From Paenibacillus sanguinis 2301083 = DSM 16941 (GTDB lineage Bacteria > Bacillota > Bacilli > Paenibacillales > Paenibacillaceae): a stretch of DNA of 64,000 nt. Below the pieces are notes generated by a model, which was not told where the DNA came from, searched no databases, and worked only from the letters and a program-made list of their open reading frames with translations. How positions within the stretch are numbered: the first letter of the stretch is position 1; each line of letters begins with the position of its first letter. The position numbers were made by a program, and so were the translations under genes. The stretch spans positions 1 to 64,000 of the forward strand of contig NZ_KB895383.1 in NCBI RefSeq assembly GCF_000374825.1. The letters are read 5' to 3'. This document shows positions 1-64,000 of the stretch, piece by piece.

Positions 1-114
1 GTAGCGGAGCGTAGACAGATCTACGTGAGCAACGGAAGGCCCGGCTGAATTCAAGATTCGCTGTCGAATCAGCTTCTTGTATAGGCCACGTGATCTGAAG
101 ATGATTTTTTGAAC
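1..114 (+). repeat. Modular intergenic repeat, copy A (left-truncated by window)
   Basis: This is the right part of a repeat family also found at 7570-7800, 26665-26770 and 49484-49649. Shared blocks are the GTAGCGGAG start, the box TACGTGAGCAAC, the palindrome TGAATTCA followed by GATTCG-N-GTCGAATC, and the end GATTTTTTGAAC at 103-114. A short hairpin CGTAG-ACAGAT-CTACG lies at 10-25. The left boundary is outside the window. It ends 24 bases before the -35 box of the rimP promoter. The family looks like a non-coding, structured or MITE-like element. Confidence 0.75.
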
Positions 115-137
115 AACCGCTAGTAAAGGTGTTTTAC

Positions 138-166
138 TTGTCACTATTCCCGGACTATGTTATAAT
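138..166 (+). promoter_or_regulatory. Sigma-A promoter of the rimP-nusA-infB operon
   Basis: TTGTCA at 138-143 and a perfect TATAAT at 161-166 are separated by 17 bases. The expected transcript start is near 173, giving a leader of about 95 nt before rimP. Confidence 0.8.
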
Positions 167-200
167 TTTTTTGGCAATCATGAAGATAGAACCGTTGTTT

Positions 201-224
201 AAAGAGTGGGGAAACCCACTCTTT
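201..224 (+). promoter_or_regulatory. Stable hairpin in the rimP leader
   Basis: AAAGAGTGGG and CCCACTCTTT pair over 10 bases around a GAAA tetraloop. It lies in the 5' leader between the promoter and the start codon. The following bases (ACTCTTTGG) are not a clean T run, so it could be an attenuator, a stabilising element or a processing site. Confidence 0.6.
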
Positions 225-267
225 ACTCTTTGGTATACAGGAATGAACCTATGGAGGTAATGTACGC

Positions 268-729
268 TTGAGCACACCGAAGATCAAAGCGACCGTGGAG
301 CAAATGGTCACGCCTTATTTGGAGGAAAATGGCTTTGAGCTGGTTGACGTGGAATACGTCAAAGAGGGGAGCAATTGGTTCCTCCGCGTATTTGTGGATA
401 AGACGGGCGGTATTGATATTGATGACTGCGGCCGAATCAGCGAATATTTGAGTGAGCGTCTTGACGAGAACGATCCGATTCCTTCGGCGTATTTTCTGGA
501 GGTATCGTCACCCGGCGCAGAACGTCCGCTTAAGAAAGCCGAGGATGTATTGAGAGCAGTTGGTAAAGACGTGTTTATTACTACATATGAACCGGTAGAC
601 GGCCTGAAAGAATTTGAAGGCCGACTTCTTTCCTTTAACGACGATGAGTTGGTCGTAGAAGCAGGGAAGAAGAGTCACGCCATTCCATATAGCAAAGTTG
701 CCAGCGCCAGATTAGCCATCATTTTTTGA
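268..729 (+). CDS. rimP: Ribosome maturation factor RimP
   Basis: RimP binds the 30S subunit and is needed for late maturation of the small subunit. The 153-residue product has the usual family length. It has the N-terminal alpha/beta domain (the block ending [12 protein letters not shown], then LRVFVDK and the SEYLSERLD helix) and the small beta-barrel C-terminal domain ([12 protein letters not shown] onward). The start is TTG at 268, 7 bases after GGAGGTAA; no better ATG fits. It is the first gene of the operon, directly upstream of nusA as in other Bacillota. Confidence 0.95.
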
Positions 730-898
730 TATGAGTTGGCCTTTTTTGTAGCTTTCGCCTGCGGTATTTTTATATCTTCTAGATTGGCCGCGGCGGGCGC
801 GGCTTTACTTATGCAAAGAAATATGCATCTGCAACGTTTAATTGTATGTGATTATGTGTGACCTACAGGGGACTATTGAAAGGGGGAACTCGAGGCAA

Positions 899-1996
899 AT
901 GAGTATGGATTTTATCGAAGCCTTGAATGAATTAGAAAGGGAAAAAGGGATCAGTAAAGATATCTTGTTCGAGGCGATTGAAGCTGCGCTGATCTCCAGC
1001 TATAAGCGTAACTTTAATACGGCGCAAAATGTACGGGTAGATATGAACCGCCATACTGGAGCAATCAAGGTATTTGCCCGCAAGCTGGTCGTTGAGGAGG
1101 TACTCGATCCGCGTACGGAGATTTCGTTGCCAGCGGCCCGGGAGATCAACGCCAATTATCACCTTGATGACATTACCGAAATCGAGGTGACACCTCGGGA
1201 CTTCGGCCGGATTGCGGCACAAACTGCCAAGCAGGTTGTGACCCAGCGTATTCGCGAAGCGGAGCGTGGTCTAATCTACAACGCTTTTGTCGAGAAAGAA
1301 GACGATATTGTTACGGGTATTGTGCAACGTCAGGATTTACGCAACATTTATGTTGATCTTGGCAAGATTGAAGCGCATCTTCCACTGAACGAGCTGATGC
1401 CTAATGAGAAGTTCAAGCACGGAGATCGTATCAAAGCCTACATTACGAAGGTGGAGAATACGACGAAGGGACCGCAAATTTTGTTGTCCCGTACGCATCC
1501 GGGTTTGCTGAAGCGCTTGTTCGAGCTGGAGGTTCCGGAAATTTTTGACGGCGTGGTGGAGATTCGCTCCGTGGCTCGTGAAGCTGGCTTCCGTTCCAAA
1601 ATTGCCGTGTATTCCCGCAACAGTGAAGTGGATCCGGTAGGTTCGTGCGTAGGCCCCAAGGGGACCCGGGTACAAACCATCGTGAACGAGCTGCGCGGGG
1701 AGAAGATTGATATTGTACGTTACTCTGAGGATGTGGAGGAGTACGTAGCCAACGCGCTGAGCCCTTCCAAGGTGCTAGAGGTGCAAGTATTTGAAGCGGA
1801 GAAGATGGCACGTGTTATTGTGCCGGATTATCAGCTTTCATTGGCTATCGGTATTAAGGGGCAAAATGCTCGTCTTGCCGCCAAATTGACCAGTTGGAAA
1901 ATCGACATTAAGAGTGAGAGCCAAGCGGAAGAGGAATTCGGAAGAGAGAAGACGGAACAAAGCGAATTGCCTCAGGATTCCATCTCCGTAGATTAA
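899..1996 (+). CDS. nusA: Transcription termination/antitermination protein NusA
   Basis: NusA binds RNA polymerase and modulates pausing, termination and antitermination. The 365-residue product has the N-terminal polymerase-binding domain (MDFIEALNELEREKGISKD), a central S1 domain (about residues 130-200, with GIVQRQDLRNIYVDLG) and two KH domains (VGSCVGPKGTRVQTI and AIGIKGQNARLAAKL). This length is usual for Gram-positive NusA, which lacks the acidic C-terminal repeats of E. coli. I place the start at ATG 899, about 10 bases after AAAGGGGG; an in-frame ATG at 842 would add 19 residues with no family resemblance. A GC-rich hairpin lies upstream at 788-802. Confidence 0.95.
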   Translation: MSMDFIEALNELEREKGISKDILFEAIEAALISSYKRNFNTAQNVRVDMNRHTGAIKVFARKLVVEEVLDPRTEISLPAAREINANYHLDDITEIEVTPRDFGRIAAQTAKQVVTQRIREAERGLIYNAFVEKEDDIVTGIVQRQDLRNIYVDLGKIEAHLPLNELMPNEKFKHGDRIKAYITKVENTTKGPQILLSRTHPGLLKRLFELEVPEIFDGVVEIRSVAREAGFRSKIAVYSRNSEVDPVGSCVGPKGTRVQTIVNELRGEKIDIVRYSEDVEEYVANALSPSKVLEVQVFEAEKMARVIVPDYQLSLAIGIKGQNARLAAKLTSWKIDIKSESQAEEEFGREKTEQSELPQDSISVD

Positions 1997-2012
1997 CCCG
2001 GGAGGTGGCGTG

Positions 2013-2327
2013 ATGAAGACAAGAAAGGTACCATTGCGTAAGTGCGTAGCCTGTCAGGAAATGATGCCTAAGAAAGCATTGATTCGCATTGTGCGCTCCC
2101 CGGAAGGGGAAGTGTCGATCGACCTGACAGGGAAGAAGTCGGGGCGCGGGGCTTATCTGTGTGGTAAGGAGGCCTGCTTCAAGCTGGCCCAGAAGAACCG
2201 TGCGCTGGATCGTGCGCTCAAGGCCCCGGTAGGGGTTGAGGTATATGAACAGTTAGCTCGCGACTTCCTGGCCGTGGAGGAACAATTTAACGCCGCTGGG
2301 GCGCAGGAAGAGCATGAAGATGAATAG
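2013..2327 (+). CDS. rnpM: RNase P modulator RnpM (YlxR family)
   Basis: This small basic protein of 104 residues belongs to the YlxR family, recently described as binding RNase P RNA and modulating its activity. Seen directly are the CVACQEMMPK motif near the N-terminus and KSGRGAYLCG, both diagnostic of the family. Two adjacent starts exist, GTG 2010 and ATG 2013. The ATG is chosen because its spacing from GGAGGT (2001-2006) is 6 rather than 3 bases. It overlaps the next gene by 8 bases, typical of the conserved nusA-ylxR-ylxQ-infB order. Confidence 0.92.
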   Translation: MKTRKVPLRKCVACQEMMPKKALIRIVRSPEGEVSIDLTGKKSGRGAYLCGKEACFKLAQKNRALDRALKAPVGVEVYEQLARDFLAVEEQFNAAGAQEEHEDE

Positions 2328-2646
2328 GCAGCCTTTATCGGGGCTTGGCTTGGCCATGCGAGCCGGGAAGCTGGTGACCGGGGATGAGATCGTGACGAAG
2401 GCGATTCGTTCCGGTGAGGCCAAGCTCGTCATTGTAGCGAAGGATGCATCAGACAATACTCAGAAGAAGTTTCGCGACAAATGCGGAACCTACAATATCC
2501 CCTTGATGGTCGGATTTGACCGCGAGCGGCTCGGAAACAGTGTAGGGAAGCCGGAAAGGGTTGTCATGGCCCTCATCGATCAAGGGTTTGCCGATATGAT
2601 TCGTAAAGCGATCGTGAAAACGTCGGAGGTGGAGTATATTGAGTAA
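2320..2646 (+). CDS. ylxQ: L7Ae/L30e-family RNA-binding protein YlxQ
   Basis: A 108-residue member of the ribosomal L7Ae/L30e/S12e fold, which binds kink-turn RNA; the exact role of YlxQ is not settled. Family features seen are [14 protein letters not shown], the [14 protein letters not shown] strand-turn and [18 protein letters not shown] 2320 is preferred to ATG 2314 because AGGAAG at 2305-2310 is then 9 bases away rather than 3. It overlaps the rnpM stop and the infB start, so translational coupling is likely. Confidence 0.9.
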
Positions 2647-5284
2647 ACAAGAAAAACAAGATAAGCTCAGAGTGTACGAATATGCCAAGTCGCTCAATAT
2701 GAGTAGCAAGGAAATTATTACCATTCTTAAACGGCTGGATATCCCGGTGAACAACCACATGAGTGTCATGGAGAACAATGCCGTGACCCGGGTGGAGCAG
2801 TTCTTCAAAGATATCAAGAGCAATGCGGCAGCGAAACGCGAGAACTCGGGGCGTTCGGAGGCTTCTGCCAAATCGTCGGCTTCAGCTTCCGCAGGAGGAA
2901 GCCAGACACCGAAAACTTCAGCCGGAGAGGGCTCCGCAACACGTGGAGAGCAAGGACGCCAGACCCAAGGTAACCATAGTTCTGCAAGAAACCAAAATCA
3001 ACAGGAAAAGCAGGTAAGCATGAATAATAGAACAAATACAACTCAAAATGTAACGAGCGGCAGCACGACTGTCCAGGAAAGACAAAACCGTCCGACCAGC
3101 AATCAGCAAGGAAGTCGCCCACACGGGCAACAAGGCGGCGCAAATCGTGGCCCTCAAGGAAATAACCGCAGCCAGGGTCAGGGTGGCGCTCCGCGTCAAG
3201 GCCAGGGTGGAGGAGCCCCGCGTCAGGGTCAAAGTCAGGGTGGTGGCGCACCACGCCAAGGTCAAAGTCAAGGTCAAGGCGGGGGCAATCGCAATGGACA
3301 GCAGCAGAACCGTAGCTATACTTCAAGCAATAACAGCGGTGGAAGCGGCAATAACCGCAGTCAAGGCCAAGGTCAAGGCCAAGGTGCCAGAAAAGGAAAC
3401 AATAACGGTGGCCGCAGCCAAAGAGGCTTTGATGATCGCGGCGGCAATTACAGAAACAATCGTGGTGGTAAAGGCGGCCGTGGTGGTAGAGGCGGCAACC
3501 AGCAACCGCCACGCGAGAAGATTGATAACACGCCGAAGAAAATCATTGTACGGGGTACAATGACTGTTGGCGAAACAGCTAAACTGCTCCATAAGGACGC
3601 TTCAGAAGTAATTAAGAAGCTGATCATGCTTGGAGTTATGGCTACCATCAATCAGGAACTGGACATCGATACGATCTTGCTCTTGGCAGGCGACTTCGGA
3701 GTCGAAGTTGAAGTGAAGATTCCGGTGGAGGAAGATCGCTTCGAGACACTTGAAGAGGTTGATGAAGAAGCCGATCTGAAGGAACGTCCTCCGGTTGTGA
3801 CGATTATGGGTCATGTTGACCACGGGAAAACCACACTCCTGGATGCCATTCGCTCGACCAATGTGAGCAGTGGTGAAGCTGGGGGAATTACCCAGCATAT
3901 CGGTGCTTATCAGGTAGAAATCAACAACAAGAAAATTACCTTCCTGGATACTCCGGGTCACGAAGCTTTTACCGCTATGCGTGCTCGCGGAGCGCAGTTG
4001 ACGGACATTACCATTATCGTAGTAGCGGCAGATGACGGCGTTATGCCACAGACGGTTGAGGCAGTTAACCATGCCAAAGCAGCAGGTTTGCCGATTATCG
4101 TAGCAGTGAACAAAGTCGACAAGCCGGATGCAAATCCGGATAAAGTGAAGCAGGAACTGACAGAGTACGGACTCGTGCCGGAAGAATGGGGCGGGGACAC
4201 GATCTTTGTCAATGTTTCGGCGAAGCAAAGGATCGGTCTGGAAGGCTTGCTCGAAATGATTTTGCTCGTTGCTGAAGTTAATGAGTATAAAGCTAACCCG
4301 AACAAACGGGCTCGCGGGCTTGTCATTGAAGCCGAGCTCGACAAGAGTCGTGGACCTGTAGCGCGCATCCTGATACAGCATGGTACGCTTAAAGTTGGGG
4401 ATGCCTTTGTGGCAGGGAACTGCTTTGGACGCGTTCGGGCCATGGTCAACGATCGGGGTCGTCGCCTGAAAGAAGCCGGACCTTCCACGCCGGTGGAAAT
4501 TACCGGTCTGACCGAGGTCCCTCAAGCGGGTGATCCGCTTATGGTGTTTGAAGACGAGCGTAAAGCACGCTCCATTGCCGAGAAGCGGGCAAGCGATCAA
4601 CGTCAATCGGATCTGGGTGTGAATACACGGGTAACGCTGGATGACTTGTTCCGTCATATCAAAGAAGGCGAGATCAAAGACCTGAACGTCATTATTAAAG
4701 CCGACGTACAGGGTTCGGTCGAAGCCCTCAAAGGCTCGCTTGAGAAGATTGAGGTTGAAGGTGTACGCGTGAAGATTATCCATAGTGGTGCCGGAGCTAT
4801 TACAGAATCCGATATCATTTTGGCAGCAGCCTCCAATGCTATTGTTATCGGCTTTAACGTTCGTCCGGATAGCCAGACGAAGGCGACTGCCGAGCAAGAG
4901 AAGGTGGATATCCGTCTTCACCGGGTAATCTATAATGCGATTGAAGAGATCGAACAAGCGATGAAGGGGATGCTTGATCCGGTCTATAAGGAAGCAGTCA
5001 TTGGCCATGCTGAAGTCCGCAATACGTTCAAGATCAGTAAAGTGGGCACAATCGCTGGCTGTATGGTAACCTCGGGTAAAATCACCCGTTCTGCGGAAAT
5101 GCGTTTGATCCGCGACGGGATTGTCATATATGAAGGTAAAATCGATTCTTTGAAACGGTTTAAGGACGACGCCAAGGAAGTTGCACAAGGTTATGAATGC
5201 GGAATTACCTTGGACAATTACAATGACCTTAAAGAAGGCGACGTCATCGAAGCGTTTATCATGGAAACGGTGCAGCCGAAGTAA
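2639..5284 (+). CDS. infB: Translation initiation factor IF-2
   Basis: IF-2 is the GTPase that places initiator tRNA on the 30S subunit and promotes subunit joining. The 881-residue product has an IF2_N helix domain ([18 protein letters not shown]), then a long low-complexity linker (about residues 65-295) rich in G, N, Q, S and R with repeated APRQGQ and GQGQG units, a second IF2_N module (about 300-350), the GTPase domain (GHVDHGKTT near 390, [15 protein letters not shown]) and domains II-IV. The start is TTG 2639, 5 bases after GGAGGTGGA, overlapping ylxQ. The ylxP/DUF503 gene that often follows infB in Bacillus is absent. Confidence 0.97.
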
Positions 5285-5298
5285 GGTAGGTGTGAACA

Positions 5299-5646
5299 AT
5301 GGCCAAAAATCGTACCGGCCGTGTAGGAGAGCAGATCAAGAAAGAACTCAGTGTGCTCATTCAAAGTGAACTCAAGGACCCGCGCATCGGCTTTGTTACC
5401 GTGACCGGCGTCGAAGTCACCAACGATCTTTCGCAGGCCAAGGTGTATCTCAGTGTATTTGGCGACGAGGAGAAGAAGGATGAGTCGCTGAAGGGAATTG
5501 AAAAAGCGACCGGTTTCCTGCGGACGGAGCTTGGCAAGCGAATCCGACTTCGCCATATTCCAGAGCTAATCTTCAAGATCGATGAATCGATTGCTTATGG
5601 AAGTCGAATTGAGAAGCTCTTGGGAGATATTACACACGATAAATGA
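5299..5646 (+). CDS. rbfA: Ribosome-binding factor A
   Basis: RbfA binds the 30S subunit near helix 1 of 16S rRNA during maturation and cold adaptation. The product is 115 residues, the usual length. It shows the type-II KH-like fold with [21 protein letters not shown] at the N-terminus, then [19 protein letters not shown] and [18 protein letters not shown] 5299 follows AAGGTAGGTG. It lies 14 bases after infB, in the same operon. Confidence 0.96.
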
Positions 5647-5664
5647 ATGTAAAAGGAGACGGCA

Positions 5665-6642
5665 ATGCAGACCATGAATCGGGAGCTGCATCAGAGCAAA
5701 CAATTTCTGATGGAGCATGACCACTTTCTCGTAGTGTCGCATGTACAGCCGGACGGAGACGCAGTCAGTTCCACCCTAGCGGTGGGCTGGCTTCTGTCAT
5801 GTCTGGGTAAAAATTACGTTATGGTCAACGAAGGACCTATCCCCAAACGGATGGGTTACTTGTGGCAAGCGGATCAGATACATGATCTTTCGGCAGTTCC
5901 GCTGGATCGGAAATTCGAGTATGTCATTTGCGTGGATTGTGCCGATTTCAAACGGGTTGGAAAAACCAAGGAATGGTTCGCGGATGGGGCAAAGCTGTTG
6001 AATATTGACCACCACCCGACGAATGATGCCTTTGGAGCCGTCAATTTGGTGGTGTCTGATGCAGCAGCTACGGCTGAAATTTTATATGATTTTGTAGTTT
6101 ATATGGGGCTTGAATTGAATAAGGAAGTGGCCACAGCGCTTTATACCGGGCTTCTGACGGATACAGGCGGATTCCGCTATTCAAACACAACCCCGAAGGT
6201 GATGGAAATTGCCTCCAGATTACTGGAATACGGAGTAGATGGACCGGCTCTGTCCGAGCTGTTGCTTGAACAGATGACGCTGCCGCAGCTGCGCTTGCTA
6301 ACCAGGGCTTTGAACGGTTTGCAGATAAGCGAAGATGGACTGATCGCCTGGGTATCGATCACTGACGAGGATCTGCAGGTGACTGGCGCCAGCCATGAGG
6401 ATATGGAGGGTATTGTGAACTATCCTCGCAATATTCAGGGAGTGGAGACCGGCATGTTATTCAAGGTCATTGATGAACAGGCAGTCAAAGTGAGCATGCG
6501 CTCCGCAGGTAAAGTGGATGTGGCGAAGGTAGCGAAGCACTTTGGCGGCGGCGGACATGTCCGGGCTGCAGGCGCTCGGATGGAAGGGACGCTGGATACC
6601 ATAGTTCCTCAAGTTCTGGAGCAGGTGAGGCTGCAATTATGA
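5665..6642 (+). CDS. nrnA: Bifunctional oligoribonuclease / pAp phosphatase NrnA (DHH family)
   Basis: NrnA degrades short RNA oligomers and dephosphorylates 3'-phosphoadenosine 5'-phosphate. The 325-residue product has the DHH phosphoesterase motifs (SHVQPDGDAVSS, CVDCAD, NIDHHPTND) and a C-terminal DHHA1 domain with the substrate loop GGGGHVRAAG. ATG 5665 has AAAGGAGA 8 bases upstream; an ATG three codons later is also possible. The stop overlaps truB by 4 bases (ATGA). Confidence 0.94.
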   Translation: MQTMNRELHQSKQFLMEHDHFLVVSHVQPDGDAVSSTLAVGWLLSCLGKNYVMVNEGPIPKRMGYLWQADQIHDLSAVPLDRKFEYVICVDCADFKRVGKTKEWFADGAKLLNIDHHPTNDAFGAVNLVVSDAAATAEILYDFVVYMGLELNKEVATALYTGLLTDTGGFRYSNTTPKVMEIASRLLEYGVDGPALSELLLEQMTLPQLRLLTRALNGLQISEDGLIAWVSITDEDLQVTGASHEDMEGIVNYPRNIQGVETGMLFKVIDEQAVKVSMRSAGKVDVAKVAKHFGGGGHVRAAGARMEGTLDTIVPQVLEQVRLQL

Positions 6643-7556
6643 CATCGTACGAGGGCATATTGCCTATTTATAAGCCGACTGGCTTTACTTCGCATGATGT
6701 GGTTGCCAAGTGCCGAGGCATCCTGCGAATGAAGCGTATCGGGCACACCGGTACACTGGACCCTGCGGTAACCGGCGTGTTGCCCTTATGCCTGGGACGG
6801 GCTACACGGATGGTTGAATACTTGCAGGAAATGCCGAAGGAGTATGAAGCCACCCTTGTACTGGGAATAGCTACCGATACAGAGGATATGACGGGGAATG
6901 TGGTAGAACAAGCTGATCATATTATCGTGACGGAAGCTCAGGTACGAGAGGTGCTGAGCCGCTTTATCGGTACAATCTCGCAAATTCCGCCGATGTACTC
7001 TGCCTTGAAGCAGGATGGGAAACGTCTTTATGAGTTGGCCCGTGAAGGCAAGGTCGTGGAGCGGCAACCCCGTGAAGTGACCATACATGAACTGGAACTG
7101 TTATCGTTCCAAGCAGAAGGGGCTCATCCGCAAGTCTCCTTCCGTGCTCTTTGCTCGAAAGGGACTTATATTCGTACACTATGCGTGGATATCGGTCAAG
7201 CTTTGGGGGTTCCTGCCGCTATGAAGCAGCTTGTACGTACGATGTCCGCCGGATTTACAGGGGAGAAGTGCTTGACGTTGGAGGAAGTAGCCCGTCATGC
7301 TTCGGCTGGAACCTTGCAGGAGTACATATTTCCGGTGGACTATGGTGCCCGGCATCTTCCCGCTCACACGGTGGTTGCCGAGAAGGTGGCTGGCGCTTTG
7401 CAAGGCCAACGCCTCTCCGCTGCGGTAGTTGCCCCAACTGTCACACGTGGGGAGACGATTCGCCTTTATGATCCGGAGCAGCGGTTTCTAGGTATTTTTC
7501 GAGCCGAGGAAGAGTCTGGGGCTGTCAGGGCAGTTAAAGTCTTCTTGCCTGAGTAG
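6639..7556 (+). CDS. truB: tRNA pseudouridine-55 synthase TruB
   Basis: TruB makes pseudouridine 55 in the T-loop of tRNAs. The 305-residue product shows the N-terminal PIYKPTGFTSHDVVAK, the catalytic aspartate motif GTLDPAVTGVLPLCLG, the FIGTISQIPPMYSALKQDG block and CSKGTYIRTLCVDIG, with a PUA-like C-terminal domain. It starts by ATGA overlap with nrnA, indicating coupling. A modular repeat (7570-7800) separates it from ribF. Confidence 0.96.
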   Translation: MTSYEGILPIYKPTGFTSHDVVAKCRGILRMKRIGHTGTLDPAVTGVLPLCLGRATRMVEYLQEMPKEYEATLVLGIATDTEDMTGNVVEQADHIIVTEAQVREVLSRFIGTISQIPPMYSALKQDGKRLYELAREGKVVERQPREVTIHELELLSFQAEGAHPQVSFRALCSKGTYIRTLCVDIGQALGVPAAMKQLVRTMSAGFTGEKCLTLEEVARHASAGTLQEYIFPVDYGARHLPAHTVVAEKVAGALQGQRLSAAVVAPTVTRGETIRLYDPEQRFLGIFRAEEESGAVRAVKVFLPE

Positions 7557-7569
7557 GCCAAAATGGCGA

Positions 7570-7800
7570 GTTCAAAAAGTCGGGTTTACAGGACCAAGAA
7601 GGTTGGATGAAGCTAGGGAGTGAGTAGCGGAGCTACACGTTTTCGGAGAAAACGACTTCGGAAGCATGGGTACGTGAGCAACTGAAATGTTTCTGAAGGA
7701 AACATACTACGGAAGCATATGCTAGGCCCGGTTGAATTCAAGATTCGATGTCGAATTTACTTCTCGAACAGCTTCGTCCTGGGAAGACGACTTTTTGAAC
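7570..7800 (+). repeat. Modular intergenic repeat, copy B (longest)
   Basis: The element is bounded by a perfect 12-base inverted repeat, GTTCAAAAAGTC (7570-7581) and GACTTTTTGAAC (7789-7800). Inside, in order, are hairpin GTAGC-GGA-GCTAC (7624-7636), hairpin CGTTTTC-GGA-GAAAACG (7638-7654) followed by ACTTCGGAAGCATG, TACGTGAGCAAC, and hairpin ATGTTTC-TGAAG-GAAACAT (7687-7705) followed by ACTACGGAAGCAT. Then come GGCCCGGTTGAATTCAA and ATTCGATGTCGAAT. No reading frame looks real. It fills most of the truB-ribF gap. Confidence 0.85.
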
Positions 7801-7849
7801 CTCTAATAAGTTAAAATGCTAATCCGTGGGAAGTGGCAGGTGATATGAT

Positions 7850-8797
7850 ATGCAAACGATCAGATTGGCTTATCCGTTAACTAAACAATTTATAGAACAA
7901 AATTCCCGGCCTCAGGTGCTGGCTATCGGACAGTTTGATGGACTGCATTTGGGACATGCGAGTGTTATTCAATCCGCGGTACGACTAGCGTCGGAGATTG
8001 GCTTGCCTGCTTCCGTGATGACGTTTCATCCACATCCGAAGGAAGTGATGAAGAAGGGGGATTACGACGGCTACTTGACACCGCCTGGGGAGAAAGAACG
8101 CATTCTTCGGGAGATGGGTGTGGAGTACGTGTACATTGTCGAATTTGATGATGCCTTTTCCCAAGTCAGTCCTAAAGATTTTGTGACGGGTATTCTCGTC
8201 CCTCTGCAAGTGCATACGGCTGTGGCGGGCTTTGACTTTCATTATGGTTATCGTGGTGAAGGAAATGTCGACATGCTTCGCGAGCTAAGCGGAAATGCTC
8301 TGGACGTTCACACGGTCCCTCCGTTTCTAATTGACGGGGAGAAGGTAAGCAGCTCCGAAATTCGCAAAGCGTTGCAAGAAGGGCAAATTGAGCAGGCGAA
8401 TCGCTGGTTTGGCCGCTCTTATTCATTGAGGGGAACCGTGATGCACGGAGAGAAGCGTGGTCGCCAGCTTGGCTTCCCAACAGCGAATCTTAAGCTGTCG
8501 GAGCATTATGTAGTGCCTGCCAGCGGCGTTTATGCCGTGCGAGCAACCCATGGGCAAGACAGCTATGGCGGGGTCATGAACGTAGGAGTCAAGCCTACGT
8601 TCCATGAAGATGGCAAAGTCTTCTGGCTGGAAGCGCACTTGTTTGACTTCTCGGGAGATTTGTACGATCAGGTTCTCTCCGTAGAACTGGTTAGTTATAT
8701 TCGGCCAGAGCGCAAATTCAACTCGCTAGACGAACTCATTGCGCAAATTGGCCATGATGCAGACACAGCCAAGCAGCTGCTAAGTGTATTGCCGTAA
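7850..8797 (+). CDS. ribF: Bifunctional riboflavin kinase / FAD synthetase
   Basis: RibF phosphorylates riboflavin to FMN and adenylylates FMN to FAD. The 315-residue product has an N-terminal FAD synthetase domain with the nucleotidyltransferase signature FDGLHLGHASVI and the DFHYGYRGEG and SSEIRKALQEG blocks. Its C-terminal riboflavin kinase domain has GRQLGFPTANL and YGGVMNVGVKPTF. ATG 7850 lies 8 bases after GGCAGGTGAT. The preceding repeat ends 49 bases upstream of the start. Confidence 0.96.
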   Translation: MQTIRLAYPLTKQFIEQNSRPQVLAIGQFDGLHLGHASVIQSAVRLASEIGLPASVMTFHPHPKEVMKKGDYDGYLTPPGEKERILREMGVEYVYIVEFDDAFSQVSPKDFVTGILVPLQVHTAVAGFDFHYGYRGEGNVDMLRELSGNALDVHTVPPFLIDGEKVSSSEIRKALQEGQIEQANRWFGRSYSLRGTVMHGEKRGRQLGFPTANLKLSEHYVVPASGVYAVRATHGQDSYGGVMNVGVKPTFHEDGKVFWLEAHLFDFSGDLYDQVLSVELVSYIRPERKFNSLDELIAQIGHDADTAKQLLSVLP

Positions 8798-8802
8798 CGG
8801 CA

Positions 8803-8832
8803 TTTACTTTTGTCTGGAGGCTATGGTATACT
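8803..8832 (+). promoter_or_regulatory. Promoter upstream of rpsO
   Basis: TTTACT (8803-8808) and TATACT (8827-8832) are 18 bases apart. The transcript would start near 8839 and carry a leader of about 110 nt to rpsO. Confidence 0.6.
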
Positions 8833-8879
8833 ATGTAACGTTGTTATGCGGAATTTATTTCTTGCTGGCAATAGGAACC

Positions 8880-8925
8880 TTGGCTTGGTCGTACGGTTTC
8901 ACCGCCGGCAACGAGGCCAATGGCG
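8880..8925 (+). promoter_or_regulatory. Possible S15 autoregulatory leader structure
   Basis: TTGGC at 8880-8884 can pair with GCCAA at 8916-8920, enclosing a G/C-rich branched stretch, just upstream of the rpsO ribosome site. S15 leaders in several bacteria bind S15 and repress translation. The structural assignment here is inference only. Confidence 0.3.
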
Positions 8926-8950
8926 ATTTGATATGAAGGAGGTGAACAGG

Positions 8951-9220
8951 ATGGCATTAACTCAAGAACGTAAACAACAATTGATCCAAGAGCACAAGAC
9001 TCATGAATCCGATACCGGATCTCCAGAGGTGCAAATTGCTATCCTTACGGAGAACATCGTGAATTTGACGGACCACTTGCGTACGCACAAGAAGGACCAT
9101 CATTCCCGTCGCGGTCTTCTGAAAATGGTTGGTCAACGTCGTAAATTGTTGGCTTACTTGAAGAACAAAGACGTAAGACGTTACTCCGCTTTGATCGAGA
9201 AGCTCGGATTGCGTCGTTAA
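8951..9220 (+). CDS. rpsO: 30S ribosomal protein S15
   Basis: Primary 16S rRNA-binding protein of the 30S platform. The 89-residue product has the standard length and the family blocks [35 protein letters not shown] and [23 protein letters not shown] 8951 is chosen: AAGGAGGTGA ends 5 bases before it. An upstream in-frame start at 8810 would add residues absent from the family. It is followed by pnp, the arrangement conserved across bacteria. Confidence 0.98.
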
Positions 9221-9250
9221 TATGCAATGTTTGATCGAAGCAGCCTAGTT

Positions 9251-9283
9251 GCATGGCGGACGCTGGCATAGCGTGCGCCGTGC
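9251..9283 (+). promoter_or_regulatory. Long hairpin in the rpsO-pnp intergenic region
   Basis: GCATGGCGGACGCT (9251-9264) pairs with AGCGTGCGCCGTGC (9270-9283) around loop GGCAT, with one G-G mismatch and one G-U pair. A T-rich run (TTGTTTTTT) follows at 9291-9299. A weaker stem GCTCC-GTCA-GGAGC with a TTTT tail lies at 9337-9354. It may be a partial terminator or a double-strand processing site for pnp control, as known for E. coli rpsO-pnp. Confidence 0.55.
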
Positions 9284-9435
9284 GGCCAGGTTGTTTTTTA
9301 CAAATCAGACCTTCCCATAAACTATTGGAACGAGCGGCTCCGTCAGGAGCTTTTGTTACGAATGGGGTTATCTCCCGTAAAGCAGGAAATAATGAACCCA
9401 GTACCGAACTTTTATTCAAGATAAGGAGGGATTTC

Positions 9436-11538
9436 ATGGAGAATCAAGTGAAAATGCAGCTAGGGGGAAGAACCCTGGTGCTGGAAACTGGCCGTTTGGC
9501 CAAGCAGGCAAATGCAGCGGTCATGGTTCGGTATGGTGATACGGCAGTATTGTGTACCGTCACAGCATCCTCGGAACCGAAAGACCTGGATTTTTTTCCG
9601 CTGACGGTTAACTATGAAGAAAAATTGTATGCTGTGGGTAAGATTCCCGGCGGATTTATCAAACGTGAAGGACGTCCCAGCGAAAAGGCGATCTTGGCGA
9701 GCCGCCTGACGGACCGTCCGATTCGTCCGTTGTTCCCGGAAGGGTTCCGTAATGACGTACAAATCGTCAATTTAGTCATGAGTGTGGATCAGGATTGCGA
9801 GCCGGAAATTGCTGCTATGATCGGGACTTCAGCCGCGCTTAGCATCTCCGATGTTCCGTTCAATGGGCCAATCGGTGGTGTCGCTGTCGGACGTGTGAAC
9901 GGTCAATTTATCATTAATCCGGACATTGCCCAGCAGGAAGCCAGTGACATTTATGTCGTTGTTGCCGGGACTAAAGATGCCATTATGATGGTTGAAGCCG
10001 AAGCCAATGAAGTGCCGGAGGATGTGATGCTTGAAGCGATCATGTTTGGTCATGACGAGATCAAGAACATCGTAGCGGTCATTGAAGAATTGGTGAAGGT
10101 AGCGGGCAAAGAAAAGATGCAAGTAAAGCTGCATGCTGTTAATGAGGACGTGAATGCGGCGGTTCGTGCATTTGCTCAGGAGCGGCTGGTGGAAGCGGTC
10201 AAAATTGTCGAGAAGCATGCGCGTCAGGATGCTATTGATGCCATTAATGAAGAAACGGTGGCTCACTTCGAGGAGCAATACATAGAGACGCCTGAGTTGC
10301 TTGGCGATGTCAAGGAAGTATTGCATGATATCGTGAAGGAAGAAGTGCGTCGTCTGATTACTCATGACAAGGTTCGTCCCGACGGGCGCAAGCTGGACGA
10401 AATTCGTCCGATTGAATGCGATACCGGCCTGCTGCCGCGCACACATGGTTCAGGCTTGTTCACACGTGGGCAAACGCAGGCGCTTAGTATCTGTACGTTA
10501 GGTGCGCTGGGCGACGTGCAAATTCTCGACGGGATCGACCTGGAGGAATCCAAGCGCTTCATGCACCATTATAACTTCCCTCCATTTAGCGTAGGTGAAG
10601 CTCGTCCGCTTCGGGCTCCGGGCCGTCGTGAAATTGGACATGGCGCCTTGGGTGAACGGGCATTGTCCAAGGTAATTCCTTCGGAGACGGAATTCCCGTA
10701 TACGATTCGTCTCGTATCCGAAGTGCTTGAATCCAACGGATCTACCTCGCAGGCCAGTATCTGTGCCAGCACCTTGGCCATGATGGATGCAGGTGTACCG
10801 ATTAAAGCTCCTGTAGCTGGTGTGGCGATGGGCTTGATCAAGGACGGAGAACATGTGTCGATTTTGACAGACATCCAAGGGATGGAAGATCATCTTGGCG
10901 ATATGGATTTCAAGGTGGCTGGTACTAGCGAAGGTGTAACTGCTATTCAAATGGATATCAAAATTGACGGTATCGACCGGCAAATTCTGACCGATGCGCT
11001 GTCACAAGCTAAAGAAGGCCGGATGTTCATCTTGTCCAAAATGACAGAGCGGATTCAGAAGCCGAATGAGCAATTGTCTCCATATGCACCGAAGATCGTA
11101 ATCATGCAGATCAATCCGGACAAAATTCGTGATGTGATCGGAGCTGGTGGCAAGATCATCAACAAAATTATTGAAGAAACCGGTGTGAAGATCGACATTG
11201 AGCAGGATGGACGTGTATTTATCGCATCGACCAGCCAAGAGATGAACAGCAAGGCCCAATCCATTATTGAGGGCATTGTTAAGGAAGTTGTTGTTGGCGA
11301 AATTTATGTCGGTACGGTAAAACGGATTGAGAAGTTTGGTGCATTTGTAGAAATCTTGCCAGGTAAAGACGGACTGGTGCACATCTCTCAACTGTCTACA
11401 GAGCGTGTAGGCAAAGTGGAGGATGTAGTGGCGATCGGCGATACCGTAACCGTGAAGGTTACCGAGATTGATCAACAAGGCCGTGTAAACCTTTCACGCA
11501 AGGCTGTATTGACTGCGGAAACGGAAAAATCTTCTTAA
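9436..11538 (+). CDS. pnp: Polyribonucleotide nucleotidyltransferase (PNPase)
   Basis: PNPase is a phosphorolytic 3'-5' exoribonuclease. The 700-residue product has the full arrangement: RNase PH domain 1 ([15 protein letters not shown]), the helical linker, RNase PH domain 2 ([14 protein letters not shown], then [17 protein letters not shown] and [20 protein letters not shown]), KH ([16 protein letters not shown]) and S1 ([19 protein letters not shown]). ATG 9436 is chosen because AAGGAGGG precedes it by 5 bases; an upstream in-frame start at 9253 is unlike the family. A strong terminator follows. Confidence 0.97.
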
Positions 11539-11592
11539 ATAAGAGGAAGCTGATTTTTGAACAAATACTTGTTTAAATGTAGAAGCTGCGGG

Positions 11593-11626
11593 AAAAGAGA
11601 CAGAATATTAATTCTGGCTCTTTTTT
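11593..11626 (+). terminator. Rho-independent terminator after pnp
   Basis: AAAAGAG-A-CAGAAT pairs with ATTCTG-G-CTCTTTT around ATTA and runs into a six-T tract. It ends the rimP-to-pnp block. Just upstream at 11552-11562, GATTTTTGAAC resembles the 3' end of the modular repeat family. Confidence 0.9.
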
Positions 11627-11672
11627 AGTACTATTTTTCCTGAGTGTATGGGCGCAGACTTGCCAGGTTGTT

Positions 11673-11701
11673 GCATAATCCCACGCTTGTCAACATAAGA
11701 T
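11673..11701 (+). promoter_or_regulatory. Sigma-E-like promoter upstream of the ylxY-type gene
   Basis: GCATAAT (11673-11679), 14 bases, then CATAAGAT (11694-11701) fits the sigma-E pattern KMATATT-N14-CATACAMT at most positions. This suggests mother-cell expression during sporulation. It is a by-eye match. Confidence 0.5.
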
Positions 11702-11724
11702 GGGACAACAACCAAAGGAAAGGG

Positions 11725-12780
11725 ATGGGCCTTTGCATGGATCGGAACAAGTTTGCCATCATCGCAATATGTATTGCCTTGGTGATGATTCTGGGACAGT
11801 TCGCGGGAGTTCGTGCGTTTGTGCAGCGGGGGAATGATACGGAGGTTGATAGCTTTGCCTTCCGATTGCTGACGGGTCAGATCGATGGGGAAGCAAATCA
11901 GGAGACACAGGAGCCAGGCGACGGTCGCGATACGTTATCCAGGGAGGAAGCCCTGATTCGCCAAATTCGTCAGGCTGCTATTCAGCATCGCATAGAACCG
12001 ATAGATGCCGTAGTAGACCGGGTATGGAAGGCGATTCCGGGTTATAACGGCCAGGAAATTGATATTGAAGAGACTTATGAGCAAGCAAAGCGCTTGCCCA
12101 AGGATACGCCAATTCCCTACGTATATAGGGAAATCACTCCCAAGGTGATGCTGGATGATTTGGGTCCCCAGCCTATATACCGGGGAAATCCGAATAAACC
12201 GATGGTCGCTCTGATGATCAATGTAGCTTGGGGCAATGAGTTCCTAACCCCGATGCTGGATACGTTGGACGAGATGGAGGCCAAGGCGACCTTTTTCCTT
12301 GATGGAAGCTGGTTGAACAAAAATGAAGCCTTGGCCCTGGAAATTAAAAAGCGGGGGCATCAGATTGAAAATCATGCCTACTCCCACCCGAATATGAGTC
12401 AGTTGGAGTCCACGCGGGCCCGTCTGGAAATCACCAAGACGAAGAAGCTGCTCCAGGAGCGGCTTGGTATAGAAAACCGCTGGTTTGCGCCACCTTCGGG
12501 AGACTTTGACCAGCAAACGGTAAAGCTTGCTGCCGAGGAAGGCCTGAAGACGGTGCTCTGGACTGTAGATACAGTGGATTGGAGGAAGCCGCCGGCCTCA
12601 GCCATCGTCTCCAAAATCGACAGCAAGATCGCCCCTGGCTCCTTGGTGCTGATGCATCCGACAGCTTCAAGCCGAGATGCGCTAAAGGATATGATCAAGG
12701 TGATTCGGGGCAAGGGACTGGTGCTAGGTACTGTAGAGCAAACGCTGTCTTCAGACCGGGTGAAGCAACCGCAAAGTTGA
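11725..12780 (+). CDS. Polysaccharide deacetylase family protein (YlxY-like)
   Basis: A membrane-anchored NodB-type polysaccharide deacetylase of about 351 residues. An N-terminal hydrophobic segment (FAIIAICIALVMILG) serves as signal anchor. The NodB domain lies in the C-terminal half, with ALMINVAWGNEF (an N-V-A variant at the usual metal-binding TFDDG motif), ATFFLDGSWL, GHQIENHAYSHPN (metal-binding HxxxH) and VLWTVDTVDW. The substitution at the first motif, shared with YlxY-type proteins, makes full deacetylase activity uncertain. ATG 11725 follows AAAGGA by 5 bases; ATG 11737 is the alternative. Its place after pnp and before the M16 protease matches B. subtilis ylxY. Confidence 0.85.
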   Translation: MGLCMDRNKFAIIAICIALVMILGQFAGVRAFVQRGNDTEVDSFAFRLLTGQIDGEANQETQEPGDGRDTLSREEALIRQIRQAAIQHRIEPIDAVVDRVWKAIPGYNGQEIDIEETYEQAKRLPKDTPIPYVYREITPKVMLDDLGPQPIYRGNPNKPMVALMINVAWGNEFLTPMLDTLDEMEAKATFFLDGSWLNKNEALALEIKKRGHQIENHAYSHPNMSQLESTRARLEITKTKKLLQERLGIENRWFAPPSGDFDQQTVKLAAEEGLKTVLWTVDTVDWRKPPASAIVSKIDSKIAPGSLVLMHPTASSRDALKDMIKVIRGKGLVLGTVEQTLSSDRVKQPQS

Positions 12781-12874
12781 GCTTGCTCGCTTTTTTTGAT
12801 AGGATAGGGATGCATTTATGATGCTTTTTTGAAACGGGTTTTGCGGGTTGCAAAACTTTGAAGGAGGGCCTTAG

Positions 12875-14128
12875 ATGAACAGGCTACAATTAAAAAACGG
12901 CCTTCGGGTGGTGATGGAGCGAATACCGACTAGCCGTTCGGTATCGTTTGGCATTTGGGTCAAGACGGGCTCGCGTAATGAAGTACCGGAACAAGGCGGA
13001 ATATCTCATTTTATCGAGCACATGTTGTTCAAAGGAACAGAGCGCTTTGGTGCCAAGGACATCGCCGAGCAGTTCGACGCTATTGGCGGGAATGTCAATG
13101 CGTTTACTTCCAAGGAATATACATGTTATTATGCCAAGGTACTGGATGAGCATCTGCCAATTGCGGTTGATGTGTTGTCTGATATGTTCTTCCGCTCCTT
13201 GCTGGATGAGGAAGAGCTGAGGAAAGAGAAGAATGTTATCGTTGAGGAAATTTCGATGTATGAGGATACTCCGGACGACATCGTGCATGATTTGGTCTCC
13301 CAGGCGGCTTACGGTGAGCATCCGCTGGCCTTGCCGATTCTTGGAACCGAAGAGAAGCTTCAGACGATGAGTTCTGAGCATCTGCGGAACTATATGCAGG
13401 AGCATTATACCATCCAGAACACGGTCATCAGTGTGGCCGGAAATATTGATGATGGAGTAATCCAACTGCTTGAGAAACATTTTGGAGATTTCTCCAATCG
13501 GGGAGTATCCGCGTTGCCTAGTGCGCCGGACTTTTTGGGCGGTTTGGAGTACCGGCGCAAGAAGACGGAGCAAAACCATATCTGTCTCTCATTCCCGGGT
13601 CTCCCGATTGGTGATGACAAGCAATATGCGATGGCCTTGCTGAATAACACCCTTGGCGGCGGGATGAGTTCCCGGCTGTTCCAGGAAATTCGCGAGAAGC
13701 GTGGATTGGCTTATTCGGTCTATTCCTATCACAGCTCCCATGCCGATAGCGGGTTGTTTACGGTGTATGCCGGAACTGCGCCTCGCCAGACCAAAGAAGT
13801 GCTGGATCTGACCAAGGAGATTTTGGCTGATGTGTCTGTAAACGGCATGACGGACAAAGAACTGAGCAAAGGGAAAGAGCAGCTAAAGGGCAGCTTGATC
13901 CTGAGCCTGGAAAGCACGGGAAGCCGAATGAACCGCTTGGGTAAAAATGAGCTGATGTTAGGCCGGCATTATACATTAGATGAGATGATAGCTCGTATTG
14001 AGGCAGTAACTATGGATGATGTTAACGCAGTGTTAAAGAGAATGTTCCAGCAGCCGTTTTCATTAGCTATGGTAGGCTCGTCCGATCGGGTAATATCGGG
14101 AATAAGGAGAGATGAACTTGTCATTTGA
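12875..14128 (+). CDS. M16 family zinc peptidase (MlpA/YmxG-like)
   Basis: A processing-peptidase-like metalloprotease of 417 residues. The inverted zinc motif HFIEH is visible in [16 protein letters not shown], with the downstream glutamate in [14 protein letters not shown]. The second, inactive M16 domain includes [25 protein letters not shown] 12875 follows AAGGAGGG by 7 bases. Its position between the YlxY-like gene and dut/dpaA corresponds to B. subtilis ymxG (mlpA). The C-terminus overlaps the dut start. Confidence 0.93.
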
Positions 14129-14567
14129 AGTACAACTCCAGCGTCTAGCAGGGAACGAAGATATTGAATTGCCACGTAAAATGTCTGAGCTGGCCTCCGG
14201 GTTTGACCTGTATGCCGCCGTCAGTGAGGAGCTGACATTGGCACCCGGACAACGCTTGCTCGTACCCACCGGGATTGCGATTGCTATGCCAGGAGGCCTG
14301 GAAGCGCAAATCCGTCCACGCAGTGGACTGGCATACAAGCACGGGATTACTTGTCTGAATTCGCCGGGAACCATCGATGCGGATTACCGCGGCGAAATTA
14401 AGGTGCTGCTGACGAATTTGGGCCAGGAGGCCTTTGTCATTCGCCGCAATGAGCGTATTGCGCAAATGGTCTTCCAGATCGTGCCTGAAGTAGAGCTTGT
14501 TCAGGTGGACGAGCTGACCGAGACGGTTCGCGGCGCCGGTGGCTTTGGACATACGGGAACCAGATAG
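14118..14567 (+). CDS. dut: dUTP diphosphatase
   Basis: Hydrolyses dUTP to dUMP and pyrophosphate, keeping uracil out of DNA. All five trimeric dUTPase motifs are visible: [38 protein letters not shown] and the C-terminal arm [10 protein letters not shown]. The product is about 149 residues. TTG 14118 is preferred because AAGGAG (14104-14109) is 8 bases away; ATG 14112 would leave only 2 bases. It overlaps the end of the M16 protease gene. A strong terminator follows. Confidence 0.94.
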
Positions 14568-14587
14568 GGACACAGCTTCAAACTCAA

Positions 14588-14633
14588 AACCTTCAATGAT
14601 CGCCTTTGTGCGGATATCATTGAAGGTTTTTTT
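14588..14633 (+). terminator. Terminator after dut
   Basis: AACCTTCAATGAT (14588-14600) and ATCATTGAAGGTT (14616-14628) pair over 13 bases and run into a T tract. Confidence 0.93.
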
Positions 14634-14639
14634 GCGTTT

Positions 14640-14668
14640 CACCACATTTCGGCTGTTGGCATAAGATG
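14640..14668 (+). promoter_or_regulatory. Sigma-K-like promoter of dpaAB
   Basis: CACC (14640-14643), 16 bases, then CATAAGATG (14660-14668) resembles the sigma-K pattern mACm-N16-CATAnnnTA. B. subtilis spoVFAB is a sigma-K operon, which supports the reading. Confidence 0.5.
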
Positions 14669-14706
14669 GTTTATACTGTGTTGCTTGGAAGGAGTGCTAT
14701 CTGCGA

Positions 14707-15606
14707 ATGCTGACCGGAATATCGATTGTATTCCTTGGTGGAGACGCCCGTCAGGTAGAAATCATTAATAAATGCTTGGAACTGGATGCCGGAGTATCGG
14801 TTGTTGGTTTCGACCATCTGGACCCTCCGCTTACAGGAGTATCCCAGGAGAAGATAAGCCCTGCTTTGCTGGCTAACGCTGATGTAATCATTCTTCCAGT
14901 AACCGGTTGTGATGATCAGGGGACCATTCCGGCACCGTTCTCGGCAGAGCAGCTTGTCATTGAGCAGAAGTGGTTCTCGTCTATCCGCCGAGGCACCTTG
15001 GTGTATACGGGCATTGCCAAGAAGCTGCTCAAGCAAATGGGAACAGAGCATGGCTTTCGTATTATTGAATTGCTGGAACGTGATGATATCGCCATTTACA
15101 ATTCTATTCCTACAGCCGAAGGTGCTGTAATGATGGCGATTCAGAATACGGATATCACGATTCATGGATCGACATGTATTGTGCTGGGCATGGGGCGCAC
15201 CGGATTTACCCTGGCCAGCACACTGCAAGGGCTGGGAGCAACGGTGAAGGTTGGAGTACGGCGGGAGGACGATGTGGCAAGAGCTGTGCAAATGGGCTGG
15301 AAGCCTTTTGCAACAAGGGATTTGGCTGCGAATATTGGGGAAGTTGACTTGATTTTTAATACAATTCCGACTATGATAGTCACAGCGCAAATCATCTCGA
15401 AATTGCCCCGTAGAACAGTTGTTATTGATCTGGCTTCCGCTCCTGGAGGAACGGACTTCCGCTTCGCGGAGAAGCGGGGGATCAAGGCAATTCTGGCTCC
15501 CGGCATCCCCGGAATCGTGGCTCCCAAAACGGCTGGAATCATTATGGCCAATACGACGTGTCAGTCGATTTTGGAAGAGTATCATTTACGGGGGGATGAA
15601 GAGTGA
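14707..15606 (+). CDS. dpaA: Dipicolinate synthase subunit A
   Basis: With DpaB it converts 2,3-dihydrodipicolinate to dipicolinic acid, the major spore-core solute, in the mother cell. The 299-residue product has an N-terminal SpoVFA domain (GISIVFLGGDARQVEIINKC) and a Rossmann NAD(P)-binding domain with VLGMGRTGFTLASTLQGLG. The C-terminal block VVIDLASAPGGTDF and APGIPGIVAPKTAG is typical. ATG 14707 has AAGGAG 11 bases upstream. It overlaps dpaB by 4 bases. Confidence 0.96.
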   Translation: MLTGISIVFLGGDARQVEIINKCLELDAGVSVVGFDHLDPPLTGVSQEKISPALLANADVIILPVTGCDDQGTIPAPFSAEQLVIEQKWFSSIRRGTLVYTGIAKKLLKQMGTEHGFRIIELLERDDIAIYNSIPTAEGAVMMAIQNTDITIHGSTCIVLGMGRTGFTLASTLQGLGATVKVGVRREDDVARAVQMGWKPFATRDLAANIGEVDLIFNTIPTMIVTAQIISKLPRRTVVIDLASAPGGTDFRFAEKRGIKAILAPGIPGIVAPKTAGIIMANTTCQSILEEYHLRGDEE

Positions 15607-16196
15607 ATTGGCAGGGGAAAACGGTAGGATACGCTATTACGGGCTCGCATTGCACGTTCGCCGAGGTTATGCCGCAGATTCAGCGCTTTGTGGACGGAGG
15701 CGCAAAGGTGGTACCCATTATATCCCATACGGTACTAATGACGGACACCCGGTTTGGCAAATCGGAGGATTGGCGGAAACAGTTGAAAGATATTACCGGG
15801 AATGATATCATTTCTTCAATTGTGGAGGCTGAGCCGCTTGGTCCAAGCAAATTGCTTGATGTCTTGGTTATTGCTCCCTGTACAGGGACTTCAACAAGCA
15901 AGCTGGCGAATGCCGTAACAGATAGCCCTGTATTAATGGCGGCAAAGGCGCAGCTGCGCAACGGACGCCCGCTGGTTATTGCCGTGTCCACCAACGACGG
16001 TTTAGGATTTAACTTGGCGAATATCGCCAAGTTAATTGTAGCGAAAAATATCTACTTTGTGCCGTTTGGTCAAGATAATCCGACAGCCAAACCTAATTCG
16101 CTGGTCGCGGACATGAGTTTGGTGCCGGAGGCTTGTTATGCGGCGCTGGAAGGTAAACAGCTTCAACCCTTAATTATTGAACGCTTTCATGCTTGA
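15603..16196 (+). CDS. dpaB: Dipicolinate synthase subunit B (flavoprotein family)
   Basis: A 197-residue member of the flavoprotein/phenylacrylic decarboxylase fold acting with DpaA. Seen are VGYAITGSHCTFAEVMPQI at the N-terminus, LVIAPCTGTSTSKLANAVTDSPV (the FMN-type loop) and VPFGQDNPTAKPNSLVADM. The start is GTG 15603, overlapping dpaA. In B. subtilis asd follows; here a 305-base gap leads directly to dapG. Confidence 0.96.
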   Translation: MNWQGKTVGYAITGSHCTFAEVMPQIQRFVDGGAKVVPIISHTVLMTDTRFGKSEDWRKQLKDITGNDIISSIVEAEPLGPSKLLDVLVIAPCTGTSTSKLANAVTDSPVLMAAKAQLRNGRPLVIAVSTNDGLGFNLANIAKLIVAKNIYFVPFGQDNPTAKPNSLVADMSLVPEACYAALEGKQLQPLIIERFHA

Positions 16197-16218
16197 ATTT
16201 CGTCGCATTCATCATACA

Positions 16219-16330
16219 GTAGAGTTTCGGAAGAGAGACTACGCTCCGGATGAGCAACAGAACATGAATATCGCAGGGGGAAGCCCTGCGACGCCGAATA
16301 GTGGACTTGGAACGGGTGGAACGTGCCTTG
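16219..16330 (+). other. Structured leader-like region between dpaB and dapG
   Basis: The 305-base gap 16197-16501 has no convincing gene but several stems: GTAG...CTAC with inner TTTC-GGAA-GAGA (16219-16242), GCTC-CGGAT-GAGC (16243-16255) and CGCAGGG-GGAAG-CCCTGCG (16272-16290). The string TGAGCAAC, shared with the modular repeats, is at 16251-16258. GGGTGGAAC at 16314-16322 recalls the T-box core, but no specifier loop or terminator is evident. Its role (dapG leader RNA or decayed repeat) is undecided. Confidence 0.4.
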
Positions 16331-16501
16331 TAGATTGCTCTGGGGGCGCAGCTTTGGAATGCTGTAGAATTGCGGAGAGATCAGAAAGCCAGGGGTTCCG
16401 GGTGAGATGGGTGTCATTATCCATCCGGTGATCGCTGGTTGTTGAACAAACGGAATGAAGTCATCGCTTTACTCCGCATTTAGTTAACTGGAGGAATACC
16501 C

Positions 16502-17722
16502 ATGCGCATTTTGGTACAAAAATTTGGCGGCACGTCTCTATCTACACAAGAAGCCAGGGAGCATGTCGTTTCACACATTCGCCGGGAGCTGAACAATGGT
16601 TTCCGGCTCGTCGTGGTGGTTTCAGCCATGGGACGGAAAGGCGACCCTTATGCCACGGATACTTTGCTTGGACTGGTAGCCGAAGGGGGCGGGAGCTTGC
16701 CGCTTCGGGAGCAGGACATGTTGATGGCCTGCGGCGAGATCATTTCAGCATCAAAGCTTTGCAGCCTGCTGACGGAACGGGAAATATCATCCGTTGTTCT
16801 TACCGGTGCACAAGCAGGCTTCCGAACGGATGGCCAATATGGCAATGCTAGAATTCTGGACATTGTCCCGACCAGGGTGCTGGAAGAGATGAAGCATAAG
16901 GATGTCGTCATCGTGACGGGCTTCCAGGGACAGAACCAGAGCGGGGACTTTACGACGCTGGGCCGTGGCGGCAGCGATACGTCGGCAACGGCGCTTGGCG
17001 CTGCCCTGCATGCGGAGATGGTCGATATTTATACGGACGTGAACGGTATTCTGACGGCGGATCCGAGAATCGTAGAGGATGCCAAGCCACTGGAATATGT
17101 CAGCTATGCAGAAATTTGCAATATGGCGCATCAAGGTGCCAAGGTTATTCATCCGCGTGCGGTCGAGATCGCTATGCAGGCCGGCATTCCGGTGCGCGTG
17201 CGTTCCACTTTTTCGGAAGGGGAGGGGACGCTTGTGGCTAACCCGGAAGGCTTTCGGGATGTGCAAATGGGTGTGGTTGACCGCTACGTGACCGGTATTG
17301 CTTATGTGGCCAATATTACGCAGATTCGGGTCGAGTCCGAGGATGCGGGAGTTCATCATCTGCAACTTCAGGTCTTTAAAGCGATGGCGGAAAACGCGAT
17401 CAGCGTTGATTTCATTAATGTGACCCCGTCGGGGGTCGTTTATACGGTGTTTGACAAGGATGCGGACAAGGCGCTGGCTGTACTTCAGACGTTGAAGCTA
17501 TCGCCGCAAATCTGCTCCGGCTGTGCCAAGGTATCGGTGATTGGGGGGGGCATCAACGGAGTTCCGGGCATCATGGCCAATATCGTTGAGGCTTTAACCG
17601 ATCAAGGTATTCAGATTTTGCAGTCAGCAGACTCCAATACGACGATTTGGGTGCTTGTGCATAAGGATGATATGGTTGATTCATTACGAGCCCTGCATGC
17701 CAAGTTTGAACTCGCAAGGTAA
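16502..17722 (+). CDS. dapG: Aspartate kinase DapG
   Basis: Catalyses the first step of the lysine/DAP/threonine/methionine pathway and supplies DAP for cell wall and dipicolinate. The 406-residue product has the kinase signature VQKFGGTSL at residue 6, GRGGSDTSATALGAAL, the substrate-binding DVNGILTADPR, and two C-terminal ACT domains (VHHLQLQVFKAMAENAI; KVSVIGGGINGVPGIMA). Position next to dpaAB and dapA identifies it as the DapG (DAP-sensitive) type. ATG 16502 has GGAGG 7 bases upstream. Confidence 0.95.
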   Translation: MRILVQKFGGTSLSTQEAREHVVSHIRRELNNGFRLVVVVSAMGRKGDPYATDTLLGLVAEGGGSLPLREQDMLMACGEIISASKLCSLLTEREISSVVLTGAQAGFRTDGQYGNARILDIVPTRVLEEMKHKDVVIVTGFQGQNQSGDFTTLGRGGSDTSATALGAALHAEMVDIYTDVNGILTADPRIVEDAKPLEYVSYAEICNMAHQGAKVIHPRAVEIAMQAGIPVRVRSTFSEGEGTLVANPEGFRDVQMGVVDRYVTGIAYVANITQIRVESEDAGVHHLQLQVFKAMAENAISVDFINVTPSGVVYTVFDKDADKALAVLQTLKLSPQICSGCAKVSVIGGGINGVPGIMANIVEALTDQGIQILQSADSNTTIWVLVHKDDMVDSLRALHAKFELAR

Positions 17723-17785
17723 TAGACAACAGAGATTATGAGATTAACATAAATTGCACAGCGGGAGATGGGAGGAGGAAATGGC

Positions 17786-18649
17786 GTGATTGATTTTGGA
17801 CGAATGATTACAGCCATGGTAACGCCTTTTGACAATCAAGGAAAGATAGATTGGGATCAGGCTGCAAGCTTGATTGATTACTTGGTGGAGGAACAGCAAT
17901 CCGATAGCCTTGTGGTCTGCGGTACGACAGGGGAATCGCCAACTCTGACGGATGAGGAGAAGCTGGAGTTGTTCTCCTTTGCCGTGAAGCATGCAGCAGG
18001 TCGTTGCAAGATCATTGCCGGTACAGGCAGCAATAATACCGCTCATTCCATTCATTTAACCAAGCAAGCCCAGGAGCAAGGGGCCGATGGCATATTGCTG
18101 GTCGCTCCTTATTACAACAAGCCGAACCAGGAGGGGCTTTATCAGCATTTTAAAGCGATAGCGGAGGCAACTACGCTGCCGGTGATGTTATATAATGTGC
18201 CAAGCCGTACGGCCGTTAGTCTGACCGTGGAAACAACGCTGCGCCTGGCTCAAATTCCTAATATCGTCGCCACCAAGGAGTGTGCTTCCCTGGATCAGGT
18301 TGCGTCTGTAGTTTTGGCCGCTCCGTCTCACTTCAAGGTGTATTCTGGTGACGATTCCTGTGCATTGCCCGCCCTTGCTGTGGGGGCTTACGGGATTGTC
18401 AGTGTGGCCAGCCATATTGCCGGCCGCTCCATTCAGAGCATGATCCATTGTTACCTGGAGGGTAAGGTGGCAGAAGCGGGCAAGCTGCACCGTGAGCTGC
18501 TTCCGTTATTCAAGGGGCTGTTCGAGTGTCCGAATCCGGTAGCTGTAAAATATGCATTGAGTGAAACCGGTCATCCGGTGGGCTCGGTGCGATTGCCACT
18601 GGTGCCGCCCAATGAACAGGAAGCATCCCGGATTCGCGACTTATTATAA
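17786..18649 (+). CDS. dapA: 4-hydroxy-tetrahydrodipicolinate synthase
   Basis: Condenses pyruvate with aspartate semialdehyde to feed DAP, lysine and dipicolinate synthesis. The 287-residue product shows AMVTPFDNQG, the GTTGESPTL motif, the tyrosine of VMLYNVPSRTA and the Schiff-base lysine in NIVATKECA. GTG 17786 is chosen because GGAGGAGGA ends 6 bases before it and the family begins with an IDFGR-type start; ATG 17768 would begin before the ribosome site. A terminator follows. Confidence 0.95.
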   Translation: MIDFGRMITAMVTPFDNQGKIDWDQAASLIDYLVEEQQSDSLVVCGTTGESPTLTDEEKLELFSFAVKHAAGRCKIIAGTGSNNTAHSIHLTKQAQEQGADGILLVAPYYNKPNQEGLYQHFKAIAEATTLPVMLYNVPSRTAVSLTVETTLRLAQIPNIVATKECASLDQVASVVLAAPSHFKVYSGDDSCALPALAVGAYGIVSVASHIAGRSIQSMIHCYLEGKVAEAGKLHRELLPLFKGLFECPNPVAVKYALSETGHPVGSVRLPLVPPNEQEASRIRDLL

Positions 18650-18690
18650 AGCTAACACTCCAGAAAACAAACCTATGCTGTGCTTCCAGA

Positions 18691-18725
18691 AACCGATGCC
18701 TTTTCAGATGGCATCGGTTTTTTTC
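18691..18725 (+). terminator. Terminator after dapA
   Basis: AACCGATGCC (18691-18700) and GGCATCGGTT (18710-18719) pair over 10 bases and run into a T tract. Confidence 0.93.
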
Positions 18726-18768
18726 ATGTCGAGAAAGGAAAGGTTAAATAGAGGTAAACGGTGCTGAC

Positions 18769-18798
18769 TTGTGTTTTGCCAAAATAATCATGTATAAT
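18769..18798 (+). promoter_or_regulatory. Promoter and long leader of the RNase J gene
   Basis: TTGTGT (18769-18774) and a perfect TATAAT (18793-18798) are 18 bases apart. The transcript would start near 18805, giving a leader of about 175 nt. I see no gene or clear structured RNA in 18727-18981, so the leader length is the main feature. Confidence 0.65.
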
Positions 18799-18981
18799 GG
18801 TGTCAAGTGACTGGGTGCGGTGAATTTTTATGAAGATAATGACTTTGAGAACGGCAAGACCGTCCATATATTCGAGGCGGTTGTTTATTCCTGCGAATAT
18901 GTTGTCGCCATGCAGTGATCGGAGCCATTTCCATATGAAATACGAAAACAACGTCCAATAAATTAGGAGGGTTAGATAGAC

Positions 18982-20661
18982 TTGTCTAAAAAAATGAATA
19001 ATGAGAAATTGACGATTTTCGCCTTGGGCGGCGTCGCAGAAATCGGTAAAAACATGTATGTCGTCCAATATGGCAATGACATTGTAGTCATTGACTCCGG
19101 CTTGAAATTTCCAGAAGAGGACATGCTCGGCATTGATATCGTCATTCCCGATATCACTTACTTGACGGAAAATCGCGACAAGGTAAGAGGGATTGTGCTG
19201 ACGCACGGACACGAGGATCATATCGGCGGATTGCCTTATGTACTGAAGAATTTGAACGTACCGGTCTATGGTACGAAGCTGACTTTGGGACTGGTGGAGA
19301 ATAAGCTCAAGGAAGCGGGACTGCTCGGCGAGACCAAACGGGTACTCATCCATGCCGATTCCGTAATCGAGCTTGGCTCAACGATGAAAGCGAGTTTCTT
19401 CCGTACCAACCACAGTATTCCCGACTCGGTCGGCGTATGTATTGAAACACCGGAAGGCAATGTCGTTCACACGGGAGACTTCAAATTTGATCATACACCA
19501 GTCAATGATCAATATGCAGATTTGCACCGGATGGGCGAAATTGGGAAAAACGGAGTTTTAGCTCTTTTGTCGGATAGCACCAATGCAGAGAAGCCAGGCT
19601 TCACTCCTTCTGAGAAAAATGTTGGCCTTGTGCTAAATGATATATTCAGTAAAGCGAACCAACGTGTGGTTGTGGCTACATTTGCTTCCAACGTGCACCG
19701 GATTCAACAGGTGATCGATGCAGCTTATGCAACGGATCGCAAGCTGACGATCATCGGACGCAGCATGGTGAATGTGGTGTCCATCGCCAGCGAGCTTGGT
19801 TACTTGAATGTTCCTGATGGCATATTGATCGAGCCTGAGGAAGTAAACAAGATGGCTGCGGATCGCGTGGTTATTCTTTGCACGGGTAGCCAAGGAGAAC
19901 CGATGTCGGCTCTGACGCGCATGGCCCGTTCGACGCATCGCAAGGTTGATATTTTACCGGGAGATACCGTGATTATTGCGGCTACGCCGGTTCCGGGCAA
20001 CGAGAAATATGTAGGACGAACTATTGATGAATTGTTCCGTTTGGGAGCAGAAGTGATTTACAGCGGCTCTAATTCGGGAGTTCATGTATCTGGTCATGGT
20101 AGTCAGGAAGAATTGAAGCTGATGCTGAATTTGATGCGTCCGAAATATTTCATTCCCATTCACGGTGAATACCGTATGCTGCGCAAGCATGCCCTGCTGG
20201 GTGAGTCTGTCGGGGTAGATCCGGAAAATATATTCCTGATCGACATTGGCGAAACGATTGAAATTCAAAATGGCCAGGCTCGCAAGGCGGGCAAAATTCC
20301 CGCTGGTAACGTCTTGATTGACGGTTTGGGTGTGGGAGATGTCGGAAATATTGTATTGCGGGACCGCAAGCTGTTATCCCAGGACGGAATTCTGGTCGTT
20401 GTGGTTACACTAAGCAAGCAAGATGGTAAAATCGTGTCGGGACCGGACATTATTTCTAGAGGTTTTGTTTATGTTCGGGAGTCCGAAGGACTGTTGGATG
20501 AAGCCAATCGCATCGTCTCCAGTACCTTGGAGAAGCTGATGAGTGAGAATGTGAACGAGTGGGCTTCTCTGAAGACGAATGTTAAGGATTCGCTGGGACG
20601 TTTTCTGTTTGAGCAAACGCGCCGTAGACCGATGATCCTGCCGATCATCATGGAAGTATAA
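18982..20661 (+). CDS. rnj: Ribonuclease J
   Basis: RNase J is a metallo-beta-lactamase/beta-CASP nuclease with 5'-3' exo- and endonuclease activity on mRNA. The 559-residue product shows the complete metal motif LTHGHEDHIGGLP, the HTGDFKFD block, the beta-CASP motifs (LLSDSTNAEKPG, CTGSQGEPMSAL) and HVSGHGSQEELKLM. The position before tepA corresponds to rnjB of B. subtilis, but the intact HxHxDH motif means it could be the main enzyme. TTG 18982 has AGGAGG 11 bases upstream; ATG 18994 is less well placed. Confidence 0.94.
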   Translation: MSKKMNNEKLTIFALGGVAEIGKNMYVVQYGNDIVVIDSGLKFPEEDMLGIDIVIPDITYLTENRDKVRGIVLTHGHEDHIGGLPYVLKNLNVPVYGTKLTLGLVENKLKEAGLLGETKRVLIHADSVIELGSTMKASFFRTNHSIPDSVGVCIETPEGNVVHTGDFKFDHTPVNDQYADLHRMGEIGKNGVLALLSDSTNAEKPGFTPSEKNVGLVLNDIFSKANQRVVVATFASNVHRIQQVIDAAYATDRKLTIIGRSMVNVVSIASELGYLNVPDGILIEPEEVNKMAADRVVILCTGSQGEPMSALTRMARSTHRKVDILPGDTVIIAATPVPGNEKYVGRTIDELFRLGAEVIYSGSNSGVHVSGHGSQEELKLMLNLMRPKYFIPIHGEYRMLRKHALLGESVGVDPENIFLIDIGETIEIQNGQARKAGKIPAGNVLIDGLGVGDVGNIVLRDRKLLSQDGILVVVVTLSKQDGKIVSGPDIISRGFVYVRESEGLLDEANRIVSSTLEKLMSENVNEWASLKTNVKDSLGRFLFEQTRRRPMILPIIMEV

Positions 20662-20718
20662 CGATAAATACAAAATTTTGATGCTATTTACCTGCATACA
20701 AAGATTAATGCACACAGT

Positions 20719-20777
20719 CGCCTCTTCTTCGCACTGGTAATTTTGGACGGTTACCAGCGGGAGAGGGGGCTTTTTTT
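20719..20777 (+). terminator. Terminator after the RNase J gene
   Basis: Inner stem CTGGTAA/TTACCAG is extended by an outer C/T-rich arm pairing with GCGGGAGAGGGGGC, followed by seven Ts at 20771-20777. Confidence 0.88.
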
Positions 20778-20807
20778 GTTTATGCGGCGATGGTCAGTTT
20801 TTCTTCT

Positions 20808-20838
20808 GTATAGAGTCAGGAAGGTAGTCGGCATACTA
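20808..20838 (+). promoter_or_regulatory. Possible sigma-G promoter of tepA
   Basis: CATACTA at 20832-20838 matches the sigma-G -10 and is followed by the same AAAG as the sleB promoter. GTATA at 20808-20812 can be the -35, with 19 bases between (one more than usual). Forespore expression would suit TepA. Confidence 0.45.
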
Positions 20839-20909
20839 AAGATTACATATCAACTTTTTGAGTTACCTCGAAAAGAAGGCTAATGGCCAAACCGAAAGGA
20901 AGGCTTACC

Positions 20910-21683
20910 ATGAATCCTTACTTAAATCAACCAAATTCCCGTGAAGAATCCGAGCTGCCTGCCATTCAGCCCCCACCAGCCGATCCCGGGCCCAAGGAGG
21001 CAACGGTTCCCGAGATCATTCAGCAGCTTGGGCAGACCAGCGTGCCCACACAGGGCGAATCCAATGTCTATTGCTTGACGATTATTGGTCAAATTGAAGG
21101 ACATCTGGTGCTGCCTCCGCAGAACAAGACCACCAAATACGAGCACTTGATTCCTCAACTTGTAGCGGCTGAGCAGAACCCTCGTATTGAAGGATTGCTA
21201 ATTATTTTAAACACGGTGGGCGGCGATGTGGAGGCAGGATTGGCGATCGCTGAGATGATCTCCTCATTAACGAAGCCCACCGTTACGGTCGTTATCGGAG
21301 GGGGGCATAGCATTGGTGTGCCCATTGCTGTGGCTGCGGATTATTCTCTGATTGCCGAAAGTGCAACCATGACCATTCATCCTATCCGAATGACCGGGCT
21401 AGTCATAGGGGTTCCTCAAACTTTTGAGTATATTGAAAAGATGCAGGAACGGGTGGTACGATTCGTGACTGCTCACTCACGCATTACGGAGAAAGACTTC
21501 AAGGAGCTGATGTTCAAGACAGGTGAGCTGAATCGGGACATTGGAACGGCTGTTGGCGGCAATGATGCGGTGAAGTATGGGCTGATTGACGCGATCGGTG
21601 GCATCGGAGAGGGACTGACCCGACTGCATGCTTTAATGGACACCAAGCGGCAAACGAGTAATTCGGGAGGGATGCCACAATGA
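20910..21683 (+). CDS. tepA: ClpP-like serine protease TepA
   Basis: TepA is an ATP-independent ClpP-fold protease implicated in degrading small acid-soluble spore proteins during outgrowth. The 257-residue product has the ClpP core: [19 protein letters not shown], the nucleophile loop [17 protein letters not shown] (serine in GHS) and the histidine of TIHPIRMTG. The first 55 residues are proline-rich and probably disordered. ATG 20910 follows AAAGGAAGG by 6 bases; an upstream ATG (20883) has weaker spacing. It overlaps ylzJ by 4 bases. Confidence 0.9.
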
Positions 21684-21916
21684 CTCATTACACGATATTG
21701 CCAGAGGAAGCTTATTGGGAGAATGCGGAGAATCAAGCGGCCTACAACGAAATCGAGCTGCAGGGAATTTTGATGCAAGTACGGATGGAGGGGGGCAACA
21801 GGGCTACGATTATTCGTCTGCTCCGCTGCCAATTAGAGGATTATCTGAATCCCGACCTGGCACCGGGCCGAGAGATTGCTTTCTTCCCGGTACTTATGGC
21901 GAAAGAGCAAAATTAA
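21680..21916 (+). CDS. ylzJ: YlzJ-like family protein
   Basis: A 78-residue protein of the YlzJ family, of unknown function, always found next to tepA and the ftsK/spoIIIE translocase gene in spore formers. Visible features are [13 protein letters not shown] at the N-terminus, [13 protein letters not shown] and a C-terminal [16 protein letters not shown]. It starts by ATGA overlap with tepA. A long hairpin follows at 21945-21982. Confidence 0.85.
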
Positions 21917-21944
21917 GAACATATGCCCGCATTCCTCCTAGGTT

Positions 21945-21982
21945 CCCCCTAGATGAATATGGTATAATATTCAACTAGGGGG
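21945..21982 (+). promoter_or_regulatory. Terminator-like hairpin whose right arm contains the ftsK ribosome site
   Basis: CCCCCTAG-A-TGAATAT (21945-21960) pairs with ATATTCA-A-CTAGGGGG (21967-21982) around loop GGTATA: 15 pairs with one A-A mismatch. The T-rich stretch GTTTTCGTTTT follows, as in a terminator. The right arm CTAGGGGG is also the Shine-Dalgarno site for TTG 21993, and TATAAT at 21963-21968 sits in the apex. Transcripts reading through from tepA-ylzJ would hide the site; transcripts starting after it would not. Confidence 0.75.
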
Positions 21983-21992
21983 TGTTTTCGTT

Positions 21993-24692
21993 TTGGCACG
22001 GAAACGGAAGAAGAGGAAAGCTGCCCTGGGCAGTATGCTTAAATATGAAATATACGGAATCATCCTGATTACGTTATCCATTATAGCTTTGTCAGGGGAA
22101 GCGGCTGTTGGCAGAACATTGTCCAAAATGGCGGCACTGGTCCTCGGCAAGTTTTATTTTGTGATACCGCTGGTTGGCATTTACTTGGGCCTTTCCGTAA
22201 TGATTCAACGGAAATGGCCCAATCGCTGGAATACGCGGCGGAGTGGAGTGCTGCTCGGCGTGTTGGCACTTTCACTGATGAGCACTATCTCCGCTATGGG
22301 ACAGAAGCTGGCTCCTACGGGATCACTCGGAACGGGAAGTATTCTTGGACAAATTCATCGTGATTTGCAAGGCTCATTGTTCCAGTCTCCAACGCCAGAC
22401 GCTGGCTTTAGCTTGCTTGGACTGGACATTAGTGGTGGCTATGTGGGCGGCTTGGAATTCGCTCTGCTGTTCTCTTTGTTCGGTATGGCAGGGGCCAAAT
22501 TGATCATGATCGTTATGCTGGCTATCAGCTTTATGCTGATTACCGGCTTATCCTATGTGGATTTGTTCCGCCTTCTGCGTACCAAACTGGGCACGCTGGG
22601 AGAGCAGCTTGGCCAGAAGATTCGCATGTTGCGTCCAGTGCCCGTTCGCGGACGGCCGAATAAGATGAAGAAACCGTCACCGGTAGCGTCTATGGCGGAG
22701 GAAGACCTGGAGGAAAATGAAGAAGAACTGTACGCTCCCAATAGCGAGGAAGAGGCTCCCGCAGTGGCCTCCGCCGTCCGCAAGAAGCCGGTATTCTTCC
22801 AGTTATTTGGTTACAAGGGGCGTCAGAAGCAACCAGAGGTACAAGCCTCCGACTTGGTGGAGACCGAAGAAGCTGCTCATGGAGCAGATATTGCGGTCCA
22901 CGAAATGCCAGGGAGAGAAATTAACTGGAACGAGCTGAGCTATGCCAGCAAAGGAACAAAGGAATCACTTGGCAACGAAGGACCAGATTTACCCGGGACG
23001 GACAAGGGAAGCACGGGCCCGATTATTCGCGATTTCTTCGATCATATTCAGCGGGAAAGCCTGCAAAGCGAGGAAGAGCAGGATGACAGTGAACTGGACA
23101 GTATTGCTGCTTCTCCTGTGGAACCGTTTGGCGAGGATGCGGAGCAAAGTCCCGACTTTCCGGATAGTCTAGATAGCAACGAGGGTGGGGCGATAGGCGG
23201 AGAGCTGGATGGTGAGTTCCCGGACAGTGGTGAACCTGCTCTGGTAACACCATCACCTAAGCCGGCTCCAAAGCCGTATAAGCTCCCTTCCTTCCGTCTG
23301 CTTGCGAAGCCGACAGGGGCTGGTAAAGCTGGAGATCAGGCCGATTATATGCAGACGGCACGCAAGCTGGAGGCGACGCTGGAAAGCTTTGGTGTTCGTG
23401 CCAAAGTGTTGGAAGTTGTGCGGGGACCCGCAGTTACAAGATATGAAATTCAGCCTGATATCGGGGTGAAGGTGAGCCGGATCGTCAACTTGACGGATGA
23501 TATTGCGCTGGCACTGGCTGCCAAGGATATTCGGATGGAGGCTCCGATTCCCGGCAAGTCTGCTATTGGTATTGAGGTGCCGAATAATGAAGTGTCGGTA
23601 GTTACGATGCGTGAGGTCATGGAGACGCCAACGTTTATGGAAGCTGAGGCTAAGCTAACCATTGCCTTTGGCCGAGATATTTCGGGACAGACGATTGTGG
23701 GCAACCTGGCCAAGATGCCGCATTTGCTAGTAGCTGGGGCTACAGGCTCGGGCAAATCGGTGTGCATTAACGGGATTATTACCAGCATTCTGTTCAAGGC
23801 CAAGCCGGACGAAGTGAAATTTCTGATGGTTGACCCGAAGATGGTTGAGTTAAATGTATACAATGGCATTCCGCATTTGCTGGCTCCTGTGGTTACCGAT
23901 CCACGCAGGGCATCGCTTGCGCTGAAGAAGATCGTTGTCGAAATGGAGAAGCGTTATGAACTGTTCTCCAAATCGGGAGCTCGTAATGTGGAAGGCTACA
24001 ATAAAATGATGAAGGATAACCCTGAAGCAATTTTGCCTTATATCGTGGTAATTGTAGATGAGTTAGCCGATCTGATGATGGTTGCAGCCAGTGATGTTGA
24101 GGATGCGATTGCTCGACTGGCCCAAATGGCTCGTGCCGCCGGCATTCATTTGATCATAGCTACGCAGCGGCCTTCTGTAGATGTCATCACAGGGGTCATC
24201 AAAGCGAATATACCATCACGGATTGCGTTTGGCGTATCCTCCCAGGTCGATTCGCGGACGATTCTTGATATGGCCGGAGCTGAGAAATTGTTAGGCCGCG
24301 GTGATATGCTGTTTATGCCAATGGGAGCCTCCAAGCCGGTTCGTGTGCAGGGTGCTTTTATGAGTGATCAGGAAGTGGAGACCATTGTTAATTACGTTAG
24401 AGGCCAAGGCCAAGCTGAATATGATGAGAGCCTGGTGCCGGAGGTAGACGACGAGGTGCAGGAGCATGAAGAAGTATTGGACGAGCTGTATGATCAAGCC
24501 GTTCAGATTGTACTTGAAGCCAAGCAGGCTTCAGTTTCCCTTTTGCAGCGTCGTATGCGCGTGGGGTACACCAGGGCAGCGCGTCTGATTGATTCCATGG
24601 AAGCCCGGGGAATCGTGGGGCCTTATGAGGGCAGCAAACCACGTGAAGTGTTAATGTCTATTGAGCAATATAAGATGGGCAAGATAGGATAA
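21993..24692 (+). CDS. ftsK: DNA translocase FtsK/SpoIIIE
   Basis: Hexameric septal DNA pump that clears chromosomes from the division or sporulation septum. The 899-residue product has four or five N-terminal membrane segments (first 200 residues), an acidic, E/D- and P-rich linker (about 225-430), the translocase core with Walker [10 protein letters not shown], Walker [14 protein letters not shown] and [10 protein letters not shown], and a C-terminal winged-helix gamma domain ([20 protein letters not shown]). The start is TTG 21993, 8-10 bases after AGGGGGTG. Position after tepA-ylzJ matches B. subtilis spoIIIE. Confidence 0.96.
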
Positions 24693-24697
24693 GATGC

Positions 24698-24731
24698 AAG
24701 CCGATATGCGGATTTACCGTATGTCGGCTTG
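24698..24731 (+). terminator. Hairpin after ftsK (weak terminator)
   Basis: AAGCCGATATGCGG pairs with CCGTATGTCGGCTT around ATTTA. The stem is strong but the following bases (GTGCATTTA) are not a T run, so termination may be inefficient. Confidence 0.5.
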
Positions 24732-24859
24732 TGCATTTATGAGCGATCTATTCGCCAGCTTTGGTGACACCTTAACGGATGGCTTATATCAAGGAATGAT
24801 GAAGCTGGCGATCAATGTTAACCAAATGGAGCGAAATAATAAGCAGGAGGCGTAGACAA

Positions 24860-25699
24860 ATGTGGTTGACAATCTTGATCATCGCACTGGTGGTGACTGG
24901 AATAGCTTGGTTTCTAAGAGGGCCTTATTCCAAAACGAAAGCGGAATTTGACCGTCAGGCAGCGAATTATGTCAGCAGCCTGGTGCCAAATGAGTCCACG
25001 GTGTTTACATTAACAGATATTCAGAAGCTTCCCCAGCCGGTTCAGGCTTATTTCAGGTATTCCGGTTTTCTGAATCAGCCGAAGATGTCCTACATGAAAA
25101 TATCGTTTAAAGATGTTGATTTTGTACTGGCGCCACAGAACAAAAGACTGAAAATGGACTATACTCAGTATAATTTCGCGGATGAGCCTGTCAGGCTGGC
25201 CTACATCGATGCTGCCCTATACGGCATCCCCTTTGAAGGACTTGATACTTATATTGGCGGTCATGGAGGAATGAAGGGAGTGTTAGGAAAGGGGATTTCC
25301 TTATTTAATCAGCGTGGTAACGAGATGGATCGGGCATGTCTCGTCACTTTCCTGTCGGAAAGTCTAATTCTGCCCAGCGTTGCTTTGCAGCCTTATGTGG
25401 CTTGGGAGCCGGTACATGACCCCAATCAAGCCAAAGCGACGATTACCTATGGAGGTCTTACGGCCAGCGGAATCTTTACGTTCAGCGAAGAAGGGGAACT
25501 GCTGGCTTTTACCACAGAGGACAGAGCCATGATTACTCCAAATGGGCAGTCTCGGCAAGTCTCATGGTCGGCTCTATTCAAGGATTATCAATTTATCAAC
25601 GGAATGCGGCTGCCAACTCATTTGCAGGCGGTGTGGAATGAGGAGCAAGGTGATTTTATCTATTTTGACAGCCATCAATTTGCAGTGAGTTACCGATAG
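24860..25699 (+). CDS. DUF6544-like membrane-anchored protein
   Basis: A 279-residue protein with an N-terminal hydrophobic anchor (LTILIIALVVTGIAWFL) and a soluble domain with LPQPVQAYFRYSGF near residue 55. That LP-x-PVQxYxRY pattern resembles the DUF6544 family, whose function is unknown. Other visible blocks are DYTQYNFADEPVRLAYIDAA, GHGGMKGVLGKGISL and a C-terminal INGMRLPTHLQAVW. ATG 24860 follows AGGAGG by 9 bases. It stands alone between ftsK and sleB. The family call is from memory of the motif. Confidence 0.65.
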   Translation: MWLTILIIALVVTGIAWFLRGPYSKTKAEFDRQAANYVSSLVPNESTVFTLTDIQKLPQPVQAYFRYSGFLNQPKMSYMKISFKDVDFVLAPQNKRLKMDYTQYNFADEPVRLAYIDAALYGIPFEGLDTYIGGHGGMKGVLGKGISLFNQRGNEMDRACLVTFLSESLILPSVALQPYVAWEPVHDPNQAKATITYGGLTASGIFTFSEEGELLAFTTEDRAMITPNGQSRQVSWSALFKDYQFINGMRLPTHLQAVWNEEQGDFIYFDSHQFAVSYR

Positions 25700-25745
25700 C
25701 TCCAGCGAAGCAGACGGGGCGTTTAGCTTGCCTGAATTTTAGGGT

Positions 25746-25775
25746 GCATAGGAAGGGAGGGTGCTTGTCATACTA
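25746..25775 (+). promoter_or_regulatory. Sigma-G promoter of sleB
   Basis: GCATA (25746-25750), exactly 18 bases, then CATACTA (25769-25775) agrees with the sigma-G consensus GnATR-N18-CATnnTA. sleB is a forespore sigma-G gene in Bacillus, so context supports it. Confidence 0.8.
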
Positions 25776-25824
25776 AAGTTACCCATCCTTGTTAATCCAC
25801 TAAAAGAAAGGTAGAGCTAAACGT

Positions 25825-26655
25825 ATGAATAAAGCAAAAGTCTGGTTAGCCTTCGGTCTAGTGCTGTTTCTGTTCGGAATCGGATACGGAGCAAGTACTT
25901 TATGGCATACGGTTCAGGCCAGCGGGGTCCCTTCTCAGGAGGCGGAGCCTGTGTTCAGCGATCAGGTGATTGATTATGGGGCATATGGCAAGGACGTGTA
26001 TGAGCTCCAGGGCCGACTATCCTACCTTGGCTTTTACCATGGCAAGCTGGATAGTCAATTTGGTCCCAAAACCCGGGATGCTCTGAAATGGTTCCAATCG
26101 GAGTTCGGGATGCCGGTCGATGGTCTGGCTGGTCCAAAAACAAAGCTCAAGCTATATAATGCCACGAAAAATTGGAAGCCGGGTATGGAATACGCGAATA
26201 GCGGCGGCGGTGGTACAGGCGGCAAGGGAGGAGGAAATGCCGGATCTGGCGGGAATGTCAAAGCCGAATCTGAGTTGGCTCCGTCCAATACCATGGGATT
26301 GTCTGAGAATGATTTGAAGATAATGGCCAATGCCGTTTACGGTGAATCTCGCGGAGAGCCATTTGAAGGACAGGTGGCTGTAGCAGCCGTCATTCTGAAC
26401 CGGGTGAAATCTCCAAGCTTCCCGAACACGGTATCTGGCGTTATTTTTCAACCGGGTGCATTCACTGCAGTAGCCGACGGGCAAATCTGGCTGGAGCCTA
26501 ATGAGAGAGCCAGGAAGGCAGTGCAGCAGGCGCTTAATGGCTGGGACCCCAGCGGCGGATGCTTGTACTACTTCAACCCTAATACGGCCACATCCAAATG
26601 GATTTGGACCAGACCACAGGTGAAGACCATCGGGGAGCATATTTTCTGCATGTAA
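25825..26655 (+). CDS. sleB: Spore cortex-lytic enzyme SleB
   Basis: A lytic transglycosylase that degrades spore cortex peptidoglycan at germination. The 276-residue product has a signal/anchor (VWLAFGLVLFLFGIGYGAS), a peptidoglycan-binding domain (about residues 55-112, YGKDVYELQGRLSYLGFYHG...GPKTRDALKWFQ), a glycine-rich linker, and a C-terminal SleB hydrolase_2 domain (MANAVYGESRGEPFEGQVA, with the catalytic glutamate in GESRGE). ATG 25825 follows AAAGGTAGAG. The partner ypeB, usually next to sleB in Bacillus, is not here. Confidence 0.95.
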   Translation: MNKAKVWLAFGLVLFLFGIGYGASTLWHTVQASGVPSQEAEPVFSDQVIDYGAYGKDVYELQGRLSYLGFYHGKLDSQFGPKTRDALKWFQSEFGMPVDGLAGPKTKLKLYNATKNWKPGMEYANSGGGGTGGKGGGNAGSGGNVKAESELAPSNTMGLSENDLKIMANAVYGESRGEPFEGQVAVAAVILNRVKSPSFPNTVSGVIFQPGAFTAVADGQIWLEPNERARKAVQQALNGWDPSGGCLYYFNPNTATSKWIWTRPQVKTIGEHIFCM

Positions 26656-26664
26656 AATAAATAG

Positions 26665-26770
26665 GTTCAAAAGGTTACTACGGAAGCTTAGGTTTGGCCG
26701 GTTGAATTCAAGATTTGATGCCGAATTTACTTCTTGGATCCCTTAGAGATCAGAAGATGACTTTTTGAAC
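26665..26770 (+). repeat. Modular intergenic repeat, copy C (short)
   Basis: GTTCAAAAGGTT (26665-26676) and GACTTTTTGAAC (26759-26770) form the ends. Between them lie ACTACGGAAGCTTAGG, GGCCGGTTGAATTCAA and GATTTGATGCCGAATTTACTTC. The hairpin modules seen in copies B and D are absent, so this is close to a minimal form. It precedes the ymfF promoter by about 40 bases. Confidence 0.8.
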
Positions 26771-26811
26771 TACCTCTAAGAAAGTGGAAGGAGCAGCCGA
26801 TTGTTGTCAGG

Positions 26812-26839
26812 TTGCTTCTTTCCTTTGAATTGGTATAGA
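26812..26839 (+). promoter_or_regulatory. Promoter of the ymfF-ymfH-ymfI operon
   Basis: TTGCTT (26812-26817), 16 bases, TATAGA (26834-26839). The transcript would start near 26846, upstream of the TTG start at 26891 chosen for ymfF, which is one reason to reject earlier starts. Confidence 0.55.
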
Positions 26840-26890
26840 ATGGAACTGGATTTCAGGATTGATAAAGTCTCTGGCAAAGGAGTTTTCGTT

Positions 26891-28171
26891 TTGAACAAAA
26901 CGGCATTTGAACGCGGCAGTGTGGGGCATATTCGGTTGCATGTATTACCGACCAAGCGATTTAAGACGTTTGCGATATCCCTCTACGCAGGTTTGCCGCT
27001 GAATGAACAGAAGGTTACAACTACGGCGCTTACCCCCTTTGTTCTGCGGCGGGGTACGGAATCCTATCCGGAAACGACTCAGTTCAGAGAGCAATTGGAG
27101 CATTTGTACGGAGCCGGATTCGGGTTTGATGTATATAAACGCGGAAATTACCAGCTTGTTCAGTTTCGTATGGACACAATCAATGATTCCTTTGTACAAA
27201 GTGAAGGATCGTTGCTGGATAAGAGTTTTGCCTTTCTAGGCGAGGTGTTTACCAAGCCGGCCTTGGAGAACGGAGCCTTTCGTACAGGTTATGTCCATTC
27301 GGAACGGGAGTCGGTTCGTAAGAAGCTGGAAGGTATTATTAATGATAAAATCCGTTATGCCGCCGAGCGCTGCATGGAAGAGATGTTCAAGGACGATCCC
27401 TATCGTCTACACCCCCTGGGCGAACGTAAAGAACTGGATGCCATTACGCCAGAGTCGCTATATGCGGCTTATCAAGAATGGCTGCAGCAAGCCCACTTGG
27501 ACCTTTATGTGGTGGGAGACACCTCTCTGGCCGAGGTGGAAGAGCTGGTTGCCAAGCATTTTAGCTTAAACCGTTCGTTCACTCCGCAATATGAGCCGGA
27601 GAAGGTAAGCTTGCGCTCTGGAGAAGTGAAGTCGGTCACGGAAAAATTGGATGTTAATCAAGGCAAGCTGAATCTAGGGATGCGGACATCCATTACATAT
27701 GGGGATGAACGTTATGCCGCCGCCTTGTTATATAACGGAGTGCTTGGAAGCTATCCGCACTCCAAGCTGTTTATTAATGTGCGGGAGAAAGAGAGCCTGG
27801 CTTATTATGCAGCTTCCCGATTTGATGGTCACAAAGGGATCGTAAGTATTCAATCTGGAATCGAAATTGCTAACTATGAGAAAGCACTGCAAATTATTGA
27901 AGCCCAATTGGCCAGCATGCGTGCGGGAGAGATTAGCGAACTGGAGATGTCGCAGACAAAAGCCATGATTCGCAACAGTTTGCTGGAAATGCAGGATTCT
28001 GCTTTCGAAATGATCGCATACGACTTTAACCGCGTATTGTCAGGTAAGGAGCGTTCTGCCGAACAATTGCTTCAGCAAGTGGAGCAGGTGACGGTTCGCG
28101 ATATTGTGCAGGCTGCGGAAACCGTACAATTGGATACGATATACTTTCTAACAGGGCGGAAGGAGGAGTAG
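26891..28171 (+). CDS. ymfF: M16 peptidase-like protein YmfF (EF-P 5-aminopentanol modification-associated)
   Basis: An insulinase-family protein of 426 residues, paired with YmfH and the reductase YmfI, a group linked to 5-aminopentanol modification of elongation factor P. The zinc motif HxxEH is missing (FREQLEHLYGAGFGFDVYK occupies that region), so it is probably the non-catalytic partner of YmfH. TTG 26891 is chosen because AAAGGAG (26876-26882) is 8 bases upstream and the family begins shortly before LHVLPTKRFKTF; earlier starts at 26801 and 26840 fall in the promoter. Confidence 0.88.
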   Translation: MNKTAFERGSVGHIRLHVLPTKRFKTFAISLYAGLPLNEQKVTTTALTPFVLRRGTESYPETTQFREQLEHLYGAGFGFDVYKRGNYQLVQFRMDTINDSFVQSEGSLLDKSFAFLGEVFTKPALENGAFRTGYVHSERESVRKKLEGIINDKIRYAAERCMEEMFKDDPYRLHPLGERKELDAITPESLYAAYQEWLQQAHLDLYVVGDTSLAEVEELVAKHFSLNRSFTPQYEPEKVSLRSGEVKSVTEKLDVNQGKLNLGMRTSITYGDERYAAALLYNGVLGSYPHSKLFINVREKESLAYYAASRFDGHKGIVSIQSGIEIANYEKALQIIEAQLASMRAGEISELEMSQTKAMIRNSLLEMQDSAFEMIAYDFNRVLSGKERSAEQLLQQVEQVTVRDIVQAAETVQLDTIYFLTGRKEE

Positions 28172-28175
28172 CCGG

Positions 28176-29456
28176 ATGGATACTATTCGTTACGATGCGT
28201 TGCAAGAGACGCTTTATTATGAAACGATGGATAACGGTTTGCAGGTTTTTGTACTGCCCAAACCCGGCTTCCAAAAAATATATGCTACGTTTTCCACGAA
28301 ATATGGTTCTATTGATAACCATTTTCGTGTAGAAGGTGAAAAAGACATTGCAGTCCCGGACGGTATCGCTCATTTCTTGGAGCACAAAATGTTTGAAGAG
28401 CCAGAAGGCGATATTTTTGCTACCTTTGCTTCCCAAGGAGCTTCGGCTAATGCGTTTACAAGCTTTGACCAGACGGTGTACCTGTTCTCAGCTACAGACA
28501 ACATTCCGGCTAATCTGGAGACATTAATTAATTTTGTCCAACATCCTTACTTCACAGATGAAAATGTGGAAAAGGAAAAAGGCATCATTGGCCAGGAGAT
28601 TGGCATGTACCGCGATAATCCGGATTGGCGAGTTTATTTTGGCTTGATTGAAGCGATGTACAAGGTCCATCCGGTACACATCGATATCGCCGGAACGGTA
28701 GAATCGATCACCACGATTACCAAAGAAACCTTGTATACGTGTTACAACGCCTTTTACCATCCCAGCAATATGCTGTTGTTCGTTGTAGGAGGTGTTCAGC
28801 CAGAGGAAGTGTTCGCCTTGGTGCGCCGCAATCAAGCGGCGAAGAAATATGAGCCGCAGGGTGCCATCGATCGGTTGTTTGATGATGAGCCTCAGGAGGT
28901 TTCAGAGAAACGGCGGGAATCGCGTTTGCCTGTATCACTGCCAAAATGCTTGTTCGGCTTTAAGGAAACCCGTCTAGGCTTAAGCGGGGAGGAATTGCTG
29001 CGTCGGGATTTGACGACCAAGCTAGCGCTGGATTTGTTATTTGGCTCCAGCACAAAGCTGTATCAAAAGCTTTATGATGCAGATCTGATCTCGGATAGCT
29101 TTGGTCATGAATACAATAGCAACCCCAATTATGCTTTCTCAGCGATTGGTGGGGATACAAAGGACCCGGACCGCTTGCTTGCTGTTATCCGCGAGGAGGC
29201 AGAGGCCCTGTTATCCACCGGCTTTAAGCAGGAGGATTTCGAACGGGCGCGCAAGAAGAAAATTGGCGGTTACCTGCGTATGTTGAACTCGCCGGAGAAC
29301 ATTGCCCATGAGTTTACCCGTTATCGGTTCCGGGGCGGAGATTTATTTGCAGTATTGCCGCTGTATGAGTCGTTGACGCTGGATGAAGTGAATACCCGGC
29401 TGCGCGAGCATATGGATTGGGAGCAATTAGCCGTATCTCTCGTGGTGAGCCCATAG
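28176..29456 (+). CDS. ymfH: M16 zinc peptidase YmfH (EF-P 5-aminopentanol modification-associated)
   Basis: The catalytic-type partner of YmfF, 426 residues. The inverted zinc motif is in GIAHFLEHKMFEEPEGD (HFLEH), with the third-ligand region EKEKGIIGQEIGMYRDNPDW. The C-terminal half has the R/Y-type substrate pocket block FGSSTKLYQKLYDADLISDSF. ATG 28176 follows GGAGGAG, 4 bases after the ymfF stop. ymfI begins immediately after its stop codon. Confidence 0.93.
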   Translation: MDTIRYDALQETLYYETMDNGLQVFVLPKPGFQKIYATFSTKYGSIDNHFRVEGEKDIAVPDGIAHFLEHKMFEEPEGDIFATFASQGASANAFTSFDQTVYLFSATDNIPANLETLINFVQHPYFTDENVEKEKGIIGQEIGMYRDNPDWRVYFGLIEAMYKVHPVHIDIAGTVESITTITKETLYTCYNAFYHPSNMLLFVVGGVQPEEVFALVRRNQAAKKYEPQGAIDRLFDDEPQEVSEKRRESRLPVSLPKCLFGFKETRLGLSGEELLRRDLTTKLALDLLFGSSTKLYQKLYDADLISDSFGHEYNSNPNYAFSAIGGDTKDPDRLLAVIREEAEALLSTGFKQEDFERARKKKIGGYLRMLNSPENIAHEFTRYRFRGGDLFAVLPLYESLTLDEVNTRLREHMDWEQLAVSLVVSP

Positions 29457-30224
29457 ATGACACAATTGCATGGGGGAGGGAAAAAGTTTACCGATATGAC
29501 CGTGCTGATTACCGGGGCAAGCCGGGGAATTGGAGCCGAGGTCGCTCTGAGGTTTGCCTCTGTAGGCATGAATGTGGTCATTCATTACATGAATTCTCAC
29601 GAGGCTGCCAATGAGGTTGCCCGTAAATGTCTTGAGCTGGGGGCCAAGGCTTACACTATGGCGGCTGACCTGAGAAGCAAGGAAGAGATTGTTCGAATGA
29701 AGAAACGATTGGATCATTTTGGGCTATATCCTGATATTCTGGTGAATAATGCAGGGATATCTCATTATGGTCTGCTTTCGGATGTAACCGAAGAGGAATG
29801 GGACGATATAATGAACGTAAATTTAAAAAGTGTCTTCCTGTGTACCCAACTATTCATGCCATATATGATTAATCAACGTTTCGGGCGAATCATCAACGTT
29901 TCTTCCATTTGGGGGATCTCCGGAGGGTCCTGTGAGGTGGTCTATTCGGCAGCCAAGGGGGGAGTTAATGCCTTTACAAAAGCATTGGCCAAGGAGCTTG
30001 CTCCTTCAGAGGTGACTGTCAATGCCATAGCCCCGGGTCCGGTAAAAACCGATATGATGGTAAGATTTGACCCGGAGGAACTGCGGCAACTGGAAGAGGA
30101 AATTCCGGCCGGCCGCCTAGGCTCACCGGAGGAGATATCGTCGCTCGTTTATTTCCTGGCTCTGCCGGAATCAGGTTATATTACCGGTCAAATCATCAGC
30201 CCCAATGGGGGATGGCTCACTTAA
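29457..30224 (+). CDS. ymfI: Elongation factor P 5-aminopentanone reductase YmfI (SDR family)
   Basis: A short-chain dehydrogenase of 255 residues; B. subtilis YmfI is reported to reduce the 5-aminopentanone group on EF-P. Seen are the cofactor motif TGASRGIG, NNAGIS, the catalytic serine in INVSSIWG and the YSAAK catalytic tyrosine/lysine. The ATG at 29457 abuts the ymfH stop but lacks a clear ribosome site; ATG 29496 (just before VLITGASRG) is an alternative, about 15 bases after GGGAGGG. Annotation as a 3-oxoacyl-ACP reductase would be the generic call. Confidence 0.85.
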   Translation: MTQLHGGGKKFTDMTVLITGASRGIGAEVALRFASVGMNVVIHYMNSHEAANEVARKCLELGAKAYTMAADLRSKEEIVRMKKRLDHFGLYPDILVNNAGISHYGLLSDVTEEEWDDIMNVNLKSVFLCTQLFMPYMINQRFGRIINVSSIWGISGGSCEVVYSAAKGGVNAFTKALAKELAPSEVTVNAIAPGPVKTDMMVRFDPEELRQLEEEIPAGRLGSPEEISSLVYFLALPESGYITGQIISPNGGWLT

Positions 30225-30357
30225 AGCGGTTGTTCAAAAAAAGCCGCCTGAGGCAAATGTTACAAGGGTTTTGGTGGTTCTACACCGCATAAAACCGCTG
30301 TTAATTTCGCATATTACAACTGTTGAGCTTAAATCGTCAACCAAAGGAGGATTTATC

Positions 30358-30612
30358 ATGTCAACAGTACTCAAAAATTTTGATAGCTGGAAGAAATTCC
30401 TTGGAGAGCGCGTGGAGGATGCTGAAAAGGTAGGCATTAGCGATGAGACTATCACTAATTTGGCCTACGAAATCGGGAGCTTTCTGGATCACAAGGTGGA
30501 TCCGCAGAATGAATCCAACCGTGCAATCAAGGAAATTTGGGATGTGGGTACCGAGGAAGAGCGGAAAACCATTGCCCGTTTGATGGTCAAGTTGGCCAAG
30601 AAAAACGCATAG
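30358..30612 (+). CDS. ymfJ: DUF3243 family protein YmfJ
   Basis: An 84-residue protein of unknown function, conserved after ymfI in Bacillus and Paenibacillus. It is helical, with LKNFDSWKKFLGERVEDAEKVG and NRAIKEIWDVGTEEERKTIARLMVKL. ATG 30358 follows AAAGGAGG by 7 bases; upstream in-frame starts lack such a site. The 133 bases before it start with TTCAAAAAAAGCCG, weakly like a repeat end. A terminator follows at once. Confidence 0.9.
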   Translation: MSTVLKNFDSWKKFLGERVEDAEKVGISDETITNLAYEIGSFLDHKVDPQNESNRAIKEIWDVGTEEERKTIARLMVKLAKKNA

Positions 30613-30621
30613 ATGGCCCCT

Positions 30622-30650
30622 TGAAAAGCTCCCGATCTGGGAGCTTTTCA
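30622..30650 (+). terminator. Terminator after ymfJ
   Basis: TGAAAAGCTCCC pairs with GGGAGCTTTTCA around GATCT; the T run is inside the right arm. It is symmetrical enough to act both ways. Confidence 0.75.
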
Positions 30651-30833
30651 CCCATTTATCCTATTGGCTTGCCTTTCATTTTCATTTTATATATCATAAA
30701 ACACATATGAACATGCACGTTAAATATATTCTCTAAAAAGATCCACCAGGTTTAGGGATTTTTTGACAAACAGGCAGGAATTAAGACCTAATTTGTCGAA
30801 TGGTGTATGAGCGACTGAAGAAGGTGCTTGGCA

Positions 30834-31601
30834 ATGACGCAGAAACAATGGTATTTAGAGTATACAATACATAAAAATCGCCCGGGACTTTTGGGGGATA
30901 TTGCCTCTATGCTGGGGATGCTGGAGATTAATATTTTGACGATCAACGGTGTAGAAGGCAAAACGCGGGGGCTGTTATTGGAAAGCGACGATGATGGAAA
31001 AATCGAGCAAGTCAGCAAAATTTTGAGCAAGGTGGATAGCATCACAGTAACCGCCCTACGCAATCCGCGGCTTGTTGATTTGCTGGCCGTTCGGCATGGC
31101 CGCTATATCGAGCGCGATTCCGATGACCGCAAGACGTTTCGGTTCACGAGGGATGAACTTGGTATTTTGGTTGATTTTCTCGGCGAATTGTTCAAGAGGG
31201 AAGGGCATCAGGTGATCGGGCTTCGGGGAATGCCGCGGGTTGGCAAGACGGAGTCGATTATAGCCGGTAGCGTTTGCGCAATGAAGCGGTGGACCTTTGT
31301 CTCTTCAACATTGCTAAGACAAACAGTGCGAAGCCAGCTATCCGAGGATGAGGTTAATCCCCATAACGTATTTATCATCGATGGGATCATCAGTACCTTG
31401 CGCTCCAACGAAAAGCACTATCAATTGCTTCAGGATTTAATGGCTATGCCATCTACCAAGGTGATTGAACACCCCGATGTTTTTGTGAAAGAATCGGAGT
31501 ATAGTTATGATAACTTTGATATAATTATTGAATTGCGTAACAATCCAGAGGAGCAGATCGTTTACGATACGTTTAAGACAATTTATACAGACGATGTGTA
31601 A
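30834..31601 (+). CDS. ymfK: DUF3388 family protein YmfK
   Basis: A 255-residue conserved protein of unknown function. The N-terminal third resembles an ACT-like regulatory fold (LEYTIHKNRPGLLGDIASML, then INILTINGVEGKTRG). The C-terminal part contains GMPRVGKTES near residue 130, which fits a P-loop (GxxxxGKT), followed by VFIIDGIISTL as a possible Walker B. ATG 30834 is chosen because GAAGAAGGTG ends 8 bases before it; TTG 30828 leaves only 2 bases. It lies between ymfJ and ymfM as in B. subtilis. Confidence 0.88.
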   Translation: MTQKQWYLEYTIHKNRPGLLGDIASMLGMLEINILTINGVEGKTRGLLLESDDDGKIEQVSKILSKVDSITVTALRNPRLVDLLAVRHGRYIERDSDDRKTFRFTRDELGILVDFLGELFKREGHQVIGLRGMPRVGKTESIIAGSVCAMKRWTFVSSTLLRQTVRSQLSEDEVNPHNVFIIDGIISTLRSNEKHYQLLQDLMAMPSTKVIEHPDVFVKESEYSYDNFDIIIELRNNPEEQIVYDTFKTIYTDDV

Positions 31602-31641
31602 TGACATACTAAATATAACTTGATTGCAGGAGGTGATGGCC

Positions 31642-32649
31642 GTGTCGGATTTGGGGCAACAGTTACGGGAAGCTCGTCTTGCCCGTGGTTTGTCGCTTGA
31701 TGATGTACAGGAAATGACGAAAATTCGCAAACGCTATTTAGAAGCCATCGAATCGGGTGATTACAAGGTGCTGCCGGGTAGTTTCTATGTCCGGGCATTT
31801 ATTAAAACATACGCGGAAACGGTTGGTGTAGATGCAGATGAACTACTGGCTGAACACCGCCAGCATGTTCCCGATGCGACTCCCGAGGCGACCATGGAGC
31901 CGGTGATCCAGAAGCGCCGGAGCCGTCAGCATTCAGAGCGTAATTCAAAATGGCTGTCTACAACGCTGATGTGGTCCTTCGCTATTTTGATTCTTGTCGT
32001 CATCTATATGTATTTTACCTTATGGGGCAATCCGGGCCGGAATGCGGACGGACCTGAGCCAGATCCTACACCGGTGACTGAAGGTAAAGCGCCTGAAAGC
32101 AATAACGACAGCGACCAGGGGAATACAGGAAATTTGCCGGCGGATGGGGATGCCGTAGGCGGCAACAACGGCACGGAGAATGGAAGCGGGAACGATGCGG
32201 GTACAAATGCAGGAACGGATCTGAACAATGAAGAGAACGCAACAAATGAGCCTGGAGATGGTACAACAGGTGAGTTGACGCTTGTGCCGGACGGTAAACA
32301 GGGAAGCACAACCAAATATAAGGTGCAAAATGCTGGAAATACACCTGCGATGGTTACTATTACAGCAACCGGTGAAAGCTGGGTAGAAGTCAGAAAAGGC
32401 AGCCGAAAGGGCGAAAAGCTGTATTTTGGAGCAACGAAGGACGGCGATGTACTGACGTATGAAATTGGTCCAGAGGGCTTGTTTGTGATCTCCGGGGCTT
32501 CAAAGAATACAACGATTACAGTGGCAGGGGAAACGCTGGAGGATGGCAAAGCGACTTCAAGATTTTTGCTTAATCTCGATAACGGAGAGCCTGCTGGCGA
32601 GGATTCCGCAACGACGGAAGACGAGAGTATCGATAGTGGCGGAGAATAA
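31642..32649 (+). CDS. ymfM: RodZ-like cell-shape protein (YmfM; HTH and DUF4115 domains)
   Basis: RodZ-family proteins link MreB to the envelope during elongation. The 335-residue product has an N-terminal Xre-like HTH (LGQQLREARLARGLSLDDVQ, TKIRKRYLEAIESGDY), one membrane segment (TLMWSFAILILVVIYMYF, about residues 110-130), a long N/G/T/E-rich extracellular linker (about 135-220), and a C-terminal DUF4115 beta domain (VTITATGESWVEVRKGSRKG). GTG 31642 has GGAGG 8 bases upstream; ATG 31636 would leave only 2. Confidence 0.92.
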   Translation: MSDLGQQLREARLARGLSLDDVQEMTKIRKRYLEAIESGDYKVLPGSFYVRAFIKTYAETVGVDADELLAEHRQHVPDATPEATMEPVIQKRRSRQHSERNSKWLSTTLMWSFAILILVVIYMYFTLWGNPGRNADGPEPDPTPVTEGKAPESNNDSDQGNTGNLPADGDAVGGNNGTENGSGNDAGTNAGTDLNNEENATNEPGDGTTGELTLVPDGKQGSTTKYKVQNAGNTPAMVTITATGESWVEVRKGSRKGEKLYFGATKDGDVLTYEIGPEGLFVISGASKNTTITVAGETLEDGKATSRFLLNLDNGEPAGEDSATTEDESIDSGGE

Positions 32650-32696
32650 TATGAATCGATATACGCCGGATGTGATTAGAAAAGGATGGGTGAAGA

Positions 32697-33188
32697 ATGG
32701 CTTCGGAAAGTGCCTTTGATATTGTCTCTAAAATGGATATGCAAGAATTAACTAACGCCATTGATCAAACGGAACGGGAGATTGCCAACCGCTTTGACTT
32801 CAAGGGAAGCAAAAGTGAGCTTAAGGTGGAGAAAGATGTGCTCGTTGTTGTCTCCGATGACGAGTACAAGCTGAGCGCTGTCATTGATATTTTGCAATCG
32901 AAGATGATCAAGCGAGGATTGCCCATCAAGAACTTGGACTATGGCAAGGTAGAGCCTGCTTCCCTTGGAACAGTCCGTCAGCGCATCAACCTGAAGCAAG
33001 GCATCGATCAGGAAAACGCCAAGAAAATTAACGTCTTAATTCGCGATTCCAAGCTAAAGGTGAAGAGCCAAATCCAGGGTGATCAAATTCGAGTTACGGG
33101 TAAAAGTAAGGATGATCTGCAGCAAGTGATGCAAATGTTGCGCAAGGCGGATTTGACGGTAGATTTGCAATTTACTAACTTTAAATAA
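32697..33188 (+). CDS. yajQ: YajQ family nucleotide-binding protein
   Basis: A 163-residue UPF0234/YajQ protein; some members bind cyclic di-GMP or GTP. Two ferredoxin-like repeats are visible: [19 protein letters not shown] and [10 protein letters not shown] in the first, [20 protein letters not shown] and the closing LQFTNFK in the second. ATG 32697 follows AAAGGATGGGTGAAGA. It lies between ymfM and rimO, a Paenibacillus-like insertion relative to B. subtilis. A terminator-like hairpin follows. Confidence 0.93.
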
Positions 33189-33202
33189 TTGTTATGATGG
33201 TC

Positions 33203-33233
33203 TCTTGCAGTCCTTGACGGGCTGCGGGAGGCC
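33203..33233 (+). terminator. Terminator-like hairpin after yajQ
   Basis: TCTTGCAGTCC pairs with GGGCTGCGGGA (including G-U pairs) around TTGAC, followed by GGCCCTTTTCA. Moderate strength. Confidence 0.55.
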
Positions 33234-33345
33234 CTTTTCATATTTTTGACAGCCAATGCAATGGAATATTATACTTGTATAGGTTGTTAAAATCCTTGCT
33301 AGAGTAGGATGAATGGGGCTCGAAATACGATGGAGGACAAGACAG

Positions 33346-34674
33346 ATGACTGAAAAAGTAAAAATCGTGACACTTGGCTGCGAGAAAAATCTGGTCGACT
33401 CGGAGATTATGTCCGGATTGATTGATCAACGTGGTTATTCCCTGGTAGATGACCAGGAAGACGCGACCGTTATCATTGTCAACACGTGCGGATTCATCGA
33501 TGCGGCCAAAGAGGAATCGGTAAATACGATTTTGGAGATGGCCGAGCTTAAGGATACCGGCAGACTTAAGGCGCTCATTGTCTCTGGCTGTCTGACGCAA
33601 CGGTACAAGCAGGCCCTCATGGAGGAAATGCCGGAAATCGATGGAATTGTCGGAACAGGGGATTTTCATCATATCAACCGGATTGTGGACGAGGCGTTGA
33701 AGGGTAAGCAGCCGGCTCTTGTTGGTAATCCCGTCTTTAACTACGAACAGGCGCTGCCCCGCAAGCTGACAACGGCACGCTATACGGCATATGTGAAAAT
33801 TGCTGAAGGATGCGATAACAGTTGTACCTTCTGCAGCATCCCGATGATGCGCGGGAATTTTCGCAGTCGGTCCATGGAATCCATCCTTGAAGAAGTCAAG
33901 AACATGGCTGATCAAGGGGTCAAGGAAATCAGCCTTATTGCTCAGGATTCCACGAATTATGGGACGGATTTGTACGGTGAATTCAAATTGCCGGAGCTGA
34001 TGGATAAGGTTAGCGAGGTAGATGGGATTGCCTGGGTGCGTTTGCACTATGCATATCCTGGTTTCTTTACCGATGAACTCATCGAGGTTATGGCCCGCAA
34101 TCCGAAGATTTGCAAATACGTGGACTTGCCGTTGCAGCATAGCGAAGATGCCATTCTGAAGAGAATGCGCCGTCCGGGACGGAACCGCGATGCCCGCGAA
34201 CTGATTCATAAAATCCGGGAGCGTATTCCTAACGTTTCCTTACGTACTTCCTTAATCGTTGGATTTCCAGGCGAAACTGAAGAGGATTTCCAGCGGTTGA
34301 GCGAGTTTGTAAAAGAGATCAAGTTTGACCGGCTAGGGGTTTTTACTTACTCCAAGGAAGAAGACACGCCAGCTTCTCGTTTGCCAAATCAAATAGACGA
34401 AGAAGTTAAGGAATGGCGAGCCAACACTTTAATGGAAATACAACGCGAAGTAGCCAATGCCGAGAGCGGCAAGTATATCGGTCAAGTGCTAGATGTGTTG
34501 GTTGAACGTTATGATGGACGCAGCGACATTTATGTGGGACGCTCCCAGTATGATGCTCCGGAAATTGATGGCGAGGTATATATTACAAATTGTAAGACTT
34601 CGATTGGCGAGTTGACGAAAGTGCGAATTACGCATGCTTATGATTATGATTTGTCCGGGGAGGCCGTTTTGTGA
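33346..34674 (+). CDS. rimO: Ribosomal protein S12 methylthiotransferase RimO
   Basis: A radical-SAM enzyme that methylthiolates an aspartate of ribosomal protein S12. The 442-residue product has the UPF0004 domain (VTLGCEKNLVDSEIM, VNTCGFIDAAKEES), the radical-SAM cluster motif CDNSCTFCSIP and a C-terminal TRAM domain (VLVERYDGRSDIYVGRSQYDAPEIDG region). RimO rather than MiaB is indicated by the LGCEKNLVDSE start and the DSTNYGTDLYG motif; MiaB is separate at 58586. ATG 33346 follows GGAGGA by 9 bases. It overlaps pgsA by 4 bases. Confidence 0.95.
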   Translation: MTEKVKIVTLGCEKNLVDSEIMSGLIDQRGYSLVDDQEDATVIIVNTCGFIDAAKEESVNTILEMAELKDTGRLKALIVSGCLTQRYKQALMEEMPEIDGIVGTGDFHHINRIVDEALKGKQPALVGNPVFNYEQALPRKLTTARYTAYVKIAEGCDNSCTFCSIPMMRGNFRSRSMESILEEVKNMADQGVKEISLIAQDSTNYGTDLYGEFKLPELMDKVSEVDGIAWVRLHYAYPGFFTDELIEVMARNPKICKYVDLPLQHSEDAILKRMRRPGRNRDARELIHKIRERIPNVSLRTSLIVGFPGETEEDFQRLSEFVKEIKFDRLGVFTYSKEEDTPASRLPNQIDEEVKEWRANTLMEIQREVANAESGKYIGQVLDVLVERYDGRSDIYVGRSQYDAPEIDGEVYITNCKTSIGELTKVRITHAYDYDLSGEAVL

Positions 34675-35258
34675 ATTTGCCCAATCGCATTACATTAACA
34701 CGTATTTTTATGATTCCAGTAATGCTGGTGTTCCTGCTGGTGGATGCTGGCTGGCTCTCTTACGAGCTTGCTCTGGGCGCTTATTCCTTGCCGGTGCATC
34801 AGCTAATTGCTGCTATTTTGTTCATTATAGCCGCAAGTACCGATGGCATTGATGGCTATATTGCCCGCAAATACAATCTGGTGACCAATCTCGGCAAGCT
34901 GCTTGATCCGCTGGCGGATAAGCTGTTGGTAGCTACGGTACTGATTGGTCTTGTTGCGATGGGGAAATGCGATCCCTGGATTGCGGCTATTATTATTAGC
35001 CGTGAATTTGCCGTTACCGGCCTGCGTGAGGTTGCACTGCTGGCTGGTTCGGTCATTGCCGCCAGCAAATGGGGAAAGGCAAAGACGGTTACGCAAATTA
35101 TTGCCATCTCCGCATTGCTGCTGAACAACTTCCCCTTCCAGTGGTTATCGATCCCTTTTGATGAGATTGCCATGTGGTTGGCCGCTGTCATTACGCTGTA
35201 TTCGGGGATTGATTACTTTGTGAAGAACAAAAGTGTGCTTTCTTTTTCCAAAGCGTAA
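34671..35258 (+). CDS. pgsA: CDP-diacylglycerol-glycerol-3-phosphate 3-phosphatidyltransferase
   Basis: Membrane enzyme making phosphatidylglycerol phosphate, the committed step to PG and cardiolipin. The 195-residue product has the CDP-alcohol phosphotransferase signature (TDGIDGYIARKYNL, then GKLLDPLADKL: DG-x2-AR-x8-G-x3-D-x3-D) and about five membrane helices. The start is GTG 34671, overlapping the rimO stop, with GGGGAGG upstream. Gene order pgsA-cinA-recA matches Bacillus. Confidence 0.95.
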   Translation: MNLPNRITLTRIFMIPVMLVFLLVDAGWLSYELALGAYSLPVHQLIAAILFIIAASTDGIDGYIARKYNLVTNLGKLLDPLADKLLVATVLIGLVAMGKCDPWIAAIIISREFAVTGLREVALLAGSVIAASKWGKAKTVTQIIAISALLLNNFPFQWLSIPFDEIAMWLAAVITLYSGIDYFVKNKSVLSFSKA

Positions 35259-35299
35259 TCCGGGACAAGCCGGAAACGATCAGAGGGGGCTTATTGAAG

Positions 35300-36550
35300 A
35301 TGAAAGCGGAAATTATTGCGGTGGGAACAGAACTGCTGCTGGGCCAGATTGTCAATTCTAATGCACAGTATCTCTCTCAGGAGCTGGCTGCTCTAGGAAT
35401 TGATGTGTATTTTCAAACGGTGGTGGGCGATAATATGAGCCGACTTGCTCATGCTGTGGAGACGGCGGCAGGCCGGGCGGATGTATTAATATTTACCGGA
35501 GGGATCGGTCCTACCCAGGATGATCTGACCAAAGAAGCGTTAGCGGGTGTGCTAGGGCGTTCATTGTATGAGGATGCCGAGGCCATGGATAACGTGGAGC
35601 GTTTTTTTCAAGGACGTGGTGTTCCTATGACAGAGAACAATCGGCGTCAAGCGCTGGCGATTGAAGGGGGAACGCCGCTGCCTAACGAGACAGGCCTGGC
35701 GGTAGGGAATGCCATCGAGCAGGATGGCAAGTTCTACATTGTGCTTCCGGGTCCGCCGAAGGAAATGAAGCCGATGTTCGAGCGCCAGGCAAAGCCCTGG
35801 ATTTTAGAGCGTGTATTGACCGGAGAGCAGCCAATTTATTCGAAGATGCTGAAGTTCGCCGGGATTGGAGAATCGGCTCTGGAGACCAAGCTGCTTGACT
35901 TGATTCAAGAGCAGAGCGATCCAACGGTCGCCCCCTATGCGAAGGAAGGCGAAGTTACGATTCGTATATCGACAAAAGCAACGGATGAACAGGCGGCCAT
36001 GCATAAGCTGGATATCGTAGAACGAGAGATCGCCTCACGCTTGCCGGAGCATTTGTATGCCAACGTAGATGTGCCTATCGAGCAGGTTATTCTTGATACT
36101 ATGAAGGAGCGGGGCTTGACGCTGAGCGCAGCGGAGAGCTGCACCGGGGGCCTGCTTATGGAGATGTTCACAGCCTTGCCCGGCAGCTCTGCTGTATTCC
36201 AGGGAGGTATCGTTTGTTATTCCAATGCCCTCAAGGAGAAGCTGCTGGGTGTTCCCCATGAGCTGTTAGAGGGAGAAGCTGCTCCCGGCGCGGTGAGTAT
36301 GGAAACGGCCAAGGTATTGGCTGAACAGGTTCGTCTTACGGCAGACACTGATTTCGGGCTCTCCATCACCGGTGTTGCCGGTCCGGGTCAATCGGAGCGT
36401 AAGCCTGCCGGTCTTGTCTATGTTGCCATTGCAAGACAGGCTGCTGACACGGAGGTATTTGAACTTAACATTAAAGGAAACCGTGATGCCGTACGCCTGC
36501 GTTCGGTCAAGACGTTGCTGTATCGGCTGTGGCGCGCCCTTCAGGAATAG
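35300..36550 (+). CDS. cinA: Competence/damage-inducible protein CinA
   Basis: A 416-residue CinA-type protein with an N-terminal MoaB/COG1058 nucleotide-binding domain (AEIIAVGTELLLGQIVNSNA, TGGIGPTQDDLTKEAL) and a C-terminal NMN deamidase-like domain (LSAAESCTGGLLMEMFT, SITGVAGPGQ). Known roles include NMN/ADP-ribose turnover and RecA-linked DNA uptake. ATG 35300 is preferred because AGAGGGGG is 10 bases away; TTG 35294 leaves 4. It lies next to recA as in most Bacillota; a terminator separates them. Confidence 0.95.
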   Translation: MKAEIIAVGTELLLGQIVNSNAQYLSQELAALGIDVYFQTVVGDNMSRLAHAVETAAGRADVLIFTGGIGPTQDDLTKEALAGVLGRSLYEDAEAMDNVERFFQGRGVPMTENNRRQALAIEGGTPLPNETGLAVGNAIEQDGKFYIVLPGPPKEMKPMFERQAKPWILERVLTGEQPIYSKMLKFAGIGESALETKLLDLIQEQSDPTVAPYAKEGEVTIRISTKATDEQAAMHKLDIVEREIASRLPEHLYANVDVPIEQVILDTMKERGLTLSAAESCTGGLLMEMFTALPGSSAVFQGGIVCYSNALKEKLLGVPHELLEGEAAPGAVSMETAKVLAEQVRLTADTDFGLSITGVAGPGQSERKPAGLVYVAIARQAADTEVFELNIKGNRDAVRLRSVKTLLYRLWRALQE

Positions 36551-36641
36551 GTTATCATGCCAAACAGAGATCGCCGTTAGCTCGTCAGCCAGCTCCCAGC
36601 CTTGACGTTTTTGCGGATATTCACCTATAATCAGGGTACGG

Positions 36642-36686
36642 AAGAACCGTGGCAAACTGACTCAGTTGTGCTGCGGTTCTTTTTTA
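36642..36686 (+). terminator. Terminator after cinA
   Basis: AAGAACCG pairs with CGGTTCTT (36674-36681), with inner pairs GC/GC and AACTG/CAGTT, then a T tract. Confidence 0.88.
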
Positions 36687-36736
36687 TTTGGATTAACTAA
36701 AGAAGGAAAATAAGCGACTGAGTCCTTACGAAGAAA

Positions 36737-36884
36737 GGGGGCTAAGTCTCGAAAAGGAGTGGTTGCACCGGAAGGTCATGCCGGTTGAGATATGTGGTGA
36801 ACAATCAACTCCATGCTGACATGGGAATACAAGCATAGGTTGGAGCTTGTATCGGTGGCATCCCGTAATTGTTGAGCATACCCC
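36737..36884 (+). other. Structured non-coding stretch upstream of recA
   Basis: No gene is evident in 36687-36890, but several stems are: GGGG (36738-36741) with CCCC (36881-36884) as a possible closing stem, GGAGT/ACTCC (36756-36760/36808-36812), ACCGG/CCGGT inside it, CCATG-CTGA-CATGG (36811-36824) and ATACAAGC/GCTTGTAT (36827-36834/36845-36852). Some of these exclude each other, as in a switching RNA. It lies before the recA promoter, so it would belong to a separate upstream transcript. No known riboswitch class is recognised. Confidence 0.4.
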
Positions 36885-36897
36885 AAGAAAAAAAATA

Positions 36898-36911
36898 CGA
36901 ATATATGTTCG
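36898..36911 (+). promoter_or_regulatory. LexA (DinR) box of recA
   Basis: CGAATATATGTTCG matches the Gram-positive SOS box CGAACnnnnGTTCG with one substitution. It lies 10 bases upstream of the recA -35, indicating SOS control. Confidence 0.85.
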
Positions 36912-36921
36912 AAAAAAGTGC

Positions 36922-36950
36922 TTGGCAAACCTACCAAAACAAGGTACAAT
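36922..36950 (+). promoter_or_regulatory. recA promoter
   Basis: TTGGCA (36922-36927), 17 bases, TACAAT (36945-36950), immediately downstream of the LexA box. Confidence 0.85.
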
Positions 36951-37013
36951 TATAAACGAAAAGATGAACTAAGCGGTTATTTATTATGTATTTTATATAA
37001 GGATGTGAGCTGA

Positions 37014-38075
37014 TTGTCAGATCGTAAAGCAGCGCTGGAGATGGCGCTTCGCCAGATAGAAAAGCAGTTCGGTAAGGGGTCGATCATGAAGCTGGGTGAA
37101 TCGACACATATGCAAGTGGAGATCGTTCCGAGCGGTTCAATTGCCTTGGATATTGCGCTTGGCACAGGTGGACTTCCACGGGGACGGATTATTGAAGTGT
37201 ACGGACCGGAATCGTCAGGTAAGACGACCGTAGCATTACATGCGATTGCCGAAGTGCAAAAGATTGGTGGACAAGCTGCCTTTATCGATGCGGAGCATGC
37301 ACTGGACCCTTCCTATGCAGGCAAGCTGGGCGTAAATATCGACGAGCTGCTATTATCCCAACCGGATACAGGAGAGCAGGCGCTGGAGATTGCGGAAGCG
37401 CTCGTGCGCAGTGGGGCGGTAGACATTATCGTCATTGACTCTGTAGCAGCCCTCGTTCCTAAGGCTGAGATTGAAGGCGAAATGGGCGATTCTCATGTGG
37501 GCTTGCAGGCCCGCTTGATGTCGCAGGCTTTGCGGAAGCTCTCCGGGGCCATCAGCAAATCCAAGACGATTGCGATCTTTATTAACCAGTTGCGCGAGAA
37601 GGTCGGCGTAATGTTTGGTAATCCCGAGACAACACCAGGTGGCCGGGCTTTGAAATTCTATTCGACAGTGCGTTTGGATGTGCGTCGGATTGAGACAATC
37701 AAGATGGGCAATGATATGGTCGGGAATCGTACAAGAGTCAAGGTAGTCAAGAACAAGGTAGCCCCACCGTTCAAGCAGGCAGAAATTGATATTATGTATG
37801 GTGAAGGTATTTCCAAGGAAGGCAGCATCATTGATATCGGCGTAGAACTGGATATTGTAGATAAGAGTGGTGCGTGGTATTCCTTTGCTGGTGAGCGTTT
37901 GGGTCAAGGTCGCGAGAATGCCAAGCAGTACTTGAAGGAGCATGGCGACATTGCCGATGTGATTGAACAGAAGATTCGGCAGGCCAGCAACCTGACCACT
38001 TCCGTAGCTCCGACCTCCGCTGAAGAATTGGAAGCTGAGCAACAGGAAGAACAAGCGCTTCTTGAAGATAAATAG
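37014..38075 (+). CDS. recA: Recombinase RecA
   Basis: RecA forms ATP-dependent filaments on single-stranded DNA for recombination and SOS induction. The 353-residue product has the N-terminal [20 protein letters not shown], Walker [11 protein letters not shown] near residue 66, Walker [13 protein letters not shown], the L2 loop region [18 protein letters not shown] and an acidic C-terminus rich in E and Q. The start is TTG 37014 with AAGGATGTGA upstream. LexA box, promoter and terminator flank it. Confidence 0.98.
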
Positions 38076-38099
38076 TCTTTTAGCCTAGACGCTAGTGAG

Positions 38100-38139
38100 C
38101 GCTCTGATCCTCGGCTGTTGCCGGGGCAGAGCGTTTTTT
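38100..38139 (+). terminator. Terminator after recA
   Basis: CGCTCTG and CCTCGGC pair with GCCGGGG and CAGAGCG around TGTT, followed by six Ts. recX starts 31 bases later, so some read-through is likely. Confidence 0.88.
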
Positions 38140-38169
38140 ATTGGTATAAATCGCCGGGAGGGATCTGGT

Positions 38170-39027
38170 TTGGATAACGGAATGAAGGATCACGGGAACT
38201 CGTGGCCAAGACCGGGCGAGAGAGATCGTGGAGGAAAAAAAGAGGAACGGGAAATTGTTGATATCTCTGACGAATCCTTTTGGCAGCCTCTGCCGAAAAC
38301 AGTAGAAAAGGAGCAACGCCAGGAGATAGAAGAGGACATCCAGAGGTTGGATGCTTTGCCTGAAGATATGGAGTTGACTATCACCTCGGTATTGATGCTG
38401 AAACGCCCCAAGCACAGCTATCAGATTCGTTTTGGCAGCTACAGTCTGGAGGTTCACGAGGATGTAATGATTAAATATCGCATGATTAAAGGTGCGGTAT
38501 TTACCAAGGCTGAACTGGAGGACATTGTGGCTGCGGATGAGCGCCAGCAGAGCTATATCCATGCTCTGAAATATTTAGGCATGAAGCCGAGGACAGCCTA
38601 TGAGATATCCCAACGTTTGGGTGAAAAAGGGTGGGGCCAGCCTGTGATAGAGGATGTTTTGACCCGTTTGCAGAGCGAGGGGTATATCGATGATGCTGTG
38701 TACGCTCAGGAATGGGTCTCCCAGCGAGTGAGGAACCGTGGCAAGGGGAAGTTATGGGTCGGACATGAACTTCGCCAGAAGGGGGTCTCCAAGCCCTACA
38801 TTGAGGAGGCACTGAGCCGCTTAAGCGAAGAGGATGAGTATGATAGCGCCCTGCAGCTAGGGAGCAAGAAGTGGAGAAGCCTATCGGGGGAGCTGCTTGA
38901 TAAAAAGCGGAAGACAGGAGCTTTCTTGCAACGCAGAGGATTTAGCGGCGGGGTTGTCTCGCGGGTGATGCGCGAGCTTGGCGGACGGGGCGACATGAAT
39001 GGATTGGACGATTGGGAAGAAGAATAG
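38170..39027 (+). CDS. recX: RecA regulatory protein RecX
   Basis: RecX modulates RecA filament activity. The 285-residue product has three-helix RecX repeats in the C-terminal two thirds (ALKYLGMKPRTAYEISQRLGEKG, YIDDAVYAQEWVSQRVRNRG, GHELRQKGVSKPYIEEALSR, AFLQRRGFSGGVVSRVMREL). An N-terminal extension of about 90 residues is charged and E/K-rich. TTG 38170 follows GGGAGGGA by 6 bases; an in-frame start at 38095 would lie inside the recA terminator. Confidence 0.9.
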   Translation: MDNGMKDHGNSWPRPGERDRGGKKEEREIVDISDESFWQPLPKTVEKEQRQEIEEDIQRLDALPEDMELTITSVLMLKRPKHSYQIRFGSYSLEVHEDVMIKYRMIKGAVFTKAELEDIVAADERQQSYIHALKYLGMKPRTAYEISQRLGEKGWGQPVIEDVLTRLQSEGYIDDAVYAQEWVSQRVRNRGKGKLWVGHELRQKGVSKPYIEEALSRLSEEDEYDSALQLGSKKWRSLSGELLDKKRKTGAFLQRRGFSGGVVSRVMRELGGRGDMNGLDDWEEE

Positions 39028-39054
39028 GATTAGGCAGGTAACTCCTGTCATGGC

Positions 39055-39084
39055 TTGACAATATCTTTTGTCAAATAATAAAAT
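39055..39084 (+). promoter_or_regulatory. Promoter upstream of rny
   Basis: A perfect TTGACA (39055-39060), 18 bases, TAAAAT (39079-39084). The transcript would start near 39091 and have a leader of about 240 nt before rny. Confidence 0.7.
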
Positions 39085-39274
39085 GAAATATGAACCTATA
39101 TCGCATCATCCCTTTTTTTCCTTCCAAAACAACGGGTGGCGATGGATTCTGTTCTTCAATCATGAAGGCAAGGCACGGCCTTTAAGCGGTGCGTTGCTGC
39201 GTGAAACCGCCGAACTAAATGGGCAAGTCATGTATGTTTTAAATGATGATGAACTAAGGAACGAAAGTAACTAA
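39083..39274 (+). CDS. Possible small protein in the rny leader
   Basis: An open frame of 63 codons from ATG 39083, with a protein-like sequence (HHPFFSFQNNGWRWILFF, then HEGKARPLSGALLRETAELN). I recognise no family. Against it: no ribosome site, and the ATG overlaps the -10 box of the promoter, so it would have to be expressed from recX read-through. A TTG at 39068 would lengthen it by five codons. Confidence 0.3.
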   Translation: MKYEPISHHPFFSFQNNGWRWILFFNHEGKARPLSGALLRETAELNGQVMYVLNDDELRNESN

Positions 39275-39328
39275 AAACTGCAAACATCCCAAGGAATGCC
39301 TTGGAGGAAACAACGGGGAGGTGAACAG

Positions 39329-40870
39329 ATGAGTCCTGTAATCTGGAGCGTTCTCGTTGCAGCCGCTTTATTCTTTGGGTTCGTGATCGGATATTTTATT
39401 CGCAAGTCTCTTGCCGAAGCTAAAATTTCCAGTGCCGAACAAGCTGCCGTTCAGATCATAGAAAATGGTAAAAAAGAGGCAGAAGCACTGAAAAAGGAAA
39501 CGGTTCTGGAAGCTAAGGATGAAGTCCACAAGCTAAGAGCCGAAGCTGATAAAGACATTCGTGAACGTCGGAATGAAATACAACGACAAGAAAGACGATT
39601 GTTGCAAAAAGAAGAGTCGCTGGATAAAAAATTAGAATCGCTGGAACGTAAAGAAGAACAAGTGGTCAGCAAAGAGAAACGCATTGAAGAGACACAGCAG
39701 CAGATTGACTTGATTTACAAAAATCAAGTGCAGGAGCTGGAACGGATTTCTAATCTCTCGATGGAAGATGCTCGTACGATCATCTTGAACAACGTGGAGC
39801 AGGAAGTGCGCCATGAAACTGCACAGATGATTAAGGACATTGAGCAGCAGGCAAAAGAAGAAGCGGATAAGAAATCCCGGGAGATTATTACGCTTGCTAT
39901 TCAGCGTTGCGCAGCCGATCATGTTGCGGAGACTACGGTGTCCGTTGTAACGTTGCCTAACGAGGAAATGAAAGGTCGGATTATCGGCCGGGAAGGCCGG
40001 AATATCCGTGCTCTTGAGACGCTTACCGGGATTGATCTCATTATCGACGATACGCCGGAAGCGGTTATTCTGTCAGGCTTTGATCCGATTCGCCGTGAAA
40101 TTGCCCGTACGGCACTGGAGAAACTGGTGGCAGACGGACGGATTCACCCGGCAAGAATCGAAGAGATGGTAGAAAAATCGCGTCGGGAAGTGGATGAACG
40201 TATTCGCGAATATGGTGAGCAGGCTACCTTTGAGGTGGGTGTGCATGCACTGCATCCTGACTTGATCAAAATTTTGGGACGTCTCAAGTTCCGGACAAGC
40301 TACGGTCAAAATGTATTGAAGCACTCGATGGAGGTTGCTTACCTGGCAGGGCTGATGGCCGGGGAGCTTGGCGAAGACATTACACTCGCCAAACGGGCAG
40401 GCTTGCTGCATGATATCGGTAAAGCGCTGGATCATGAAGTGGAAGGATCTCATGTCGAAATCGGCGTAGAGCTGGCTAAGAAATACAAAGAGCATCCGGT
40501 AGTTATCAACAGTATTGCCTCGCACCATGGCGATTGTGAAGCGACTTCCGTTATCGCTATGCTGGTTGGCGCAGCCGATGCTTTGTCAGCGGCAAGACCA
40601 GGGGCACGTCGTGAAACGCTGGAAACGTACATTCGACGTCTTGAGAAGCTCGAAGAAATCTCCGAGTCTTTTGAAGGAGTCGAGAAGTCGTTTGCCATTC
40701 AGGCGGGTCGTGAAGTCCGTGTTATGGTACAACCGGAAAAGATTGATGACGCGGAAGCGTTCCGGTTGGCGCGAGATATTACGAAGACGATTGAAAGTGA
40801 ACTGGATTACCCGGGGCATATTAAAGTCACCGTGATCCGCGAGACGCGGGCGGTTGAATACGCCAAGTAA
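39329..40870 (+). CDS. rny: Ribonuclease Y
   Basis: RNase Y is the membrane-anchored endonuclease that begins much mRNA decay in Bacillota. The 513-residue product has an N-terminal membrane helix ([20 protein letters not shown]), a long charged coiled coil (about residues 30-190), a KH domain ([15 protein letters not shown]) and an HD domain with [15 protein letters not shown] and ASHHGD. ATG 39329 follows GGGGAGGTGA; ATG 39296 would add 11 atypical residues. A CCAAGG-AATG-CCTTGG hairpin lies just upstream at 39289-39304. Confidence 0.97.
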
Positions 40871-40884
40871 AGGTTATGCTGAAG

Positions 40885-40910
40885 AAGTGGCCCCTCGCGG
40901 GCCGCTTTTT
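40885..40910 (+). terminator. Terminator after rny
   Basis: AAGTGGCCC (40885-40893) pairs with GGGCCGCTT (40899-40907) around CTCGC, followed by Ts. Confidence 0.8.
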
Positions 40911-40982
40911 CATTGCCTGACCAGGGCTTAAAGCATCTGCTGCACTCAAGGCGGCTGGTTTGCAAGTGAAGGAGGGTACAAC

Positions 40983-41777
40983 ATCAAAGTTCTATTTATC
41001 GGAGACATTGTTGGAAATACGGGACGTAAGGCGCTTAAGGCAACATTGCCCCATTTGAAATCCAAGTACAATCCGCATATTATTGTGGCCAACGGGGAGA
41101 ATGCGGCAGCGGGGCGGGGAATTAACGCCAATATTGCCAGAGAGTTCTTCGAGCAAGGCATTCATGGGTTAACGATGGGCAATCATACCTGGGACAATAA
41201 AGAAATATTTGATTTCATTGACGATGAGCCGCGGATGGTTCGTCCTGCGAACTTTCCTCCGGGAACTCCTGGCCTGGGTTTTACCGTGGTTAAGGGAAAT
41301 GGCAAAGAGCTGGCGATTGTTAACCTCATGGGCCGGACCTTCCTGCCGGCGATAGATGATCCTTTTCGAGCTGCGGATGAAATTGTGGCTCAGTTGGCCA
41401 AAAAGCATAAATGTATTTTAGTGGATTTCCATGCCGAAGCGACCTCGGAGAAAATTGCCATGGGCTGGCATCTGGATGGCAGAGCTTCTATGGTAGTAGG
41501 TACGCATACTCATGTGCAAAGCAATGATGACACAATCCTTCCACAAGGAACGGCCTATTTGACGGATACCGGCATGGTAGGCTCACGTGAAGGCATCCTT
41601 GGTATGGAGCGTACGGCGGTGTTGCGTAAATTCACAACTCAGCTTCCGGTCCGCTTCCAGGTCTGTGAAGGCAAATGGCACTTTCATGCGGTCATTGTCG
41701 ATATTGATGAAGCTACCGGCAAAGCGCAGAAAATACAAAAGATCCGTCTGCTTGAGGACGAATGGCTGATGGACTAG
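40983..41777 (+). CDS. ymdB: YmdB-type metallophosphoesterase (cyclic-nucleotide phosphodiesterase), apparent ATC start
   Basis: YmdB hydrolyses 2',3'- and 3',5'-cyclic nucleotides and influences biofilm genes. The product is 264 residues counted from ATC 40983: KVLFIGDIVGNTGRKALK, ANGENAAAGRGI, GNHTWDNKE, VDFHAEATSEK and VGTHTHVQSND carry the metal ligands. AAGGAGGG (40969-40976) is 6 bases before the ATC. No in-frame ATG, GTG or TTG occurs between the stop at 40929 and TTG 41046, and starting at TTG 41046 would delete the essential GD metal motif. An AUC start codon is the simplest reading. It sits between rny and spoVS as in B. subtilis. Confidence 0.88.
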   Translation: MKVLFIGDIVGNTGRKALKATLPHLKSKYNPHIIVANGENAAAGRGINANIAREFFEQGIHGLTMGNHTWDNKEIFDFIDDEPRMVRPANFPPGTPGLGFTVVKGNGKELAIVNLMGRTFLPAIDDPFRAADEIVAQLAKKHKCILVDFHAEATSEKIAMGWHLDGRASMVVGTHTHVQSNDDTILPQGTAYLTDTGMVGSREGILGMERTAVLRKFTTQLPVRFQVCEGKWHFHAVIVDIDEATGKAQKIQKIRLLEDEWLMD

Positions 41778-41849
41778 GAAGGCTTGGCTTTGCTGAAATC
41801 ATCGATGTCCTTGCTGTCAAGGCATCGCGAAGTTTGTCTCCGAGAAAAA

Positions 41850-41876
41850 GAAGGAATTATTTGAGTTCTCACGAAT
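41850..41876 (+). promoter_or_regulatory. Sigma-H-like promoter of spoVS
   Basis: GAAGGAATT (41850-41858), 11 bases, CACGAAT (41870-41876) agrees with RnAGGAWWW-N11-RnnGAAT except for the first R. spoVS of B. subtilis is a sigma-H gene. Confidence 0.6.
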
Positions 41877-41924
41877 ATCTTCTAAGTAGTGGAATTCAAC
41901 TAATTTCCCAGGGAGGTACGAACG

Positions 41925-42185
41925 ATGGAAGTATTAAAGGTTTCAGCAAAATCCAACCCCAATTCCGTTGCCGGCGCTCTTGCTGGAGTTCTTAGAGAAC
42001 GTGGCGGCGCTGAATTGCAAGCCATTGGGGCAGGTGCTCTCAACCAAGCCATTAAAGCTGTAGCGATCGCCCGGGGATTTGTTGCTCCAAGCGGTGTGGA
42101 CCTGATTTGTATTCCGGCGTTTACGGATATTGTTATTGATGGTGAGGATCGTACGGCCATTAAATTGATTGTTGAACCAAGGTAA
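41925..42185 (+). CDS. spoVS: Stage V sporulation protein S
   Basis: SpoVS is an 86-residue Alba-like protein needed for normal septation and coat stages of sporulation. The sequence is highly typical: EVLKVSAKSNPNSVAGALAG, GAGALNQAIKAVAIARGF, DLICIPAFTDIVIDGEDRTA. ATG 41925 follows GGAGGT by 8 bases. It follows ymdB and has its own promoter and terminator. Confidence 0.97.
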   Translation: MEVLKVSAKSNPNSVAGALAGVLRERGGAELQAIGAGALNQAIKAVAIARGFVAPSGVDLICIPAFTDIVIDGEDRTAIKLIVEPR

Positions 42186-42205
42186 TTATTACGATAGAAA
42201 GACCG

Positions 42206-42234
42206 CCTGTTTACAACGGTAAACAGGTTTTTTT
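42206..42234 (+). terminator. Terminator after spoVS
   Basis: CCTGTTTAC pairs with GTAAACAGG around AACG, followed by seven Ts. Confidence 0.93.
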
Positions 42235-42308
42235 GTGTTTGTTTTTCATAACCTAAGATAATATGAGAAATATTCAGAAACCTCTATAAGGAGCAAGGAG
42301 GAAGTTCG

Positions 42309-43271
42309 ATGAGTCTACCCGTAAGTGATTTTCATTGTGACGCATTATCCAAGCTGCAATTGAATCCCAAGCTGAATTTTGCCGGATCCCGGAAGCTGGA
42401 CGTAAACTTGCGCCGGATGAAGCAAGGGGGAATCCAGTTGCAATGCTTTGCTATTTTCTTGTCTGAAAAGCTGGGAGCTCCCCGATTCGGACATATCCAG
42501 GAACAAATAGACCTGTTCTATAATCATATCGTTCGCTTGGGGGTACGCCCTATAGGCTTCGCCGAAGACTTGAAGGAGCTGGAACAATCCCGGGGAATCG
42601 GTGGCTTGTTATCGCTGGAGGGGGCGGATGGCCTGGAGGGAAATCTCGATCATGTACGCAAATGCTTTGAACGGGGCGTGCGTATTCTTGGCTTAACCTG
42701 GAATTATGCCAATTGGGCGGCTGACGGCATTCTTGAGCCGAGAAACGGAGGACTGACACAGGCAGGCAGAGAACTCGTGGAATTGTGTCATGAGCTTGGT
42801 ATGATTCTTGACGTGTCGCATTTATCAGTAAAAGGCTTCTGGGAGCTGCAGGAACTGGCCGAAGCAGCGAGTCGGCCGTTTATAGCTTCGCACTCCAATG
42901 CCTACAGTGTGTGCGATCACGCACGCAACTTAAGGGATGACCAGATTGAAGCCATTATCAGACTCAACGGACGCATCGGCTTGACCTTTGTTCCATGGTT
43001 TGTGAAGAAGGGCCGACATCCATCAAGCCATGATCTACTCCCTCATATTGAGCATATATGCGCACTCGGAGGTGCTGATCATATCCTATTTGGCTCCGAT
43101 TTTGATGGGATCGAATCGCATTTAAGACATTTAAGCCATGCCGGCGATTACGCCAAATTCCAAGACATGCTGCTAAAGCATTATCCAGAAAGGCTTGTTC
43201 GCGGGTGGTTGTCCGGCCACGCAGCCGCATTCCTGCGGGATTGGCTACCCTTACGCAAGAAAGCGCTTTAA
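42309..43271 (+). CDS. M19 family dipeptidase (renal dipeptidase-like)
   Basis: A zinc dipeptidase of 320 residues with the M19 landmarks: DFHCDAL at the N-terminus (first metal ligands), SLEGADGLEG (bridging glutamate), GVRILGLTWNYANWAADG, LDVSHLS and FIASHSNA (histidine ligands), and ILFGSDFDGIE. ATG 42309 follows GGAGGAAG. It lies between spoVS and korA with its own gap on each side. The substrate cannot be told from sequence. Confidence 0.92.
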   Translation: MSLPVSDFHCDALSKLQLNPKLNFAGSRKLDVNLRRMKQGGIQLQCFAIFLSEKLGAPRFGHIQEQIDLFYNHIVRLGVRPIGFAEDLKELEQSRGIGGLLSLEGADGLEGNLDHVRKCFERGVRILGLTWNYANWAADGILEPRNGGLTQAGRELVELCHELGMILDVSHLSVKGFWELQELAEAASRPFIASHSNAYSVCDHARNLRDDQIEAIIRLNGRIGLTFVPWFVKKGRHPSSHDLLPHIEHICALGGADHILFGSDFDGIESHLRHLSHAGDYAKFQDMLLKHYPERLVRGWLSGHAAAFLRDWLPLRKKAL

Positions 43272-43448
43272 TTCATCCAATTGCGAGATAGAAATGATCG
43301 AAAACTACTATATGAAAAAAGGCGAGAAAACGCTTGCTTTTTATACGGACGCGACATAAAATTGACATGAATCTGAAACACAATGTTCACAAAATTTCGC
43401 GTTTATATTCTTTTTTCCATTGCGATACGATTAAAGGGGTGGGCGATC

Positions 43449-45230
43449 TTGATTAATCAATTGTCTTGGAAGATCGGTGGTCAGCAAGGTGAAGGGGTTG
43501 AAAGTACGGATCGCATTTTCTCGACGGCCTTAAACCGGTTGGGGTACTATCTGTATGGATATCGGCATTTCTCCTCTCGAATTAAAGGAGGGCATACCAA
43601 CAATAAGATACGGATCAGTACCAAGCCGATTCGTGCAATTTCCGACGATTTGGACATCTTAGTCGCTTTTGACCAGGAAAGTATCGATTTAAATGCGCAT
43701 GAGCTTCGTAGCGGCGGGGTGATCGTGGCCGACGCCAAGTTTAATCCAACGGTTCCGGAAGGCCAGAAGGCTCGTTTGTTCCCGGTACCGATTACGCAGC
43801 TAGCTGAAGAACTGGGCACATCATTAATGAAAAACATGGTTGCTTCCGGAGCCTCGTGGGCGTTGCTCGGACTTCCGCTGGACGTTTTTAATCAAGCTGT
43901 GGAAGAAGAGTTCGGCCGGAAAGGCCAAGCCATCGTGGAGAAAAATATTGAAGCCGTGAAGCAAGGCGCGGAGTACGTGTTAGAGCTTGCAGGCGGGCCG
44001 CTGGAAGAATTCCGGCTTGGGCCTGCGGACGGCAAGCAGAAGCTGTTCATGATCGGGAATGATGCTATCGGTTTGGGAGCCGTTGCGGCAGGATGCCGGA
44101 TTATGAGTGCTTATCCCATCACGCCAGCTTCAGAAATTATGGAATACCTGATTAAGAAGCTGCCTAAATACGGCGGAACTGTGGTGCAAACGGAGGACGA
44201 GATTGCGGCCATCACGATGGCGATTGGCTCCAGCTATGCAGGTGTGAGAACGATGACTGCTTCGGCTGGCCCCGGCCTGTCTCTGATGATGGAGGCGATT
44301 GGTCTGGCTGGCATGACAGAGACTCCGGTCGTCATCGTGGATACACAGCGTGGTGGACCGAGCACCGGTCTTCCAACCAAGCAGGAGCAAAGCGATATCA
44401 ATGCTCTAATTTATGGAACTCACGGGGAAATTCCGAAAATCGTCATTGCGCCAAGCTCGATTGAGGAATGCTTTTACGATACGGTAAAGGCATTTAATCT
44501 GGCGGACAAATATCAGGTGCCAGTCATTGTGGCTACGGACCTGCAGTTGTCCCTGGGCAAGCAATCCTGTGAACCGCTGGATTACAATCAGGTAACGATC
44601 GACCGCGGTTATTTGGTGAAGGACATTCCGGATCGCGATGATTCCAGCATATTTAACCGTTATGCACTTACTGAGAATGGCATTTCACCACGTGTTCTGC
44701 CAGGAGAGAAGAACGGAATCCACCATGTTACCGGGGTGGAGCATGATGAGTCGGGACGCCCATCGGAAAGTCCGGTTAACCGGAAGAAGATGATGGATAA
44801 ACGCTTGCGGAAGCTAACTCAATTAGAAGTGAAAGATCCGGTTCATTTGCAGGCGCCTCATACTGAACCTGATTTGCTTATTATCGGTATGGGTTCCACT
44901 GGCGGTACGATTGATCAGGCACGATTGCGCTTGGCTGAGGCTGGAGTGACCACTAACCATATGACGGTTCGTTTGATGCATCCGTTTCCGACGGAGCAGG
45001 TATTGCCGCAGATCGTCAAGGCAAAGAAGGTCGCTATCTTGGAGAATAACGCCACCGGCCAATTGGCCAATCTGATCAAGCAAAATGTTGGGTATCATAA
45101 TAAATTGGTTAACATTCTTAAATATGATGGAAATCCTTTTCTTCCTTTGGAAGTTTATAAAGAGTGCCTGAAAGCCGTCTCGGATCAAGCCAAAACGCAG
45201 GAGGAGCTGGTTAGAAATGGCAACCTTTAA
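43449..45230 (+). CDS. korA: 2-oxoacid:acceptor oxidoreductase, alpha subunit
   Basis: With KorB it oxidatively decarboxylates 2-oxoacids (probably 2-oxoglutarate) to acyl-CoA, passing electrons to ferredoxin. The 593-residue product has a fused gamma domain (SWKIGGQQGEGVESTDRIFS, then YRHFSSRIKGGHTNNKIR) and an alpha domain (GNDAIGLGAVAAGCRIMSAY with the TPASE motif, TMTASAGPGLSLMMEA), then a C-terminal domain. TTG 43449 has AAAGGGGTGG 6 bases upstream; an upstream start at 43383 is unlike the family. It overlaps korB by 14 bases. Confidence 0.93.
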   Translation: MINQLSWKIGGQQGEGVESTDRIFSTALNRLGYYLYGYRHFSSRIKGGHTNNKIRISTKPIRAISDDLDILVAFDQESIDLNAHELRSGGVIVADAKFNPTVPEGQKARLFPVPITQLAEELGTSLMKNMVASGASWALLGLPLDVFNQAVEEEFGRKGQAIVEKNIEAVKQGAEYVLELAGGPLEEFRLGPADGKQKLFMIGNDAIGLGAVAAGCRIMSAYPITPASEIMEYLIKKLPKYGGTVVQTEDEIAAITMAIGSSYAGVRTMTASAGPGLSLMMEAIGLAGMTETPVVIVDTQRGGPSTGLPTKQEQSDINALIYGTHGEIPKIVIAPSSIEECFYDTVKAFNLADKYQVPVIVATDLQLSLGKQSCEPLDYNQVTIDRGYLVKDIPDRDDSSIFNRYALTENGISPRVLPGEKNGIHHVTGVEHDESGRPSESPVNRKKMMDKRLRKLTQLEVKDPVHLQAPHTEPDLLIIGMGSTGGTIDQARLRLAEAGVTTNHMTVRLMHPFPTEQVLPQIVKAKKVAILENNATGQLANLIKQNVGYHNKLVNILKYDGNPFLPLEVYKECLKAVSDQAKTQEELVRNGNL

Positions 45231-46083
45231 AGAGTTCCGCAATAATGTAAAACCGAACTGGTGCCCGGGCTGCGGTGATTTCTCCATCCAGGCTGCTATC
45301 CAGCGGGGAGCGGCGAATGTCGGTCTGGAGCCAACGAATTTGGCCGTCATATCCGGTATTGGTTGCTCCGGCCGAATTTCGGGCTATATTAACGCCTACG
45401 GTCTGCACGGTATCCATGGACGTGCGCTGCCCATTGCCCAAGGGGTGAAGCTGGCTAACCGGGACCTGACCGTCATTGCCTCGGGGGGCGACGGGGATGG
45501 CTTTGCCATTGGGATGGGGCACACCATTCACGCCATACGCCGCAATATTAATATCACTTACATCGTAATGGACAATCAGATCTATGGATTAACCAAAGGG
45601 CAAACTTCTCCGCGCAGTGGAGAGGGCTTCAAGACGAAGAGTACGCCGGAAGGCTCCATTGAATCTACGTTGTCTCCACTGGAAATTGCCCTGGCTTCGG
45701 GCGCAACATTTGTAGCCCAGTCATTCTCTAGCGATATCAAGCAATTAATCTCATTAATTGAACAAGGAATTCAACATGAGGGCTTCTCCTTAATCAATGT
45801 GTTCAGCCCCTGTGTCACCTTTAATAAGGTGAATACCTATGATTGGTTCAAGGAGAACATCGTTAATCTCGATACGATCCCGGATTATGATCCCGGTAAC
45901 CGTGCCTTGGCGATGACCAAGCTGATGGAGACAGGCAGCATGATTACCGGCCTGATCTATCAGAATAAGGAGAGAAAGAGCTATGAGGACTTGGTGCATG
46001 GCTTTAGGAAGGAGCCGCTAGCTCATCAATCCTTAGCTTTACCTGAGCCTGAGTTTGACAATCTTGTAGCAGAATTTAGATAA
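45217..46083 (+). CDS. korB: 2-oxoacid:ferredoxin oxidoreductase, beta subunit
   Basis: The thiamine-diphosphate subunit partnered with KorA, 288 residues. Seen are NWCPGCGDFSIQAAIQ (cluster/TPP cysteines), GIGCSGRISGYINAYG, the TPP/metal motif ASGGDGDGFAIGMGHTIHA and DNQIYGLTKGQTSPRS. ATG 45217 overlaps korA, indicating coupled translation. A terminator follows. Confidence 0.94.
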   Translation: MATFKEFRNNVKPNWCPGCGDFSIQAAIQRGAANVGLEPTNLAVISGIGCSGRISGYINAYGLHGIHGRALPIAQGVKLANRDLTVIASGGDGDGFAIGMGHTIHAIRRNINITYIVMDNQIYGLTKGQTSPRSGEGFKTKSTPEGSIESTLSPLEIALASGATFVAQSFSSDIKQLISLIEQGIQHEGFSLINVFSPCVTFNKVNTYDWFKENIVNLDTIPDYDPGNRALAMTKLMETGSMITGLIYQNKERKSYEDLVHGFRKEPLAHQSLALPEPEFDNLVAEFR

Positions 46084-46090
46084 TTGATCA

Positions 46091-46126
46091 AAAAGGCGTC
46101 CATTTCCCATGGACGTCTTTTCCTTT
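46091..46126 (+). terminator. Terminator after korB
   Basis: AAAAGGCGTCCAT (46091-46103) pairs with ATGGACGTCTTTT (46109-46121) around TTCCC, then a C/T-rich tail ending TTTTT. Confidence 0.88.
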
Positions 46127-46204
46127 TTGGCGGCAATAGGTGTATAATGAAGAGCGATGTCAATTGTTAACGATATAGAGAATATACGAGGAGTGTTAGT
46201 AGAC

Positions 46205-46777
46205 ATGAGCAAAATTGTATCTGTCGGCGTATCTGCACGTCATATCCATCTGACCCAGGAGCATATCGAAATCTTGTTTGGACAAGGATATCAGCTTACT
46301 GAATTTAAGCCTTTGTCGCAACCTGGCCAATTTGCTGCCAATGAGCAGGTAGCTGTCATCGGAACGAAAGGGCAATTTGATAAGGTTCGTATTTTGGGCC
46401 CGGCTCGTCCGGCTTCCCAATTGGAAATTTCCCGTACAGATTCCTTTGCAATTGGTGTAAAGGCTCCGGTTCGCGAATCCGGGAATATTGATGGAACGCC
46501 TGGAATTACTGTGAAAGGTCCAGCCGGAGAGATTGAATTGAAGGAGGGCGTCATTGTCGCCGCCCGCCACATCCATTTTCATACCTCGAATGCTGAGAAA
46601 TGGGGCATTAAGGACAAGCAATTGCTGAAGGTTCGTTTGAGTGGGGAGCGTGGTCTCGTATTGGAGAATGTTATTGCCCGCGTATCGGACAACTTTTCCT
46701 TGGATATGCACATCGATACAGATGAAGCCAATGCAGCAGGTGCCAAAACGGGCGATACGGCTGAAATCATTGATTAA
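46205..46777 (+). CDS. PduL-like phosphate acyltransferase
   Basis: A 191-residue phosphate propanoyltransferase-type protein (PTAC family), converting acyl-CoA and phosphate to acyl-phosphate. The two half-domains show zinc-binding histidine motifs GVSARHIHLT and VAARHIHFHTSNAEKWG. Other typical blocks are GPARPASQLEISRTD and NFSLDMHIDTDEANAA. No shell-targeting extension or microcompartment neighbour is visible. ATG 46205 has GAGGAG about 11 bases upstream; a TATAAT is at 46143-46148. Its place after korAB suggests a link to acyl-CoA use, which is inference. Confidence 0.88.
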   Translation: MSKIVSVGVSARHIHLTQEHIEILFGQGYQLTEFKPLSQPGQFAANEQVAVIGTKGQFDKVRILGPARPASQLEISRTDSFAIGVKAPVRESGNIDGTPGITVKGPAGEIELKEGVIVAARHIHFHTSNAEKWGIKDKQLLKVRLSGERGLVLENVIARVSDNFSLDMHIDTDEANAAGAKTGDTAEIID

Positions 46778-46804
46778 TCAGCCAACAATATGATTTAAAT
46801 AAGT

Positions 46805-46852
46805 AAAGGACTGGCCTTGGCGCTATATTCGCCGAAGGCCAGTCCTTTTTTT
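46805..46852. terminator. Bidirectional terminator between the PduL-like gene and the DUF421 gene
   Basis: AAAGGACTGGCCTTGGCG pairs with CGCCGAAGGCCAGTCCTT around CTATATT, with T runs on both strands. The flanking genes converge here. Confidence 0.92.
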
Positions 46853-46882
46853 GCTCATACGTCTGATGATCCGGGGATAGCT

Positions 46883-47758
46883 CTAATGCTGCGGCATTTG
46901 CTTGGACAATCCCTTCATTTGATCAATGACTTGCTCAAGGGTGGACGAACAATTTCCATAAAGCTGCTTGGTTCTATCATCTGTGGCTGAGCGGGCCAAT
47001 GATTGCAGCACCTCTTCACATTTTTTGAGCTGGGCTAACAGGACAGAGGCTTGCTCCTGAGGCTGCGGAATATTGATCCGATCATCGTAAAGGTCGACGT
47101 AGAATTGGCCGTAAGCGTCAACTTGTCCCAGGTTGACCTGTTCAAGTGAGACGCCCAGCTTCTTGAGCTCGTTATTCAGCCAGCGGTGACTAAGCCCGAG
47201 AGCGGCCATGGGCTCGTTCATGATGTTGCCGCTAAGAATAATAGTCTGTGGCTCCGGCTCCGGGGGCACCTTAAGCCCAAGCTGTGCGGGGGTGAGAGGC
47301 TGATGCTCTGTTTTCAACAAAGCATTGATTTGTCCATCGGGTTCCATTACGGCAAATTCCACTTCAGCTGTTTTGAAGATGCTCTTCTTCCTTAACTGCT
47401 CCAGTAGTTCCTCATTGGTGAGTCGTTCTTTTTTTAAATTACCCTCCAATATTTTTCCATCCTGAATCAAGACTGTGCTTGAGCTGTCAATCCAGCTTCG
47501 AAATCGTTTGCTCTTAAGCTGCACATATTCCACACTAATGGAAATGAGAAACCAGACACCTACTGCTACCAGCCCAATATACCATTCGACATCGACATCA
47601 AGGGAGATATAAGCTGCAAGACTGCCTATCGTGATGCCAGTTGTGTATTCAAAGAAGCTAAGCTGGGAGATTTGCCTCTTGCCGAGCAGCCGGGTGATGA
47701 TAAATAGCACCACCGCCGCTAACAACGTACGCAGGATGATCTCTACCCATATTGGCAT
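46883..47758 (-). CDS. DUF421 family membrane protein (YetF-like)
   Basis: A 291-residue protein with three N-terminal membrane helices (ILRTLLAAVVLFIITRLLG, YTTGITIGSLAAYISLD, GLVAVGVWFLISISVEYV) followed by the DUF421 cytoplasmic domain (RKSIFKTAEVEFAVMEPDG). The RLLGKRQISQLSFFEY motif is typical. The C-terminal 90 residues are helical and carry NNELKKLGVSLEQVNLGQVD. It is the only minus-strand gene in the first 55 kb. Function is unknown; some members affect spore or envelope properties. Confidence 0.88.
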   Translation of the reverse strand: MPIWVEIILRTLLAAVVLFIITRLLGKRQISQLSFFEYTTGITIGSLAAYISLDVDVEWYIGLVAVGVWFLISISVEYVQLKSKRFRSWIDSSSTVLIQDGKILEGNLKKERLTNEELLEQLRKKSIFKTAEVEFAVMEPDGQINALLKTEHQPLTPAQLGLKVPPEPEPQTIILSGNIMNEPMAALGLSHRWLNNELKKLGVSLEQVNLGQVDAYGQFYVDLYDDRINIPQPQEQASVLLAQLKKCEEVLQSLARSATDDRTKQLYGNCSSTLEQVIDQMKGLSKQMPQH

Positions 47759-48092
47759 ATATATGCTCCTTTCTCAACGGGGAAGAGCTTGGAAATATAT
47801 GTTGATTATTTGCGAAAAGAGAAGCTTTTAACAAATCCAATATATGGGATTTTCGCTCCAATAGTTGTCCATGCTCAACTTCGACTCCTTTAACCTATAA
47901 ACTTCACGAATAAAACGTATACATTACCCTATTACACAGTATAAAAATTAGAGATCAATAAGTAAAGAAAATAATTTTCTAAATTAACGGATATTAAGAA
48001 AAAAATAAACATAATCATTTACAAAGAGAATTTGTTCTGTTAATTTAGTACACATGAAACAGCCAAATCACAAACAAGGAGGAGTTAAGCAG
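47759..48092 (+). promoter_or_regulatory. AT-rich divergent promoter region before the accessory cluster
   Basis: This 334-base gap separates the minus-strand DUF421 gene from the cluster. Part of it is strikingly AT-rich (47930-48060). A likely promoter is TTTACA (48018-48023), 17 bases, TAATTT (48041-48046). Between the boxes lies AGAA-TTTG-TTCT, an inverted repeat that could be the operator of the cluster's RpiR regulator. No gene is seen. Confidence 0.5.
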
Positions 48093-49442
48093 ATGGAAGC
48101 ATTGGATGTCATCGTCGTGGGAGGTGGCATTTCCGGCGTCATGGCTGCCGTAGCGGCCGCCAAATCAGGAGCAAAGACGCTGATCGTAGAATCACAGGGT
48201 TATCTGGGTGGTACTCTGACGGCGAATGGCGTAGGGCCTATGATGACCTTTCACGCTGGGGAGAAGCTGGCTATACAAGGCTTAACCAATGAGTTGATCA
48301 ACAGGTTGAGAAGAATAGGCAAATCGCCGGGACATATTTTCGACACCGTAGGATTCACGTATTCGGTTACCCCGTTCGATGCCGAGGCACTTAAGGTGGA
48401 ATTGGAATCTATGATTTTGGAAAATGGAGGGCAAATTCTGTACCACACGATGCTGGCGGAGGTGCACACCAAGGATCAGCGAGTCACTGAGATCACCGTA
48501 TGCAATAAGTCTGGCTTAAGCAAGCTTGCGGCCAAGGTTTTTATAGATGCCACAGGTGACGCAGATCTGTCCGTGCGTGCTGGAGCAGCTTTTACCAAAG
48601 GGCGGGAAAGCGATGGAGCCATGCAGCCGATGACGCTGAAAATGAAGATGATCAATGTCGATATCGCCAAGGTGAAGGCCTATATTCATGCGCATCCGGA
48701 GGATTTCCCGCTATACAAAGGGGATACCTCCATTATTGAGCAAGCTCCAAGATTGTCAACCGCAGGTTTCGTCAGCCTGTTCCAGAAGGCCAAGGAGCGG
48801 GGCGAAATTTCCATCCCGCGTGAGGATATCCTCTTTTTTGAGACCAATACTCCGGGCGAGGTTATTTTGAATACAACGCGCATTCTTGGACATGACGGAA
48901 CAGATGCCTGGAGCCTTAGCCGTGCAGAGACAGAGGGAAGGAAGCAGTGCAGGGAATTGGAGCGTTTCGTTAAAAAATATATACCGGGCTTTGAAAACGC
49001 TATCGTGGAATCAACCGGCCCTTCTGTGGGTGTCCGAGGTTCCCGCCAAATCATCGGTCTATACACGCTGACTGCTGCCGATATCCTCTCCCAGACTGCA
49101 TTTGAGGATACGATTGCCCATTCCGGGTATCCCATCGATATTCATAACCCTGACGGGGAAGGGACGAAGCATGAGAAGTTGGAGTGGGGGGGAATGTACA
49201 GCATTCCGTATCGGTGTCTTGTGACACCATCGCTTGATAACGTCATCGTTATCGGACGCTGTTTGTCAGCTACCTTTGAAGCCCAAGCTGCGGTGAGAAC
49301 GACGCCGACCACAGGGGCGATTGGACATGCGGGCGGGGTTGCAGCTGCGCAGGCCGCTTTGCATAATCTGCATGTCCAGGAGGTGGACGTGGCCAGGGTG
49401 CAGCAGGTATTAAAGGAACAAGGAGCTTATCTGGAGGTATAA
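48093..49442 (+). CDS. FAD-dependent oxidoreductase (FAD_oxidored/PF12831-like)
   Basis: A flavoprotein of 449 residues. The dinucleotide-binding motif DVIVVGGGISGVMAAVAAAKSG is at the N-terminus, followed by the second motif QGYLGGTLTANGVGPMM, and the ATG/GD motif AKVFIDATGDADLSVRAGA. The C-terminal FAD loop contains VIGRCLSATFEAQAAVRTTP. ATG 48093 follows AAGGAGG by 9 bases. It opens a five-gene cluster with a transporter, a hydantoinase/oxoprolinase-like ATPase, an HExxH protein and an RpiR regulator, so a catabolic dehydrogenase is likely. The substrate is unknown. Confidence 0.85.
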   Translation: MEALDVIVVGGGISGVMAAVAAAKSGAKTLIVESQGYLGGTLTANGVGPMMTFHAGEKLAIQGLTNELINRLRRIGKSPGHIFDTVGFTYSVTPFDAEALKVELESMILENGGQILYHTMLAEVHTKDQRVTEITVCNKSGLSKLAAKVFIDATGDADLSVRAGAAFTKGRESDGAMQPMTLKMKMINVDIAKVKAYIHAHPEDFPLYKGDTSIIEQAPRLSTAGFVSLFQKAKERGEISIPREDILFFETNTPGEVILNTTRILGHDGTDAWSLSRAETEGRKQCRELERFVKKYIPGFENAIVESTGPSVGVRGSRQIIGLYTLTAADILSQTAFEDTIAHSGYPIDIHNPDGEGTKHEKLEWGGMYSIPYRCLVTPSLDNVIVIGRCLSATFEAQAAVRTTPTTGAIGHAGGVAAAQAALHNLHVQEVDVARVQQVLKEQGAYLEV

Positions 49443-49483
49443 GAGGCTGAAGGACAACTCCAATTTGAACACTAAAAGTGCGT

Positions 49484-49649
49484 GTTCAAAAAGTCGGGTT
49501 TGCAGGACCGAGAAGGTTGGAGGAAGCCAGGAACTGAGTAGCGGAGCTACACGTTTTCGGAGAAAACGACTTCGGAAGCATGTGAATTCAAGATTCGATG
49601 TCGAATTACTCCTCGAACAACTCCGTCCTGGGAAGACAACTTTTTGAAC
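49484..49649 (+). repeat. Modular intergenic repeat, copy D
   Basis: Ends GTTCAAAAAGTC (49484-49495) and AACTTTTTGAAC (49638-49649) form the inverted repeat, with one mismatch. Inside are GTAGC-GGA-GCTAC (49538-49550), CGTTTTC-GGA-GAAAACG (49552-49568), CTTCGGAAGCATG, GAATTCAA and GATTCGATGTCGAATT. It is very close to copy B but lacks the second hairpin module and the GGCCCGG block. It sits inside the accessory cluster, 24 bases before the transporter start. Confidence 0.85.
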
Positions 49650-49673
49650 AACCTCTAAAAGGAGATTTGAACG

Positions 49674-50969
49674 ATGAGTTCGATAATGTGGATACAGGCA
49701 ATTGGCATTTTACTCGTATTTATTTTGTTTGCAGTGTTAATGATGACCCGGAAGCTTCCTACTATTCTGGCGCTGCCCAGCATGGCGATTTTGTTTGCAC
49801 TGATTGCCGGCGTACCCTGGTCTTCAGGCGCCCCTGATACAGCTACGATCAGTGCGACGATTTTGGCTCAAGGCTCCATGCGGTTATCTACCGCGATTGC
49901 CGGCTTGATCTTCGGGGCCTGGTTTGGACAAATTCTGAACAAAGTAGGCGTGACCAAAGCGATCATTCGCAAGGCCGCAGAGTTGGCGGGAGACAAGCCG
50001 ATTTTGATCGCGTTGTTATTCTTTGTAACCGCTTCGGTGATCTTCTCCGCCGCAAGTGGCTTGGGGATGGTTATCCTTGTAGGTACCATTATTATTCCGA
50101 TTATGCTAACCGCCGGCATTAGCCAATTTCTGTCCTCGGTTGTATTACTGACCTCCGTTGGCGTCGGGGTCCTGTTTAATGTATCGAACTGGGCGGTTTA
50201 TGTGGATGTGATGGGTCTGCCGGTGGCGACGATCGCTAATTACACCCTTATCGCCGCTTTGCCGTTGATTGTGATCAGTATGATTATGATCGTCTATTAC
50301 GCCCGCCGAGATGGAAAGGGCCGCAAGGCATGGGCGATGCCGGCTAACTCCCCGTCCTCCGATGGCCGGAAGGTGCCTACGATCGCTCTGATCAGTCCGC
50401 TGGTCCCTGTAGTTATGGTCTTCGTATTTAAAATGGATATCGTGCCCGCTGTCATTATTGGCGCGGTGGCTACACTGCTCTTGTCTTGGCCAAAACGTCC
50501 GGTGCATGTACTTTCCAGCTCTTTGGTTGAGGGCATTCAGGACGTAGCCGGAGCTTTGGGATTGATGATTGGTATCGGGATTCTGGTAAATGCCGTTATG
50601 GCGCCACAGGTGACGGCTATTATTTCGCCGTTAATCGAGTCGGTATTGCCGGGAAGCCCACTCATGTACATCCTGTTCTTTACGATCCTGTCGCCATTAG
50701 CTATTTACCGTGGTCCTTTGAACGTATGGGGACTGGGAAGCGGTATCGCAGCTTTATTTGTTGGAGCAGGCATGACTCCGATTGCAGCTATGCTGGCGCT
50801 TCGGGTGGTCAGCAACGTGCAAGCGGTGTCCGACCCTACCAACTCGCATAACGTTTGGGTAGCGGATTTCACCAAAAGTGATATCAACGACATTTTGAAG
50901 CGGACTTTGCCTTGGATGGTGACCGCTGTACTGATCTCGATGATCTGGGGCGCGTTTGTTGTTTTTTAA
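49674..50969 (+). CDS. Polytopic transporter of the ion-transporter type (GntP/CitMHS-like)
   Basis: A 431-residue integral membrane protein with 11-12 predicted membrane helices and two related halves typical of the ion transporter superfamily. Visible are TRKLPTILALPSMAILFALI and the symmetrical region with YRGPLNVWGLGSGIAALFVGAG and SDPTNSHNVW. It is likely to import the organic acid or cyclic amide used by the neighbouring enzymes. ATG 49674 follows AAAGGAG (49658-49664). A repeat copy lies between it and the oxidoreductase. Confidence 0.8.
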   Translation: MSSIMWIQAIGILLVFILFAVLMMTRKLPTILALPSMAILFALIAGVPWSSGAPDTATISATILAQGSMRLSTAIAGLIFGAWFGQILNKVGVTKAIIRKAAELAGDKPILIALLFFVTASVIFSAASGLGMVILVGTIIIPIMLTAGISQFLSSVVLLTSVGVGVLFNVSNWAVYVDVMGLPVATIANYTLIAALPLIVISMIMIVYYARRDGKGRKAWAMPANSPSSDGRKVPTIALISPLVPVVMVFVFKMDIVPAVIIGAVATLLLSWPKRPVHVLSSSLVEGIQDVAGALGLMIGIGILVNAVMAPQVTAIISPLIESVLPGSPLMYILFFTILSPLAIYRGPLNVWGLGSGIAALFVGAGMTPIAAMLALRVVSNVQAVSDPTNSHNVWVADFTKSDINDILKRTLPWMVTAVLISMIWGAFVVF

Positions 50970-51181
50970 AGATTATAGAATTTATAAGTTTTCAGCGGAG
51001 CTGAACAATTCAATAATCGCGTAGTACATCAATAGATGTTTTTCTTACGGTGGATGCAAGCATTTAGCAGTATGGGAAAACGGATGGGGAGCCGGTATGA
51101 ATTGGCATCGAGTAAATGTCCATATCGGTGCAGAGCCTATTGGGCCACCATGCTCGTAGAGAGATAGGAGGGAGCCATGAA

Positions 51182-53326
51182 ATGGGTAGAAAAGTAAGAG
51201 TAGGCATCGATGTCGGCGGGACATTTACGGACGCGGTTGTCCTGGATAATGAAACATTTGAAATTATAGAAAAGATGAAGATTCCGACCACTCATCATGA
51301 TGAAGACGGTGTAGCCAAGGGGATCGTGCAAATTTTGCAGACCATCCTGCAAAGCAAAGGGATCGCCCCGGAGGATGTGGCTTTTATTGCCCACGGGACT
51401 ACGCAGGCGACGAACGCGCTTCTGGAGGGAGATGTGGCGAAGGTGGGCATCCTCGGCATGGGGGCAGGCATTGACGGCCTCAGTGCGCGTAGTGAATCTA
51501 ATCCGGGGCAGATCGAACTGGCGCCCGGCAAGTATCTTCACACCTACCATACGTATCTGGATTCCAGGCATTTGCAGGATGAAACGGTGGAGCAGGCTCT
51601 GAATGAGTTGCTGGGCCAAGGGGCGGAAGTCATCGTCGCATCGGAAGCCTATAGTGTGGATGATCCGGCTAACGAGTTGATTATCGCCCAGGCGGCTGCC
51701 AGGCGCGATGTGTTCGCAACAGGTGGACATGAAATATCACAGCTGTATGGTCTGCGAACGAGAACAAGAACGGCGGTCATTAATGCCAGCTTGATTCCGA
51801 AAATGATGGAAACCGCCAATATGACCGAGAAGTCTGTCGTAAATGCCAACATTACCTCTCAATTAATGATCATGCGCTGTGATGGCGGGGTCATGAGCAT
51901 CGAAGAGGTACGGAAGCGTCCGATCCTGACGATGCTCTCCGGGCTTGCGGCAGGTGTTGCAGGGGCGTTGATGTACGAGAAAATTTCCGATGGTATCTTT
52001 TTCGAGGTCGGCGGCACCAGCGTAGATATTTCCGTCATCAAGAACGGAAAAGTCATGATTCAGAATGCGCAGGTCGGCGGACACCGCACTTACCTGCAAT
52101 CGCTGGATGTTCGTACATTGGGAATCGCAGGCGGCAGTATGATCCGCGTGGCGGATGGCCGAATTACCGATGTGGGTCCGCGAAGCGCCCATATTGCCGG
52201 GAAGGCCTATGAATGCTTTGCTTCCCCGGCGCAACTGCAGAACGCGGGTGTTGTATTTATCAGTCCACGTGAAGGTGACGCCCCGGAATACGCCATTATT
52301 CGAGGCGGCTCCGGAGAGGAATTCTCGTTGACTTTGGCAGGAGCAGCCAACCTGCTTGGCTACGTTCCCGAGGGAGACTATGCTTATGCCGGGAAGGAGA
52401 GCGCCCGTCTGGCCTGGGATGCCTTGGGCGCACATCTCGGCATATCCGGGGAGGCAGCGGCCCGTCAGGTCATGGACCTTGCTATCGAGAAAACGATGAA
52501 GACGGTTAATGAGATGATCGCGGATTATGAGCTGGACCGATCCTTTGTCACTCTAGTGGGCGGAGGAGGCAGTGGGGCCGTCTTGATTCCGGCCATGGCC
52601 GAAAAGGAGCAGATGAAATGGCAGATTGCCAAGAATGCGCCGTACATTTCCACGATTGGCGTGGCCTTGGCCATGGTGAAGGAACAGATCGAACGCACGG
52701 TTATCAATCCCACGGAGGCGGACATCAAGCGGATTCGCAGTGATATTATGGAAAAAATCGTTCAGTCCGGAGCCAGCGAGGAAACGGTAGAGGTTACCAT
52801 TGAAATTGATAATCAGAAGAACATCTTGCGAGCTATCGCTACCGGATCGACGGAGCTTCGCTCCAAGGATTTGGGGCAGGCCGCAATGACGGAAGCCGAG
52901 ATGCGGGCTATTGCCGCAAGCTCTATCGACGCCTCGGCGGATAGCATGTTCCTGGCCGCTAAAACAGGCCGTTGGCATTTGTTCGTCAATGAGGAGGTAC
53001 GCAAAGCGTTTTTTGGCTTGATCAAGAGGAAACGGACCTCGGTCAGTGTGGTAGACAGGGAAGGCGTTGTGCGCTTTAAGCAGGCCGGGGTGCGCTATGG
53101 GGAGTTCAGCAAGAAGCAACGGGATGAGGGCTTTGTTGCTTTTCTCGATGAGCATACGATTTATTCGGATGCCAACGCAACGATTCCGAAGGTCTTCTTG
53201 TTCTTCCGCGAGAAGATGCTGGATTTGACAGGAATGCAGACAAAGGAGCAATTGCTGTCGATCGTGGACATGGAGACGGAGCTGCTTAGCGAAGAGGAAG
53301 CTTGGCTTGCGGTTGCATATCAGTAG
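51182..53326 (+). CDS. Hydantoinase/oxoprolinase family protein (HyuA-like)
   Basis: A 714-residue protein with the ASKHA ATPase start VRVGIDVGGTFTDAVV, the hydantoinase_A N-domain (FIAHGTTQATNALLEGD), the hydantoinase_A core (MLSGLAAGVAGALMYEKIS, VGGTSVDISVI, LDVRTLGIAGGSMIRV) and VTLVGGGGSGAVLIP. The C-terminal ~200 residues are less typical. The usual HyuB partner is absent. Family members hydrolyse or carboxylate hydantoins, 5-oxoproline or ketones with ATP. ATG 51182 follows AGGAGGGA by 8 bases. It belongs with the transporter and FAD enzyme. Confidence 0.88.
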   Translation: MGRKVRVGIDVGGTFTDAVVLDNETFEIIEKMKIPTTHHDEDGVAKGIVQILQTILQSKGIAPEDVAFIAHGTTQATNALLEGDVAKVGILGMGAGIDGLSARSESNPGQIELAPGKYLHTYHTYLDSRHLQDETVEQALNELLGQGAEVIVASEAYSVDDPANELIIAQAAARRDVFATGGHEISQLYGLRTRTRTAVINASLIPKMMETANMTEKSVVNANITSQLMIMRCDGGVMSIEEVRKRPILTMLSGLAAGVAGALMYEKISDGIFFEVGGTSVDISVIKNGKVMIQNAQVGGHRTYLQSLDVRTLGIAGGSMIRVADGRITDVGPRSAHIAGKAYECFASPAQLQNAGVVFISPREGDAPEYAIIRGGSGEEFSLTLAGAANLLGYVPEGDYAYAGKESARLAWDALGAHLGISGEAAARQVMDLAIEKTMKTVNEMIADYELDRSFVTLVGGGGSGAVLIPAMAEKEQMKWQIAKNAPYISTIGVALAMVKEQIERTVINPTEADIKRIRSDIMEKIVQSGASEETVEVTIEIDNQKNILRAIATGSTELRSKDLGQAAMTEAEMRAIAASSIDASADSMFLAAKTGRWHLFVNEEVRKAFFGLIKRKRTSVSVVDREGVVRFKQAGVRYGEFSKKQRDEGFVAFLDEHTIYSDANATIPKVFLFFREKMLDLTGMQTKEQLLSIVDMETELLSEEEAWLAVAYQ

Positions 53327-53355
53327 TATGCCGGGTTAGAGCGAGGGGAGAGTGC

Positions 53356-54075
53356 ATGGTGCAGATGGCGAACGGGGAAAATGTGGTGCAGATGTTCGAG
53401 CTTGGCGCTTTAGGGCTTGACGACGAAATATTGGCTTTGGCCGAATTGGAGCGGGACCCGGTATTCCATAAGCTGGACGCCGGCAGATATGGCTATTATC
53501 TTAAGCATTCACTGCGGGCGGGAAGACAGGCTGCCCGCCCGCTTCAGGGGCAGGACATCCGTATGCTCCTGAGAGAAGCGGGTATTGAGTTCATGGTGGC
53601 CGAATCTGCGGGGACAGGCGCCATGAAGGTGGCGCTGCGAGCCCAATTGGATTGGAGCGGGAAGGTACCGCATATTATGGTATACCGTGAATCTCTGCGT
53701 CAATTGCAGACCGCGGCTGAGGCCAATGGGGCCCTCGGCCCGGTTACCTTTGAAAAAATCGTGGACATTCATTTGGCTCATGAATACTATCATTGGCTGG
53801 AATATCGCAGCGGACAATTTACTAATGAGCTTCTGGAGCCGGTAGAGTGCTGTAAAATAGGCCCGTTCCGAAGGAAGGCTACGGTCTTGCAGACCAGTGA
53901 AATCGCGGCGCACACCTTCTGCAAGGAAATGCTTGGACTTCCCTATTTGCCAAGCCTGCTGGACCATATGTACTTGATTCAAACGGGGGAAATCAAGGTG
54001 GAGCAATTCGCGAGAAATGTGAAAAAGTGGAAGATGATTTTAGCTAGTATGGACTCCGTATGCTATAATAAGTAA
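53356..54075 (+). CDS. Uncharacterised HExxH protein (possible ImmA/IrrE-like metallopeptidase)
   Basis: A 239-residue protein of no family I can name. It has HEYYH in HLAHEYYHWLEYRSGQ near residue 140 and, about 50 residues on, SEIAAHTFCKEMLGLP. The HExxH plus downstream E-x-A-x-x-F is the ImmA/IrrE gluzincin pattern. The N-terminal part is helical, with LAELERDPVFHKLDAGRYG. It is not a secreted protein by sequence. ATG 53356 follows GAGGGGAGA. Adjacent to the hydantoinase-like gene (29 bases) and the RpiR regulator, it may process a regulator or enzyme, which is speculation. Confidence 0.75.
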   Translation: MVQMANGENVVQMFELGALGLDDEILALAELERDPVFHKLDAGRYGYYLKHSLRAGRQAARPLQGQDIRMLLREAGIEFMVAESAGTGAMKVALRAQLDWSGKVPHIMVYRESLRQLQTAAEANGALGPVTFEKIVDIHLAHEYYHWLEYRSGQFTNELLEPVECCKIGPFRRKATVLQTSEIAAHTFCKEMLGLPYLPSLLDHMYLIQTGEIKVEQFARNVKKWKMILASMDSVCYNK

Positions 54076-54137
54076 ATCGTTATTGCGCGAGACCGTTTTC
54101 AGAAGAAGCGGTATTCGCACAAGCAGGAGGACATGTC

Positions 54138-54995
54138 ATGGCTTCGCAAGTACCCGCGGTAATTGCAAAAATTATTTCGCTCAACAAGAAGTTTACTTAT
54201 GGTGAAAATCAGATTGCCCAGTTTGTCATTCATCATCCCGAGTTCATTACCCAACATACGATCACGGCGCTGGCCAATGAGATTGGCGTTTCGGAGACCA
54301 GCATTAACCGTTTTTGCAAAAAGATTGGCTTCAAAGGCTTCAATGATTTCAAGATTGCCATCGCTCAGGATACCTTCTACCGGGAAATGCAAACGCGGAA
54401 GAAGGAGCGCCGGGAGATTACCCCGATCGACGGGCTGGCGCTTGATTACAACGAGCTTGTGATCAATACCTCTGCCATGATCTCCGAGGATACACTGCGT
54501 TATGTAGCGGAGGCGCTCAAGCAGGCCAGACGCATCCATATCTTTGGGATATTCGATTCCTTTCTGTCGGCTATGGCCCTTAAGAATCGGCTGTCCTTGA
54601 TCGGCATCAGTGCGGAGGCCAGCAGCGACAGCCGGGCGATGAAGATCGCAGCGTCGCAGGCTACGCCGGAGGACGTTGTCATTGCGTTTTCCCGTTCCGG
54701 GGCAACGCAGGAGCTCATTGCTGCTGTGTCAGCGGCCCAGATGAATCAGGCCAAGACGGTGGCGATTACCTGTTATGATTCATCCCCAATTACGGAAGCG
54801 GCGGAGAAGAATATCATCGTACCGGACAAGATGTCGGTCAACAACAGCGCGATGATGTCGAACCATATTACCTTCTTGTTCGTCGTGGATGCAGTCATGA
54901 GCCTGCTGATTTCTTCGGACAAATCTTATTTGAAGAAGAAGCTGGACAGCGAGGGGATTATCTCCAGCCGCCCCTCCGTCACAGAATACTATTAA
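54138..54995 (+). CDS. MurR/RpiR family transcriptional regulator
   Basis: A 285-residue regulator with an N-terminal HTH_6 (ITALANEIGVSETSINRFCKK, IGFKGFNDFKIAIAQD) and a C-terminal SIS domain (about residues 120-250, IHIFGIFDSFLSAMALKNRL, VIAFSRSGATQELIAAV). Such proteins sense phosphosugars or similar ligands. It is the last gene of the accessory cluster and probably controls it. ATG 54138 follows CAGGAGGA. A strong terminator follows. Confidence 0.92.
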   Translation: MASQVPAVIAKIISLNKKFTYGENQIAQFVIHHPEFITQHTITALANEIGVSETSINRFCKKIGFKGFNDFKIAIAQDTFYREMQTRKKERREITPIDGLALDYNELVINTSAMISEDTLRYVAEALKQARRIHIFGIFDSFLSAMALKNRLSLIGISAEASSDSRAMKIAASQATPEDVVIAFSRSGATQELIAAVSAAQMNQAKTVAITCYDSSPITEAAEKNIIVPDKMSVNNSAMMSNHITFLFVVDAVMSLLISSDKSYLKKKLDSEGIISSRPSVTEYY

Positions 54996-55025
54996 TCTCG
55001 CGACTTTTAGAACATGGACTAGTAA

Positions 55026-55062
55026 GAAACGGCCCGCCATCATGGCGGGCCGTTTCTTTTTT
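55026..55062. terminator. Strong terminator after the RpiR gene (also toward yceI)
   Basis: GAAACGGCCCGCCAT and ATGGCGGGCCGTTTC form a nearly perfect palindrome with a T run on the plus strand. The yceI-like gene converges on it from the right. Confidence 0.92.
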
Positions 55063-55097
55063 CATCTATACAAGAGCGAGTCAGGTTGATCGTTATA

Positions 55098-55811
55098 TTA
55101 TGATTTGCTTAATGCCAATTCCAGACGAACCTGAATGTCATTTTCAGTAGACAACACAACACTATGCGGATTCTCCAAGCCGAAGTCGTCGAAGGTAACC
55201 ATTGTGCTGCCGGACAGCAGCAGTTGTTCATCCTTGTACATGACTGTGCCAGCAAAGGTAACCTCCTTATCAATGCCTCGCACATTCAATGTTCCTGTCA
55301 TGGTGAAATCGTAGGTGGCGCCTTCGGTCCAGTCTGTTGGCAGTCCCTCAAAGCTTGATGTCTTGAAGATAGCATTCGGAAATTGAGCTACATCGAAGTA
55401 GTCCGCGGATTTGATATGCTCGTCCCGCTGCGCATTGCTGGAGTCCACCGTGTTCATGTCGATAGTTCCCGTAGCTGTACTTTGAGCCAGGTCGTTCACA
55501 TCAAGCTGCCATTGTCCGCTAACGACATTGTTAACGAAGTTAACCGTTTCTTTAGAGGTGGTAACAGAGAAGTACACCTTGGAGTCATCAGTAATCTCCC
55601 AATTGCCATTCACCAGATCCTGGGAGATCGCTGCTCCAGATGCACTGGCTGTTTGCTCGGAATTATTGCCGGAAGGATTGTTTGCAGGAATGATGGATTC
55701 AATCTCAACGTTGTTTCCCAAGTAATTGTTCATCAGAGCATAAGCGCCGCCGCCGATGATGCCTGCTGACAATACACCCGTAATCAGCCAAGTAATTGTT
55801 TTTTTCTTCAC
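55098..55811 (-). CDS. YceI family protein, membrane-anchored
   Basis: A 237-residue lipocalin-like YceI protein, a fold that binds polyisoprenoid or fatty-acid-like ligands. An N-terminal hydrophobic segment (ITWLITGVLSAGIIGGGAYAL) anchors it outside the cell. A S/N/A-rich linker follows. The YceI domain (about residues 70-235) shows NGNWEITDDSKVYFSV, SGTIDMNTVDSSNAQRDEHI and FKTSSFEG-type blocks. GTG 55811 is chosen because AGGAGG lies 7 bases upstream on the minus strand. It is divergent from the two-component system at 55991. Confidence 0.88.
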   Translation of the reverse strand: MKKKTITWLITGVLSAGIIGGGAYALMNNYLGNNVEIESIIPANNPSGNNSEQTASASGAAISQDLVNGNWEITDDSKVYFSVTTSKETVNFVNNVVSGQWQLDVNDLAQSTATGTIDMNTVDSSNAQRDEHIKSADYFDVAQFPNAIFKTSSFEGLPTDWTEGATYDFTMTGTLNVRGIDKEVTFAGTVMYKDEQLLLSGSTMVTFDDFGLENPHSVVLSTENDIQVRLELALSKS

Positions 55812-55869
55812 AGTAGTTCCTCCTGAAAGCTTTATTATTTTCTCTGCGTAAAAGTCTAGCAAAGTAACA

Positions 55870-55885
55870 TGTCAGGAAGATGTCA
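55870..55885 (+). promoter_or_regulatory. Direct repeat TGTCA-N6-TGTCA, possible response-regulator site
   Basis: TGTCA at 55870-55874 and 55881-55885 are 11 bases apart, one helical turn, the spacing used by OmpR/PhoB-type regulators. A third TGTCAAATTAAAG at 55940-55952 resembles TGTCAAACTAAAA at 55881-55893. They lie between the divergent yceI-like gene and the response regulator gene. Confidence 0.4.
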
Positions 55886-55990
55886 AACTAAAATTTGTTA
55901 TTTAAGTTTCTATTTCCCCTTGCAGGACGGGAACGTCTATGTCAAATTAAAGATTACATTATGCACTATCAAAAGGTTGGAGGGGTCCGT

Positions 55991-56674
55991 GTGAAGGCGA
56001 TCCTGATTGTGGAGGATGAGGAAGCCATCTCGCGTGTGCTTGCAGCATACTTGAAGAAGGCAGGCTTTCAGATTGCCCGAGTTAAGGACGGGCAAGAAGC
56101 CATGGAGAAATTTGAAGCAGGTGATTACGCTCTGGTCTTGCTGGACGTTATGCTGCCGGGGATGAATGGCTGGGAGCTGCTGAAGCAGATTCGCTCGAAG
56201 AGTCCGTGTCCGGTCATTATGCTGACTGCCCTCGGACAATTGGAGGAGCGATTGGAAGGATTAGAGAACGGGGCCGATGACTATATGACCAAGCCGTTTG
56301 TCCCCGAGGAAGTAGTTGCCCGGGTACAGGCTGTGCTGCGAAGAAGACCCCATTGGACCGATGGCGATAGCAAACGCTACTTCGGCAACCTGCTGTTGGA
56401 TTACGCCTCTCGTTCTGTTTATTTAAATGCGGCCGAGGTATCTCTGACTCCACGAGACTTAGCGCTGCTGCTTTTTCTGGCTGAATATCCGAACCGGATT
56501 TTTACCCGGGAGCAACTCATTGAGCAAGTATGGGGTAATGATTATGACGGTAGTGATCGGGCGGTTGATTTATCCGTTAAAAGATTACGTCAAGCCTTGA
56601 CCAACTGGCAGGCGGACGCAGGAGAAATACGCACATTGCGAGGAACGGGGTATCAATTTTGGATCGGAGAGTAA
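55991..56674 (+). CDS. Two-component response regulator, OmpR/PhoB family
   Basis: A 227-residue winged-helix response regulator. The receiver domain has IVEDEE at residues 7-11, the phosphoacceptor D52 in LLDVMLPG and the lysine in MTKPF. The DNA-binding domain (about residues 130-227) has SLTPRDLALLLFLAEYPNRI and RGTGYQFWI. GTG 55991 has GGAGGGG 5 bases upstream and gives the usual length. It overlaps the sensor kinase gene by 16 bases. The signal is unknown. Confidence 0.93.
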   Translation: MKAILIVEDEEAISRVLAAYLKKAGFQIARVKDGQEAMEKFEAGDYALVLLDVMLPGMNGWELLKQIRSKSPCPVIMLTALGQLEERLEGLENGADDYMTKPFVPEEVVARVQAVLRRRPHWTDGDSKRYFGNLLLDYASRSVYLNAAEVSLTPRDLALLLFLAEYPNRIFTREQLIEQVWGNDYDGSDRAVDLSVKRLRQALTNWQADAGEIRTLRGTGYQFWIGE

Positions 56675-58065
56675 AGCCGCGGAAGCTGACTTCCATTTTG
56701 ACCTATTGGACGGTTCGTTATTGTATCATTTTGTGCGTGGGCTTCGTGATGATCTGGCTGATCGCCATATATGGCGTACGGGCTACAGCGATGGATAGCA
56801 GGCTAAAAACCGCCGGTCTGCTTGGACAAGAGCTGGCCGATTACGTTGCGTCTACGGAGGGTCAACTGGTGATTCCCCAGAACATGGATGAACGCCTGAA
56901 GAGTCGGCTGGATTATTTCAATTTTCAAGGCGATCTGTGCTTGTTCATAGCAGATCAGGAGGGGCGTCTATTGTTCTCTGTGCCTGAAACAACCCAAGAG
57001 ATCATCGATCGGCGAATGAATGAGGATTATACCGATGTGGAAGAGCCGCAGACGAAGGCAGTAATTACTCCCGTACAGCATAACGGAGTTCGATTGGGAC
57101 AGGTTACCTTCCTGCTGTCGAAGCAATCTTTGGCTTCAAATCCACATGAAATTACGATAGCACTTGTCGCCCTGTTCACCTTGATTATGGCGGGCTGGCT
57201 GACGATCTACTTGCTGTCGCGCAAGCTGAGTCGCCCGATTCGCCAAGTAGCTGAGGGAGCGCATTTAATTCGCGAGGGCCATTATGATATTAATCTGGAG
57301 GTAGCTACAAGCGAGCGTGAAATTCAAGAATTAGTGGATGCCTTTGGTGATATGGCCCAACGCCTGAAACAGCTTGAGGACTGGCGAGCGTTATCGCTGG
57401 CCGGGGTTACACATGAATTGAAGACACCTGTTACCTCGATTAAAGGACTTCTGCTGGCGGTGCGGGAAGGGGTCGTCACCGAAGAAGAGAGTGGAGAGTT
57501 TCTGGACATTGCTCTTCAGGAATCAGGAAGGCTGGAACGGATGGTGGCGGATTTGCTGGATTACAACGCCATGTCTGCCGGAAATGTACAAATATCATCG
57601 GTGGAGCTGGATTTGAATGGACTCATCTCGGAAATTGTATACCAATGGGGGCTGACAAACAGGCTTCCAGATGCTGAGGTCAAGCTTGCGCTGTCGGAAC
57701 AGAAGGTACACTGTATTGGAGACCCGTTGCGTATTCAGCAAATTGTACTGAATTTGCTCAACAATGCACGTCAGGCCCAGTCTGAAACTTCTCCGGCAAA
57801 GATTGAGGTTCGTATCGTTGTTGCATCTGGAAAAGCGATGATTGAAGTTCAGGATGATGGAACCGGAATTTCCCCGCAGGAAGTCCCATATATCTTTGAT
57901 CGATTCTTTCGAGGTGCCCAGAAGAAGCTGCGCACAAGAGGGCTGGGTCTGGGCTTGACCTATAGTCAATTGCTTGCGCGGGCCCAAGGAGGAGAACTGG
58001 AGCTTGTCCAGACCTCTGCTCAGGGAAGCATCTTCCGCTTACGGCTTCCTCTTGCTCCCGAGTAA
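56659..58065 (+). CDS. Sensor histidine kinase
   Basis: A 468-residue membrane kinase paired with the preceding regulator. It has an N-terminal membrane helix (YCIILCVGFVMIWLIAIYG), an extracellular sensor region (about residues 45-165), a second helix (ITIALVALFTLIMAGWLTIYL), a HAMP segment, the phosphoacceptor motif THELKTPVTS near residue 253, and HATPase blocks LNLLNNARQA, DDGTGISP and RGLGLGLTYS. The start is TTG 56659, overlapping the regulator, with AGGAACGGGG upstream. Confidence 0.93.
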   Translation: MDRRVKPRKLTSILTYWTVRYCIILCVGFVMIWLIAIYGVRATAMDSRLKTAGLLGQELADYVASTEGQLVIPQNMDERLKSRLDYFNFQGDLCLFIADQEGRLLFSVPETTQEIIDRRMNEDYTDVEEPQTKAVITPVQHNGVRLGQVTFLLSKQSLASNPHEITIALVALFTLIMAGWLTIYLLSRKLSRPIRQVAEGAHLIREGHYDINLEVATSEREIQELVDAFGDMAQRLKQLEDWRALSLAGVTHELKTPVTSIKGLLLAVREGVVTEEESGEFLDIALQESGRLERMVADLLDYNAMSAGNVQISSVELDLNGLISEIVYQWGLTNRLPDAEVKLALSEQKVHCIGDPLRIQQIVLNLLNNARQAQSETSPAKIEVRIVVASGKAMIEVQDDGTGISPQEVPYIFDRFFRGAQKKLRTRGLGLGLTYSQLLARAQGGELELVQTSAQGSIFRLRLPLAPE

Positions 58066-58161
58066 GGAATAGTGCGGGTTCAACCCGTTATTCAGCCCAT
58101 TTTCGTATATTAACGGGCGGATTTCAGATTGTTGAGAAAGTTGGTTTTCCGTACATTTCAG

Positions 58162-58192
58162 ATAAAAGAGCCCTTAGCCTATAAGGGTTCTT
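58162..58192 (-). terminator. Hairpin oriented as a minus-strand terminator
   Basis: AGAGCCCTTA (58167-58176) pairs with TAAGGGTTCT (58182-58191) around GCCTA. On the minus strand it is followed by TTTTATC; on the plus strand only by TCTCC. It overlaps the stop of the small frame at 58179-58364. Confidence 0.55.
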
Positions 58193-58364
58193 CTCCATAG
58201 AAATGGTACGTCACGCCCTTTCCCGACAATCTGAGGATTTCCCACTGGCGAGAACTAGCATCAAGAGAGTGGGCAGTAGACGGAGATTGCACGTGAATGG
58301 GCGCCGAGTCGGTTTCCATAAGCGTTTGCCCTGTTTTGGGCACCGGGAGTTGTGGAATCGCCAA
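58179..58364 (-). CDS. Possible small minus-strand protein
   Basis: A 61-codon frame in the 520-base gap between the kinase and miaB. Its stop lies inside a hairpin that looks like a minus-strand terminator. The product (PQLPVPKTGQTLMETDSA at the N-terminus, ILRLSGKGVTYHFYGEEPL at the C-terminus) matches no family I know. The TTG start has no strong ribosome site. TTGAAC-N18-TAAAAA upstream on the minus strand could be a promoter. The rest of 58066-58585 shows nothing clear apart from a plus-strand TATAAT at 58375-58380. Confidence 0.3.
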   Translation of the reverse strand: MAIPQLPVPKTGQTLMETDSAPIHVQSPSTAHSLDASSRQWEILRLSGKGVTYHFYGEEPL

Positions 58365-58585
58365 TAAGCCTATGGTATAATTTTTTATTGATGCTTATAG
58401 AAGTTGTTCAAACCGTTATCTATTGATTACGAGGCGGGTCAGGAAGCAGATTGCACGCGCTACTATATAAATTGAACGAAAGAACATTGGTCATCATAGA
58501 TTCAACTTATATAGCAATTTTAGAACGAATCAATGGTTTGACATGAAATATAAAGCGATATCGAAATGAGGAAGTGAAGCGAACG

Positions 58586-60157
58586 ATGAAGGACCCCAAA
58601 CAGCAAAACAAGCCTCTTGATAAGGACTATTCCCAATATTTCAACTTCAGCGATGCCAAGCTGATTAGTGAAGAAGACGGGAAGACGACTTATCGTATTC
58701 GCGGGCGCAATATTCAGATCAATTCCAACCCTGACTATAAACAAGGCAAGCGCCGGGGCAAGGAAGACATTCAGGTTCATTACGACTTTAGTATTCCCGA
58801 TGAGATGAAGAGCTTTGGGGAAGGCAAGTATTACAATATTACAACCTATGGTTGTCAGATGAACGAGCACGATACGGAGACCATCAAGGGCTTGCTGGAG
58901 CAAATGGGCTATCGTTCCACCGAGGATCGCAAGCAGGCTGATATTATTCTGCTCAATACGTGTGCTATTCGCGAGAATGCTGAGGATAAGGTGTTTGGCG
59001 AACTGGGTCATCTGAAGGGGTTGAAGACAGAGAAGCCTAACCTGCTGCTCGGCGTCTGCGGCTGCATGTCGCAGGAAGAAGGCGTGGTCAAGCGGATCAT
59101 GCAAAGACATGGATTTGTGGATATGATCTTTGGAACCCACAATATCCATCGGCTGCCGCATTTGATTCAGGAAGCCATCTTCAGCAAGGAGATGGTCGTC
59201 GAGGTCTGGTCCAAGGAAGGCGATATTATCGAGAACCTGCCGAAGAAGCGGGAAGGGATGCGGGCTTGGGTGAACATTATGTACGGCTGTGATAAATTCT
59301 GCACGTATTGTATCGTACCGTTCACGCGAGGCAAGGAACGCAGCCGCCGCCCTGATGACGTTATTGCCGAAGTCCGGGAACTGGCAAGACAAGGCTATAA
59401 GGAAGTAACCTTGCTGGGACAGAACGTGAACGCTTACGGCAAGGATTTTACCGATATGGATTACACTTTTGCTAATTTAATGGATGATATTCGTCAAATC
59501 GACATTCCGCGTGTGCGATTTACTACGTCACATCCACGGGATTTTGACGATGCGCTCATTGAAGTGTTGGCCAAGGGCGGCAATCTGGTGGAGCACATCC
59601 ATCTGCCCGTGCAATCGGGGAGCAGTGAAGTGCTGAAGAAAATGAGCCGCAAGTATACACGTGAGCATTATGTGGAGTTGGTGCGGAAGATTAAGGCCAG
59701 CATCCCGAACGTCGTATTGACGACAGATATTATTGTAGGATTTCCGGGGGAAACGGAAGCTCAATTTGAGGAAACCCTGTCATTGGTGCGGGAGATCGGT
59801 TATGATTCGGCCTACACCTTCATCTACTCTCCACGGGAGGGTACGCCGGCAGCGGCCATGGAAGATAACGTGCCCATGGAAGAGAAGAAGGCCCGGCTGG
59901 CTCGCCTGAACGATGCGATCACGGAATATAGTCGGCGCAGCAATGACGGAACGAAAGGCCAGATCGTGGAAGTGCTGGTTGAAGGGGAGAGCAAGAACAA
60001 TGCGCAGGTGCTGGCTGGACGCACCCGCAGCAACAAGCTGGTTCATTTCGAGGGAGACAAGGATTTAATCGGCACCTTTGTGCATGTGGAAATAACAGAC
60101 CCGATGACTTGGTACATTAAAGGCAATCTGGTACAAGAGACTGCCAATTTAGCATAG
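58586..60157 (+). CDS. miaB: tRNA-2-methylthio-N6-dimethylallyladenosine synthase MiaB
   Basis: A radical-SAM methylthiotransferase that converts i6A37 to ms2i6A37 in tRNA. The 523-residue product has an N-terminal extension of about 85 residues, the UPF0004 domain ([30 protein letters not shown]), the radical-SAM motif [13 protein letters not shown] and a C-terminal TRAM domain ([19 protein letters not shown]). ATG 58586 has AGGAAG 11 bases upstream; GTG 58574 overlaps that site. ricA follows closely, as in B. subtilis. Confidence 0.95.
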
Positions 60158-60175
60158 TCCAAGGAGGTTGTAACG

Positions 60176-60625
60176 GTGGAGCATAAAGAACAAAGCGATT
60201 GCGGCATTCCCAAGTTTGATTCCCGGGAGCTGGTGATTCGTGAAGATATCATGTCTAAAGCCAGAGAGCTGGCCGAATTAATCGGAACAAGCGAGGAAGT
60301 ACAGCAGTTTCAGAAGGCAGAGAAGTTGATTCAGCAGCATGAACGGGTGCAAGGGCTGATCAGTATGATCAAGAAGAAGCAGAAAGAAATCGTCGCTTTT
60401 GAAAGCTTCCAGAACCAGGCGATGGTCCAGAAGATTGAACGTGAAATCGAGGAGCTGCAGGATGAACTCGATGGCATTCCGCTGGTCACTGAGTTCCAGC
60501 AGAGCCAAAGTGATATCAATTACTTGCTGCAACTGGTCGTTTCGGTGATTCGAGATACCGTCTCCAGCAAGGTCAATGTAGAATCCGGCAGCGAACCGGC
60601 GGTGACGTCCGGTTACGGGGAATAA
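60176..60625 (+). CDS. ricA: RicA (YmcA), subunit of the RicAFT complex
   Basis: RicA with RicF and RicT forms an iron-sulfur complex that stimulates RNase Y processing and affects sporulation, competence and biofilm. The 149-residue product is helical: DIMSKARELAELIGTSEEV, a coiled-coil-like KAEKLIQQHERVQGLISMIK, IEREIEELQDELDG. GTG 60176 follows AAGGAGGTTG by 6 bases. It is 18 bases after miaB, and rny is in the same window. Confidence 0.92.
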   Translation: MEHKEQSDCGIPKFDSRELVIREDIMSKARELAELIGTSEEVQQFQKAEKLIQQHERVQGLISMIKKKQKEIVAFESFQNQAMVQKIEREIEELQDELDGIPLVTEFQQSQSDINYLLQLVVSVIRDTVSSKVNVESGSEPAVTSGYGE

Positions 60626-60637
60626 GCTGAATTCGTC

Positions 60638-60678
60638 GGTGCGAAAGGCATGTCAAGGCATGCCCTCCGCACCTTTTT
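60638..60678 (+). terminator. Terminator after ricA
   Basis: GGTGCG pairs with CGCACC (60668-60673), with inner GGCATG/CATGCC pairing, followed by five Ts. Confidence 0.88.
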
Positions 60679-60754
60679 GAATAGAGTTTAAGCGCAGTGG
60701 ATGGTTTCATCAAGAACATAAGATAGATATAGAGACAGGCATAGGAGGATTTAC

Positions 60755-61147
60755 ATGGATTGGAATGAAGAGGTCAGTCGCCGTAATGAACAGTCCTTCT
60801 GGGGGTTTTTGGGACTCAAATTGATTTCTGCTGATTCAACTCGGGTTGAGATTGGGCTTACGGCAGTGGATTCACATTTAAATGCGATGGGCATTGTCCA
60901 CGGGGGCGTGTTATCATCTATGATGGATCAAGCGATGGGAACGATGGTGGCTACGCTGAAGGGAAAGCTTGGGGTGACGACGCATCTCAACGTCAACTTT
61001 CTGAGTCCGATGCAAGCGGGAGAGCTTGTGGTTACGGCTTTTCCTCTGCACGAGACGCATCGCACCCTCACGCTTCGTTCAGAGGTGCGAGATGGAAAGG
61101 GAACTCTGGGCTGCATCTCCACCGCCACCTTTCGGCTCCTAAAATAG
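60755..61147 (+). CDS. PaaI-type hotdog-fold thioesterase
   Basis: A 130-residue acyl-CoA thioesterase-like protein. The hotdog signature is clear: LNAMGIVHGGVLSSMMDQAMG (helix with HGG), LNVNFLSPMQAGELVV. The substrate is probably an aromatic or short acyl-CoA. ATG 60755 follows AGGAGG. It stands alone between terminator-flanked ricA and the NAD-salvage pair. Confidence 0.88.
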   Translation: MDWNEEVSRRNEQSFWGFLGLKLISADSTRVEIGLTAVDSHLNAMGIVHGGVLSSMMDQAMGTMVATLKGKLGVTTHLNVNFLSPMQAGELVVTAFPLHETHRTLTLRSEVRDGKGTLGCISTATFRLLK

Positions 61148-61194
61148 TGGTAAACCCGAAATGCCAGGCCAGGCTATGTAAGTAAGAAGCTTAA

Positions 61195-61227
61195 AGCTTT
61201 CTTGAAGAAAGCTGCACCGGAAGCATG
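61195..61227 (+). repeat. Isolated hairpin-plus-GGAAGCATG module
   Basis: AGCTTTC-TTGAA-GAAAGCT (61195-61213) is followed by GCACCGGAAGCATG (61214-61227). This has the same plan as the modules in repeat copies B and D, with a different but still paired stem. The terminal GTTCAAAAAGTC is not seen nearby, so this is a lone or decayed module. The rest of 61148-61399 holds no gene. Confidence 0.6.
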
Positions 61228-61339
61228 TTGGCCTTTGCGAGTGGATTTCTACTTCATCTGAATTTATAAAACAAGAGAAATTCATGAGCAACAGCGATCA
61301 TAAGAACATTTTCTCGTCTGCTTCTTTGCATGTAAATAA

Positions 61340-61352
61340 TAAGTTCAACTTA
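61340..61352 (+). promoter_or_regulatory. Palindrome upstream of the Nudix-pncB pair
   Basis: TAAGTT-C-AACTTA is a perfect 13-base palindrome 48 bases before the Nudix start, embedded in the larger TGTAA...TTACA symmetry (61331-61354). If the Nudix protein is NrtR-like, this could be its operator. Confidence 0.35.
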
Positions 61353-61399
61353 CATAAGACAGGGTTGGCATTATCATATGACTGATGTGGTGATACGTG

Positions 61400-62179
61400 A
61401 TGAACAATGAACAAGAGCATGACGAATCAATTAATGAGGTTAAGAAATATCGCACACCTGATGGTATTCCGGCAGATATTGTGATGTTTACACTAACCCG
61501 GCAGGAGCGTAAGGCCTCCACCAAGTCTCTGCCCCATTTCGACTTGAAGGTCATGCTGATCCGCCGGCGAAGTTGGCCGTTTGCCGGGGCTTGGGCTCTG
61601 CCCGGAGGTTTCTCTCAGGAAGATGAGTCCCTGTATGAAACCGCTCGCCGGGAGTTGAAGGAAGAGACGGGGGTTGACGGCTCTCATCTGGAGTATCTTG
61701 GGGTATACAGCACACCGGGCCGGGATCCTCGTGGCTGGATTATTTCTCATGCTTTCTTTGCATTGGTGGAAGAGTGGGTACTGGAGAAACGCCAATCTGC
61801 GGATGATGCACAGGAGGTTGGCTTGTTCACTGTGCGCGAGGCTCTGGAGGAGCTGCAGCTTGCTTTTGATCACCGGGAGATTTTGCAAGACGCCTATAAG
61901 CGCATTCAGCAGCAGATGCTTCATACGACTATTGCCAAGCAATTTTTGCCGCCACATTTCACGTTGGGTGAATTGTATCAAGTGATTCAAACGGTTGTTC
62001 CCGATTTTGCCGAACTGAACTTTATTCGTAAAATAACATCGACACGCAGCCGTCAGGGCATATTGGAAGAGGTGCATGACGAGAATGGCAACCCGATGCT
62101 GTCCAATCAGTATTCCCAGCGGCCGGCACAATTGTACCGGTTTACCGACTTTACCCCTCAGTTGTCGATCTATACATAG
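61400..62179 (+). CDS. Nudix hydrolase with C-terminal winged-helix domain (NrtR-like)
   Basis: A 259-residue protein with a complete Nudix box (G-x5-E-x7-REL-x-EE-x-GV, in GGFSQEDESLYETARREL followed by KEETGV) and a C-terminal wHTH-like region (FLPPHFTLGELYQVIQTVV, then FIRKITSTRSRQGI). This arrangement matches NrtR, the NAD-metabolism repressor, whose Nudix domain senses ADP-ribose; here the intact box means it may also hydrolyse substrate. It lies 25 bases before pncB. ATG 61400 is preferred to GTG 61397. Confidence 0.88.
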   Translation: MNNEQEHDESINEVKKYRTPDGIPADIVMFTLTRQERKASTKSLPHFDLKVMLIRRRSWPFAGAWALPGGFSQEDESLYETARRELKEETGVDGSHLEYLGVYSTPGRDPRGWIISHAFFALVEEWVLEKRQSADDAQEVGLFTVREALEELQLAFDHREILQDAYKRIQQQMLHTTIAKQFLPPHFTLGELYQVIQTVVPDFAELNFIRKITSTRSRQGILEEVHDENGNPMLSNQYSQRPAQLYRFTDFTPQLSIYT

Positions 62180-62204
62180 CAGGGTACAGAAAGGATGAAC
62201 TTAC

Positions 62205-63659
62205 ATGCCAGCCACGGGGTTAGCATTGCATACCGATAAATATCAGATCAATATGATTTATGCCCATTGGGTGAATGGCACACATCTGCGGGAGACGGTG
62301 TTTGAAGCTTATTTTCGCAAGCTGCCGTTCGGTAATGGATATGCCGTATTTGCGGGTCTTGAACGGATTGTGAACTATATTCGCGGGCTGCGCTTTACGG
62401 AGGAGGACCTAGACTACCTGGCCAGGCAAGAAGAGAATTACCAGCCGGAATTCCTTGAGCTGCTGCGAGGCTTTCAGTTCAAGGGAACGTTGTTGTCGAT
62501 GCAGGAAGGGGCTATCTGCTTCCCCAATGAGCCTTTAATTCGGGTGCAGGGCACCATCATGGAGACTCAATTGATCGAAACGGCGATGTTGAACTTTATG
62601 AACTTCCAGACCTTGATTGCAACCAAAGCCTCCCGCGTCAAGCAGGTCGCTGAACATGATGTGCTGCTGGAATTTGGCACACGCCGTGCTCAGGAAGCCG
62701 ATGCGGCGATCTGGGGAGCAAGGGCAGCCTATATCTCCGGCTTCGATGCCACGTCCAATCTGCTTGCAGGGGAGCGTTTTGGCATTCCAACCAAGGGGAC
62801 ACATGCCCATTCCTGGGTCCAGATTTTCGATTCGGAGCTGGAGGCTTTTGAATGGTATGCCAAAGCACTGCCTGATCAGGTATCGCTATTAGTTGATACA
62901 TTCGATACGTTAAAGAGCGGAGTGCCGAATGCGATACGGACTGCGCGGGTACTGGAAGCGGCCGGGAAGCGTCTGAGCAGCATCCGGCTGGACAGCGGCG
63001 ACCTGGCATACCTGTCGATTCAGGCCCGAAAAATGCTGGATGAGGCGGGCTTGAATTACGTTAAGATTGTGGCCTCCAATGACCTGGACGAGAATACAAT
63101 CTTTAACCTTAAGGCGCAAGGAGCACGGATCGATATTTGGGGTGTGGGGACCCAATTGATTACCGCCGCCGATCAACCGGCCTTGGGCGGGGTCTACAAG
63201 CTGGTGGAGAAGGAGAAGAATGGCCGGATGGAGCCGACCATCAAGATCTCCGGCAATCCCGAGAAGGTAACAACACCGGGGAAGAAGGATGTTTGGCGCA
63301 TTGTGAGCAGGGAGAGCGGCAGAGCCATTGCCGATTACGTCTGCTTTCCGCATGAGCAGCAAGCTCATACGGGAGGGAATCTTCGCTTGTTTGATCCGGT
63401 GCACCCTTATATTAAGAAGACGGTGAAGAATTTCCAGGCAGTAGCGATGCTGCAAACCATATTCGAGAATGGTGAGCTGGTCTATGAGCTTCCGAGCCTG
63501 GAGCAAATTCGCCAGCATCATCGTGAACAGTTAAACCTGTTCTGGCCCGAGTACCTGCGGAAGATGAACCCGGAAATTTACCGGATTAGTCTAAGCCAGG
63601 AGGCTTGGGAAATGAAGCAGAAAATGATTGAGGAATACGTACAGCAGCAAGACGATTAA
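62205..63659 (+). CDS. pncB: Nicotinate phosphoribosyltransferase
   Basis: Converts nicotinate and PRPP to nicotinate mononucleotide in NAD salvage. The 484-residue product has the family blocks LHTDKYQINMIYAHW at the N-terminus, EFGTRRAQEADAAIWGARAA, GFDATSNLLAGERFGIPTKG with the THAHSWV motif (phosphorylated histidine region) and SIRLDSGDLAYLS. ATG 62205 follows AAAGGATG. It is coupled with the upstream Nudix/NrtR-like gene. Confidence 0.95.
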   Translation: MPATGLALHTDKYQINMIYAHWVNGTHLRETVFEAYFRKLPFGNGYAVFAGLERIVNYIRGLRFTEEDLDYLARQEENYQPEFLELLRGFQFKGTLLSMQEGAICFPNEPLIRVQGTIMETQLIETAMLNFMNFQTLIATKASRVKQVAEHDVLLEFGTRRAQEADAAIWGARAAYISGFDATSNLLAGERFGIPTKGTHAHSWVQIFDSELEAFEWYAKALPDQVSLLVDTFDTLKSGVPNAIRTARVLEAAGKRLSSIRLDSGDLAYLSIQARKMLDEAGLNYVKIVASNDLDENTIFNLKAQGARIDIWGVGTQLITAADQPALGGVYKLVEKEKNGRMEPTIKISGNPEKVTTPGKKDVWRIVSRESGRAIADYVCFPHEQQAHTGGNLRLFDPVHPYIKKTVKNFQAVAMLQTIFENGELVYELPSLEQIRQHHREQLNLFWPEYLRKMNPEIYRISLSQEAWEMKQKMIEEYVQQQDD

Positions 63660-63758
63660 CATACATAGAGCACAGGAACCAGGGACTCGCCTGCCCAGTG
63701 AACTGTGACCCTATTGAGGACACCTTTTGAACAAAGCCCCCACCTAGGCAGCTAATAG

Positions 63759-63791
63759 ATGACTTCTGAATTCATCAGGAGTCATTTTTTT
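63759..63791 (+). terminator. Terminator after pncB
   Basis: ATGACTTCTGA (63759-63769) pairs with TCAGGAGTCAT (63775-63785) around ATTCA, running into seven Ts. CCTTTTGAACAAAG at 63724 resembles the end of the modular repeats. Confidence 0.88.
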
Positions 63792-63801
63792 GTCAAAAGA
63801 A

Positions 63802-63838
63802 AGAGGGTGCTCCAAAGTTTACTTTTGGGACACCCTCT
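63802..63838. repeat. Large inverted repeat at the right edge
   Basis: AGAGGGTG-CT-CCAAAGT pairs with ACTTTTGG-GA-CACCCTCT. GGGTGTCCCAAAAG-type sequences occur at ends of some insertion sequences. It also fits a minus-strand terminator for the partial frame entering from the right. Confidence 0.5.
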
Positions 63839-64000
63839 CTGATTCTGTGGGCAAGTTGCTTGCCTGCGGTCTGCTCACACTTCCTTTCCCGCGTTGCTTC
63901 TCCAAATAGATGCCTCTCCATGGGTAGCATAGATATTTCGCCAACGATATAAGCCTTTCTTTGGCTTTTCGTGCCGCATCCACCTTAAATTCTGAGGCGT
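63819..64000 (-). CDS. Partial unrecognised frame entering from the right edge
   Basis: An open frame of 59 residues on the minus strand with no start in the window, ending at TAA in the loop of the 63802-63838 hairpin. The sequence (SEFKVDAARKAKERLISLAK, YLCYPWRGIYLEKQRGKG) looks protein-like but matches no family I can name. A shorter frame is also open here, so it may be spurious. A transposase tail is possible because of the flanking inverted repeat. Confidence 0.25.
   Translation of the reverse strand, partial: ASEFKVDAARKAKERLISLAKYLCYPWRGIYLEKQRGKGSVSRPQASNLPTESERVSQK

Follow-up and report, generated by a model that had tools for sequence, protein, structure and literature searches.

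REP sequences and elements of the IS200/IS605 (Y1) type form hairpins, lie between genes and occur in high copy number, and Y1 movement leaves no target duplication. DDE cut-and-paste enzymes leave inverted ends with an exact short target duplication. In Streptococcus pneumoniae, 125 BOX elements made up of 422 modules are present in one strain, and effects of hairpins on host transcripts are reported for other repeats, according to the available part of the source (PMC3049150). Here we describe a family of intergenic repeats that we read, with a probability of roughly 0.8, as old, high-copy, MITE-like mobile elements and not as a gene leader. The family displays several of the features by which a MITE is recognised, namely terminal inverted repeats, a target duplication, a small size (classes of 167–270 bp) without a transposase, many copies and empty sites.

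Genome G000 comprises 4.80 Mb in 36 contigs, and the window, the whole 64-kb stretch analysed here, covers the initial 64 kb of its contig C8. The initial annotation had placed four copies at 1–114, 7570–7800, 26665–26770 and 49484–49649, with inverted ends and ordered blocks, and all four are found as claimed. They were placed correctly, but the element extends another 6 bp outward at both ends; likewise, the four named copies are real, but a fifth, a remnant, lies on the other strand. The features are as follows.

1..120, forward strand: copy 1, of which the right two thirds are present, with the contig starting within it; found at the same place in genomes G021 and G006
7564..7803, forward strand: copy 2, between truB and ribF; modules D and E present, module B absent
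7633..7669, forward strand: module D within copy 2, made of a small hairpin and then ACTTCGGAAGCATGG
7683..7726, forward strand: module E within copy 2, made of a small hairpin and then ACTACGGAAGCATATGCT
26659..26776, forward strand: copy 3, left part deleted and left end degraded; 24 bp before a peptidase-M16 gene
49473..49477, no strand: left target duplication of copy 4, TAAAA, from the empty-site comparison
49478..49655, forward strand: copy 4, carrying module D; 18 bp before a transporter-like gene
49656..49660, no strand: right target duplication of copy 4, TAAAA, from the empty-site comparison
about 58396–58460, reverse strand: fifth copy, a strongly degraded remnant (41 bits) in which a degraded right end is joined to an apparent left end

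Copy 1 has a short (D2) apical hairpin, and 148 bp separate its end from the start of rimP at 268. Copy 2 lacks 3 bp at its right edge, and its target duplication is imperfect (CAAAA / TAATA). Copy 3 is flanked by a cell-wall hydrolase and a peptidase-M16 protein (Pfam), and copy 4, in which the stretch between module D and the TGAATTC block is deleted, by an FAD oxidoreductase and a DcuC-like transporter (Pfam, with the transporter match below the cut-off). Across the window, the 12-mer end motif is matched 14 times at no more than two mismatches, against a mean of 5.8 in shuffled sequence (0 of 100 shuffles reach 14). In line with the initial view that no transposase lies inside, end-paired copies reach about 420 bp at most, too short for a transposase gene.

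The whole element reads GTGCGT-GTTCAAAAAGTC...GACTTTTTGAAC-AACCTC. Its terminal inverted repeats have a near-perfect 12-bp core and extend over about 29 bp at 80–83% identity (copies 2 and 4), and the outermost 6 bp are unlike between the two ends (GTGCGT versus GAGGTT). The insertion target is palindromic, C-TWNWA-G by the majority reading of 76 perfect sites, and gives an exact 5-bp duplication. Specifically, the agreement between flanks peaks at exactly 5 bp, where identity is 77.7% compared with 57.0% for shuffled partners, and perfect 5-bp duplications border 76 of 167 non-tandem copies, against a shuffled-partner mean of 11.7 and maximum of 25. This test drew 192 copies from all loci and dropped 25 tandem neighbours; the copies that remain are not all independent, as relatives share some insertions. 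A smaller set of 65 copies gives 66% flank identity versus 54% (shuffle maximum 61.5%), a weaker signal that we attribute to degraded ends. With a G as its first base and a C as its last, the element would restore C-TWNWA-G at both edges whenever it inserts, and another copy could then land alongside. In the tandem arrays, neighbouring GAAC and GTTC ends are separated by 17 bases in six of the seven junctions examined and by 18 in the other, and 17 bases equal a right end of 6, one target of 5 and a left end of 6.

Genome G021, the nearest relative found, is largely colinear with the window at 83–91% identity, and comparison of orthologous intervals, as the initial annotation had proposed, reveals insertions present in one genome and absent from the other. 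Copy 4 is cleanly absent from G021, in which a single TAAAA is kept: the window reads ACAC-TAAAA-GTGCGT[GTTC...GAAC]AACCTC-TAAAA-GGAG where G021 reads ACAT-TAAAA-GGAG. For copy 3, the matching intervals of G021, G006, G034 and G024 hold no element, with edges that are less clean. Copy 2 sits at the same place in G021, there with module B, and is missing from the matching interval of G006, and copy 1 has its counterpart in both genomes. Fifteen further intervals aligned between G000 and G021, two of them too long to show in full, contain shared insertions, deletion remnants in either genome and a copy found in G021 only (L175). At one of these places (L051/L221), G000 has a tandem pair and G021 a single copy near the same site in the opposite orientation, which indicates that independent insertion at a hot spot also occurs. 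Four genomes of the genus g67 (L330, L331, L333 and L334) carry a copy at what appears to be the same place, with near-identical flanks and TTATA on the left in all four, and so some copies appear to be old and inherited.

The family is abundant well beyond the window. G000 contains 252 sites within one mismatch of GTTCAAAAAGTC, compared with 17 for the reversed motif, and BLAST with the 231-bp copy 2 returns at least 64 matching pieces among the best 40 of 138 candidates scored; the outcome that would have refuted the initial annotation, no further copies in the genome, is thus not seen. At two ends per copy, the 252 end motifs suggest that the genome holds roughly 120 copies, to which degraded copies would add and from which lone ends would subtract. 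The G000 loci collected (L001–L087) were picked by BLAST rank and from the first 100 places listed for the exact motif, which go as far as contig C11; copies with good ends are therefore over-represented in this sample. Contig breaks of G000 fall in or near family copies at window position 1 and at the edges of C13, C22, C25, C31 and C33, among others, as expected if the repeat breaks the assembly. Additionally, another dispersed repeat, which extends about 115 bp to one side of the element and up to 250 bp to the other, hosts it at the same internal position in L002, L003, L015, L026, L044 and L084; pieces of this repeat also occur in L126 and L288, and in L126, from G021, a transposase gene sits between its two pieces.

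Between their GTTC and GAAC ends, the copies fall into main classes of 167–168, 205–208, 229–231, 238–243 and 265–270 bp, besides deletion remnants. What sets the long forms apart from the 167-bp form is chiefly a single type of insert, which consists of a small hairpin and then ACWWCGGAAGCAT, with a short palindrome added at two sites. This module of about 38 nt occurs at three sites of the hairpin, termed B (where it is inverted), D (at the hairpin tip) and E. The B, D and E consensuses align with each other at scores of 21.5, 20.0 and 15.0, above the respective shuffle maxima of 13.5, 12.5 and 11.5 (0 of 1000). As the initial annotation had stated, copies differ by the gain or loss of whole blocks, here a module present or absent at three sites, and all eight B/D/E combinations are represented among 107 well-formed copies: B+D+E+ in 26, B+D+E- in 3, B+D-E+ in 5, B+D-E- in 4, B-D+E+ in 7, B-D+E- in 1, B-D-E+ in 12 and B-D-E- in 49, where some of the module-minus states are deletion products, including window copy 4, the sole D-only case. 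The module pattern has 60 exact matches in G000 (control, 1), all of them in family copies. A free-standing repeat was considered for the module and rejected, as 57 of the 60 matches lie in copies already collected and the other three, once read, proved to be family copies too. In the copy at about 1501–1715 of L318, from a genome of another genus (G080), module D lies in the hairpin tip and replaces a few bases of the loop stem, which helps to delimit the module.

Module content also changes at orthologous insertions. At L005/L227, all three modules are present in G000 and none in G021, and at copy 2, module B is absent in the window and present in G021. Such differences could arise in any of three ways, by recombination between copies, by precise gain or loss of the module or by another insertion at a hot spot, and hot-spot reinsertion may account for part of those seen in place. 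Three of six planned orthologous pairs were compared with their best paralogs (the other three were lost because the filtered set lacked one of the sides): in two the members are less similar than they are to their best paralogs, which fits conversion, and in L086/L173 (98.1%) they are more similar. In the mechanism that we favour, the module differences would come from copies recombining with each other or from modules being precisely gained and lost.

The initial annotation had offered two readings, a mobile, structured, non-coding element or a regulatory leader family, and had all copies in one orientation. A cis-regulatory RNA leader or attenuator, retained for control of the downstream gene, would be in keeping with the conserved fold and with the positions of the four originally named window copies, each of which lies 18–148 bp before a gene of the same direction. 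Genome-wide, however, the arrangement is different. Two genomes together supply 113 copies of 90 bp or more, and for 106 of them the neighbours could be read from a simple longest-ORF gene call; of these 42 run with tandem genes, 34 run against them, 18 lie in divergent gaps and 12 in convergent gaps (p = 0.42, with versus against). The uniform orientation thus fails across the family, and a leader of host genes would be expected to be biased in this respect. The fold is equally intact in both orientations (0.85 versus 0.80 broken pairs in 13 sense and 10 antisense copies, p = 0.79, a small sample), the neighbouring genes are varied, the copies have a target duplication and an empty site, and no Rfam family corresponds to them. 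Given the lack of orientation bias and the equal integrity of the fold, we consider the leader reading highly improbable. Taken together, the inverted ends, the 5-bp target duplications, the empty site in a relative and the conserved fold bear out the mobile, structured, non-coding element.

The fold itself is strong. For copy 2, the predicted free energy is -84.6 kcal/mol on the forward strand and -68.0 kcal/mol on the reverse strand, and the two strands are equally far from shuffled sequences (z of -4.67 and -4.59), in part because of the inverted ends; among short copies, the forward strand is more stable in 42 of 43. The consensus of 30 diverse copies from G000 and related genomes is one rod-like hairpin of 47 pairs, at which 97.9% of the cells pair, compared with 32–50% in slid versions. 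Covariation was assessed on 28 of the 30 loci found in the order by a structure model built from these 30 copies (without L294, a G000 copy, and L318, which has module D) plus one G000 copy, rows that were found by a structure-aware model and are thus biased toward pairing. In the 27 distinct rows, 98.4% of the cells pair and changes on both sides are seen at 21 of the 47 pairs (104 cells), values that none of 500 shuffles reach in any measure. When eight of the ten fetched g67 loci are set beside 13 of these rows, 96.0% of the cells pair and 20 of the 47 pairs are compensated; in 500 shuffles, the first three measures and the score are never reached, and the number of pair types is reached three times. 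One arm has three pairs that are broken in six or in all eight of the g67 rows, and is thus not fully alike in g67.

The alignment also discriminates between the strands. At the consensus pairs, G-T cells outnumber A-C cells by 106 to 2 in the 29 rows, by 100 to 2 in the 27 distinct rows (still 73 G-T cells when the invariant pair 70–88 is left out) and by 64 to 1 with the g67 rows, counts taken on structures that allow G-U by construction. With Watson-Crick-only structures, the excess is smaller but holds, being 74 to 24 cells and 23 to 11 pairs for the forward-derived structure and 113 to 48 cells and 26 to 16 pairs for the reverse-derived one. This excess of G-T over A-C identifies the forward strand, whether as RNA or as single-stranded DNA, as the strand whose fold is maintained. 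The G-T pair at columns 70–88 is invariant and adjoins an invariant GGA/GA-type internal loop, with few exceptions.

What the folded strand does for the element can be read in several ways. The folded forward strand itself, as an RNA or single-stranded DNA intermediate, might be what moves, rather than the double-stranded ends only; this is consistent with a one-strand fold kept between genera with G-T over A-C, with the invariant pair 70–88 and the loop beside it, and with a slight excess of copies oriented against the assumed replication fork (89 against, 58 with, p = 0.013, in 24 single-contig or near-complete genomes). That fork excess is weak, with the origin assumed at base 1, only listed places counted and copies that are not independent, and we do not rely on it. 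Inverted ends with an exact 5-bp duplication are, on the other hand, what DDE cut-and-paste enzymes leave, and movement through the folded strand seems to us quite unlikely. A related and more elaborate proposal, speculative and in our judgement unlikely, is that this mobile element of Bacilli needs its forward strand in folded form (RNA or single-stranded DNA) in order to transpose, with the hairpin, including the invariant G-T(U) pair and the GGA/GA-type loop, as the recognition structure for the moving machinery and the module of about 38 nt as a second-order unit that comes and goes.

The main rival to a role of the fold in the element's own spread places its function in the host. Here the family would still be a MITE, and its hairpin, after insertion, would act mainly on host transcripts as an RNase III site, a stabiliser or a terminator, which would be why the fold is kept. 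The strong forward-strand fold and the many copies within tens of bases of a gene start agree with such a role, as does the presence of about half of the bcr repeats of Bacillus cereus in mRNAs, as given in the available part of PMC3446304. The fold is equally intact in antisense copies (in the same small sample), and no orientation bias is seen, both of which count against it. We regard this reading as possible, though on balance doubtful. In the reading that we prefer, the fold, in a transcript or in single-stranded DNA, would serve the spread of the MITE-like element and not the control of host genes; we infer this from the absence of bias, as the copies ignore gene direction. The element would be moved by a trans-acting transposase of the DDE type, which leaves a short duplication.

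A candidate relationship for this enzyme comes from the ends. The right end GAGGTTGTTCAAAAAGTC was compared with nine elements of related genomes that match PF13751, which we take to be IS1182-like. Their 18 ends score 10–15 of 18 in register, with 16 of the 18 at 12–15, a similarity short of identity, while 34 ends of 17 other elements score 7–12 of 18. Three of these control elements (L100, L124 and L251) also match PF13751 yet have unlike ends (9–12 of 18), and the likeness is therefore to a subgroup of PF13751 only. Unlike the present family, the nine elements contain a transposase and show no 5-bp duplication, with 0–3 of 5 flanking bases alike. From this end similarity, the parent may be a relative of the PF13751 elements, and we do not claim membership. 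No autonomous element with the family's ends was found in the fetched loci of PF01609 and PF00665 matches from eight genomes or in those of PF13751 matches from 39 genomes, and in 16 low-copy genomes the exact 12-base ends never pair at IS distance. One pair of ends 2.3 kb apart (L039, contig C1) was examined as an IS and rejected, since it encloses ordinary genes and the ends belong to separate copies.

The family extends through the order and beyond it. The structure model, of the kind with which the initial annotation had suggested that related genomes be searched, gives full-length matches in 103 of 246 genomes of the order, in 19 of 46 genera (E ≤ 1e-6), with rough E-values and at most the best 11 candidates scored per genome. 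Across the class, 38 of 299 genomes have matches (E ≤ 1e-4), 18 of them outside the order, where six g67 genomes carry strong full-length matches (E of 1e-33 to 1e-36). Twelve other genomes outside the order, from other families of Bacilli (G289, G329, G338, G341, G349, G415, G425, G442, G444, G499, G517 and G523), have weak model matches (E of 4e-5 to 1e-14) and possibly contain distant relatives. With copy 2 alone, BLAST detects the family in 26 of the 35 further genomes from the genus and in 2 of 23 that belong to the order but not to the genus. A scan of species genomes for an exact form of the left end gives Paenibacillus records only (33 stretches). Among plasmid records, copy 2 matches two from Paenibacillus and a g67 copy matches three from Paenibacillus; phage records give no match to copy 2, and the viral contigs contain none with one exact central-hairpin pattern. 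Neither the window nor L016 has an Rfam match at gathering score, and a single sR36 match is at chance level (10.6 bits versus 55 needed). The view that the family was new to the literature agrees with this and with our search on Paenibacillus and Brevibacillus repeats and the end motif, which found no earlier report among the papers listed; the search covered mostly papers outside subscription.

These findings bear on several questions. The family is abundant in Paenibacillus-type genomes and occurs at full length in another genus outside the order, and its one-strand fold is kept between genera though the copies ignore the direction of neighbouring genes. Whether a miniature element of bacteria exploits RNA or single-strand structure to spread itself can thereby be put to a direct test. 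The nested module, which changes at orthologous insertions, provides a natural record of recombination between dispersed repeats. In practice, the family breaks assemblies, as in the window, whose own contig starts inside a copy.

Among the known systems, REP sequences and Y1-type elements share the hairpins, intergenic sites and high copy number of the present family, which differs from them in its exact 5-bp target duplication. The bcr1–bcr3 repeats of the Bacillus cereus group, compared by description, are likewise intergenic, MITE-like and high in copy in Bacilli, and are often present in transcripts, according to the available part of PMC3446304. QMITE2 and other bacterial MITEs have inverted ends, target duplications and intergenic sites, with a hairpin-forming transcript in those MITEs, whereas the modular sub-elements and the fold conserved across genera that characterise the present family are not mentioned in the available part of that source (PMC10969869). 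In architecture, the family is, by analogy, closest to the pneumococcal BOX elements, which, in the available part of PMC3049150, are similarly small interspersed modular repeats with fixed outer parts, a variable number of inner modules and a predicted fold that tolerates module gain or loss. The likeness is one of architecture, set beside BOX by description and not by boxA, boxB or boxC sequence; and unlike BOX, which varies the number of tandem boxB modules, the present family has one type of module that is present or absent at three separate sites, at one of them inverted.
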